Part shown: piece after piece, positions 1 to 43,138 of the stretch
How positions within the stretch are numbered: the stretch's first letter is position 1
How the letters are laid out: each line of letters starts with the position of its first letter
Source of the DNA: Phaeodactylibacter sp.
GTDB taxonomy: Bacteria > Bacteroidota > Bacteroidia > Chitinophagales > Saprospiraceae
NCBI GenBank assembly: GCA_020436535.1
Contig: JAGQXQ010000109.1
Location: 1-43,138 of the forward strand
Direction: 5' to 3'
DNA length: 43,138 nucleotides
Notes under the pieces: generated by a model
Seen by the model: the letters and a program-made list of their open reading frames with translations, nothing else
Database searches by the model: none
Told to the model about the DNA's origin: nothing
Position numbers and translations under genes: made by a program

Positions 1-361
1 ACGCCGAAGTCTCACGCCGAAGTCGTAACTAAATGAGGATTTGAGCAACGAAGCATAAGCAAAAAAGTGGCGATTTTAGCCCGAAGCATGAAACTTGGAC
101 ACACTCTTAGCCATAAAGATAAGGGTATCGGGGCAGAAAAGTTCGGCAAGAGGGTATAAATGTGTAAGGGTGTAAATGTGGGGACCACTGGAATGCCAGG
201 ATGGTACTCGCCGGCTAGAGGCGAGGCTCAAAATGCATTTGTAAGCCCCCCCCATTCCGATAGCTATCGGGGTTCGCCTCCAAAACACAACTTCCAAACA
301 TAGCATCTCTAAGAGATGCATAGCCCGGAACCTCAATATTTGCCCGTTGCCAAGCGGAAAA
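1..361. other. Intergenic region at window start, no gene seen
   Basis: I see no convincing gene in this stretch. It opens with a short direct repeat (ACGCCGAAGTC at 1 and again at 14), carries a GTGTAA-rich patch around 157-181 that resembles the spacer near 18.05 kb, and holds the palindrome CCGATAGCTATCGG at 257-270. The open frame that crosses it on the minus strand has no protein-like features and is treated as chance. Confidence 0.5.
257..270. repeat. 14-bp perfect palindrome
   Basis: CCGATAGCTATCGG is a perfect palindrome with a further GG on its right. From memory, close variants of this word recur in intergenic DNA of Bacteroidota, so it may be a dispersed repeat and not a gene-specific operator. 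It lies about 90 bp beyond the 3' end of the minus-strand secreted-protein gene and has no U-tract, so it is not a classical terminator. Confidence 0.35.
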
Positions 362-1369
362 TTATTTCCTCTTAACAATTTTAACCAAATCTATTTGGCG
401 TCCGTTCTCGATGCGGACGTAGTATAATCCTGCCGGGAACTTGGTAAGATCCAGACGGTTTTGATGAATAGTTTGCCGGCTCAGAAGTTGCCCCTCGGCA
501 TTATAGAGGGAAACCACAAGCCCATTCTGCTCTCCAGGGGCAGAAAAATACAAAATGCCATCAGTCGGATTAGGGTAGGCAACCACTGCCGGGATGTTCT
601 TGTTAGCGTTGACACTGCGCACTTCAGAAAATTCAAAATCCCCATCAAAATCAACCTGCCGAAGCCGGTAGTAATAGACGCCGAACAGAAGATCCCGGTC
701 TTCGAAAGCATATTGATGCATCATCTCAGAGGTACCGTGGCCTTCCACCCAGCCAATCTTTTCAAAACGCTTGCCATTTACGCTGCGCTGGACCTCAAAA
801 CCTTCATTATTGTGTTCGGTGGCGGTAGCCCAACGTAGCAGGGCATCGTCACCATCTATTTGAGCGCTGAAATACATAAGTTCAACAGGGAGGGGCATCG
901 TCATTTCGATGGCTAATGGGATATTGAAAAAGCCGGTGGCCTGGACACTCATGATGGGGTCATCCACATCGTCATTCACCCCATCCAGGTCCGGTTGTAC
1001 GGAAAAACTCGACGAAGTATATGTCCCCGGGTTTAATCCATAAGTTGCTACTGTCACGTATTGATTCTGGATCCAGTTTTCAGGGCTCATCAGAGAAGTG
1101 CTGCTCATGGTAATGATACCTTCGCCATTGGGAAGCAGCATGGTATAGTTGGTTGAGACACTGACAATCTGAGCCACGCCACTACCGAGCAGCTTCATAT
1201 TGATGCTGCTAATGCTTTGAGCGGTAGTTGGAATATTGGCGTCCGTATTCTTAATCTGGACCAGGAGTTGGTTTCCAACGCCATCCAATACTAATCTCAC
1301 AGTAAATTGGGAAGCGCCTTGCTGGAGGCCGGCCAGGAGGAAAAATATCAGTAGGGTTATGTTTTTCAT
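362..1369 (-). CDS. Secreted protein with T9SS type-A sorting domain
   Basis: A 335-residue exported protein of unknown specific role. Residues 1-20 form a signal peptide (MKNITLLIFFLLAGLQQGAS then Q). A beta-rich, probably cohesin- or adhesin-like N-terminal half follows. Around residues 168-245 lies a segment typical of T9SS cargo (LLRWATATEHNNEGFEVQRS ... YYYRLRQVDFDG), and the last 75 residues are a type-A sorting domain with the usual YPNPTDG motif and a GLYYVRIENG...KIVKRK end. T9SS cargo of this class crosses the outer membrane and is anchored or released there. I chose the ATG at 1369 over an upstream one at 1393 because a TAnnTTTG promoter box at 1396-1403 would place the transcript start at or below 1393. 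The gene stands alone on the minus strand. Confidence 0.85.
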   Translation of the reverse strand: MKNITLLIFFLLAGLQQGASQFTVRLVLDGVGNQLLVQIKNTDANIPTTAQSISSINMKLLGSGVAQIVSVSTNYTMLLPNGEGIITMSSTSLMSPENWIQNQYVTVATYGLNPGTYTSSSFSVQPDLDGVNDDVDDPIMSVQATGFFNIPLAIEMTMPLPVELMYFSAQIDGDDALLRWATATEHNNEGFEVQRSVNGKRFEKIGWVEGHGTSEMMHQYAFEDRDLLFGVYYYRLRQVDFDGDFEFSEVRSVNANKNIPAVVAYPNPTDGILYFSAPGEQNGLVVSLYNAEGQLLSRQTIHQNRLDLTKFPAGLYYVRIENGRQIDLVKIVKRK

Positions 1370-1395
1370 GTTTATTTTCTTTTCAGAAAGCATTT

Positions 1396-1403
1396 CAAAA
1401 GTA
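1396..1403 (-). promoter_or_regulatory. Bacteroidota -7 box for the T9SS type-A protein gene
   Basis: The minus strand reads TACTTTTG, a full match to the TAnnTTTG box of the Bacteroidota major sigma factor. It lies about 27 nt before the ATG at 1369, giving a short leader. I found no good TTTG element at the expected upstream distance, so this is a half-supported promoter. Confidence 0.45.
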
Positions 1404-1450
1404 ACGGCGGGGGGCTAAAATTCCTGGTTCAAGTCGCCGGATGAGGCGCC

Positions 1451-4400
1451 TTAAGGCAAGTGAGCGACTCTTTCCCCGGTGATCGAAAATCCCAGAATCT
1501 GCAGGATGGATTCCCGGTCGTTGGTGCCTCCATTATAAGACGTCTTAGCGTTGAGGTTTACATCCTCGCTTTGATATGTAAGGTCTTCATTGAGAATATT
1601 GAAACTCAACTGAGCCAGTACAGATTCCCGGTCATTGGTACCACCGTTATAGGTCACCTTGCCGTTACCATTAGCATCTCCACCCCAGAGAGCCCTTACC
1701 CCATTCACCGTAGTCGTCGGGGTATTGGTTGTCACCGCTGGATCCGTCCAAATCGTAACAGAAGACATATCCAGGGAAAGGCTTCCGGCAGCAAGGGCAA
1801 TGGCAGCGTCTGTAATAACTCCCAGGTGGTTGCGGTGTTGAATAGCCACATAATAATTTCCATCCGGAACACTGACAAAGTTAACTTTACTACCGTTTAC
1901 CGCTTTCACCGCTCCATCGTCAAATAAGAAGCCAGCGGTTGAAGCTACTACCGTAGTGGCGGAACCCGGGCCAGCTCCCGACCGAAGTTCAACTTTCACC
2001 CAATCAACAGCAGAAGCCGGAATCGAGCTTGTTGAAACGCCCACTCCATAAGGGTCAGTTGTGGGGATCAAGCTGTTGATATCCGTGCGCATAGTCGTAC
2101 CGGAAGTGGGCATAGCCCCCTGTAGCCTCAGGCCCGAAATGTCCAGGTACTTATCATCCGCAAAATAAACCGTATAATCTTCCGTCTGCCCATAGTCTCC
2201 AATATTACAGGCATCAACCGGGGTATTACTAAATCTTGAAAGCACCCGCAAACGAAGCCCTTTGCCGAGGGTGACGCTGGAAGTTGGGGTGACGAAAGAC
2301 AGCGTTCGGGTACCATCCTTATTCGCCGGGAAGGAAACCACCGATTCTCCAGCTTCAAAAACACCATTGTCATTATAATCAATATATACCCTGGCGCCCT
2401 CATTATTAGCGGTACCGGTACGAATTGTCACATCATAGGAGGCGCCAAGTTCCAAAGTAGTCCATTGCGTACAGACATAATTGTTATAATAGCCATCATT
2501 ATGCGGGCTTGTGTAATCAATATCTCCCAGGGCAAACCTAAAAATCCCAATGCCAAAACCATTGCCAAGATTTGAATTTGAGGAAAGCGTACAACCGGTA
2601 TTAAGCGTTGGCTCGCTGTTCATGACCAGAAATACGTTTTTGACCACCTCGGCAGCGCCACCATTCACCGTAAGCCTCACAGTATATAAACCGGGGCTAC
2701 TGTAAGTATGAGAAGGATTTTGAGTCGTATAATCCGTTATCCCATCATTGTCAACATCCCAAGCCCAGGAGCCTTCCGGTTTCAAACTTCCGTCGGTAAA
2801 GTCCACAGTAAGGCTGCCCGTACAATTGATGGTGCTGTTCTGTGAAAAAGTAAAATCCGCAACTGAAGTAGCCACAAAAATATCGGTAGTAAACAACCCT
2901 CTGCCGTGAGTAGATACGGCCACCAATTTGTCCGCCGGCCGATACTTCAACATAGTAGCGCGCGTATGAGCCAGGTTAGCATTGCTCGGTCCCCAGTCGG
3001 GTGCGTTGGTAGTGCCGGTTCCAAAATTATCGGTGCTCCATACCCCCAGTTCCGTCGCCAAAAGGACCTCATCCCGGTTATCCGGGTTATAAAGGGCCCA
3101 GCGCACAGGAATATCGGGCAGGTTCCCTTCCTTACTGTACCAATTGGCGCCGCCGTCGGTCGTTTCCCAAATAGATTCTACGCCAAAATTGGAATAAGTA
3201 ACCAGGATGTGGTTGTCATTGGCGCCAACATCAATGGACGAGGGCCAGCCGGCGGTCGTGATCGGCGTTGTACCGTCATCGATCCGGGTAAGGACGGGCG
3301 ATCCGGTGCTTGCATCCGTAAATTTATATATCCTGCCGTTGGTGATGCCCAAAAACAATACATCATTGTAAGGGCTCATTTTCAACGTAGACACTTTGGC
3401 GCCGCCTACCGAAATGGAAAGATCTGCATTGGTAATGGCCCCATCCATTCCAGATATCCGCTTCAGGTTATCGTCCGCCGCCGTCGAATATAGTATTTTC
3501 CTTTGCGAATCGTATTCACTTGGATTGATGAAAAGGCCGGAGGGATCTGAAATCAAAGAGGGGAAAGAAATTCCTCCGTTCAGTGAACGGTAAATACTGT
3601 TGTAGGTGTACTGAGTCGTTTGAATATCGGGATTAAGCTGATCAATATGGCAATAGGCGCCGTCTCCTCCGGTAACCTCGGTAGTACTTCCAATTTGAGG
3701 GTAGTCAAACTGTTGCGATCCATTATCCTGTGCTCCGGCGAGAAAATACTGGCTGTTCACTTCATTTTTAGCGGCGCAGGCATAAAACTGGGTTACGTTA
3801 TAGTTCGTGTTCCTGGAAACAAATGTCGGGGTAGCCATATCATCTCCAGCATTAGTAGAATAATAGACCCCCCCATCATTTCCAAAAATGACTTCGTCAC
3901 TCGCTCCCGGCCGAAATTGAATGGCGTGCTGGTCGGCATGAACTTCCGGCTGGCCGAACCCGCCGTACCAATGAGAGATTCCCGACCAGGAAGCGCCGCC
4001 GTTCGTCGACCGGTGCAGGTCGATTCCTCCGGCAATGACGTAATTCGGATCGGTGGGATGAACGGCCAGGATCAGGTCATAGAAGGCCTGGCTCCTGGTA
4101 AAGTGTGTCGTTCCGTCACTTACTAATCTTGGAATAGGAAGGTCAGACCAGGTGGTCCCCCCATTGATAGATTTCTTAAACCATTCTACATCGTTGTCCC
4201 CGCTTCCACCCTGTGCCACTGCATAAATGGTATTGGCATCAGAAGGGGCGCAGGCCAGCTCGATCCTCTTGGGAAAGAACATGCTCGTGGAATAAACAGC
4301 GCTACTCAGGTCCGTCCAGGTGCCAAAAGCCCCATTATCTGCATGCAATGACTTATACACTTTTCCAATGGAACCACCATATCCCAGGCTGGCATAAAGG

Positions 4401-5368
4401 TCTCCATTCGCAGCAATTTCAATATCCGCAACCCTATCGTAAGTAGTGGGATAGGGAGCCAGTACCTCAGTCCAGGACGTTCCGCCGTCCGTTGAGCGCA
4501 TGATGCCCCCTCTATTTATATAGTACCCCCTTGTAGCAGCGAAGATCGTTCCATCACTTTTGATAACGATCTTATTTACATACACAAAATCGCTGCTACT
4601 GGGGTAGGTTGCTCCCGGCTCTGTACTTGCCAATCCCGACCAGGAACTGCCCCCGTCGGAACTTTTCCAGATACCACCGCCCTGCTGGGCGTCCACGTTG
4701 AACCATCCTTCCCCTGTTCCGACGTAAAATTCCTGCGTATTTGCCGGATTATAGGCAATGGAACTGACTGTAATATTGTCCCAAAAATCATCCACGTGGG
4801 TCCAGGTAACGGGTGTAGCAGTAATGTCTGTAGTAAACCAAAGGCCACCGGACACTCCTCCGGCCCATACCTTTTTATGGTTTACGTCATTGGGGTCAAA
4901 CATCAACGCCCGGGTTCGCCCGCCTACATTATTTGGCCCTCTCTCCTGCCACGATATTCCGGAAATGGGCGCCCTTCCCTGATAGAGGCGCTCTACCTGC
5001 TTATTTGCACGCATCAACCGCTCGCGGGGCACCCTGCCCAACGCGGGGTCCATGGTCATCAGATAGTCTTGTTCCATGGCCAGGTCCGGCCGATCCTGCC
5101 GGGGTATCCTTTTCCATTCCGCTTCTGTTTTGATAGAACGATTATAATAGGGATGACTAACCAGAAATTCTGCCCAGGCTGTTTTTTTATCCTCTATCGA
5201 ATCCTGTTTCTTCGTTGAGTCTGTTCGGAGGAATTCCCAAAATGCCACAGTTGATAATACAACAACGGCGAGCCAGGCTAAAAGTAATCCGAATTTGTGT
5301 TTTCTAATTCTCACGATAAGCCACTTTAAAGTTCTATTTGGCAATTTACAATCTTTTCCTGAAAACAC
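1451..5368 (-). CDS. Large Asp-box propeller / PKD / GEVED surface protein
   Basis: A protein of up to 1305 residues, probably exported and displayed at the cell surface. A basic N-terminus and one hydrophobic helix (about residues 26-44) act as signal or anchor. Residues about 130-840 form a sortilin/VPS10-like propeller with repeated Asp boxes (WKSSDGGSSW, MRSTDGGTSW, KKSINGGTTW, HRSTNGGASW, WETTDGGANW). A PKD domain (VADFTF ... WAWDVDNDG) and a GEVED domain (VYIDYNDNGVFEAGE) follow. The C-terminus carries two dockerin-like Asn/Asp-rich repeats sharing YNGGTNDRES and ends in AHLP, with no standard T9SS type-A or type-B sorting domain. Sialidase-type catalytic residues were not identified, so binding or protein interaction is more likely than hydrolysis. 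The first start codon is GTG at 5368; a GTG at 5314, just before the basic stretch RIRKHK, is an equally plausible start. Confidence 0.8.
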   Translation of the reverse strand: MFSGKDCKLPNRTLKWLIVRIRKHKFGLLLAWLAVVVLSTVAFWEFLRTDSTKKQDSIEDKKTAWAEFLVSHPYYNRSIKTEAEWKRIPRQDRPDLAMEQDYLMTMDPALGRVPRERLMRANKQVERLYQGRAPISGISWQERGPNNVGGRTRALMFDPNDVNHKKVWAGGVSGGLWFTTDITATPVTWTHVDDFWDNITVSSIAYNPANTQEFYVGTGEGWFNVDAQQGGGIWKSSDGGSSWSGLASTEPGATYPSSSDFVYVNKIVIKSDGTIFAATRGYYINRGGIMRSTDGGTSWTEVLAPYPTTYDRVADIEIAANGDLYASLGYGGSIGKVYKSLHADNGAFGTWTDLSSAVYSTSMFFPKRIELACAPSDANTIYAVAQGGSGDNDVEWFKKSINGGTTWSDLPIPRLVSDGTTHFTRSQAFYDLILAVHPTDPNYVIAGGIDLHRSTNGGASWSGISHWYGGFGQPEVHADQHAIQFRPGASDEVIFGNDGGVYYSTNAGDDMATPTFVSRNTNYNVTQFYACAAKNEVNSQYFLAGAQDNGSQQFDYPQIGSTTEVTGGDGAYCHIDQLNPDIQTTQYTYNSIYRSLNGGISFPSLISDPSGLFINPSEYDSQRKILYSTAADDNLKRISGMDGAITNADLSISVGGAKVSTLKMSPYNDVLFLGITNGRIYKFTDASTGSPVLTRIDDGTTPITTAGWPSSIDVGANDNHILVTYSNFGVESIWETTDGGANWYSKEGNLPDIPVRWALYNPDNRDEVLLATELGVWSTDNFGTGTTNAPDWGPSNANLAHTRATMLKYRPADKLVAVSTHGRGLFTTDIFVATSVADFTFSQNSTINCTGSLTVDFTDGSLKPEGSWAWDVDNDGITDYTTQNPSHTYSSPGLYTVRLTVNGGAAEVVKNVFLVMNSEPTLNTGCTLSSNSNLGNGFGIGIFRFALGDIDYTSPHNDGYYNNYVCTQWTTLELGASYDVTIRTGTANNEGARVYIDYNDNGVFEAGESVVSFPANKDGTRTLSFVTPTSSVTLGKGLRLRVLSRFSNTPVDACNIGDYGQTEDYTVYFADDKYLDISGLRLQGAMPTSGTTMRTDINSLIPTTDPYGVGVSTSSIPASAVDWVKVELRSGAGPGSATTVVASTAGFLFDDGAVKAVNGSKVNFVSVPDGNYYVAIQHRNHLGVITDAAIALAAGSLSLDMSSVTIWTDPAVTTNTPTTTVNGVRALWGGDANGNGKVTYNGGTNDRESVLAQLSFNILNEDLTYQSEDVNLNAKTSYNGGTNDRESILQILGFSITGERVAHLP

Positions 5369-5414
5369 ACTTTTTCCTAGCAGCCTTTTACGGCCGGGCC
5401 GCTGGCGAGAAAGA

Positions 5415-5879
5415 GTGAAAGGCTATCAGGGTAAACTTGCCCAAAACCAGGAACGGCTTCAGGAAATCACTAATTTGCTGCTCGCAAAGAACAAACAGTT
5501 AATGGACATGGAAAAGGCTTTTCTCCAAAGGCGAAATATTTCGTTATCCGGCCGCGATACCCAGCAAAAGGACCCTTTAGATGGCCTTTTAAATTTCCGT
5601 ATTCTGACGGAGGATGACTGGATGACTTTCAAAAATCACTTTGAGCGCAGCTATCCCGGATACTTGTCTTGTTTACGCATGACTTTTTCTGATATCACCC
5701 AAGCCGAAGAACGCCTCTTTTTACTGTACAATCTTAATCTCAACCGACAAGAGATCGCCAAAATATTAGACGTTTCAGAAGCTACAGTCAAAAAAAGCCG
5801 CACGCGCCTGCAGAAAAGGCTGGGGTTGGGGTTGGCTACGAAACAAAACCTGGAACAGTTTATTCAGGATTTTAAATAG
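5415..5879 (+). pseudogene. C-terminal remnant of a TPR/LuxR-type HTH regulator
   Basis: About 155 codons that read like the end of a Bacteroidota TPR-transmembrane-HTH regulator. A coiled-coil linker (ERLQEITNLLLAKNKQL) is followed by the usual NFRILTEDDWMTFKNHFE-type segment and a helix-turn-helix (LNLNRQEIAKILDVSEATVKK) near the end. The N-terminal TPR array and membrane helix expected in this family are absent. The frame stays open back to 5295, but that part is antisense to the divergent surface-protein gene and looks non-coding. GTG at 5415 or ATG at 5502 could start a short product, so a small functional DNA-binding protein cannot be excluded. I favour a 5'-truncated relic. Confidence 0.55.
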
Positions 5880-6262
5880 CGTCGATGTATAGTCAAAACC
5901 TCAATTCTTTTTGGGCTTAAGACCCTATCTGGGTACTCCTTTTGGGATAGCATGGTGGGTTCGATCGTACAGTGATTGGGGAAAGATAAATCTTTCACTG
6001 AAAAAGACAATTACCTTCCGCTGTAGCTTGCGGGATATAAAATCGCTTTTGCTTCCGCGCCCGAATCTTTCAGTTAAATTCCATCAGCTGCATAAAAGTA
6101 GGGAGAAATCATATCTTATACTAAAAGCTAATAAGAGCGGGGAAAGCTGGCTTTGGTAAAGACAGTGTATTCGAAATACTCTTTTTTACCCTCTTTTCAA
6201 CTTATCTTCCCCCCATCGGTTAATAGTGTTGTATTTTCACCAATTGAACAAGCCGGATTTCC
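5880..6262. other. Intergenic region, nothing clear
   Basis: This spacer of 383 bases lies between the regulator remnant and the ABC transporter. It is AT-rich in its second half. The only structure I noticed is a small inverted repeat GAAAGAT/ATCTTTC near 5983-5998. The open frame inside it has no protein-like composition. I did not find a full TTTG/TAnnTTTG promoter for the transporter. Confidence 0.4.
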
Positions 6263-8050
6263 GTGAAAGAACTAGGGTATCTCAATAAATTTTTTCTCCG
6301 CTACCGCTGGCGCTTCCTGCTGGGGGTCGTTTTTGTATCTGTATCCAATTATTTCAGAGTACTGCAACCGCAGATGATCCGGGAAGCGCTCGACCTGGTG
6401 GTAGAAAATATCGGGCTGTTTGGCCTGTTCCAGGGTTTCAGCATGCAGCCGGAGTTGTTCAAGGTGCTGGGGCGTTCCCTGCTCTATTTTGGGCTGCTGG
6501 TCATTTTGCTGGCGCTGTTTATGGGTATTTTTATGTACCTGATGCGGCAGACCATCATCGTCATGTCTCGCCTCATTGAATATGATATGCGCAAGGAGAT
6601 CTTTGCCCACTACGAGCGCCTGAACTTTGCCTTCTACAAGCGCAACAATACCGGCGACCTCATGTCCCGTATTACTGAAGATGTCTCAAAGGTGCGTATG
6701 TACCTGGGGCCGGCTGTACTGTACGGCATCAATCTGATCTCCCTCTTTGTCCTGGTCATTTATTCAATGGTAAAGGTCAATCTGGAACTCACGCTCTACA
6801 GCCTGGCGCCGTTGCCGCTCTTATCCGTTTCCATCTATTACGTCAGTAACCTGATCAATAAAAAGAGCGAAGTAATACAACGCCAGCTAGCCACCCTCAA
6901 CAGCAACGCCCAGGAGGTGTATAGTGGCATCCGGGTGGTCAAATCTTATGTTCAGGAAAGCGCCATGGTAGGGTTCTTTGCTGAACAGAGCGACGACTAC
7001 AAGGCCAAGTCTCTCAACCTGGCCCGGGTAGACGCCTTTTTCTACCCCCTGATGATCCTGCTGATCGGCGCCAGTACAGTCATCACCGTTTACGTTGGCG
7101 GACTGCAGGTGGTACAGGGCGCCATCACCCCCGGCAATATAGCCGAGTTTGTCATCTACGTCAACATGCTCACCTGGCCGGTAACCGCCATCGGCTGGAT
7201 CGCATCCATCGTGCAGCAGGCCGCCGCCTCTCAAAAGCGGATCAACGAATTTCTAAATACCCAACCCGAGATCAACAACGTACAAGAAGCCATCAAACCG
7301 ATCCAGGGCCTCATCGAATTCGACGAGGTGGATTTCACCTATCCCGATACTGGCATACAAGCCCTGAAAAAGGTGAGCTTCCGGCTCGAGCCGGGGCAAA
7401 AAATGGCCATCATCGGCCGCACCGGCTCCGGAAAAACAACAATTGCCGACTTGCTCACCCGTATGTACGACGTTACTGAAGGCGCCATCCGCATCGATAA
7501 TCAGAACATCCGGGAGCGGAACCTGGATCACCTGCGCCAGCGCATCGGTTATGTTCCACAGGACGTATTTCTCTTCTCAGATTCCATTGCCAATAATATC
7601 GCTTTCGGAAAAAGGGACGCCAGCCGGGAGCAGATCGAAGAACACGCCCGCCATGCCGCCGTTTACGACGACATTATTGAGCTCTCCGATGGCTTCGATA
7701 CCGCTGTCGGCGAGCGGGGCGTCACCCTCTCCGGTGGCCAAAAACAGCGCGTTTCCATCGCCAGGGCGTTTGTCAAACAACCGGATATCGTCCTGCTTGA
7801 TGACTGCCTTTCGGCCGTGGACACCAAAACGGAAAAGCAGATCCTGGGTTACCTCTCCGGCGCCCTGTCCAATAAAACTGCCATCATCATCACTCACCGC
7901 ATTTACGCTCTCCTGCAATTCGACCAGATCATTGTGCTCGAAGATGGCGCCATCGTGGAAGCCGGCACCCACGAAGACCTCTTGCAACAACGAGGTTATT
8001 ACTATGACCTATTCGAGAGGCAAAGCCTGGAGGAGGCCGAAGCAGAGTAG
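6263..8050 (+). CDS. ABC exporter half-transporter, MdlA/YheI-like
   Basis: A 595-residue inner-membrane exporter subunit with a fused N-terminal six-helix transmembrane domain (residues about 15-320) and a C-terminal ATPase. Walker A is GRTGSGKTT (about 385-393), the signature is LSGGQKQR (about 489-496), Walker B is IVLLDD (about 509-514), and the switch histidine is in ITHR (about 542-545). The residue after Walker B is Asp (LLDDCLSAVD) where most exporters have the catalytic Glu. That pattern is typical of the MdlA/YheI/BmrC group, whose members usually pair with a second half-transporter carrying the Glu; no such partner is in this window. Substrate unknown; drug or lipid export is typical. 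Translation starts at GTG 6263. The gene is monocistronic here. Confidence 0.9.
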   Translation: MKELGYLNKFFLRYRWRFLLGVVFVSVSNYFRVLQPQMIREALDLVVENIGLFGLFQGFSMQPELFKVLGRSLLYFGLLVILLALFMGIFMYLMRQTIIVMSRLIEYDMRKEIFAHYERLNFAFYKRNNTGDLMSRITEDVSKVRMYLGPAVLYGINLISLFVLVIYSMVKVNLELTLYSLAPLPLLSVSIYYVSNLINKKSEVIQRQLATLNSNAQEVYSGIRVVKSYVQESAMVGFFAEQSDDYKAKSLNLARVDAFFYPLMILLIGASTVITVYVGGLQVVQGAITPGNIAEFVIYVNMLTWPVTAIGWIASIVQQAAASQKRINEFLNTQPEINNVQEAIKPIQGLIEFDEVDFTYPDTGIQALKKVSFRLEPGQKMAIIGRTGSGKTTIADLLTRMYDVTEGAIRIDNQNIRERNLDHLRQRIGYVPQDVFLFSDSIANNIAFGKRDASREQIEEHARHAAVYDDIIELSDGFDTAVGERGVTLSGGQKQRVSIARAFVKQPDIVLLDDCLSAVDTKTEKQILGYLSGALSNKTAIIITHRIYALLQFDQIIVLEDGAIVEAGTHEDLLQQRGYYYDLFERQSLEEAEAE

Positions 8051-8170
8051 GAAGGAGTTCACGATCAGATGGCCAGGCTAAATGTGTTTACCTGCTATTC
8101 TGCAATGTACCCATCTATCCAACTATGGCCGTATAAAACCATCCTCCTTCACAGTTTGCCGATCAATTTT

Positions 8171-8200
8171 TTTGAAATTTTCTACAAATATTTACTTTTG
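8171..8200 (+). promoter_or_regulatory. Bacteroidota promoter of the PUR-family gene
   Basis: A TTTG element at 8171-8174, an 18-bp spacer, and TACTTTTG at 8193-8200 match the Bacteroidota housekeeping promoter (TTTG, about 19, TAnnTTTG). Transcription should start near 8207, giving a leader of about 136 nt that contains the hairpin at 8269-8310. Confidence 0.7.
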
Positions 8201-8268
8201 TAAGGGAGTAGCTGTCAGCAGGGAAAATTCTTGATTGAGTCGATATGGGTTTTCCTGGGGCTATGCTC

Positions 8269-8310
8269 ATCACGAGGTGGTTTTGCCGATGCAGAAAACC
8301 ACCTCGTGAT
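8269..8310 (+). promoter_or_regulatory. Perfect 16-bp hairpin in the PUR gene leader
   Basis: ATCACGAGGTGGTTTT (8269-8284) is exactly reverse-complemented at 8295-8310 around a 10-nt loop GCCGATGCAG. It sits between the promoter and the GTG start, 32 nt before the start codon, and has no following U-run, so it is not a simple terminator. It could be an mRNA control element, possibly bound by the PUR protein itself, or a dispersed palindrome. Confidence 0.6.
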
Positions 8311-8342
8311 CGGTATATTATTACTAACTAAACTCAATCAAA

Positions 8343-8765
8343 GTGGATAACGAGAGAAACCAAGGAAGATTTGAGAGTGTGTATTCCAACAAGGTGCGTG
8401 CTGGCAAGAGAAGGACTTACTTCTTTGATGTGCGGAAAACCAAGGGAGAGGATTTTTACCTAACGCTCACTGAGAGTACCAAGAAATTCAACGGGGATGG
8501 GTACGAGCGCCACAAGATTTTTCTCTACAAAGAAGATTTCAATCGTTTCCTCGACAGCCTTGCAGATGCGATCAACCACGTCAAGGAGAACCTGATGCCG
8601 GAATATGATTATGACGAATACACTCGCCGCCATGAAGAATTTGAGGCGCGCCGCCTGGAGGAAGATGAAGCAAACAATGAAGTAGGCGACAACCAGCCCG
8701 AAGCCCTGGAATCTCCTTCCAAGCAGAAATTCGATATCGGAAGTGATGACGATATGTCCTGGTAA
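8343..8765 (+). CDS. PUR-family DNA/RNA-binding protein (DUF3276)
   Basis: A 140-residue cytoplasmic nucleic-acid-binding protein. Residues about 8-85 form one PUR repeat (GRFESVYSNKVRAGKRRTYF, then FYLTLTESTKKF and HKIFLYKEDFNRFLDSL), the pattern of the Bacteroidota DUF3276 family and of Borrelia BpuR. The remaining 55 residues are acidic and low in complexity, ending in DIGSDDDMSW. In Borrelia the homologue binds DNA and RNA, including its own mRNA; that role is only inferred here. Translation starts at GTG 8343, the first codon consistent with the conserved N-terminus. The gene has its own promoter, a structured leader and a strong terminator, so it is a single-gene transcript. Confidence 0.9.
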   Translation: MDNERNQGRFESVYSNKVRAGKRRTYFFDVRKTKGEDFYLTLTESTKKFNGDGYERHKIFLYKEDFNRFLDSLADAINHVKENLMPEYDYDEYTRRHEEFEARRLEEDEANNEVGDNQPEALESPSKQKFDIGSDDDMSW

Positions 8766-8784
8766 TCAGGGTTAAGAAATAATG

Positions 8785-8821
8785 AAAAGCGCGAACTTCT
8801 TCCTGAAGTTCGCGCTTTTTT
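8785..8821. terminator. Bidirectional intrinsic terminator
   Basis: A perfect 15-bp stem (8785-8799 paired with 8805-8819) with loop TTCCT is followed by a T-run to 8821. It lies 20 nt after the PUR stop codon. The minus strand also ends in TTTTC after the stem, so it can serve the convergent barrel-protein gene whose stop is at 8826. Confidence 0.9.
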
Positions 8822-8825
8822 CTGT

Positions 8826-9392
8826 TCAAATCCGAACGCTCAAACCAAAGGTAACCAACGATATGCCAAAGCCCAGCTCGCCGAACAGGCCCAGCCGGGG
8901 TGTAAAGCTGTGACGGCCGCCAATGAACCCGGCGAAGACCATCTTTCCGGAGTTTTCCTTGATCCCCTTCTCCTCCTTTACTTTTTCGATCTGGCCTTCC
9001 ATCATTTCAATGTTGGAGTGGGTATAGGCCACCGACATACCCCCGTAAATATTCCAGGGCCCCACTGGGCGGCTTTGTGCGGCCAGGCGCAGTCCGAAGA
9101 GCGAGAAGCTGTTCCGCCATTTTGCCGTTCCGCCATCTACCATTGTCCGTAGGCCGGTTTCGGTTACGGAATAGCCGGCAAAGGCGCCCAGGCTGAAATT
9201 TTCGGCCACCTTAAAATCAGCCGACAGGCTGAGGGGCGGCAATATCACCTTGCCGGCATCTTTAATGAAGGTCGGCAATAAACCTATGGAGGCATTGATG
9301 TCCACATATTTCTTAGGTGCCCGGCGATGCTGGGCATTGGCTGTTTGGGATAAAAAGAAAACGAGGATCGAGAGCAGCATTACGTTTTTCAT
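8826..9392 (-). CDS. Small outer-membrane beta-barrel protein
   Basis: A 188-residue exported protein. Residues 1-20 are a signal peptide (MKNVMLLSILVFFLSQTANA, then QHRR). The rest alternates short amphipathic strands with turns (YVDINASIGLLPTFI, LSLSADFKVAENFSLGAFAG, FSLFGLRLAAQ, LGLFGELGFGISLVTFGLSV) and ends in a terminal aromatic/hydrophobic strand, the pattern of an eight-strand outer-membrane barrel of the porin-family beta-barrel type. Function unknown: such proteins may be structural or bind envelope partners. It is convergent with the PUR gene and shares its terminator. No clear promoter box was found upstream. Confidence 0.75.
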   Translation of the reverse strand: MKNVMLLSILVFFLSQTANAQHRRAPKKYVDINASIGLLPTFIKDAGKVILPPLSLSADFKVAENFSLGAFAGYSVTETGLRTMVDGGTAKWRNSFSLFGLRLAAQSRPVGPWNIYGGMSVAYTHSNIEMMEGQIEKVKEEKGIKENSGKMVFAGFIGGRHSFTPRLGLFGELGFGISLVTFGLSVRI

Positions 9393-9693
9393 GATCTAGA
9401 ATTTTAGGATATTATGTTGAGAAAAGACAATAGGCTCTTAGTCCCGTGTTTAGGTTGTTGCTTGAACACAGGTAGTGAAACCCCAAAAAGCATAGGTAGG
9501 GCTAACACCGAAAAGGCCGCTTGCCGGGGATGCTTTTTAAGAACCAGTAAATTCGTGTGAGTTTTTTTTCACATTAAAGGGCTTCACTATATCTGAAGCC
9601 ACGCATGAAAAGTTCTCACTCTATCCGCGCGATTTGAATAGCAGGCGTATTCAATCTATTAATATTGACGAAATAAGTATAGCCATAGTTGGG

Positions 9694-9936
9694 TCATGCC
9701 TTCATTTTAACAGTTCGCAACGTTTCATTTTCTTCGGCAGAACCATCAGAAATCAGCAATTTGTAGTAATGAAAAACAAATTCTCCATTTGAGATTTTGA
9801 AATATGGCTCACCTTCAGGCCATTTAGGCTTCCAGGCTTCGCCCTATTTCACAACCGTCGAACTTGTTTTTTCAGATTCCTTAAACCTTTGTTTTATTCA
9901 AATTACAACATTCTTGGCAATGATGCCTTCAAAATT
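9694..9936 (-). pseudogene. Decayed coding remnant with two in-frame stops
   Basis: On the minus strand one frame reads like protein for about 80 codons. The last 49 codons (9694-9843) are uninterrupted and protein-like (WKPKWPEGEPYFKISNGEF, VFHYYKLLISDGSAEENE, LRTVKMKA then TGA). Upstream in the same frame are LLGNFEGIIAKNVVI, a TGA, IKQRFKESEKTSSTVVK and a TAG at 9844-9846. I do not recognise the family. The two stops and the missing start suggest a dead gene. It also explains an open frame on the plus strand (9797-10129) as antisense. Confidence 0.45.
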
Positions 9937-9938
9937 TC

Positions 9939-9974
9939 CCAAAAGTCAGGTTCCTGCCAAAAGTCAGGTTCTGG
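9939..9974. repeat. Two tandem copies of an 18-bp unit
   Basis: CCAAAAGTCAGGTTCCTG (9939-9956) is followed directly by CCAAAAGTCAGGTTCTGG (9957-9974). Read on the minus strand in one frame it encodes a repeated EPDFWQ/EPDFWE. It abuts the decayed coding remnant and may be part of the same dead gene. Confidence 0.6.
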
Positions 9975-10156
9975 CTCCAGGATTGACATGCTCACCGTAC
10001 AAAAATGAGACAATAACCGGTGAATTGCCAGGACAAAATTTGGCGTTTATCGAAGTGTTTTCCATGCTGCTGGATTATACAGAGATGATTTACAGGCTGT
10101 TAACCGGAGAGAATATCAATTTTTATTAAAAAATTCTTGACCAGTTCCGAACTTCA

Positions 10157-12253
10157 CTAATACCCCCCAAAATATCGGCGAAAGAACCACTCCACCGTCA
10201 ACAGCCCCAGCAGGGCAAAAAAGAGCCACTTGAGATTGATCACCGGCTGGGTGCGGGAAGTCTCATAAATGACAGGCTTCACCTCGCGCTGACGGATCAT
10301 ATCTGCAATGGAGGCCAAATCAGCCGGGTAAACCAGTTGGCCGCCGTACTTTTCGCTAAGCAGGCGCAGCAGGCCATGATTGGCAGTGGCCTCATAAGAT
10401 TCCAGTTGGATGGGTTGCACGCTGAACTGGCCGCTATAGGTGAGGTTTTCACCGTTGTAACTGGTAGAAGCCTGGAAGCTATAATTACCCACCGGCAGGA
10501 TGCCGGCGTTGAGGCGGTAGTCCTCCCCTACCCTATTGAAAGTGAAGTTGAACTCCTTGCCCGCGCCATCCGTAATGACCAACCTCGCGTCGGGCTCGTT
10601 GACCAGCTCAAAGCTCTCGTTATACAATTCGGCGTCGAAGTAGATGCTTTCATTTTCATTAAAGATATTCTTACTCAGGCTGGCCCGGAAGCGGCGCTTG
10701 TCTTCCTTCAGGCTCAGGTACTGCACCGTTTTAGTAGCCAGTTCATTAAAGATATCGTGGTTCTGGTTTTGAAGATAGTCAAAGAGCCGCCATCTCCAGG
10801 CCCCTTCTCCAAAGAGGATTCCTGCTTTCGACTGCCCCTCATCCCCCAAAACCAGCAAGGGATAGCGGGTATCAACCTTCCCAATGCGCTGGTAAAGCAA
10901 TACCTGTCCGTTGCTGGATAAAGTATACTCACCGAAAGGCGCGAGCAAAGGGGGAAAATTGATGATGTTGTCGGTGAGGTGTTCGCTCAGCTTAAACAAG
11001 CTGAAAGTACTGTTTACCCTCCCCTGCACCTCATTGGTGTTGCCGCTACTGGCCCGCAAATCGGCCATAGACTGCAATTGGTTGAGCCGGGCCAGGTTCG
11101 ACTGAGACCCTACAATGAAAAGGTGAGGGATATTGCGCTCCCTGATCGTATTCAGCACCGCTGCCGCATCATTCATCCGGCTGGGCAACTGGTGCAGGAT
11201 AACAAAGTCAAATGCCGCTACATTCTCTTTCAGCTCATCGATATAAGCTGCTTTGATCTCATAGTTTTTATTGCTGGACAAAGCCTGCCGGAAAGCCGTG
11301 ATATCTGGATGCGGGGAATTGGCCAGGATCAGTATTTTCTGGCGGGCGTCCAGCACATCCACAAAAATGTCTTTGCTGTTATTAGCCGTGGTAGCCTCCC
11401 CCGGCACCTCGCTGAGCACCACCCGGTAGCGCTGTACCCCGGCCGGGCTGGCCTCCAGGATGAGTTCCCGGGTCTCGAAGAAGTCATTGCTGTTAATATC
11501 GACCGGGCTTTGCTGGAGCCGGCGCAGTTGATTGCCTTCCACCTTGTAAACGCTGAGCTGGCTTTTGCTTCCGCTGGCATTCTCAGCGGCAATATCCACC
11601 TGCACACTGAATTTGTCCCCCAGGTATGCGATGCGATTGTGAAATACCCGCTTGGCGACCAGGTCCCGCTGCGCTGTCGTGTCTCCCAACGCGATGGTAA
11701 AAACGGGCGCACCCAATTGGGTAGAGATATACAGGGGATTACTCCCCTCGTTATAGATGCCGTCAGTAGCCAGAATGACCGCCCCGAGGTTTTGGTTGCT
11801 GTACAGGTCATACACGGTAGAGAGGGCATCGGAGAGGTTACTCAGCTTATCCGTATAGTCATCCTTTATCCCCTCCCGGACACTGCTGCCAAAGGAGTAC
11901 TCCTTCAATTCATAATCGCCCTCCAGTTGCCGGGCCAGTTGTTGCAAAGATTCGCGGTAGGCATTGCGTTCGGCCTCCGTCCATCCTGCCGCCACCGACT
12001 CCGATACGTCCTGAGCAAGAACCACCACCGGCTTTTTCACATCCCGGATAATATGCTTCAGCAGAGGGGATAGCAGCAGCAGGGCGATCAGCGTTACCGA
12101 CAAGAAGCGAACGCCACCCAATGCCCAGTTGAGAAAACGCGACTGCTCGCGAAAGTTCTTGTCGCGGTAATACAGAAAGGCCGCGTAGGCCAGCCCCAAA
12201 AAAATACATAGTATAATATACCAGGAAGGATACTGAAAAGTGATATTGTCCAT
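10157..12253 (-). CDS. vWA-like inner-membrane protein (BatA-like architecture)
   Basis: A 698-residue membrane protein. Two N-terminal helices (about 11-29 and 47-66) precede a von Willebrand A-like domain with a MIDAS-like DVSES motif (82-86) and ATDGIYNEG (162-170). A middle segment resembles a class I glutamine-amidotransferase-like fold (ILILANSPHPDITAF ... IPHLFIVGS), and a final helix near 672-692 is followed by FRRYFGGY. This layout is common in Bacteroidota proteins related to the BatA/aerotolerance group, with bulk domains in the periplasm; no enzyme activity can be claimed. I prefer ATG 12253 to the GTG at 12274 because the first helix follows it at the usual distance. It is divergent from the exported protein gene at 12506. 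Confidence 0.75.
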   Translation of the reverse strand: MDNITFQYPSWYIILCIFLGLAYAAFLYYRDKNFREQSRFLNWALGGVRFLSVTLIALLLLSPLLKHIIRDVKKPVVVLAQDVSESVAAGWTEAERNAYRESLQQLARQLEGDYELKEYSFGSSVREGIKDDYTDKLSNLSDALSTVYDLYSNQNLGAVILATDGIYNEGSNPLYISTQLGAPVFTIALGDTTAQRDLVAKRVFHNRIAYLGDKFSVQVDIAAENASGSKSQLSVYKVEGNQLRRLQQSPVDINSNDFFETRELILEASPAGVQRYRVVLSEVPGEATTANNSKDIFVDVLDARQKILILANSPHPDITAFRQALSSNKNYEIKAAYIDELKENVAAFDFVILHQLPSRMNDAAAVLNTIRERNIPHLFIVGSQSNLARLNQLQSMADLRASSGNTNEVQGRVNSTFSLFKLSEHLTDNIINFPPLLAPFGEYTLSSNGQVLLYQRIGKVDTRYPLLVLGDEGQSKAGILFGEGAWRWRLFDYLQNQNHDIFNELATKTVQYLSLKEDKRRFRASLSKNIFNENESIYFDAELYNESFELVNEPDARLVITDGAGKEFNFTFNRVGEDYRLNAGILPVGNYSFQASTSYNGENLTYSGQFSVQPIQLESYEATANHGLLRLLSEKYGGQLVYPADLASIADMIRQREVKPVIYETSRTQPVINLKWLFFALLGLLTVEWFFRRYFGGY

Positions 12254-12505
12254 GAAGATTGTCTGATTAATCACTACTTAGGATAATAACCTCCTAAATT
12301 GCCGTTTGTTGTTCTTTTCGTATGGGTAGAACTTAAAACCTGCAATAATAACTGATTTTCGGCGGCGGCCGGAGCGCCTTTTGTTACAATTATGTTAAAA
12401 CGGACAACCAGCCTTCCAAATTTCCGTTTTTTCATTAGAATGAGTTGCAAAGGTATATATTTCCGATGCCCTCTGTTGTTTATAAGAACTAAAAGTATCA
12501 GACCA

Positions 12506-13783
12506 ATGAAGAAAATAGCCATCCTCCTGATCATAGCCTTTATGGCTTTGCAAGCGCGGGCTGCATATATCCTTATCCCCATGGACGCAGATTCCCAGAA
12601 AGACCACCTCAAAGCCTATGGTATTACCTACTGGGTGCTGGCCGGAGGGTCGGAGGCCTGGTGGCTGCTCAACTACCGGGGAGGAAGTTTCGCTTTTCCT
12701 CACAACCGCGTATTCGAAAAAGAATGCCTGACCCGTGGCGTCAGTTTTGAGATCATTGCCGACGGACAGTTCAACAAGATCCTGGAGGACATTTCCAACC
12801 CAGAGGTCAATATGGAAGCCATGAAGTTGGAAAAGGCGCCCAAAATAGCGGTTTACACGCCCGACGTCAACGCCAAAGGCGAAAAGATACAACCATGGGA
12901 CGATGCCGTGACCCTCGTTCTCACTTACGCCGAGATCCCCTATGAAACGATCTACGATACAGAAGTGCTCAGCAACGAACTGGTCAAATACGACTGGCTG
13001 CACCTCCACCACGAGGACTTCACCGGGCAATACGGCCGGTTCTATCGTTCCTACAATAACCAACCTTGGTATCGGGAAAACCAACGCCGGATGGAAGAAC
13101 TGGCCAGCTTGAACGGTTTTTCCAAGGTTTCCCAGCTCAAACTGGCGGTGGTGAAAAAAATAAAAGAATATGTGATCGGCGGCGGCTTCATGTTCGCTAT
13201 GTGTTCAGCCACCGACACCTACGATATTGCCCTGGCCGCCGAAGGCCTTGATATCTGCGCTGAGATGTACGACGGCGACCCCATGGACCCCAACGCACAA
13301 GCCAAACTGGATTTTAGCAAGACCTTTGCCTTCGAAAATTTTCAGCTGTCCCGAAACCCGCTGGAATACGAATACTCCACCATCGACCACAGCCGGGGCC
13401 GCAACGTCAATCCAGAACAGGACTACTTTACCCTCTTTGACTTCTCTGCCAAGTGGGACCCCGTCCCCACTATGTTAACCCAAAACCACACCCGGACCGT
13501 CAAAGGCTTTATGGGCCAAACCACTGCTTTCAGCAAGGAGTTTATTAAGTCTAATGTCCTGGTGATGGGAGAAAACAAACCGGCAAAAGAAGCCCGTTAT
13601 ATTCACAACAACTACGGCCAGGGATTCTGGACCTTTTACGGGGGCCATGACCCCGAAGACTACCGGCACTACGTTCACGACCCGGAAACGGACCTCAATC
13701 TGCATCCCAATTCCCCGGGCTACCGCCTGATCCTGAACAATGTGTTGTTCCCGGCGGCGAAGAAGAAAAAGCGGAAGACGTAG
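12506..13783 (+). CDS. Exported protein of the so-called asparagine synthetase B-like group
   Basis: A 425-residue exported protein. A signal peptide (MKKIAILLIIAFMALQARA) is followed by AYILIPMDADSQKDHLKAYG and a conserved YWVLAGGSEAWWLLNYRGGS segment. I remember such proteins being labelled asparagine synthetase B in Bacteroidota, but there is no N-terminal Cys nucleophile and no SGGxDS ATP-pyrophosphatase loop, so that label is not supported. Residues about 110-290 may form a glutamine-amidotransferase-like Rossmann fold (KIAVYTPDV, YDWLHLHHEDF, GGGFMFAMCSATD), and the late FWTFYGGHDPEDYRHYV is His/Asp-rich. Function unknown. ATG 12506 is chosen because the signal peptide starts there; an upstream extension in frame lacks protein character. 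Confidence 0.75.
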   Translation: MKKIAILLIIAFMALQARAAYILIPMDADSQKDHLKAYGITYWVLAGGSEAWWLLNYRGGSFAFPHNRVFEKECLTRGVSFEIIADGQFNKILEDISNPEVNMEAMKLEKAPKIAVYTPDVNAKGEKIQPWDDAVTLVLTYAEIPYETIYDTEVLSNELVKYDWLHLHHEDFTGQYGRFYRSYNNQPWYRENQRRMEELASLNGFSKVSQLKLAVVKKIKEYVIGGGFMFAMCSATDTYDIALAAEGLDICAEMYDGDPMDPNAQAKLDFSKTFAFENFQLSRNPLEYEYSTIDHSRGRNVNPEQDYFTLFDFSAKWDPVPTMLTQNHTRTVKGFMGQTTAFSKEFIKSNVLVMGENKPAKEARYIHNNYGQGFWTFYGGHDPEDYRHYVHDPETDLNLHPNSPGYRLILNNVLFPAAKKKKRKT

Positions 13784-13862
13784 GGGAGGGATTCGGGATT
13801 CGGTGATTGCCAGGCAATCCCATATCTCGCGAGCAACGGCTAACCAGTAACGAATCCCTAAA
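13784..13862. repeat. Nested inverted repeats in a convergent spacer
   Basis: AGGGATTCG at 13787-13795 is reverse-complemented at 13851-13859, and GATTGCC/GGCAATC forms a palindrome at 13804-13818. They sit between two convergent genes. There is no U-run, so a terminator role is uncertain. Confidence 0.35.
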
Positions 13863-15197
13863 TCACGGCTCTTCAAACTGGGTAAAGATCAGCCCTGCCA
13901 AAATGCAGAGAACGCCCCCAAAGACAGCCGCCAGGCGGATGCCGAGATCATCGAAGGGGTCTTTCCCCAGTAGGGTCAGTATAGCAAAAGCCATGATACC
14001 GACGGTTTGCCCTAGTTTGGTAGAAAAATTGCGGACAGCAAAGAACATTGCCTCTTTTTGCTGGCCGGTGTGGCTGCCGTCTTGTTCAGCAATCTCAGCG
14101 ATGATGGCGTAAGGCAAAATGCCGAGAAAAGCCGTAGGAATGGCAACGATCAGGGCAAAGCCAAAGATCTGTACCCGGGGTGGCAGAGGCCCTTTACCCA
14201 AAAAGAAGAGCCACAGTAAAGCCACCCCCAGGCTTAACAAGGACCAGATCACCAGTTTCCGCTTTTCAACCCTGTTGGCCAGGCGAACCACCAACGGATA
14301 GAACAGAAGTGAAAACAACACCATCACCCCCATGACTACCCCCCCGATGCCCTCATTGAGGAACAGCAACACTTTGACAAAATAGAGCATGCCGCTGCTG
14401 ATAATCGTAATGGAAACGAAATAGGAAAAATCCGCCGTTATGAAAATGAGAAAATTCCGGTGGGTTAGAATGTGGCGGAACGCCGCCATCAAAGGAACAG
14501 TCGCCGGCTGTCCGGAGCAATCGCGCTGCTCATCGATACTGAAAAGTGGAATGAACATGAACGCCCCGCCCAGCACATACAGGCCGCCAATCGCCAGTTG
14601 AAAGGCGGCGTGCCGGTTCGAAACTTGAAAGCCCCCCTGTATAAGGTCGGCAATTGCCGGCGTTTGGGAAGAAATGATAATCCCCAATACAAAGGCCAGG
14701 GACAGCCAGGTAGACAGGCGCACCTTGGCTTCTGAGCCAGGCGCTAATTCCGGCAATAAAGCGTTATAAGGAATAATGTACACGGTCAGGGAAAGATAAA
14801 AACAGGCCTGAATAACCGCCAGCCACCACACATTGCTGTAGCTTTCCCTGTACTCCAATGGAAGAAAAACCAGGATGCCAAAAAAAACGGAGGGTAGGAT
14901 AGCCACCTTCATGAATGGAATTCGCCGGCCCTTTGGATGATGCGACCGGTCGCTCCAATAGGCGATGAGCGGGTCGGTGATAGCGTCAAACAGGCGCCCG
15001 CTGGCAGCAATCAGGGACAAGAGGGTGAAAATACCAAGGATAGTGGCTTGCGGGATCAGCTGTCCCATCCCTGAATTGCTGGGAGGGATGTAAAAATAGA
15101 TCAGCATCACCGCCAGGATATTAATCATGATGGACCAGCCCAACATCCCGCAGGCATAACCAAATTGTCGCCACAATGACAAGGGCCGTTCCGGCAT
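13863..15197 (-). CDS. MFS symporter of the GPH (MelB-like) family
   Basis: A 444-residue, roughly 12-helix inner-membrane transporter. The N-terminal half has the GPH-family signature: RLFDAITDPLIAYWSDRSH then KGRRIPFM, equivalent to the DPxxxxxSD and GRRRP loop of melibiose-type sugar:cation symporters. The C-terminal half carries VRLANRVEKRKLV in the central repeat loop. The probable substrate is a sugar or glycoside taken up with a cation, but the specificity cannot be read. I chose ATG 15197 (MPERPLSLWRQFGYACG) since this family starts just before helix 1; upstream in-frame codons overlap the promoter. It is divergent from the HtrA-like protease gene. Confidence 0.85.
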   Translation of the reverse strand: MPERPLSLWRQFGYACGMLGWSIMINILAVMLIYFYIPPSNSGMGQLIPQATILGIFTLLSLIAASGRLFDAITDPLIAYWSDRSHHPKGRRIPFMKVAILPSVFFGILVFLPLEYRESYSNVWWLAVIQACFYLSLTVYIIPYNALLPELAPGSEAKVRLSTWLSLAFVLGIIISSQTPAIADLIQGGFQVSNRHAAFQLAIGGLYVLGGAFMFIPLFSIDEQRDCSGQPATVPLMAAFRHILTHRNFLIFITADFSYFVSITIISSGMLYFVKVLLFLNEGIGGVVMGVMVLFSLLFYPLVVRLANRVEKRKLVIWSLLSLGVALLWLFFLGKGPLPPRVQIFGFALIVAIPTAFLGILPYAIIAEIAEQDGSHTGQQKEAMFFAVRNFSTKLGQTVGIMAFAILTLLGKDPFDDLGIRLAAVFGGVLCILAGLIFTQFEEP

Positions 15198-15229
15198 TTT
15201 TATATTTATTGTGATCCTATTATTGTTTA

Positions 15230-15237
15230 CAAAGATA
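15230..15237 (-). promoter_or_regulatory. Bacteroidota -7 box for the GPH symporter
   Basis: The minus strand reads TATCTTTG, a full TAnnTTTG match, 33 nt before the ATG at 15197. The upstream element is weak (CTTTTATGG instead of TTTG). It supports the chosen start codon. Confidence 0.45.
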
Positions 15238-15349
15238 ACAAGGGGAACATTCCATAAAAGTATGGATACAACGAAGCCCGAATAAACAGTTTTTTCCTGG
15301 CTTTGTCCACATCCAGCCACTTTGTTTGTTATAATAAAAAAGTATAGTC

Positions 15350-16519
15350 ATGCCAAAACAATTTCGATTCATTTTATGGCTGGCCTTGCTGGCCTTTGGC
15401 TTCATGGCCGGAATTGCCTGGAAAGGCAAGGATACTACCCGCAATGACAAAGGGCAAACTGAAGCCGACACCGTCTTGTTCGCTGAAAAAGCGGTTCCGG
15501 CTAAAAACACTAATTTGCCTGCTGCACGGGATGCCAGCCCCGGCCACGGGCTGACGCCGGAAGAGCGGGCGACCATACAACTCTTTGAAGACGCGGCCCC
15601 TTCCGTTTGTTTTATTACTACCTCCAACGTCCGCATGGACTATTTCACCCGCGACGTATCGGAGATCCCCCGAGGCACCGGCTCCGGCTTTGTCTGGGAC
15701 CTGGGCGGCCATATTGTCACCAATTTTCACGTCATACAGGGAGCAGACCGGGCCACTGTTACATTGGCCGACCGTTCCACCTGGCCGGCCAAGCTGGTGG
15801 GGCAGGCGCCGGAAAAAGACCTCGCAGTCCTGCGCATCGATGCAGGCCGGGAATTGCTCCACCCCATTCCTATCGGCAGTTCTGAAGAGCTGCGCGTCGG
15901 ACAGTCCGTTTTCGCTATTGGAAATCCATTCGGACTGGACCAAACCCTCACCACCGGCATTGTCAGCGCCCTGGGCAGAGAGATACAATCCGTGGCCGGC
16001 ATCCCCATCCGGGATGTGATACAGACCGATGCGGCAATCAACCCCGGTAACTCCGGCGGGCCGCTGCTGGATTCCTCGGGCCGCCTTATCGGAGTGAATA
16101 CAGCCATCTATAGCCCCTCAGGTGCTTCGGCGGGTATTGGCTTTTCTATTCCGGTTGATGCAGTGAGCTGGATCGTTCCGGAACTGATCGAATACGGGGA
16201 GTTGCGGCGCCCTTCTCTTGGGATTGACCTGGCCCGCCCTCAAATCTTAGCTCGCCTGGGCCTGGAAGGTGCGCTCGTGACCGACGTTAGTAAAGGCGGC
16301 GCTGCAGAACGGGCCGGTATCCGGCCCACCACCCGGGACAACTATGGGTATATCAAACTGGGTGATATCATCATTGGACTTGGAAATACAACGATCAAAA
16401 ATAATAGTGACCTGATTCTGGCTCTGGAAAATTATGAGCCAGGCGATGTGGTTACCGTCCGCCTCCTTCGGGATGAGGAGCAATTGGAAGTCAGGCTGAA
16501 ACTTGACCCCGCAAGGTAA
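15350..16519 (+). CDS. HtrA/DegP-like serine protease with one PDZ domain
   Basis: A 389-residue envelope protease. One N-terminal helix (about 7-23) anchors it to or exports it across the inner membrane. The trypsin-like domain (about 75-285) has the triad His127 (TNFHVI), Asp157 (EKDLAVLRI) and Ser235 (NPGNSGGPLL), plus the GTGSGF start of the fold. One PDZ domain follows (about 290-385; PSLGIDLA, GALVTDVSKGGAAERAGI, GDIIIGLGNTTI). One PDZ and an N-terminal anchor resemble DegS and the plant/cyanobacterial Deg1 types more than two-PDZ DegP. It probably degrades misfolded periplasmic proteins or does regulatory cleavage; substrate unknown. Confidence 0.9.
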   Translation: MPKQFRFILWLALLAFGFMAGIAWKGKDTTRNDKGQTEADTVLFAEKAVPAKNTNLPAARDASPGHGLTPEERATIQLFEDAAPSVCFITTSNVRMDYFTRDVSEIPRGTGSGFVWDLGGHIVTNFHVIQGADRATVTLADRSTWPAKLVGQAPEKDLAVLRIDAGRELLHPIPIGSSEELRVGQSVFAIGNPFGLDQTLTTGIVSALGREIQSVAGIPIRDVIQTDAAINPGNSGGPLLDSSGRLIGVNTAIYSPSGASAGIGFSIPVDAVSWIVPELIEYGELRRPSLGIDLARPQILARLGLEGALVTDVSKGGAAERAGIRPTTRDNYGYIKLGDIIIGLGNTTIKNNSDLILALENYEPGDVVTVRLLRDEEQLEVRLKLDPAR

Positions 16520-16572
16520 AGGCGCCGGGTAAAAAAATCGGAAAAGGGTTGGTCCTTTTACATATACTTTTT

Positions 16573-16580
16573 TATATTTG
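16573..16580 (+). promoter_or_regulatory. Possible weaker promoter box upstream of the RNA unit
   Basis: TATATTTG is a full TAnnTTTG match, with a GTTGG about 20 bp upstream that only partly fits the TTTG element. It could start a longer transcript into the same terminator. Confidence 0.3.
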
Positions 16581-16686
16581 TAATATTATTTTAAACCTAT
16601 TCCGAATATTCTTGTTTAGGCTTTAGATTTTGAAATGTTTTTCCGGAAAATGGTGTATATTGAATAGTTAATGTGATTTAAATCAC

Positions 16687-16716
16687 TTTGGCAATCAACA
16701 AAAACTATTACTTTTG
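16687..16716 (+). promoter_or_regulatory. Strong Bacteroidota promoter of the putative RNA
   Basis: TTTG at 16687-16690, an 18-bp spacer and TACTTTTG at 16709-16716 match the housekeeping promoter, with the same spacing as the PUR gene promoter. Transcription should begin near 16723. No substantial protein-coding frame follows before the terminator at 17004. Confidence 0.7.
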
Positions 16717-16722
16717 TACTAT

Positions 16723-17032
16723 TGAATGCCTACAGAAAGATGTGGGGCAATCTCAAAAAAAATTCTGAAAAAAGTGACCTTGGCTGAAAACTGCGTCAGA
16801 AAGAGTGAAAATTGAAAAGGCGAAAGCAAGCCTCAAAGCGAGGCTGGCAGACGTCAAATTTCAAGGGGAATGCAGTTGATTGACAGCCAGGGGAAACGAG
16901 ATTAAAGTGTTGATTGATAAAGAGTTAAAACCTCTGGCTGTCTCAACATTTTCAACGTAGAAAGGTTTTCATGATATGAATATGGGTTTTAGGTGTTTTT
17001 CTCGGGGAGCTATTTTTTAGCTCCCCTTTTTT
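16723..17032 (+). ncRNA. Unidentified structured RNA, about 310 nt
   Basis: A unit bounded by a good promoter and a strong intrinsic terminator. Stable helices are visible: GACAGCCAGGGG (16882-16893) with CCTCTGGCTGTC (16931-16942), 12 pairs including one G-U, extended after a 2-nt bulge by GTTGA/TCAAC (16875-16879 with 16943-16947); and AGCCTC/GAGGCT closing AAAGC near 16829-16845. I found no tmRNA tag, no RNase P GAGGAAAGTCC motif and no SRP core, so it is not one of those. A divergent 6S RNA is possible. Coding alternatives are weak: a 15-codon frame from ATG 16740, and a 61-codon frame (16778-16960) broken by a TGA at 16877. Confidence 0.5.
17004..17032 (+). terminator. Intrinsic terminator of the putative RNA
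   Basis: GGGGAGCTA (17004-17012) pairs perfectly with TAGCTCCCC (17018-17026) around a TTTTT loop, followed by six T (17027-17032). The nearest upstream stop codon of a protein gene is at 16519, so it most likely ends the separate RNA unit. Confidence 0.85.
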
Positions 17033-17406
17033 GTATAGAGCCCTGGGGAAACAGGCCCTACCACGACCCGCTTTCCCCCAGGTGTAGCCCGCCACCAGGC
17101 ATCCCCCGAATCCTTGCTCTGCCTCTCCAATTTATTATCCCGTCCATCTTTTTCTTTTACACTCTATTTCAAAATATTTTTTGTCGGAACTTGAACTTTT
17201 TGTAGACATTTAGTGTCTATCTTCATCTGGATGTTTTCGCCAAACAAAAACCTGAATACGAGGTTAACGTTGTTCTTTTTTAGAACAATATTACGAAAAC
17301 GAATCCACTCACTAAATTAACTAATGTGCGGATCAAGGCCGTTACCTCACCCGGGCACCGGAAAGCATTGAGGTATAAAGCCTGGCCGTAAAATAACCCA
17401 ATAGCT
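17033..17406. other. Spacer before the MarC gene
   Basis: No gene seen. It holds an imperfect inverted repeat CCTGGGGAAA ... TTTCCCCCAGG (about 17042-17082) and a 7-bp stem TTGTTCT/AGAACAA with a T-loop at 17270-17288. No convincing promoter box was found for the MarC gene. Confidence 0.4.
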
Positions 17407-18036
17407 ATGTTAGAGTTGTCTTTTGCAGTACTGGCATCGTTGGTCACCCTAGTCAACCCAATGGGGGCAGTGCCTGTATTTCTGGCAATGACCCCACATC
17501 ACAGCAAAGCAGAACGCACCCATATTGCCCTGCAGACCAGTATTTATTTTGTGCTTATCTTATTGGCCTTCTTTTTCGCCGGCACCTTGATCCTGAGTTT
17601 TTTTGGCATCAGCCTCAATGCCATGCGTATTGCCGGCGGGCTGGTTATCCTGTCATCCGGTTATTCTCTGCTGAGCGGTAAATTTGCCGAAGGGCGGGCG
17701 ATCAGTAAAAAGGTTAAAGCGGAAGCATTGGTAAAAAACGATATTTCCTTTTCACCAATGGCCATGCCGATGTTGTCCGGGCCGGGTTCTATTTCTTACC
17801 TCATTGGTATCTATTCCGTCCACCCGGCTTGGCCGGAACGCCTTACGGTAGCGGCAGTGGTCATTGTCACAGGGATGATCGTTTACCTCATCCTTCGCTC
17901 TGCTCCTTTTTTGTATAAACTCCTGGGGGAATCTGGCCTGAATGCCATGACCCGCATTATGGGCTTCCTGGTCATGGCCATCGGGATACAGTATATTATC
18001 ACCGGTATCGTAGATCTGGTGAAAGTGCTGGCGTGA
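17407..18036 (+). CDS. MarC-family integral membrane protein
   Basis: A 209-residue inner-membrane protein with six predicted helices. Family features are the N-terminal LVTLVNPMGAVPVFLAMTP, the central FFGISLNAMRIAGGLVIL, SFSPMAMPMLSGPGSISYLI (the usual PLxxGPG-type loop) and the C-terminal GLNAMTRIMGFLVMAIGIQY. MarC/NAAT proteins are annotated as neutral amino-acid transporters from an archaeal example, but most bacterial members have no known substrate; the E. coli MarC link to multidrug resistance was not upheld. Length matches the family. It stands alone and is convergent with the first giant gene. Confidence 0.9.
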   Translation: MLELSFAVLASLVTLVNPMGAVPVFLAMTPHHSKAERTHIALQTSIYFVLILLAFFFAGTLILSFFGISLNAMRIAGGLVILSSGYSLLSGKFAEGRAISKKVKAEALVKNDISFSPMAMPMLSGPGSISYLIGIYSVHPAWPERLTVAAVVIVTGMIVYLILRSAPFLYKLLGESGLNAMTRIMGFLVMAIGIQYIITGIVDLVKVLA

Positions 18037-18050
18037 GGAGAGAGAGGATT

Positions 18051-18130
18051 GTGTAAGGGTGTAAGTATGTGTGTGTGCTTGAGTGTAAATGTGTAAAGAG
18101 CACCCATTTATACACTTACACCCCTCCACA
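18051..18130. repeat. GTGTAA-rich spacer with inverted repeat
   Basis: Between two convergent genes lies a low-complexity tract built of GTGTAA and GTGTGT words. GGGTGTAAGT (18057-18066) is perfectly reverse-complemented at 18114-18123. Similar words occur at 157-181. It could fold as a transcript-end structure but lacks a U-run. Confidence 0.55.
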
Positions 18131-18140
18131 CCTTTTTTCA

Positions 18141-21100
18141 TCACCTCATCAATACTACATCCCCTCTCACGACTTCGATGCTTCCATCTGTAAATTCAAC
18201 TTCGGCGTAGAATACAAAAACTGCCGGGTCCATGGGCATGCCGTCGAGGGAACCGTCCCAGCCCAGAGTAGGATCATTGGGCTGGAAATTTTCATTTTCA
18301 TACACCATATTGCCCCAACGATCAAAGATCCGAAAGAGGCGAATATTGACGACATCAGCGCCGGCAAAAAGAGTGAACCGGTCATTGCTTTGGTCTTCAT
18401 TGGGAGAGAAGGCGGTTGGTGCATAAACGGGATATTCCCGTACTACTCTGACCTCTATATTATCAGTGGCCGTGCAGCCTTCCCCATTACTAACCCAGAC
18501 AAAATAGGTTGTCGTTTTATCCGGGTTAATTGCCAATACAGGAACATTGAGGGGGTTAATGGTATCGTAAGGCCACCACCAAATGGTGTCATAGGTTGCC
18601 AGGCTGATATCCGCCACTAATGTATCCGCACTACCGAGCCGCAGGGTAATGTCCGGCCCCAGGTCCACGCTGAGGCTTTGGGCTTCCGGAATTTCCAGCG
18701 TAGTTTCCAGTTCGCAGCCATTGGCATCCTGCACACTCAGCTGATAAGTACCCGGAGGCAGGTTTTCAAAGTGGGTACGCCCGGAAAAACTGCCTCCTTC
18801 AATAGCAAAAAGATAAGGTTCCGAGCCCCCAAGAATGGTATCAATATCAATATAGCCATCGAGGCGGCCGGGGCAGGATGGAGGAAACGCCCTTGCCAGC
18901 AGGCTATCTACCGGGGCGGCCAACTCTATGGCTTGCACACTGTCGGCCGCCGTACAACCATTGCGGAGGTCCGTCACTAACAGGATATACCAACCCGGGG
19001 CGGCGGCAAGTGTCCGGTTGCTATCCACCGGGCCGGCCAATTGCCCGGCTTCTGTCGTCCAGGAATACTCTATAAAATCTCCAAATGAAGAGGCGGAACC
19101 ATCTAATGTTACCGTTCGAACGATACAATCCAGAGGTTGAGGGCCTGTGATGCTGGCCAAGGGAGGCACCGTGTCGGCCAGCACTGTGCGCTGAGCAGAG
19201 GCAAAGCAACCGTTCCTTTCATTCGTCACGATCAATTGATACATACCCGGCATAGTGGCTGTCGCCTGAAGGCTGCTATCCATCAGAGTATCCCCCGCTG
19301 GCCCGGCCCAGGTATTAGAAAAGTCAGCTCCGGAAGAAGAACCGCTGCCATCCAGTACCACCGACGTCCGAACACAGGTAATTTCCAATGGGGGCCCGAT
19401 GGTAACATCCGGTTGTTCGTAGTTCGCGCTTACGGCAAAGGCGAGGGTATCTTTACAACCGTTCCCCTGGTCTGTGACGACCAGGCGGTAGTTGCCCGTA
19501 CTGGACAGCGCCACCTGTGGCTCATTGCTGATGCTGCCAGCAGGAACCTTCCGCCAGTCATATACCAACCCACTACCCGTAGCGGATATCGAAGCGCCGG
19601 CATCCAGAAAGATGCTATCTGTCCGGCAGTCCAGTTGCAGGCCGGAGGAGTCTACCACGGCCAGAGGCGGCTGCCGGCCTTCTGCTATAACCACCGTATC
19701 GGCGCCGGTACAACCATTTTGCGGGTCCGTAACCTGAAGAACGTAACTTCCCGGGGCATCGGCAAGAGGAGTCAGGCTGTTTCCGTCCAGAACGATATTG
19801 CCGTCAAGGGTGGACCAGAGCACCTGCTGGCTGCCACTGGCCGTCATCCCCTGCCCCTGCAGGCGGACGTTGACGCGATTGCAGTTCAGCGTAGTGTCCG
19901 GGCCGGCATCGGCCAGAGGTGCATTCAGGTCCTGCCTGATCACCACCGTATCTGATGAAGTGCATTGATTCACCAGGTTGGTAACGGCCAGCAGGAAAGT
20001 ATCCGGCTGGTAAATGACCGGCGCCGGGCTATCAGCGCCTGTGATAGCACTGCCTCCTAACGCACTCCAGGCATAGGCCAGCGGTAAGCCGGATGGGCCG
20101 CCGCTCCCCTGCAATTGCAGGCTGTCCAGATTACAAAGCAGCGTACCGTCGGGCCCGGCATCGGCAACCGGCGGTTCATAATCTTCTCCCACCTCTACCA
20201 CTACGGAACTGACACAGCCGTTGCTGATGTCTTCTACCTCGAAGCGATACGCGCCCGGTGTAGCCACATCAACGATAAGCGCATTGGTGCAAGGCCCCTG
20301 AGGCTGGCCATTGGGCCCGAGGCGGCACCAGCGTCCGGTATAACCGGCCGGCGCCGGCAGTTCACCCACCAGCAGAACCACGGAAGCGCCACAGGTCAGG
20401 TTGGTATCCGATAGCATGGGAACCGGTGGCAACACGCCCTCTCTATCTACCCATACACTATCGGTGGCAAAACATCCGGTCGTGGTATCCGTAACGGTCA
20501 GAATGAATAAACCGGTGTCAATTACCGAAGGATTGAAAGAGTTGGCCCCGCCAATCACAGCGCCGGACGGCCCACTCCAGGAGTAAGTAATATCGGGGCC
20601 AAAATCTGAAGCGCTGCCATCGAGGGCGCGGGAAGGCATAGCGCAGGTAAGGGTCACCGGAGCCCCCGCCTCGGCGAAGGGCAAAAGCGTATCGATCGTT
20701 ACAATAGCCTGATCAGTGGCGCTACATCCTGTTATTCGGTCGGTGGCCAATAATTGGTAAGCGCCCGGAATAGATACCGGCAACACCGGCAAGGTATCCT
20801 GGATCCGGGCATTTCCATTTTCGTCTATCCATTGGTAGGATAGTCGGGAGTTGGGAATAGCAGCGCCGCCAAGAGTAACCTCCGGCACAGCACAGTTGAG
20901 AATCTGATCGGGCCCGGCATCCACAACCGGTGTCACGATATTCTCGCGAACCATCACACTGAGTACTTTGGAAAATCCCAGTGTATCGGTGGCCGTGACT
21001 GTATACAGGCCGGGCGCTCCGGCAAGAACCTGCAGAGAATCAGTATTGGTAAGTATCAGGCCATTCTGCGTAGACCATTGTAAGGTACAACCGATGCAAG

Positions 21101-24100
21101 GCTCACAGAAAGCGGCCGTAATGGGCACTGTATCCACCCGACAGGTCAGGCTGTCTACAGGCCCTATCTCTAAACAAGGAATACAGGATTGAACCATGAC
21201 TTCCACATTGCGGAAGGTGGTACAGCTGTTAGCTATATTGACTACGGTGAGGGTCAGCACGCCACTAGTGTCTACCAGTACCGCAGAACTATCCCGGTTG
21301 CCAATGATATGATCTCCTACCCAGTTGTAAGAATAGGGTTGCCCGGGCGGATCTACGAAAGCCTGCATCCAAAAGCTGTCCTGCAGGCAGGGAATGACCC
21401 GGCTCCCAAAGGTGATATCCGGCAGGTCGGCGCTGCGTTCAATCACTACAATATCTTCATCGGTACAGCCCGTCAGGCTGTCAATGACGGCCAGGAAATA
21501 GGTTCCATCGTCATTAATTTCCACCGTGAGGCTTGAGATGTTGAAAAAATCATCATCCAGCTTGGTCCAAACGTACCCTATACCCGGCCCCTGCGTGGAG
21601 CCGCCCGCATTCAGGATAGCCGTTGGTTCATCACAGGTGAGGGTATCGGAAGGGCCGGCATCGGCCAGAGGAGGCGTATCATTAGTAACCACATTGATGG
21701 AGGCGGTATCGCTCAGCCCAACTATTGTATTGGTGACAATCAATGTATACAAGCCGCTGCAGCGCACTTCCAATTCAGGAGTTCCCTGCCCGCTGATGAT
21801 ACAACTGGCGCCCGGTTCCGTCCATTGGTAAGTGATAAAACTGCCGGAGGTAGAGGCCGTGGCGTCGATCGCCACGGAAGTGATAGCGCAGGTAAGGGTG
21901 TCCGGGTTGGCAATAAGGGCATCGGGCGTGCAGTCGAGCACCACGATTACACTGGCGGTATCCGCACAATCCTGAGCGGCATTGGTGGCAATCAGCGTAT
22001 ACAGCCCGGCCGTATCCACCAAAGGGGTAAGCGTGTTAAAACTCACCGGCTGCCCTTCAAAAAACCATTGGAAGAGGGTCCCCCCGGAAGCAGAGGCATC
22101 GATGACAACGGTTCCATCCAGGCAAGATAATTCCAGGCTATCCGGTAACAGTACGGCCGGCAGCAGGCTATCCCTGCTTACTGCTACGCTGTCTACCCCT
22201 ACACAACCACTGGCTGTATTGGTGACACGGAGGTAATAGATTCCCGAGCAATCGACCAACATTCGGCTACTATCTGCCGGAAAGAGCAGGCAGGGGCCGC
22301 TCCATTGGTATTCGAGAGGGGCGCCGGTATCCGAAGAAGAACCGTCCAGCACCGCCTGAGGGAAAGCACAGTTGAGTTCCTGATCTGCGCCGGCTTCTAC
22401 ATTGGGCGGTTGGTTGTCTTCAAAAACGGTAGTAGAAGAAGTTGCCTCACAACCATTATTCGTATTGCGGACAACCAGCTGATAAATGCCCGGTTGGCTG
22501 GCCAGAACAAATCGGCCATCCGCCGGGCCGGCTATCTGGCCGTTATCTGTCGTCCAGCTATAGCTAAAACCTGGCCCGGTGGAAGTCTCGAAACCTCCGA
22601 TCTCGACTACCGTGCTGTCACAGGTCAATACATCCACCTCCCCGGCAACGGACACCGGGCTTATGGTATCTATTCCGATAGTGGCGGTTGCCGTTGCCAG
22701 GCAAGTGTTTACCGTATCGCGAACCGTCAGGGTGTACTGCCCGGGCAGATTGATGTCTGGGTTTAGGGTAGTAACATCGCCCAGCAGGCCCGGCCCGGCC
22801 CATTCATAGGTAAAGCCTGGCCCCTGGCTGGAAGCACTGCCATCAAGGGTGAGTTGCAGGCTGTCGCAGGTCAGGGTATAGGGCCCCCCGACAGCAGCCG
22901 TGGGCGTATCTTCATTCTGGCTTACTTCAACGCTATCTGTAGTAATACAGCCGTTGCCGGTATCTCTAATGGTAAAAAAATAGGTACCCGGACAATCAGC
23001 TCGGCCAATAATACTATCCTGGCCGGACACAACGCAGGGGCCACTCCACTGGTAGGTGTAGTTACCACCGGTATCAGACCCTGTACCATCCAGTGTTACT
23101 TCCGTAATCGAGCAGTTGAGCTCCGAGCTGGCCGCTATCACTGCAACCGGCCCCAAAAAATCCATGGGTACAAAGGCTTCCGAGGTATCGGAACAAAAAG
23201 TCAACGTATCCAGGACGACAAGCTGGTAGACGCCCGAGGCGTTTACCCGGATGGTGGGCCCGGTGGAATCCCCAATAATGAAACCATCGGTGGTGTACCA
23301 TTCATAAACAATATTCGGGCCAGAGCTGGAGGCAAAGGCATCGAGCGTCAGCTGGGTAGAATCGCAGTTGAGCGTGTCTACCGAGCCGATCACGGCCATC
23401 ACCTGCACCGAGGAATCTTGAACGAGCACCGAGGTGGAATCCCGGCAGCCGGTATTGTCATTGATGACCACCAGCTCATAGCGCCCACCGGCGTCCACCA
23501 CTGGAGTGAGCGTATTGATACCTGAACTAAACTGCCCGCCTTCCAGGGCATTCCAGAAAAAGGAATAACCCGGCCCGTTGTCGGAAGCACCGCCATCGAG
23601 GCTAAGGCTTGTCTCAGCGCAATTCAATAGTCCGGGCTGTGCAATGGCAACTGTCGGCGGAAGGGTATCTACAACTACTTCTACCAAAGAGGTATCGATG
23701 CATCCATTGTCCCGATCCGTCACCACCAGCAAATAGAGGCCTGGCTCTGTAACTATTGGCGTAAGGGTATTACCCCCAACCGGATCAACCCCCGCCACGG
23801 CTATCCAGTCGTAGTCAAAATTACCATTGCCGGAAGAATTGGTTCCGTCCAGGGTGACGGTGGTGCTGTCACATGTCAGTAGCCGATCCGGCCCACTATC
23901 TGAAATGGGCGCCATCGTATCCTGAGTAATGGTGACGAATGCCGTGTCTGCACAAAAAGTAACCGTATCCTTAACGATGAGCTGATAGGCGCCGGGCGCA
24001 TTTACCTCAACCGTCGTTCCAACCGAGTCCGCCGTGAAATGCCCGTCCGGGCTCGACCAGCAGTAGAGGAGATTCGGAGCTATAGTTGAAGCCGAACCAT

Positions 24101-26576
24101 CGAGAGTAAGCGTGTCCAGGGCACAGGTAAGCACTCCGCTGCTTCCTGCATTTGCCACTACTACATTGACGTTTTCCTCCACAACTACCGAGGCGGAATC
24201 CCGACAGCCATTGACGGCATTTTCCACCAATAGCTGATACGTGCCGGGGGCATCTACCACTGGCATGAGACTATCCGCTCCGCTGCTGATGTTCCCTCCA
24301 TTTCCTGCTTGCCAGTTGAGGAGCGGGGCAAGGCCAGCGTTGAGGATGCTGGCCTCTAATTGCAGTGCGGTTTGTGAACAATCCAGCACTTCAGGTGCTG
24401 CAATGCTCACGGCCGGTGAAAGGGTATCATAAGTGACCGCTACAAAGGCTGAGTCTGAACAACCGTTATCTATATTGGTAACTAACAGGCGGTAATTTCC
24501 AGCCTGAGTAATAACCGGAATGAGCGTAGTGGCTTGCTGAGGTACAGCACCATTAGTGGCTCGCCAGTCGTATTCAAAACCCTGGCCCACAGAAGAACCG
24601 GCGCCGCTGAGCGTTAGGCTTGTCCGGGTGCAGTTTAAAGTCGTATCCGGCCCGGTTACGGCAACGGGCGACTGCTCGTCCAGGCTGATGAGCACCGTTG
24701 CCGTATCGCGGCAGCCGTTGCCGGCATTGGTAACGATAAGTTCGTAGAGGCCGGCTGCATCCACTAAGGCTGTCGGGCCGGCTGTACTTCCGGAGAAGTT
24801 ACCGGTGGTACTGCTCCAACTGTATTGGAATTCAGGGCCGGCCGAGGTGTTTGGGCCTCCAATAGAAAGCTGGCTGCTATCACAGGTCAGTGTGTCTGTC
24901 ATTCCGGCATCGGCTCGGGGTGGAATGGTATCGGCTACTACCAAAACAGTATCCCGGCTAAGACACTGCACCTCATTTTGACTTTGTTCTACCTCCAGGA
25001 AATAGGTTCCGGAAAAGCTCACAGCCAGGCTGGGGCTATTGCCAATAATAACGTCATTAACGTCCAGCCAGTTATAGGTAATACTTCCTGCCGGGCTCGA
25101 GGCGCTGCCATCGAGGGTAACCAACGGATCGCTACAGGTTAGGGTATCTGGTGGAGCAATGGCCGCCGTCACATCCAGTACCTGAAGGTTCACATTGACA
25201 ATGCTATCGCATCCCTGCGAAGAGGCCAGCGTGATGGAATAATTTCCACCGGCCGTCAGTATACTATCGCCCACTGCAAAGCTCTGCCCCAGACAAAGGA
25301 CCACCGAAGTATCTACAAGAATGGGAGGAATGACCGTTAAGTTCAGGCTGATTATACTATCGCAAGAACCGGCAGACAGAAGGGTGTCGGTATACACACC
25401 GGTAGCCGTATAGGCTATTGTTCCCACTACAACCGAATCTCCCTGACAGATAGTATCCATCAGGTTGGTGTACTCTAAAGGGATGACCAGCAGGTCGTAA
25501 TGTACAATACTGTCACAACCGGCATAACCCGATAAATGGATATCGTAACTTCCGGTGGCTGTAAGCACGCTATCCCCTACCATTACAGAATCTCCCTCGC
25601 AGATGGATCCGGCCAGGAAGGTGGTGTCCGGCGGGGCGACAATGCGAACCCACAGGCAACTATCGGTAATCTCCCCGCAGAAAAGAGGCTCCAGCCCGAT
25701 GAGGTTGCGCCGCAGGCTGTCGATCGTTAACACGGCATCCGGAGCGGGGAAGCTGTCATAATCAATTCGTTTGTAAGACAGGCCGCAGACCTGGTACAGC
25801 CCGGGAGCAAAGCCGGTGAGATCGACAGTGGAATCGTAGTCCAGCAGTATGTTTTCTTCTCCGATCAGGTAGGTATAGCCATACTCATTGGTATCGGGCG
25901 GGGTGCCGGTGTAATGGGGAGGCAGGCTCAGAGCCAGGCTGGTATCGCTTTCGCAGGCGAGGATATCCTCAAAGGTATCGAGGTTGCCGGCAGCGGCGAA
26001 ACAGCAGTCCAGCCCGCGTTCGTCACAAAAGAGCAGGCGGAAACCCAGAATAGCCCCGATCTGTGCCGAGGGGTTGTTGTTGACCGTGATCGTCCAGGTT
26101 CCATTCACCGGCCCGGTGTTGAAGTCCTCCAAATTGCCCTGGTAGGGATGGTAAGTGCCTGTGAACAAACCTGAAATACCCCAATTATTGGGTTGATTGT
26201 TATCCCAGCCAGGCAAAAAGCCCGGGTCCGGCATAGGAACTACAGACTGCGGTACGAAAGTGATCCGCCAACGGGAAAAGTTGGTAAAAGCTACCGGATC
26301 ATCACTGTTAGGGCCGGTCAGGGTGACGGACTGCCCGGCGGGTGAAGTGACCGTCAGGACCATGTCCTCAACGTAGTTGTGCTTAAAATCTATCTCTATG
26401 CCACAAATGCCCTGTCCGGCATTGGCCAGGTCATCATTATAGATATTGAAGACTTCAAAATTGAAGGTGTGAAGACTATTGGGGTTGATGTACAAGGTGT
26501 CTTCCAGGCCGCAAGGTTGGCTCCAGGCCGAAGCGGCGCCTGCCAGGAATAGCCACAGGATTATGGTTCGCCTCAT
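18141..26576 (-). CDS. Giant modular adhesin-like protein with T9SS type-B sorting domain
   Basis: A 2811-residue surface protein. Order: signal peptide (MRRTIILWLFLAGAASAWSQ); a proprotein-convertase P-domain (about 25-190, with GICGIEIDF, DMVLTVTSPAG, GTWTITVNN); three copies of a CxGDSVxVGDS...GCDSIV repeat (about 320-470); about 25 Ig/PKD-like modules of roughly 83 residues (about 470-2555), each opening with L(T/N)C and closing near an NGC, so each may hold one disulfide; a SprB-like repeat (about 2557-2650); a short stalk; and the type-B/gliding-motility sorting domain from about 2712 (YAPTAFSPNEDQSNDRFTLF ... RIFDRWGNMVY ... GDVVLMR). The likely role is adhesion or surface-filament formation after T9SS export. 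Modules are diverged at DNA level, so this is an old array. ATG 26576 directly precedes the signal peptide. Confidence 0.9.
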   Translation of the reverse strand: MRRTIILWLFLAGAASAWSQPCGLEDTLYINPNSLHTFNFEVFNIYNDDLANAGQGICGIEIDFKHNYVEDMVLTVTSPAGQSVTLTGPNSDDPVAFTNFSRWRITFVPQSVVPMPDPGFLPGWDNNQPNNWGISGLFTGTYHPYQGNLEDFNTGPVNGTWTITVNNNPSAQIGAILGFRLLFCDERGLDCCFAAAGNLDTFEDILACESDTSLALSLPPHYTGTPPDTNEYGYTYLIGEENILLDYDSTVDLTGFAPGLYQVCGLSYKRIDYDSFPAPDAVLTIDSLRRNLIGLEPLFCGEITDSCLWVRIVAPPDTTFLAGSICEGDSVMVGDSVLTATGSYDIHLSGYAGCDSIVHYDLLVIPLEYTNLMDTICQGDSVVVGTIAYTATGVYTDTLLSAGSCDSIISLNLTVIPPILVDTSVVLCLGQSFAVGDSILTAGGNYSITLASSQGCDSIVNVNLQVLDVTAAIAPPDTLTCSDPLVTLDGSASSPAGSITYNWLDVNDVIIGNSPSLAVSFSGTYFLEVEQSQNEVQCLSRDTVLVVADTIPPRADAGMTDTLTCDSSQLSIGGPNTSAGPEFQYSWSSTTGNFSGSTAGPTALVDAAGLYELIVTNAGNGCRDTATVLISLDEQSPVAVTGPDTTLNCTRTSLTLSGAGSSVGQGFEYDWRATNGAVPQQATTLIPVITQAGNYRLLVTNIDNGCSDSAFVAVTYDTLSPAVSIAAPEVLDCSQTALQLEASILNAGLAPLLNWQAGNGGNISSGADSLMPVVDAPGTYQLLVENAVNGCRDSASVVVEENVNVVVANAGSSGVLTCALDTLTLDGSASTIAPNLLYCWSSPDGHFTADSVGTTVEVNAPGAYQLIVKDTVTFCADTAFVTITQDTMAPISDSGPDRLLTCDSTTVTLDGTNSSGNGNFDYDWIAVAGVDPVGGNTLTPIVTEPGLYLLVVTDRDNGCIDTSLVEVVVDTLPPTVAIAQPGLLNCAETSLSLDGGASDNGPGYSFFWNALEGGQFSSGINTLTPVVDAGGRYELVVINDNTGCRDSTSVLVQDSSVQVMAVIGSVDTLNCDSTQLTLDAFASSSGPNIVYEWYTTDGFIIGDSTGPTIRVNASGVYQLVVLDTLTFCSDTSEAFVPMDFLGPVAVIAASSELNCSITEVTLDGTGSDTGGNYTYQWSGPCVVSGQDSIIGRADCPGTYFFTIRDTGNGCITTDSVEVSQNEDTPTAAVGGPYTLTCDSLQLTLDGSASSQGPGFTYEWAGPGLLGDVTTLNPDINLPGQYTLTVRDTVNTCLATATATIGIDTISPVSVAGEVDVLTCDSTVVEIGGFETSTGPGFSYSWTTDNGQIAGPADGRFVLASQPGIYQLVVRNTNNGCEATSSTTVFEDNQPPNVEAGADQELNCAFPQAVLDGSSSDTGAPLEYQWSGPCLLFPADSSRMLVDCSGIYYLRVTNTASGCVGVDSVAVSRDSLLPAVLLPDSLELSCLDGTVVIDASASGGTLFQWFFEGQPVSFNTLTPLVDTAGLYTLIATNAAQDCADTASVIVVLDCTPDALIANPDTLTCAITSVAIDATASTSGSFITYQWTEPGASCIISGQGTPELEVRCSGLYTLIVTNTIVGLSDTASINVVTNDTPPLADAGPSDTLTCDEPTAILNAGGSTQGPGIGYVWTKLDDDFFNISSLTVEINDDGTYFLAVIDSLTGCTDEDIVVIERSADLPDITFGSRVIPCLQDSFWMQAFVDPPGQPYSYNWVGDHIIGNRDSSAVLVDTSGVLTLTVVNIANSCTTFRNVEVMVQSCIPCLEIGPVDSLTCRVDTVPITAAFCEPCIGCTLQWSTQNGLILTNTDSLQVLAGAPGLYTVTATDTLGFSKVLSVMVRENIVTPVVDAGPDQILNCAVPEVTLGGAAIPNSRLSYQWIDENGNARIQDTLPVLPVSIPGAYQLLATDRITGCSATDQAIVTIDTLLPFAEAGAPVTLTCAMPSRALDGSASDFGPDITYSWSGPSGAVIGGANSFNPSVIDTGLFILTVTDTTTGCFATDSVWVDREGVLPPVPMLSDTNLTCGASVVLLVGELPAPAGYTGRWCRLGPNGQPQGPCTNALIVDVATPGAYRFEVEDISNGCVSSVVVEVGEDYEPPVADAGPDGTLLCNLDSLQLQGSGGPSGLPLAYAWSALGGSAITGADSPAPVIYQPDTFLLAVTNLVNQCTSSDTVVIRQDLNAPLADAGPDTTLNCNRVNVRLQGQGMTASGSQQVLWSTLDGNIVLDGNSLTPLADAPGSYVLQVTDPQNGCTGADTVVIAEGRQPPLAVVDSSGLQLDCRTDSIFLDAGASISATGSGLVYDWRKVPAGSISNEPQVALSSTGNYRLVVTDQGNGCKDTLAFAVSANYEQPDVTIGPPLEITCVRTSVVLDGSGSSSGADFSNTWAGPAGDTLMDSSLQATATMPGMYQLIVTNERNGCFASAQRTVLADTVPPLASITGPQPLDCIVRTVTLDGSASSFGDFIEYSWTTEAGQLAGPVDSNRTLAAAPGWYILLVTDLRNGCTAADSVQAIELAAPVDSLLARAFPPSCPGRLDGYIDIDTILGGSEPYLFAIEGGSFSGRTHFENLPPGTYQLSVQDANGCELETTLEIPEAQSLSVDLGPDITLRLGSADTLVADISLATYDTIWWWPYDTINPLNVPVLAINPDKTTTYFVWVSNGEGCTATDNIEVRVVREYPVYAPTAFSPNEDQSNDRFTLFAGADVVNIRLFRIFDRWGNMVYENENFQPNDPTLGWDGSLDGMPMDPAVFVFYAEVEFTDGSIEVVRGDVVLMR

Positions 26577-26752
26577 AAGCTCTTTTGATCTGTTCTTGGG
26601 ATGGAGGAAATGCAGAAACGGCTTTCATTGGCTCACTTCTGATGACCTCTCAAATAGCTTTTATCTACTTAGATTCCGCCACTTTATGTTCCTAAGACCC
26701 TTTACTGGCCTCATTCGCTGCCGTAGATGAACCTACTGTTCCAAATAGATGC

Positions 26753-26760
26753 CAAAATTA
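26753..26760 (-). promoter_or_regulatory. Possible -7 box of the 2811-residue gene
   Basis: TAATTTTG on the minus strand fits TAnnTTTG and lies about 175 nt before the ATG at 26576. The upstream TTTG copies are at unsuitable spacing, so support is weak. Confidence 0.3.
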
Positions 26761-26865
26761 ACACAAATGAAGGACAAACGTGGAATGGGGAGTGTTAAAG
26801 GTTGACGAACTCTCCGGGGATTGATTGTGCAGCCATCAGCCATTTAAATCCGAATCCAGCAACCA

Positions 26866-26915
26866 ACCGTTATGAATGTAATAATTATAAAAATAATTAT
26901 TACATTCATAACGGT
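26866..26915. repeat. Perfect 23-bp inverted repeat with AAAA loop
   Basis: The arms 26866-26888 and 26893-26915 are exact reverse complements (they start ACCGTTATGAATG and end CATTCATAACGGT), separated by AAAA. It lies about 70 bp past the stop of the 2605-residue gene. On that gene's strand no U-run follows; on the plus strand GTGTTTTT follows. It could be a terminator-like hairpin, a cruciform, or a small palindromic repeat element. Confidence 0.75.
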
Positions 26916-26986
26916 GTTTTTCATCCATTCCAAGTAATACGGTTTTGTCAACTTAAACTATTTTATAATATAGTATTCCTTACCCA

Positions 26987-29900
26987 TCACTTCATCAATA
27001 TAACGTCCCCTTCAAACAGAATAACCTCCCCATCCTCAAATTCTACCTCGACAAAGTAAGCGAATACGCCAGTATTCATCCGCTCTCCGCGGAAGGTGCC
27101 GTCCCAACCCAGACTTGGGTCGTTGGGCTGGAAGTCGTACAGCTCAAAAATGGTTTCTCCCCACCGGTTAAAGATGAGGAAGGATTGGATCGCTTTCACT
27201 CCTTTACCCGATTGAATAAAGAACACATCATTGCGTCCATCTTCATTGGGAGAGAATGCATTCGGGATATAGACCGGGCGGTCCTTATCAACGATAATAG
27301 ACATCCGGTCCGTATCGGCGCAGCCACTGGTATCCTGTATGGTCACGCTGAAGCTGGCCGTCACCAGAGGGCTGACCCAAACGGAATTGCTGTTACCAAA
27401 ACCGATGCTGTCGGGTTCCCAGCGAATGGTATCAATGGGAATATTGGGATCATAAACGGCTGTCAGGCGTACACTATCCCCCAGTTGTATGACATTCTCA
27501 CCGTCGATGTTAGTCGTTAAAGTGACTACGACCTCGCGGGGTTGCTCCAGATTGACGGAAAGCTCCGAGATGCACCCGTTCTGATCCTGAACGACGATAC
27601 TGTAATCAGCAGCTCCCAGGTTGGTGAACTGGGCCTGGTCCAGGAAAGCCCCTCCGTCGAAAGAGATGCGGTAAGGCGGCTGCCCCCCTGAGATATTAGA
27701 CAAGCTGATCACGCCATCGTCGGCAGCGAAACAGCTGATCTCACTTACCACCGCTTCAAAAGTGGGCACTTCCAGGTTTGCCGTTACAGCAACTTCATCG
27801 CTGGCCGTGCACCCAGCTGCGTTGGTGACGGTAAGAAGATAGGCGCCCGGCTGGCCAACGTCAATAAACTGGCTATTGGGATCGGGGATCAGGACACTGT
27901 CGGGGCTGGACCAGAGGTAAGAAACACCGGCGGAAGTATTGTTACTTCCCAGGGTTATCATCCCCATATTGCAGGTCAGTTCCTGATCGGCGCCGGCATC
28001 GGCAACGGGCAAATTTTCTATTTCTACTGAAACCTGTACCTCGTCAGCGGGACAAGCGGTGCTGGTACTGACCGCATAGGCAAAAGTGTAGGCACCCGCC
28101 GGCTGGCCGTCTACGACAAAGGTAGCAGCTCCGGGATTGAAGGCGCCTCCACTGGAAGGCGCCGCGCTTACTTCCCGCCACTGCCCGCCCGGCTGCAGGC
28201 CAATGATAAGATCCGTAAGCAAAATGGTAGAATCCGTCTGGGCGCAAAGGCGGGCTGCCTCGCCGGCCATACCGGCCTGGTTGGGCTCTTGTACTTCTAC
28301 AGTCCAGGTGCTGCTACTTTGATAGATACAGTCCGGCAAATTGCTGTCGACGATTGAAACGATATCGAACGTTGTTGTTTCATTAATATCTACTTCCAGG
28401 GTAGATTCACCGGCAGGCAAGCTTATGGCCGTTTCGTTTTCGCCATTTACGGTATAAGTGAATAGGAACGGGCCAGTGGCCGCGGTATTGATTGAGACGG
28501 TAAGCACGGCTCCCGATCCGTTACAAATCGCTTCAGGCCCGCTGATAGCAGCGCTGAGCGGCAGGCAATCCTGAGCGATGCAGCTCAGCTCCGCCGAACT
28601 GTTGCCGCAAGGCCCGCTGCCGATGGCGGCAACCTGTATCTGTACTGCTTCGCCCGGCGTCAGCCCGGTGAATGTGTAAGTGGTTCCATTAAGTGTTCCG
28701 GCAGGCCCCTGAAGGACTTCTACCTGATAATCAGCAGCACCGGGCACCGGATTCCAGAGGAAAGTCACAGAGGTACTCGTTGACTGGCAGGTGATTACAG
28801 GCGCCACTAGAGGTGCTTCGACAACAACCTCTTGCCCGGCCGCCTCGGAAGTACAACCATTCTCACTTACAATCAGGCTGATGGCCTTAGTACCGGCATC
28901 ATTCCAGGCCACCTGATGAGGCCCGGCGCCGGTTCCTGGCACTGCCGTTCCTCCATCAAAATCCCAGGTGTAATTTGCACCCGGAGAAGCGGTACCGGTA
29001 TAGGTAACCAGAGAGGCGCTCTGCTCACAAACCGGAGAATTTGCAGTGAAGGTAGCCGTGGGTACTGGGTTTACGGTAATAATGGAGGAGGCGGTATACT
29101 CACAAACACCTTCCGTATATTGAACGCTGATGGTATAATCTCCCGGCTGGGGGGCCGATGCAGGGTTGAAAATATCCCCCTGCACTCCATTTCCAGACCA
29201 CTGAAAGGCGCCTGCACCATCGCCGCCGGTGACAGTAGCGGAAAGTGTCACTGGCTCATCTCCTTCACAGAAAGGGCCCATGGCGGGTATCTCCAGCAAA
29301 ACATCCGGGCAATCAAGGGCGATACAACTCTCTTCGGCAATGCTGTTGCCGCAAGCTGTGCCGGATTCAGCAATGACCTGTATCGTTACCTCCGTACCGG
29401 GACTCAGCCCGGTGACTGTGTAAGTATTTCCACTGAGCATGCCTGCCGGGCCGGTAACATCCACCACCTGATAACCGGTAGCGCCCGGCACGTCCGCCCA
29501 ACTAAAGGTAATAGACGTGTTGTCGGTATTACAGGCAATCACCGGATTTTCCAGTGGAACAGCCACCTGCACCTCCTGAGTCACAGGCTCCGAGTCGCAG
29601 CCATTTTCGGTTACAATCAGGGTTACCGGATGAATACCTCCGTTCGCCCAACTCACTTCATGGGGCCCTTCCCCGGTACCCGGCACTGCCGTTCCGCCAT
29701 CAAAATCCCAGTTGAAAGTGGCGCCGGCGGCAGCCGGCCCTGTATAGGCGAGGGTGCTCGTTTCCGTTTGGCAAATGCTGGCGTCTACTGTAAAATCCGC
29801 TGAGGGACGGGTATGGATCACGATGTCCAGAGATGCGTTGTAGACGCAATTGCCCTCCGTATAAGTATAGGTTATGGTATTCGTGCCGATATTGGCCGCT

Positions 29901-32900
29901 GCCGGATCAAAAATGCCATTGGCCGGATCGATGATGCCGGGCCCGGACCAGTTTTCCACGCCTCCACCGGCGGCGCCGGTAAGGGTGGCCTGTAATGGTA
30001 TTTCGACAAAGATGTCCCCTTCACAGAAAGGCCCTGGTGAGGCGATGTCGATCATGACATCGGGGCAGTCCTCGGCAGTACATTCCAGCTCGGCGAAACT
30101 GCTGCCACAGGGGCCCGTACCAGCCGCTTCCACCCGGATGCGCACCACATCGCCGGGTGTGAGGTTTTCCACCAAATAACTGTTGCCGGATTGTATGCCC
30201 GTTGGCCCGCTAAGAACAGAAACATTGTAGCCGGTAGCTCCGGGTACATCCATCCAGCTAAATGAGATAGAAGAAGTAGTTGTGTTGCAGTTCAGCACCG
30301 GCGCCGCCAGGGGTTCCTCTACCTCCACCATCTGGCTGAACAGCTCGGAAGCGCAGCCGTTCTCGACAACCGTAAGGCTCACCATTTGGGTTCCTCCAGC
30401 CGCCCAGTTCACCGCGTGGGGGCCCACTCCAGTTCCCGGCGCCGCCAATCCACCGCCAAAATCCCAGGTGTAGATAGCGCCGGGGCCCGCATTGCCCGTG
30501 TAAACGGCCGTGCTGGACTCATCGACGCAGATCGCCGCCGTGGCGGAGAATGTGGCGGTCGGTTGCTCATTGACCACAATATCTATGCTATTGTTGTAAC
30601 TGCAATTACCTTCCTGGTAAACCAGTGAGAGGGTATGCGTTCCCGGGCCGGCCAGATTAGGATCGAAAAGGCCGGCAGTTGCATCCGTTATGCCCGGGCC
30701 GGACCAGCTTTCAGTACCGCCTCCAGCGCCGCCACTGATGGTAGCCGTCAGGTTGATAGGAACGGCGGAAGCATCCAGGCAGATAGGCGCTATTGCATTT
30801 ATATCAATTGTCACTATGGGGCAGTCTTCTGCAATGCAGGCAGCCATAGCAGTGCTATTACCACAAGGGCCATCGCCCACCGCGGCCACTTCTATTTCCA
30901 CCTGATCACCCGGGCTGAGGCCGGTGACGAGATAGGTATTGCCGGCCTGTACTCCGGCAGGGCCTGCAATGAGATTGACCGTATAAGCCGTTGCCCCCGG
31001 CACATCATTCCAGGAAAACTCAACGGAGGAGGTTGTCGGATTACAGTTGACCACCGGCGGAGGCATCGGGCTGGAAACGGCCACCGTTTGGATGAACTGC
31101 TCACTGCTACAGCCATTTTCTTCTACCAGCAGGGTAATCGACTTGTCGCCAGCGGTCGCCCAGCTCACCGTATGAGGCCCGGCGCCGGTACCGGGCATAG
31201 CCGTTCCTCCATTGAAGCCCCAGGTAAAGGTGGCGCTGTTGGGGTCGGCATCTCCCGTATAGGTTATGGCCACCGCCTGATTGATGCAGGCTTCGGCGTC
31301 CCCCACAGTGAAGTTAGCCGTTGGCGTTTCATTGACGGTAATGTCCAGAGTGGCACTGCCAGTGCAGGGCCCTTCGGTGTAGGTATAAGTAATGGTATGA
31401 AGCCCGGCGCCCGCCACTACCGGGTCAAACGCCCCATTAACCACATCGGTGACTCCAGGCCCATTCCAGGTTCCCGTGCCGCTGCCATCCCCGCCAGTTA
31501 CAACCGCGCTCAGGTTGAGCGGAGTGGTGGCGGCATTCAGGCAAAGGCTATTGGATGAATTGATATTATTGATACTGATCTGGAAGTTGGGGCAGGCCAG
31601 AGCCGCACAACTGAATTCAGTGCTGCTGTCGCCACAGGGGCCGTCGTTGAGGGCCGTGACCCTTACGATTACCACTTCCTCCGGCATCAGCATGTCCACC
31701 TGGAAGCTGTTGCCGTTTTGGACGCCAGATTGGCCAGAAAGAACTTCCACCAAATAACCAGTGGCCCCCGGCACATCCGCCCAGGTGAAGCTCACCGAGG
31801 TGGTGCTTGTCGTTCCGCAACTGACCACGGGCGCAGGTAGAGGCTCCTGTATTTCCAGCGTATCCGTATATAACTCCGAAAGACAACCCTCCTGAGTAAC
31901 GGCCAGTCCAATCACCTTGATGCCTCCATTAGCCCAGGTGACTAACAGCGGCCCTTGTCCGGTATCGGGCGCCGCTACACCTCCGTCGAAGTCCCAGGTA
32001 TAGGTTGCAGTAGTATCGGCCGTACCGGTATAAGTAAGTATGGCCGTATCTGCAACGCAAAGGTAGTTGGTGTCCGGCACAAATGTGGCTGTTGGCACCG
32101 GCAGCACCTCGATCTGTAAGGTATCCCGGAAGGTGCAATCACCTTCTGTGTAGGCCACGATAATTTGATGCGTACCAATATCTGCCTGGGCGGGGTCAAA
32201 TATTCCAAGTAAAGGATCGGTGATCCCTGTCCCGCTCCACAAGGTATCGCCATCCGCCATAGCGCCGGCAATAGTAACGGAGAGTGTATCCGGCCCGCTG
32301 TCGCCATCCAGGCAGATGGGCGCTACGGGAGTGGCTTCTACGCCTACGGGAAGGCAATCCTGAGAAAAACAGGATAAAGTTGTCGCCGGGTTCGGACAGC
32401 CGTTGGGGCCGGTAGCTTGCACTGTAATCGTCACTTCTTCGGCAGGGCTCAGGTTGACCACCGTAAAAGTATTACCCCCCTGGACACCGGTTTGGTTGGT
32501 CGCCACCGTAACATTATAACCCGTGGCGCCTGGCACATCATTCCAGGTAAACTCCACCGAGTTGGGCGTTATGGCTCCACATTGCACAACGGGGGCGGCG
32601 AGAGCCGGCTCTACCCCGACAGCCACCTGCGCTGTAGCGCGGCAGTCATTGCCATCGGTAACCGTTACTTCATAAACACCGGAAGTTGTCGGGCTGACCA
32701 TAATGCTCTGCCCAACCAGAGTATTGCTCCATTCATAATTTACGCCTCCTGTTGCAGTGAGGGTGGCGACCCCTCCCGGGCAAACCGTTTCAGGGTCGGC
32801 CGTAGCCGTAGCCACCGGAGGCGGATTGACATTGATAAAGGTAGTGGCCATATCCTGGCAGCCAAACTGGCTGGTTACAGTCACTGAGAGTTCCTCCAGC

Positions 32901-34804
32901 GGAAGGGAGTTGGGGGTAATGGCAATGACCGGGCCGTTCTGGGTGTCGCTCCATTCATATTGCACTCCGCCGGAAGCAGAGACCGTAATGGGTTGCCCCA
33001 GGCAAGCTTCAACCGGGGCCTGGATATCCGCCTCCGGCAACGGGTTGACGGTTACCTCTACGGTTTCCGTAACCAAACATCCATTAGCCGTTTGTATATT
33101 GACCGTATAGGGTATGATTTGAGAAGACAATACAGCCGGGGCCATCACCTGAATGCTGGCGCCTTGCCCGTAGGGCCCCCAGTCATAAGAAGCACCTCCA
33201 CTGGCCGACAGATTGATCATATCTCCCGAACAGACTGCGGCGGGATTGGCTTGTGCACCGGTATTGGTTTGAATATAACCAATGTTTACCTGGGCCGGAT
33301 CGGAAGGGCAGCCATCGACCGTTACGACCAGGGTGTACGTTCCGGGCAATCCTACGGAAGGGTTCTGCTGGTTGGAAGAGAAGTTGGTCCCCGACCACTG
33401 GTAGATGATATCCGTCCCGAAGCCGATCACGTCGCCATAGAGTTGCAGAGGCTCTCCCGGGCAAACGTTATTGGCGGTAGGCAAGGCTACCGGTGGCGGC
33501 CCCGGAGTGACGGTAAAGTTATCGCTACCTCCGCAGCCGCTAAAAGGATCGATAAAGGCATAAGAATAATTGCCAACGCAAAGATCACTGATCGTTAATG
33601 GCCCGAAAACGCCGAGTTGTTCCTCGACGATATTGCCGGTTGGCCCAAAGACAGTGACATTCCAGGGGCCACCGAGGGCTTCCACAGTAGCCTGTCCGTT
33701 GCAAACATTATCGCAGGAGGCAGGAATGACGATCTCGGGAAGGAAAGTCGCCTGGTCGCAGCAAACGGCGGAGGCGAGAAAGCTGGTGCTGGCGTCGCTG
33801 TTGCAACCAAAAGAAGTCCAGGAGCCGGTCTCTCCATCTGCAAAGGTGGTGATCTGGAGGCTAAGGTCCGCCCCATTGAGGAAGGAACAGTCAAGGGGGT
33901 CATCCTGAACGGTAATATCCCAACAAAAAGTAATAGGGAAACCTCCAACGTCCTGACAGGGGTCTCCCCAGTTGTTACCGGGGTTGCCATCCAGCGGGCC
34001 CCCATTACTGGAGTCAAAGGCAAAGCCCGGGCCGGCGGTGATGCCGGTATTGACCCCCGTCCAGGAGTCATACCAGGCCCAATAACCAGCAGGGTCACAG
34101 GAAGGCGGGGGGAAAGGATCGAGGGTGTTTATATCCCAGCCGCCACCAAATTGGATCTGAACGGAATGCAGCCAGTTGTTGGTCTGAGTCACATCCCAGG
34201 CGGCAACTGTGAAACAAAAACTAACGGTCTGTCCGGTACTATAGGTGCCATTGGCAGGAGGCGGGCTGGCCACCAGAAAGCTCTGATTCAGACAAGGAGA
34301 GCATTCTCTGGCCGCCTGCAAGGTAATGGTAAAACTCCCCTGGTCATCGGGATCTGCCCCGGAAACCAACAGATAATAGGTACTGCCGGCGCTGGTGGGG
34401 ATCGTGATGGTATTGGAACCCCGGCTACAAGCCAGGCCTGTGGCAAAAGTACAGTTAGCCCCCTGGTATACAGCATAATTCACTGTACTCAGTTCATTGG
34501 AGGTTACGGTAATATTGGTAATGTTACTGGTGGCTGTAAAAGTGAACCAAACCTCGGCAGCGGGAGCATTCATGCCGCCGCCATTGGCCGGCCCGCAGTT
34601 CAACGCCGGATAAGGCGTAGTAGGGGTCGCGCCATTATTATTATAGGTATAGGTACTGGTGGCCGGGTTGGCCGCCGGGCAGGAGGAGGGGCTGCCCAGA
34701 GGCAGATTGATTGCTCCGGAGCATTCATCATTCGGGGGTTGCGCCCACAATAAAGTACCTACCGTGCATAGTAACAGTAAAAAGGTAAAGCTCGCTTTCA
34801 TCAT
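26987..34804 (-). CDS. Giant Fn3/PKD-module surface protein with T9SS type-B sorting domain
   Basis: A 2605-residue exported protein. After a signal peptide (MMKASFTFLLLLCTVGTLLWA) comes the PPNDECSGAINLPLG-type domain common in Bacteroidota surface proteins, a Cys/Trp-rich region (about 165-360) and several PKD/Ig-like units. From about 738 to 2080 six copies of a composite module of about 250 residues follow: an Fn3-like part (FTWxDVPGATGYxV ... GPCGxS), a Gly-rich WSGxGxTD unit, and a PKD-like part (YTWDFDGG ... PGTGxGPHxVxWA ... ENGC). The end repeats the first giant's layout: an LTC-type Ig module (about 2268), a SprB-like repeat (about 2348-2425), a stalk, and the type-B sorting domain (from about 2508; IPNAFSPNEDGRNDVFFI ... 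GDVILMK). Likely an adhesin or gliding-related surface protein. Either of the first two ATG codons could be the start. Confidence 0.9.
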   Translation of the reverse strand: MMKASFTFLLLLCTVGTLLWAQPPNDECSGAINLPLGSPSSCPAANPATSTYTYNNNGATPTTPYPALNCGPANGGGMNAPAAEVWFTFTATSNITNITVTSNELSTVNYAVYQGANCTFATGLACSRGSNTITIPTSAGSTYYLLVSGADPDDQGSFTITLQAARECSPCLNQSFLVASPPPANGTYSTGQTVSFCFTVAAWDVTQTNNWLHSVQIQFGGGWDINTLDPFPPPSCDPAGYWAWYDSWTGVNTGITAGPGFAFDSSNGGPLDGNPGNNWGDPCQDVGGFPITFCWDITVQDDPLDCSFLNGADLSLQITTFADGETGSWTSFGCNSDASTSFLASAVCCDQATFLPEIVIPASCDNVCNGQATVEALGGPWNVTVFGPTGNIVEEQLGVFGPLTISDLCVGNYSYAFIDPFSGCGGSDNFTVTPGPPPVALPTANNVCPGEPLQLYGDVIGFGTDIIYQWSGTNFSSNQQNPSVGLPGTYTLVVTVDGCPSDPAQVNIGYIQTNTGAQANPAAVCSGDMINLSASGGASYDWGPYGQGASIQVMAPAVLSSQIIPYTVNIQTANGCLVTETVEVTVNPLPEADIQAPVEACLGQPITVSASGGVQYEWSDTQNGPVIAITPNSLPLEELSVTVTSQFGCQDMATTFINVNPPPVATATADPETVCPGGVATLTATGGVNYEWSNTLVGQSIMVSPTTSGVYEVTVTDGNDCRATAQVAVGVEPALAAPVVQCGAITPNSVEFTWNDVPGATGYNVTVATNQTGVQGGNTFTVVNLSPAEEVTITVQATGPNGCPNPATTLSCFSQDCLPVGVEATPVAPICLDGDSGPDTLSVTIAGAMADGDTLWSGTGITDPLLGIFDPAQADIGTHQIIVAYTEGDCTFRDTLQIEVLPVPTATFVPDTNYLCVADTAILTYTGTADTTATYTWDFDGGVAAPDTGQGPLLVTWANGGIKVIGLAVTQEGCLSELYTDTLEIQEPLPAPVVSCGTTSTTSVSFTWADVPGATGYLVEVLSGQSGVQNGNSFQVDMLMPEEVVIVRVTALNDGPCGDSSTEFSCAALACPNFQISINNINSSNSLCLNAATTPLNLSAVVTGGDGSGTGTWNGPGVTDVVNGAFDPVVAGAGLHTITYTYTEGPCTGSATLDITVNETPTANFTVGDAEACINQAVAITYTGDADPNSATFTWGFNGGTAMPGTGAGPHTVSWATAGDKSITLLVEENGCSSEQFIQTVAVSSPMPPPVVNCNPTTSSVEFSWNDVPGATAYTVNLIAGPAGVQAGNTYLVTGLSPGDQVEIEVAAVGDGPCGNSTAMAACIAEDCPIVTIDINAIAPICLDASAVPINLTATISGGAGGGTESWSGPGITDATAGLFDPNLAGPGTHTLSLVYQEGNCSYNNSIDIVVNEQPTATFSATAAICVDESSTAVYTGNAGPGAIYTWDFGGGLAAPGTGVGPHAVNWAAGGTQMVSLTVVENGCASELFSQMVEVEEPLAAPVLNCNTTTSSISFSWMDVPGATGYNVSVLSGPTGIQSGNSYLVENLTPGDVVRIRVEAAGTGPCGSSFAELECTAEDCPDVMIDIASPGPFCEGDIFVEIPLQATLTGAAGGGVENWSGPGIIDPANGIFDPAAANIGTNTITYTYTEGNCVYNASLDIVIHTRPSADFTVDASICQTETSTLAYTGPAAAGATFNWDFDGGTAVPGTGEGPHEVSWANGGIHPVTLIVTENGCDSEPVTQEVQVAVPLENPVIACNTDNTSITFSWADVPGATGYQVVDVTGPAGMLSGNTYTVTGLSPGTEVTIQVIAESGTACGNSIAEESCIALDCPDVLLEIPAMGPFCEGDEPVTLSATVTGGDGAGAFQWSGNGVQGDIFNPASAPQPGDYTISVQYTEGVCEYTASSIITVNPVPTATFTANSPVCEQSASLVTYTGTASPGANYTWDFDGGTAVPGTGAGPHQVAWNDAGTKAISLIVSENGCTSEAAGQEVVVEAPLVAPVITCQSTSTSVTFLWNPVPGAADYQVEVLQGPAGTLNGTTYTFTGLTPGEAVQIQVAAIGSGPCGNSSAELSCIAQDCLPLSAAISGPEAICNGSGAVLTVSINTAATGPFLFTYTVNGENETAISLPAGESTLEVDINETTTFDIVSIVDSNLPDCIYQSSSTWTVEVQEPNQAGMAGEAARLCAQTDSTILLTDLIIGLQPGGQWREVSAAPSSGGAFNPGAATFVVDGQPAGAYTFAYAVSTSTACPADEVQVSVEIENLPVADAGADQELTCNMGMITLGSNNTSAGVSYLWSSPDSVLIPDPNSQFIDVGQPGAYLLTVTNAAGCTASDEVAVTANLEVPTFEAVVSEISCFAADDGVISLSNISGGQPPYRISFDGGAFLDQAQFTNLGAADYSIVVQDQNGCISELSVNLEQPREVVVTLTTNIDGENVIQLGDSVRLTAVYDPNIPIDTIRWEPDSIGFGNSNSVWVSPLVTASFSVTIQDTSGCADTDRMSIIVDKDRPVYIPNAFSPNEDGRNDVFFIQSGKGVKAIQSFLIFNRWGETIFELYDFQPNDPSLGWDGTFRGERMNTGVFAYFVEVEFEDGEVILFEGDVILMK

Positions 34805-35301
34805 TTGCCGAAATTGGAGTTAACGGATTATCTGTTCAGCTCTGATCCAGCGCATAGCATTACGGAGGGCCTGGTTTGGGGACCTTTTAATTGAGAAATA
34901 ATATCACATTAGTTTGAAATGATAAACGGGCTGGCTGTTTGGGGCTAATGGTTTTTCCTTCCCTCTAATGATGCGCCATCAGCTCGGAAAACACGAGACA
35001 CAATACGTATTAAACAAATATATATGTCTCTATTGCGAGGGCAAGATACAATTTTTTACCTTTTATCCGGGAGTATGCCTGCACAGGAAGTTTTTGCAGA
35101 GGCAATTTGTAATATAGATGACATGGGGCGTTGAATATTCCGCTATTTAAAGAACGTATTTAAAATTAATCCTTTCGCTAATATGAACGCCTTTCTTTGC
35201 CGGGCTTCTGCTATTTTTCGACACGTACCTTCCAGGTATGCACCTCAAAATCAGCTTTGCGCGGCTTTGAAATCCATCTCCTATTAGCTGAAAAACTAAA
35301 T
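34805..35301. other. Upstream region of the 2605-residue gene
   Basis: No gene seen in these 497 bases. It carries a promoter on the minus strand (35015-35045), implying a leader of about 200 nt for the giant gene. Short palindromes occur near its right end (GTACCT/AGGTA near 35225; CTAAATTTAG near 35297). The rest is AT-rich without recognisable structure. Confidence 0.5.
35015..35045 (-). promoter_or_regulatory. Bacteroidota promoter of the 2605-residue gene
   Basis: The minus strand reads CTTG (35042-35045), a 19-bp spacer and TATATTTG (35015-35022). The -7 box is a full match and the upstream element matches three of four positions. Transcription should start near 35008. Confidence 0.6.
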
Positions 35302-35577
35302 TTAGACACGTTTTGAAACCAGGCTTTGCTGGATCGCTTCCAGTTCCTTCCTCAGCCAATCGTCGAGGCCTTTATACCAATCCAGATGAGGAGAGAATTC
35401 ATTGCAGCCCCCCTGATGGCGAATACATTGGGTGTGCTTCCACTGTTTATTGCAGGAGGGGCAGCGGCCGGCCGTTGCAAAGGTGTTCCACACATGGCCG
35501 CAGGTGCAAGACCAGTAGGCGCCGCCATCGGGTTCCCAGGCGCATTTCGGGCATTCTATTTTAATGTCGTTTGACAT
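35302..35577 (-). CDS. Small Cys-rich zinc-ribbon-like protein
   Basis: A 91-residue, probably cytoplasmic protein. Cysteines form pairs typical of zinc ribbons: CPKC (9-12), CTC (24-26), CPSC (39-42), then C51 and C58 with His54 and His64 nearby, enough for two metal sites. Conserved-looking words are WEPDGGAYWSCTCGHVWNTF and GGCNEFSPHLDWY. The last 25 residues are helical. I recognise the general type but no named family; nucleic-acid or protein binding is possible. It is the last gene of a minus-strand cluster, 41 nt after the YbaK stop, with a GTGTAT-type tract in that gap. Confidence 0.7.
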   Translation of the reverse strand: MSNDIKIECPKCAWEPDGGAYWSCTCGHVWNTFATAGRCPSCNKQWKHTQCIRHQGGCNEFSPHLDWYKGLDDWLRKELEAIQQSLVSKRV

Positions 35578-35618
35578 GGTGTTAGTGTATGGTGTGTCGG
35601 TGTATCAGTGGGTCAGTT

Positions 35619-36092
35619 TTAGCTTGTCATCTCTGCCACTTCAGCGGCGGCAACCTGTTTCAGTGCCTCTGGAGACAACCCAACCAGTAAACCCCGCTGG
35701 CCGGCGTTGACATAGATCACCTCATAGGCCAGGGCGGAGGTATCGAGGTATACCGGATAATCCTTTTTCATACCAATGGGCGAGCAGCCGCCGCGGATGT
35801 AGCCGGTAAACGCCTGAATATCCTTCACGGGTATCAGAGTCATCTTTTTATTGCCGCTGGCTTTGGCCAGAGCTTTGAAATTGAGCGTTTTGTCCCCGGG
35901 CACTACGGCCACGGCAATGCCATTCTTATCACCTTTGGCGACCAGCGTCTTGAAAATACGTTCCAGATGCAGGCCGTTATCCTCAGCGATATGTTCCACG
36001 CTGAGATCATCGGCATCGTATTGATAGTCAACCGTTTCGTAAGGTATCTTCAGGGCGTCAAGCAAGCGCAGGGCATTGGTCTTTTTACTCAT
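35619..36092 (-). CDS. ybaK: YbaK/EbsC-type Cys-tRNA(Pro) deacylase
   Basis: A 157-residue cytoplasmic enzyme that hydrolyses mischarged Cys-tRNA(Pro), correcting errors of prolyl-tRNA synthetase. The family is shown by IFKTLVAKGDKNGIAVAVVP with the conserved Lys, KALAKASGNKKMTLIPV, and above all GYIRGGCSPIGMKKDYPVYL. Length equals that of E. coli YbaK. The first 8 nt overlap the end of the MOSC gene (36085-36092), which indicates co-transcription and probable translational coupling. Confidence 0.92.
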   Translation of the reverse strand: MSKKTNALRLLDALKIPYETVDYQYDADDLSVEHIAEDNGLHLERIFKTLVAKGDKNGIAVAVVPGDKTLNFKALAKASGNKKMTLIPVKDIQAFTGYIRGGCSPIGMKKDYPVYLDTSALAYEVIYVNAGQRGLLVGLSPEALKQVAAAEVAEMTS

Positions 36093-36573
36093 TTTTCGCT
36101 TCGGTTATGTGAAGAGCAACAGCGTCTCCCACCGAAATAGTTCCTCCTTTGGCTACCCGGGCGGTAATACCGCCGTGGCCGCGCATGGCATTGTATCCGC
36201 CGGGGCCGAAATTTTCCTCCATACGGGAACAAGGATAGCACTCACCGGTGTATTCGAGCAGCGCTTCCCCAATGCGAAATTGATGTCCCTTCAATGCCAG
36301 CAGGTTGATGCCCGAAACTACAATATTGCGGCGGGTGAGGGCGGGGTCCACGCTGTCTTGTCTCAAAATAGCCGCTACTACCGGCAGGTGCTCCGCCTGT
36401 ATCAGGGTCACCTGCCGCTTGCCGCTGCGCCCACTGTAGTGGTCGCCCGGCAGGCCTTCTTCGGAGGTAAGGCGGACGCTTCGCGCCACCTCAACCGGGC
36501 CGCGTTTTTCCGGCCGCCGGCCGATCCATTCTATTTTCCCATCGTGGGGGATGGATTGCAGGAGGTTTTTCAT
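36085..36573 (-). CDS. MOSC-domain protein
   Basis: A 162-residue stand-alone MOSC protein. It shows the domain's hallmarks: an N-terminal IEWIGRRPEKRGPVEVA strand pair, GLPGDHYSGRSGKRQVTLI, RRNIVVSGINLLALKGHQF, and the Cys-containing YTGECYPCSRMEENFGPG followed by MRGHGGITARV. MOSC domains bind the molybdenum cofactor or carry sulfur; the conserved Cys in the ECYPC motif is the likely functional residue. No molybdoenzyme is in the window, so the substrate is unknown. It starts 3 nt after the stop of the upstream membrane-protein gene and overlaps ybaK by 8 nt, so it sits mid-operon. Confidence 0.88.
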   Translation of the reverse strand: MKNLLQSIPHDGKIEWIGRRPEKRGPVEVARSVRLTSEEGLPGDHYSGRSGKRQVTLIQAEHLPVVAAILRQDSVDPALTRRNIVVSGINLLALKGHQFRIGEALLEYTGECYPCSRMEENFGPGGYNAMRGHGGITARVAKGGTISVGDAVALHITEAKNE

Positions 36574-36576
36574 TTG

Positions 36577-37071
36577 TCAGTGTATCAGTGTATCATCCAA
36601 AAAACCCTTCAGCTGGTGCATTTCATCCTTACCCAGGCGCTCGCCGGTTTTGGCGGACAGGTACAGGAAAATGGCCAGGCCGGCGCCGACGGGCAGCACC
36701 CAAAGCACTGGCGCCGGGATGCCGAGGCTCATTTGGGAAAAACCGGTAATGGACACGAACAGGCAGATGACACCGATGACAGAGTACATGAAGATGAACA
36801 TCAGCCAGACAGATGGCCGCGGCCCGAACAGGCCGCGGATGAGGGCGCCCTGCCCGCTCTCGTGCGCCTCCACTTCCAGCGCCAGCTGAGGCGACCAGAA
36901 GTGCTGCTTGTCGTAAGGAATCTTCAACGTCACATGGTGGTCGGCCACAAAGCCGATGATGGGGCTGCCAGGCTGCTTGAGGGCGGAGCGCAGGCGGGCC
37001 AGGGTTTCCTCCGCACTGTGCGGGACTTCCAGCTGAAAACGGGGGCGAATTTCTATCTCTATAGCTGTCAT
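36577..37071 (-). CDS. Two-helix membrane protein of unknown function
   Basis: A 164-residue protein. A soluble N-terminal domain (MTAIEIEIRPRFQLEVPHSA ... IGFVADHHVTLKIPYDKQHF ... LALEVEAHESGQGALIRGLF) precedes two helices (about 98-118 and 122-142) and a short charged tail. I recall similar conserved hypothetical proteins in Bacteroidota but no function. ATG 37071 is preferred to the upstream start at 37104 because the conserved-looking IEIEIRPRF begins there. The last codons lie in a GTGTATCA repeat (36575-36592), so the C-terminus may have been altered by repeat slippage. It is first in the operon with the MOSC and YbaK genes. Confidence 0.65.
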   Translation of the reverse strand: MTAIEIEIRPRFQLEVPHSAEETLARLRSALKQPGSPIIGFVADHHVTLKIPYDKQHFWSPQLALEVEAHESGQGALIRGLFGPRPSVWLMFIFMYSVIGVICLFVSITGFSQMSLGIPAPVLWVLPVGAGLAIFLYLSAKTGERLGKDEMHQLKGFLDDTLIH

Positions 37072-37378
37072 GGTAATGCTTGTTTCGGCGCTTCCAAGAG
37101 GCACAGAAAATCACAGCAAAATAAAAATCAAGGTTTATCGTCAGTGAAACTTCCTACTAATTTAGAAATCGGATCTTGCAATCCGAACAAAAGGCCACCG
37201 AAATAAGAAAAATATTAGCTTTCATCGCTCCAAAGTTCAAGAATTCACCGCTGTTGGGTTTTCACGATATAGAAAAAGTCGGGGAGGATGGCTCTGAACT
37301 GAAACAATTGATAAAACCTCAAATGAACATTAAACCTTGCCACTTTTGCCAAGTCCAACCTCTCAAAAAACAAAAATC
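37072..37378. other. Divergent spacer, no gene
   Basis: This 307-bp AT-rich spacer separates the minus-strand operon from a plus-strand exported-protein gene. CACTTTTG at 37341-37348 is a one-mismatch -7 box about 30 nt before the ATG at 37379. A small stem (CGGAT/ATCCG) lies near 37169-37184. No open frame here looks coding. Confidence 0.4.
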
Positions 37379-37816
37379 ATGAAAACATCAACCATCAAGC
37401 CGGCAATCTACCTTCTTTTACTCGCCACTTTTGCCTTAGGCTCGGCCTTCACCCCAATGGCCGAAAGCGCCGGCCTGGAAGCCTTCACCCAGCCGCCGCG
37501 CTGGAAGAAGCTGGGGCAACGCAAGGTCAACCGCGCTTTGGACCGCGACGAGATCCTGGTCACCGGCCGGGAAGGCGCCTTTACCAAGCTGAAATTCATC
37601 GTTCGCCGCTCCCCCATCAACATGCACCGCTGCGTGATCCACTTCCGCAACGGCGACACCCAGGAGGTGGCTCTGCGCAACAACATCCCCGCCGGCGGTG
37701 AAACCCGGGTGATTGACCTGGAGGGCAACCGCCGCATCATCACCAAAGTTGTTTTCTGGTACGATACCAAAGGCCTACAGGATAAGGCAGTGCTGGAGCT
37801 GTGGGGCAGGCATTGA
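37379..37816 (+). CDS. Small exported protein, DUF2541-like
   Basis: A 145-residue exported protein. A hydrophobic signal (residues about 7-28, IKPAIYLLLLATFALGSA) precedes a compact beta-rich domain: WKKLGQRKVNRALDRDEILV, FTKLKFIVRRSPINMHRCVI, and GGETRVIDLEGNRRIITKVV ending VLELWGRH. The order of strands and the RVIDLxGNRR motif recall DUF2541-type periplasmic proteins (as E. coli YaaI); this is from memory and moderate. Function unknown. ATG 37379 is chosen because the signal peptide begins there; an in-frame upstream ATG at 37337 would add a non-signal extension. Confidence 0.65.
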   Translation: MKTSTIKPAIYLLLLATFALGSAFTPMAESAGLEAFTQPPRWKKLGQRKVNRALDRDEILVTGREGAFTKLKFIVRRSPINMHRCVIHFRNGDTQEVALRNNIPAGGETRVIDLEGNRRIITKVVFWYDTKGLQDKAVLELWGRH

Positions 37817-37895
37817 TGTGGCAGAAATGAGGGCCCGGTGCAGTTACTGGTTATTTGCTAACAATAGGGCAAGGCCTTGGTTATTCCAAGCTCAA

Positions 37896-37922
37896 CCTGC
37901 GGGGTTTTTCCAACCCCGTAGG
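37896..37922. repeat. Hairpin in the convergent spacer
   Basis: CCTGCGGGGTT (37896-37906) pairs with AACCCCGTAGG (37912-37922), 11 pairs with one G-U. It lies between the stop codons of the exported-protein gene and the oxidoreductase gene, so it may end both transcripts, although no U-run follows on either strand. It looks like a Bacteroidota palindromic intergenic word (from memory). Confidence 0.5.
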
Positions 37923-37961
37923 CCGGCAGATTGAGGCCATACCGGTCACTTTACCGCTCCC

Positions 37962-39209
37962 TCACCTTTCCGAATTCACCGTTCCCGCCTTCTCGATCAG
38001 CTCCACCAGAGCCTCCGAATGCTTGTGTTTCCTCGCCGCTTCCAGCAGCGCCTCTATCTCCAGCACACCCTCCCGAACCAGCCAGAAAGCAGCGGCATAC
38101 AAGGCTGCCCCTTGTTTTCCCCCTTCCTTTTGAAAATCTCCATAAATGGCGTTCGGGAAAGCTTCCTCTCTCAGCTTGCTGTCCAGCACCAGAGTGGTAT
38201 GTTCCTTTTTCCGGCTCCGGGCCTTGGCCATTCCATCTTCAGTGACCGCCACCACTACATCGGGAGACTCCAAGCCAGTATAGTGGATCGGCTTCCTGGA
38301 AAGAATAACTTCCGCTGCGGAAAAGCCGGCGCCCACCGTGATGGGGTACTCGCCTTTCATCGTGACGTGCAGGCCAGACAGGATGCCGGCATTGGCAATC
38401 AGCCGGGCTGCCGACTGTACGCCGCCACCGGCTGAACCGGCGATGACCAGGCCCAGTCGTTCTTTGATAGTGGAGCGGTTGGCTGTAGCTACCGGCTTTT
38501 CCAGTCCAAAAAGGGGAGCTGTTTCCCGGTACTCCGCCCGGGCAGGCGCCCGCTCATAGGCCAGTTTCAGATCGCCCATGGCGACGTCCGCCAGTTCCTT
38601 CAATTTCTTCACCCCGTGGGAAGGGCATAAGCAGGCTACTTCGATCAGAGAAAAGCCAGAAGTGGCCAAAGCTTCTATAAAATGCGCTTTGAACTCGCCC
38701 GGCGCTGTTATCCGGCAACTAAAGGCGGCGCCTGCTTCATGCATCAGTTGGACGACATCAAAGGGTGGGGTATCGTCTTCAATGAGATGGCCGGCCTTGA
38801 ATGCTTGGGTGGACAGGCCGCTCATCTGCCCGCCGGTCATGCCGTAGAGCAGGTTGTTCAGTACAATGAGGGTCATGTCGACGTTGCGGCGAGCCGCCTC
38901 CAGCAGGTGCTGCAGGCCGATGGTGGCGCCGCCGTCTCCTTGTATGGCGATCACTTTTTTGTCCGGATCGATCAGGCCGAGCGATACGCCCAGTGCCAGA
39001 GCGGGCGCCCTGCCGTGCAGGCCGTGAATGGTATGGGTAGCAAAAATGGAATCCACTAACCCCGCGCAACCGATGTCACTGACAATAATGGCATCCAGTG
39101 GATCATAGCCGGCTTCTTCCAGCGCCTTGGCTAAGTTCTTTACTGCAATACCATGCCCGCAACCGGGGCAAAAAGGCATGTCCTTCCTGCTTAAGATAGG
39201 TGGTGTCAT
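37962..39209 (-). CDS. 2-oxoacid:ferredoxin oxidoreductase, fused beta and gamma subunits
   Basis: A 415-residue cytoplasmic enzyme subunit that, with the alpha subunit upstream, oxidatively decarboxylates a 2-oxoacid to acyl-CoA while reducing ferredoxin. The beta part (1-240) has CPGCGH (C14, C17), IGCAG (C48) and CLCPSHG (C193/C195), giving four cysteines for one 4Fe-4S cluster, and the thiamine-diphosphate motif GDGGATIG (91-98) with NNLLYGMTGGQ. The gamma part (about 247-400) has VIAGSAGGGVQSAARLIANA and MKGEYPITVGAGFSAAEVIL. Gamma is often separate or fused ahead of alpha, so fusion behind beta is notable. The substrate (2-oxoglutarate, pyruvate or branched-chain/aromatic acid) cannot be read. 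It overlaps the alpha gene by 4 nt (ATGA). Confidence 0.88.
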   Translation of the reverse strand: MTPPILSRKDMPFCPGCGHGIAVKNLAKALEEAGYDPLDAIIVSDIGCAGLVDSIFATHTIHGLHGRAPALALGVSLGLIDPDKKVIAIQGDGGATIGLQHLLEAARRNVDMTLIVLNNLLYGMTGGQMSGLSTQAFKAGHLIEDDTPPFDVVQLMHEAGAAFSCRITAPGEFKAHFIEALATSGFSLIEVACLCPSHGVKKLKELADVAMGDLKLAYERAPARAEYRETAPLFGLEKPVATANRSTIKERLGLVIAGSAGGGVQSAARLIANAGILSGLHVTMKGEYPITVGAGFSAAEVILSRKPIHYTGLESPDVVVAVTEDGMAKARSRKKEHTTLVLDSKLREEAFPNAIYGDFQKEGGKQGAALYAAAFWLVREGVLEIEALLEAARKHKHSEALVELIEKAGTVNSER

Positions 39210-40303
39210 ACGGCAAATTCATTTAATATCTCGGATGGAGCGATCATACTACCGATCTTATTGACACTTCGGATATTTTTCCTCCGGGCCTGCCCGTAGA
39301 TCAGCTCTCGGAGCAAACCCGGAAGGTTCTCTTCGACAAAAACCTGTTTTTTATAGCGTTCCAGAATATCGAGTATGGCTGGCGGTACAGGCAATAAAGT
39401 CTTGATCACCAACAAGGATACCTTTTTGCCCTGTCGGCGTATCTCCGTCACTGCATCCCGCGCCGCATCGGAGGAGATACCGTAGGAGACGATCAGTTCA
39501 TCCGCACCGGCTTCCTCATCCAGTTCGTAGAAAGTGAAGGACTGGATGTTTTTTTCCAGTTTATCCTTCAGTCTTCTGGTATTGGCCATCGCCTCGGCAC
39601 TTCCTTTCTGGATCAGGCCGAGGTTGCCATGAGTGGAGGCGTTCAGCCGCACCTGGTAAGTTTCATCGCCTAATGGGACGAAGGGCGGAACGCCATCGGC
39701 CCCGGAGCGATAAGATTGGTAGGGCAGCTCCACTTTTGCTGTTTCCCTTTCCACTTTTTTTATTTCCGGCAGAGCGGATACGTCGAAACTCTTATGGGTC
39801 ATCACCATTTCCTTAGAAGTCAGCAAAACGACAGGAGTACGGTAACGGATCGCCACTTGAATACTTTCGTATGCCAGGTTCCAGCAATCTTCAAAATTGG
39901 AGGGGCAAAAAACCGGCATGGGGCAGCCGCCGGAAATGGCGCCCCTTAATAACAGCAGGTCACCCTGTGCACCTGTCGTTGCCGAGCCGGTGCTCGGCCC
40001 CAGACGCTGGGTGACGATGATGGCCATAGGCAGCTCCATCATGTGGGCCATGTTGAGCGTTTCCACCATCAGGGCCAGGCCGGGGAAGGAGGTGGCGGTC
40101 ACCGGAAGCCGGCCCGCCGCCGAGAAGCCGGACATCCACTGCAGAACGGATATCTCGTCGGGGCCGGCCAAAAAGAGGGGGAAGCGCTTCTGAGCATAGG
40201 CGTAAAACCAGTTGGAGGGAGTGATGGGGTAGCCGACGTACACATCGGCGCCCGCACGTACGCAGGCTTCGGTGATGATCTTTGAGCCGTCGATCAGTTG
40301 CAT
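39206..40303 (-). CDS. 2-oxoacid:ferredoxin oxidoreductase alpha subunit
   Basis: A 365-residue cytoplasmic subunit carrying the pyrimidine-binding domain of the thiamine-dependent oxidoreductase. Key features: VYVGYPITPSN (21-31, the YPITPSS-type signature), GPDEISVLQWMSGFSAAGR, TATSFPGLALMVETLNMAHM, QRLGPSTGSATTGAQGDLLL, and the C-terminal transketolase-like domain (ELIVSYGISSDAARDAV, KTLLPVPPAILDIL, VFVEENLPGLLRELIYG). It is the first gene of a two-gene operon and overlaps the beta-gamma gene by ATGA. A separate ferredoxin-like delta subunit is absent, so electrons presumably pass to a free ferredoxin. Confidence 0.9.
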   Translation of the reverse strand: MQLIDGSKIITEACVRAGADVYVGYPITPSNWFYAYAQKRFPLFLAGPDEISVLQWMSGFSAAGRLPVTATSFPGLALMVETLNMAHMMELPMAIIVTQRLGPSTGSATTGAQGDLLLLRGAISGGCPMPVFCPSNFEDCWNLAYESIQVAIRYRTPVVLLTSKEMVMTHKSFDVSALPEIKKVERETAKVELPYQSYRSGADGVPPFVPLGDETYQVRLNASTHGNLGLIQKGSAEAMANTRRLKDKLEKNIQSFTFYELDEEAGADELIVSYGISSDAARDAVTEIRRQGKKVSLLVIKTLLPVPPAILDILERYKKQVFVEENLPGLLRELIYGQARRKNIRSVNKIGSMIAPSEILNEFAV

Positions 40304-40429
40304 AGGACAGGGCTTTTTGTTTTGGCAACAAGGCCCAACCTGGAGCCCTGTGGGTATCCGGGAATAGAGGAATAAGTTATCTGGGTTCGAAGTAAGATGT
40401 AATGATTTTCATCAACGGAAAGAGGGATT

Positions 40430-40465
40430 AAAAAACCTTTGAGGTTTCGAAAACCTCAAAGGTTT
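40430..40465 (-). terminator. Intrinsic terminator on the minus strand
   Basis: AAACCTTTGAGGTTT (40433-40447) is perfectly reverse-complemented at 40451-40465 with loop CGA. Read on the minus strand, the 15-bp stem runs into a T-run (GGTTTTTTAATCCC). It ends transcripts from the decay zone before the oxidoreductase operon. The stem resembles a palindrome common in Bacteroidota intergenic DNA (from memory). Confidence 0.75.
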
Positions 40466-40468
40466 GGT

Positions 40469-40558
40469 TCAATGGCGGAATGATCCAGAAGGGTCCAGCT
40501 CACAGTGTTCGAACTGCCGTTCAAATTCAGTATCTGTTAGGTTAAAATGGTTTTCCAT
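40469..40558 (-). pseudogene. 29-codon ORF, likely a gene truncated to its N-terminus
   Basis: The minus strand reads MENHFNLTDTEFERQFEHC then ELDPSGSFRH and a stop. The start resembles a Bacteroidota conserved protein that I remember as continuing with a THEAHLRLAW-type segment; here it stops abruptly beside the terminator stem. A deletion that removed the rest of the gene is the simplest reading. A genuine micro-protein is the alternative. It lies between the propeller pseudogene and the terminator, in the same orientation. Confidence 0.45.
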
Positions 40559-40592
40559 ATTCTTTTAGAGATTGTTTGGAGATTATCCTTTC

Positions 40593-42207
40593 CTATTGAA
40601 CAATTACCTTCAGTGTTGTTGTGCAGATCCCATCATCCAGCCTGAAAAAATAAATCCCTTTCGGCAAGGCCGATGTCTCAAAGGGAATGCTATTCAGGCC
40701 GGTGGAGACGGTTGCCCCTGTAATAAGGAGATCATCAGTACCATCTCCGTTTACTTGCTTTCGCCTGTCCTGGTATTGAACCGGTAGAGCCCACGGCCTG
40801 AGGTTGTCGCCCACATAATACCGTCTTTACCCAAGATCGAAGAAACGGTTTCGATACCTTCCAGGTAGTAGGTAAAGTCCCCCGTTTGCAGGTTGTATTT
40901 TTTAAGCCCGTTCCTGCCGTTGAACCAGATGTTCCCCTCTTCATCTTCCAGCATCACCGGGTCTGCCCGGAAGTCCCGGAAGTGGACGGCCTCCCCGGAA
41001 GAGGGATTGTACCGTTTCAGCCCCTGCCCCAGGGACGGTGACCAAAACCACCCCTCCCGGTCTTCAGATAAGGTTCCCTCTGCCGGATATCAGTGAACAC
41101 CTCCCGGTAGGGGTCGAACCGTTTTAGGCCAGTTCCGGTTGCCACCCATAAAAAACCGGCCCGGCCAACGAACATATATGCGAAGGAGTTCTGGGCCAGG
41201 CCCGTCGGCGGAAACGGCCCGAAGTAAGAATAGAATTGCCCACTGCCGGGGTCGAAGCGTTGCAGGGCCATCCCTTTGGTTTCTTCCGAACTGGTGAGCA
41301 GCCAGAGGTTGCCTTTACCGTCGCGGACGATCTGTTTAACCCATTTCCCTGCGATCGAAAAGAGGCTTTTTGCCTCTGGCCTGGCGGCCGACGAAGCTGG
41401 TAAATAATTGGAAAATGTGTTTTTTTCAGGGTCGTATACAAATAGCCCTTCCTGTTGGGTGCCTACACAAATTTCGCCGGCTGCTGTTTCGCACAGGCTG
41501 GTAACATTGGCATTACAGCCGTGTGTGAGCCGGGCCATCCGTGCGTTTTCCCGGTCGAAAAAGTTGAGGCCATTTTGGGTGCCTACCCAGAGGCGGTGGC
41601 GGCTGTCGTAGAACAGGGCATGGACGGCGTTGCTGCTGAGGCTGAAAGTATCCCCTTGCAAATGCTGAAAGTGTTGAACTTCAAAGCCAGCGCCACCCCC
41701 TTTTTCCCGAACCCGAAAAAGCCCCCGCTGTGAGCGCAGCCATAAATTCGCCGACGAATCCTGTATAAAAACTTCGTTGTACCGGGAGTAGCGGTACCGG
41801 ATCAGCGAGTCGCTGCCCAGGTTATCGACGGTGTAAAAGCTATCCAGCCTGGGATCATAGGAAAGCAACGCCTGGCCGGAAATGATCCAGATCTTCCCCG
41901 AAGGAGATTCCAACAGCCCATTGATGCGCTTGCCCTTCACGGGGCGCCTCGTTTCCGGGTCGTAGGGCCAGTGCCTGAAATGGTAGCCATCGTAACGCAC
42001 CAGTCCATCGAAAGTACCGAACCAAATGAAGCCCTGCTCATCCTGCAGGATCTCGTAGACCATATTGATGTCCTGGCCCTTCCCGAGGGCAATATGTTGA
42101 AAAGGTATTGCTTGAGGCTGAGAAAGAGAAATAAGGGGCCACCCTAAGAGAAGGACAAGAACAGCCCCACGGACAGAAACGGGGTATGATGCATTCCAGA
42201 ACACCAT
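40593..42207 (-). pseudogene. Frameshifted two-component-propeller sensor joined to a T9SS sorting-domain stub
   Basis: From ATG 42207 a signal peptide (ending LISLSQ) leads into repeated two-component-regulator propeller blades: GFIWFGTFDGLVRYDGYHF, HRLWVGTQNGLNFFDRE, GFLWVATGTGLKRFDPYREV. Near 41080-41088 the frame is lost (it would stop at 41017), and blades continue in another frame: GWFWSPSLGQGLKRYNPSSG, GNIWFNGRNGLKKYNLQTGD, GIMWATTSGRGLYRFNTRTG, stopping at 40751. A third frame then gives LLITGATVSTGLNSIPFETS and LPKGIYFFRLDDG ... LKVIVQ, a T9SS type-A sorting-domain end. The histidine-kinase or HTH output expected after the propeller is missing. So a truncated sensor seems joined to another gene's tail, with at least two frame changes. 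Confidence 0.7.
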
Positions 42208-42274
42208 GACAATTTTGCTTCTAAAGCTGCTTTTTCAAAGCTCTGGGAAAATTACAACGAAAAGGACTGCCGCA

Positions 42275-42355
42275 TTCTCCATACCAGCCCTTAATCGCTT
42301 CATCGCTGAAGTAAATCGTGATGTTGCCTCGGTTAACCAGGGAAGCATAGGTGTG
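42275..42355 (-). mobile_element. IS5-family transposase relic
   Basis: On the minus strand, about 27 codons read RHTYASLVNRGNITIYFSDE then AIKGWYGE, which matches the N-terminal pattern of IS5-family transposases (YxxxLVxRGxxTxWxSxxAIxxW). No DDE residues, terminal repeats or target duplication are visible and the flanks are unrelated. It lies just 5' of the propeller pseudogene, consistent with past insertion and erosion. Confidence 0.5.
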
Positions 42356-42488
42356 CCGGCGCATACTGCCGGCGCAAATGCGACGATAGACACCATGGAC
42401 CCATTCGAGAGAAAACACTGCCTGCGGGTGGAGAACAAGCGGGGAAGAAAAACGCCATAGTATTTTCTATTTGGTATCTTTACCGGCT

Positions 42489-43138
42489 ATGGATGAACAC
42501 CTCGACTTTGAAAGCCTCGCTCCTTACCAGGACAAAGACGTACGGCTGGTGCTCAGTGAGCTCAAAAAGCACCAGTCGTTCCTGAATATGTTGCGTTTCG
42601 TGGATACGGAGGCGCCGCAGGAGAAACTGCTGCAACTCATCGACGGCATCAGCACCATCCGGGATTTTCAGCACAGCGTCGTCAAACCCTGGCTGCAGCA
42701 TTTCTTCCGGCAAACCGTTGATGAGCTCACCTGCTCCGGCATCGAAGCCCGGAGCCCGGAGCAAACGTACCTCTACATTTCCAACCACCGGGACATCATC
42801 CTCGACTCCGCCATACTGAATGTGTTCCTGAATGACCACGGCCTGCCAACCGCAGAGATCGCCATCGGCGACAACCTGCTGAAATCCGGTATGGTACGGG
42901 CCATCACGCGGCTCAATAAGATCTTTACCGTCGTGCGCAATGCGCCGCCGCGGGAAATGTACCGGCACTCCCGGCTTCTTTCCGCTTATATCCGGGACCG
43001 GGTTACGACTAAAAAGAGCTCCATCTGGCTGGCCCAGGCGGAAGGGAGGGCCAAAGACGGCAACGACACCACCCAGCAGGGGCTGGTCAAAATGCTCAAC
43101 CTAAGCAATGAAGGCGGCTTTGAGGAAGGCTTCCGGGC
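42489..43138 (+). CDS. Glycerophospholipid acyltransferase (PlsC-like), 3' end beyond window
   Basis: An incomplete gene: 216 codons are present and the frame is open at the window edge. The product is probably a membrane-associated 1-acyl-glycerol-3-phosphate acyltransferase-type enzyme for phospholipid synthesis. The active-site motif is YLYISNHRDIILDSAILN, equivalent to the NH(x)nD box, followed by IAIGDNLLKSGM, LNKIFTVVRNAPPREMY, SAYIRDRVTTKKSSIWLAQ and EGRAKDGNDTTQQGLVKMLN, a series I remember from Bacteroidota acyltransferases. ATG 42489 is the first codon of the frame with protein character (MDEHLDFESLAPYQDKDVRL). It is divergent from the decay zone. Confidence 0.85.
   Translation, partial: MDEHLDFESLAPYQDKDVRLVLSELKKHQSFLNMLRFVDTEAPQEKLLQLIDGISTIRDFQHSVVKPWLQHFFRQTVDELTCSGIEARSPEQTYLYISNHRDIILDSAILNVFLNDHGLPTAEIAIGDNLLKSGMVRAITRLNKIFTVVRNAPPREMYRHSRLLSAYIRDRVTTKKSSIWLAQAEGRAKDGNDTTQQGLVKMLNLSNEGGFEEGFR

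Follow-up and report, generated by a model that had tools for sequence, protein, structure and literature searches.

A multicopy small RNA family of the Saprospiraceae with an invariant core beside its terminator, probably a stress-response regulator

The window, as we call the whole 43,138-nucleotide stretch of Phaeodactylibacter sp. DNA that was analysed, contains a candidate RNA region (16672–17032) flanked by an htrA/degP-like protease gene on its 5' side and by marC on its 3' side. This gene order recurs among relatives: by tblastn, 23 loci have an htrA homologue upstream of a family RNA and on the same strand, as in the window, and about 15 loci have marC downstream. The features to which we refer below are as follows.

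15350–16519, + strand: htrA/degP-like protease gene (Trypsin_2 and PDZ, Pfam), the conserved upstream neighbour
16672–16687, no strand assigned: CRP/FNR-type palindrome TGTGATTTAAATCACT in a class II-like position, at about −43 relative to the predicted start
16687–16716, + strand: sigma-A-type (Bacteroidota) promoter read from the sequence, with TTTG at 16687–16690, an 18-nt spacer and TACTTTTG at 16709–16716
16723–17032, + strand: predicted long transcript of about 310 nt, delimited by promoter and terminator
16774–16797, + strand: predicted ECF-sigma-type promoter, GTGAC-N15-CGTC, inside the long transcript, with an RNA of about 228 nt expected from it
16862–16872, + strand: CAAGGGGAATG, at the base of the long-form hairpin and invariant across nine aligned sequences
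16875–16947, + strand: covarying hairpin, with arms 16875–16893 and 16931–16947
16965–16979, + strand: core extension GTTTTCATGATATGA, common to many, not all, family members
16980–16997, + strand: invariant family core ATATGGGTTTTAGGTGTT, an 18-mer found by genome searches, putatively a seed or protein site
17004–17032, + strand: Rho-independent terminator, with a 9-bp stem (17004–17026) and six T
17407–18036, + strand: marC-family gene (Pfam), the downstream neighbour

Further along, the minus strand (18141–26576) encodes an exported, repeat-rich protein of 2811 amino acids, whose C-terminal region appears by eye to be gliding-motility/T9SS-like.

A first-pass annotation of this DNA had described a full promoter (TTTG, 18 bp, TACTTTTG), which is borne out in the sequence, and the −7 box is retained in the relatives G001, G002, G003 and G144. 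The palindrome TGTGA-N6-TCAC[A/T] stands at a fixed 29–30 nt from TAnnTTTG at 11 of 102 family sites, corresponding to eight independent loci, while the same spaced pair was found in none of 4300 control stretches; this spacing places the predicted palindrome at a CRP/FNR-type activator position. That annotation recognised a single promoter and missed a second promoter-like element within the proposed RNA (16774–16797), and we therefore expect two transcripts in the window. The second element conforms to GT[GT]AC-N15/16-[CA]GTC, which looks like an ECF-sigma promoter and lies at most 330 nt upstream of 71 of the 102 cores, against 1.1% of control stretches, so that an alternative-sigma promoter, as in the sigma-E type of stress sRNA, is present at the level of sequence at these 71 sites. 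The element also occurs 20–180 nt before the starts of mscL and of genes for DUF1508 (yegP-like), BON-LysM, thioredoxin, RsbW-like ATPase (HATPase) and a conserved exported protein, some of them orthologous genes in two species. Because the strict pattern, counted across whole genomes, only modestly exceeds a reversed control, individual regulon members are tentative. In Neolewinella (loci L085–L123), a further conserved block, TTAACnnTTnnnTAACGT, often lies upstream of the GTTAC/CGTC element and is possibly another promoter or operator.

Folding predicted the whole RNA to be more stable than its shuffles (MFE z = −4.7). The interrupted long helix proposed earlier is real: in nine long-form sequences, 11 of the 16 hairpin pairs change on both sides yet still pair in at least one sequence, and with the terminator included, compensatory change is seen in 12 of 25 tested pairs. 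Across hairpin and terminator, 28 cells change on both sides; shuffles gave 8.9 and slid controls no more than 14, and the covariation score was attained by none of 500 shuffles. A second hairpin near 16820–16845, also in the first-pass annotation, is predicted by folding and shows no conservation among the aligned relatives. We rejected a pairing between AGGGGAAU and the core suggested by RNAalifold, which rests on invariant and G–U pairs only.

The region is conserved in relatives, contrary to the absence named beforehand as refuting an RNA gene. BLASTN matched it in 21 of 100 relatives. What these share is the 3' end, whose identity is close to 100% even between genera; several genomes carry it as tandem repeats on one strand. 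The feature first annotated is real and larger than described, but its most conserved part, the 18-mer at 16980–16997, and its membership of a multicopy family had been overlooked. With up to one mismatch, the core is found in 56 of 298 family genomes, representing 28 of 112 genera, and the control, a reversed pattern, matches in only a few genomes; one-mismatch core sites are mostly chance and were set aside. In the GTDB genome set, a 20-base version of the core matches 63 stretches exactly, where by our estimate about 0.5 would be expected by chance, and nearly all of these lie on contigs labelled Saprospiraceae, Lewinella, Neolewinella, Phaeodactylibacter or similar. The WWGGG variant of the core was detected in 67 of 396 genomes of the order, almost all of Saprospiraceae, the controls for these searches matching seldom or never, and in a class-wide sample core matches outside this family were not above control.

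A hairpin with a T run was scored after 102 of the 104 unique exact cores and at 6.7% of control positions, and 84 distinct stems are represented among the cores. The 9-bp terminator stem with six T that had been annotated is genuine, its position being conserved while stems change. The two unscored cores are L073, where a hairpin is visible by eye, and L134, in a Proteobacteria MAG; the latter, the single match with that label, is without a terminator and probably due to chance. Invariance of the core is partly circular, since these sites were chosen by the exact core; the BLASTN search used more than the core alone, and when sites were anchored on the upstream TTTTCATGA motif, the core followed in 55 of 64. 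Core and terminator are conserved, and the remainder of the RNA diverges. Most relatives have the short form alone, with a predicted length of 75–210 nt (median 127). Sites hold up to six copies, often in tandem, and some arrays contain diverged copies; only one copy was found in the window's own genome, which is 81% complete. In the arrays L062, L063, L064 and L012, copies recur with a period of 83–90 nt and short internal T runs, and they look co-transcribed because this period is too short for separate promoters.

The module also occurs behind protein-coding genes. Near-complement searches revealed a sister form, GTTAATAGGGTTTTAGGTGTT plus terminator, in nine of ten genomes, and this sister subfamily (AATAGGGTTTTAGGTGTT plus terminator) lies in hsp20 3' UTRs, 38–103 nt after the hsp20 stop codon in six genomes (Pfam HSP20), a placement confirmed in more genera by an order-wide search. 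In G031, the core itself is directly behind an HtrA/PDZ gene. Among 23 viral contigs with the motif, core plus terminator is present in at least seven (L494, L501, L505, L510, L512, L514, L515), several copies on phage contigs lying 4–21 nt past a stop codon, and possible use of the host RNA module by phages is suggested by these sequences. One further viral match corresponds to the Lewinella sp. W8 copy.

The family, its conservation, the promoter-like elements, the terminators, the synteny and the long-form helix are all read directly from sequence, and from them we conclude that the stretch is one copy of a small RNA family that is probably a stress-response regulator, because of the invariant core at the terminator, the linkage to an envelope-stress protease, the tandem arrays and the viral copies. 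We consider it somewhat probable that these are stress-induced, trans-acting sRNAs, transcribed as predicted, with the core as their seed. In the window, the sigma-A promoter with its CRP/FNR-type site would yield an RNA of about 310 nt and the internal ECF-sigma-type promoter one of about 228 nt, both ending at 17032; relatives would make mostly the short form, in some cases from tandem or co-transcribed copies. The functional element common to all would be the 3' module, consisting of the invariant AUAUGGGUUUUAGGUGUU and the terminator hairpin. By pairing at the start codon or shortly upstream of it, the core would lower the translation of mRNAs, mainly those for exported proteins, under envelope or osmotic stress. 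An sRNA of this kind may also be released from hsp20 and htrA mRNAs, whose 3' UTRs contain the module. In favour of this sRNA reading we count the conserved core and terminator in an otherwise diverging RNA, the tandem arrays of up to six, the stress-type promoter shared with mscL and other stress-type genes, the htrA neighbour, the 3' UTR copies and the complements at translation starts described next.

Complementarity between the core and translation starts gave mixed results. In 1.6 Mb of the genome G102, with 999 starts, perfect complements of at least 10 nt to the core region occurred 11 times between −60 and +10, compared with 3.9 ± 3.2 for shuffled seeds, of which 11 of 300 reached 11; no excess of such complements was seen away from starts. 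Across ten genomes, starts accounted for 16 of 60 near-complements, and the reversed pattern had 3 of 30 there (p = 0.056); within 35 nt of the start codon the counts were 12 and 1 (p = 0.03). Repeated AAAACCTAAAACCCAA-type sites on six contigs of G001 (C15, C32, C269, C316, C453, C595) inflate the near-complement count for that genome. Genomes with no standalone core had 5 of 30 near-complements at starts, not significantly different from the 16 of 60 in genomes with it; because start-site complements occur there too, A/C-rich starts explain part of the signal. Strong individual sites include an exact 16-nt complement ending 8 nt before an ATG in G003 and one of 15 nt at −25 in G102. The strongest duplex, of 18 bp in G002, involves the gene for a retropepsin-PDZ lipoprotein, which we rejected as a conserved target since the G001 orthologue has no comparable duplex. 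Start-site complements showed no SusC bias, and their enrichment is weak against controls; a search for the core as a Shine-Dalgarno mimic of 16S rRNA returned a sole pattern match, in a coding region. The predicted accessibility of the core was likewise not above that of shuffled sequence. Against the sRNA reading, we therefore count the non-significant near-complement control, the best target unconserved in its orthologue and a core that is not especially accessible. Given these results, pairing at translation starts is retained as the leading mechanism, which we hold to be moderately probable but unproven.

The main rival is a protein-binding 3' module, possible but in our judgement rather unlikely, in which the core would be a site for an RNA-binding protein (e.g. 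an RRM protein) and would pair with no mRNA. Tandem copies would then titrate the protein, and those in the 3' UTRs of mRNAs and in phage genes would bring it in so that 3' ends are stabilised or processed. The presence of one module in the 3' UTRs of hsp20, htrA and phage genes, the co-transcribed-looking arrays with their 83–90 nt period and internal T runs, the strict invariance of the core and the absence of a clear target signal all suit such a site, but standalone short RNAs with promoters of their own would be odd for a pure 3' UTR element, and the partner protein is hypothetical. It is improbable that the module is a specialised terminator or 3'-end element reused in many genes with no regulatory role: the core always adjoins a terminator and follows stop codons in phages, but intrinsic termination needs no 18-nt invariant tract, the dedicated promoters precede no ORF, the long-form helix covaries and tandem repeats would be redundant.

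The proposal that this is an independent non-coding RNA, new to Saprospiria, is supported by the conserved promoter, terminator, covarying helix and synteny, by the absence of a coding pattern and by the absence of an Rfam family. Rfam 15 gave no match at gathering thresholds in the whole window and, at E ≤ 10, only noise in the candidate RNA region; a tRNA/tmRNA search found none. A small protein gene is very improbable, for although a 14-codon frame begins in the core extension, invariance is uniform along the core, the frame enters the variable terminator and ends at differing places, and the TAGGG subfamily keeps the core with no ATG. The earlier suggestion of a divergent 6S RNA (RF00013) regulating RNA polymerase, prompted by size and the long interrupted hairpin, is just as improbable: no 6S match appears even at E ≤ 10, the family is multicopy, its covarying hairpin departs from the 6S layout, and conservation lies in the 3' core instead of in a bulged hairpin. 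Searching texts for the core sequence, or for sRNAs in Saprospiraceae, brought up nothing relevant, including no Saprospiraceae sRNA paper by full-text search, and on the basis of these limited searches and Rfam 15 the family is previously undescribed.

Most of what is known about post-transcriptional control in Bacteroidota comes from Bacteroides and a small number of flavobacteria. Through its invariant core, predicted ECF-type stress regulon, conserved htrA linkage and hsp20 3' UTR and phage copies, this multicopy sRNA family offers a defined, testable way into how a major environmental family responds to envelope stress. The closest functional class is that of the enterobacterial sigma-E sRNAs. 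RybB, MicA and MicL, which are sigma-E dependent, and the 3' UTR-derived CpxQ depend on Hfq, a protein not known to occur in Bacteroidota. With these RNAs the family would share an envelope-stress type promoter, a link to a degP-like gene and possible release from stress-gene 3' UTRs, whereas a sequence relation is not shown and the Saprospiraceae targets are candidates only.

In behaviour, the closest are FopS/GibS of Bacteroides, RNAs of 65–70 nt with a 5'-end seed, sigma-ABfr promoters and a Bacteroidaceae range, which are bound by the RRM-1 protein RbpB and repress SusC-like mRNAs through start-codon pairing (PMC11697453). Both families are multicopy, paralogous Bacteroidota sRNAs (one to six copies per site in relatives of the window) with a shared conserved stretch, terminator ends, a presence in a phage, and pairing at translation starts that is either proposed or demonstrated. 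The latter differ in that the core abuts the 3' terminator of longer predicted RNAs, the ECF-type promoter dominates and arrays are common. The Rfp sRNAs of Flavobacterium psychrophilum, some of which are under alternative sigma motifs, such as Rfp11 under SM6 (PMC9723704), are similar as Bacteroidota sRNAs with such motifs; evidence of shared sequence is absent, the exact core being not above control outside Saprospiraceae in the class sample.

More speculatively, GGGUUUUAGGUGUU plus terminator may be a common currency in Saprospiraceae, issued as standalone sRNAs or released from hsp20/htrA 3' UTRs and phage mRNAs, with every copy in competition for a single target set or protein, so that phages would plug into or hijack a host stress-RNA network; we regard this as a tentative and rather doubtful idea. 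As a separate observation, three genomes of one genus (L165, L166, L167) carry, between GGAACA and TGTTCC arms and with no family terminator, a conserved AAAATGGGTTTTAGGTGTTTT followed by further AGGTGTTTT repeats, a stretch that may be a hairpin showing several partial cores.
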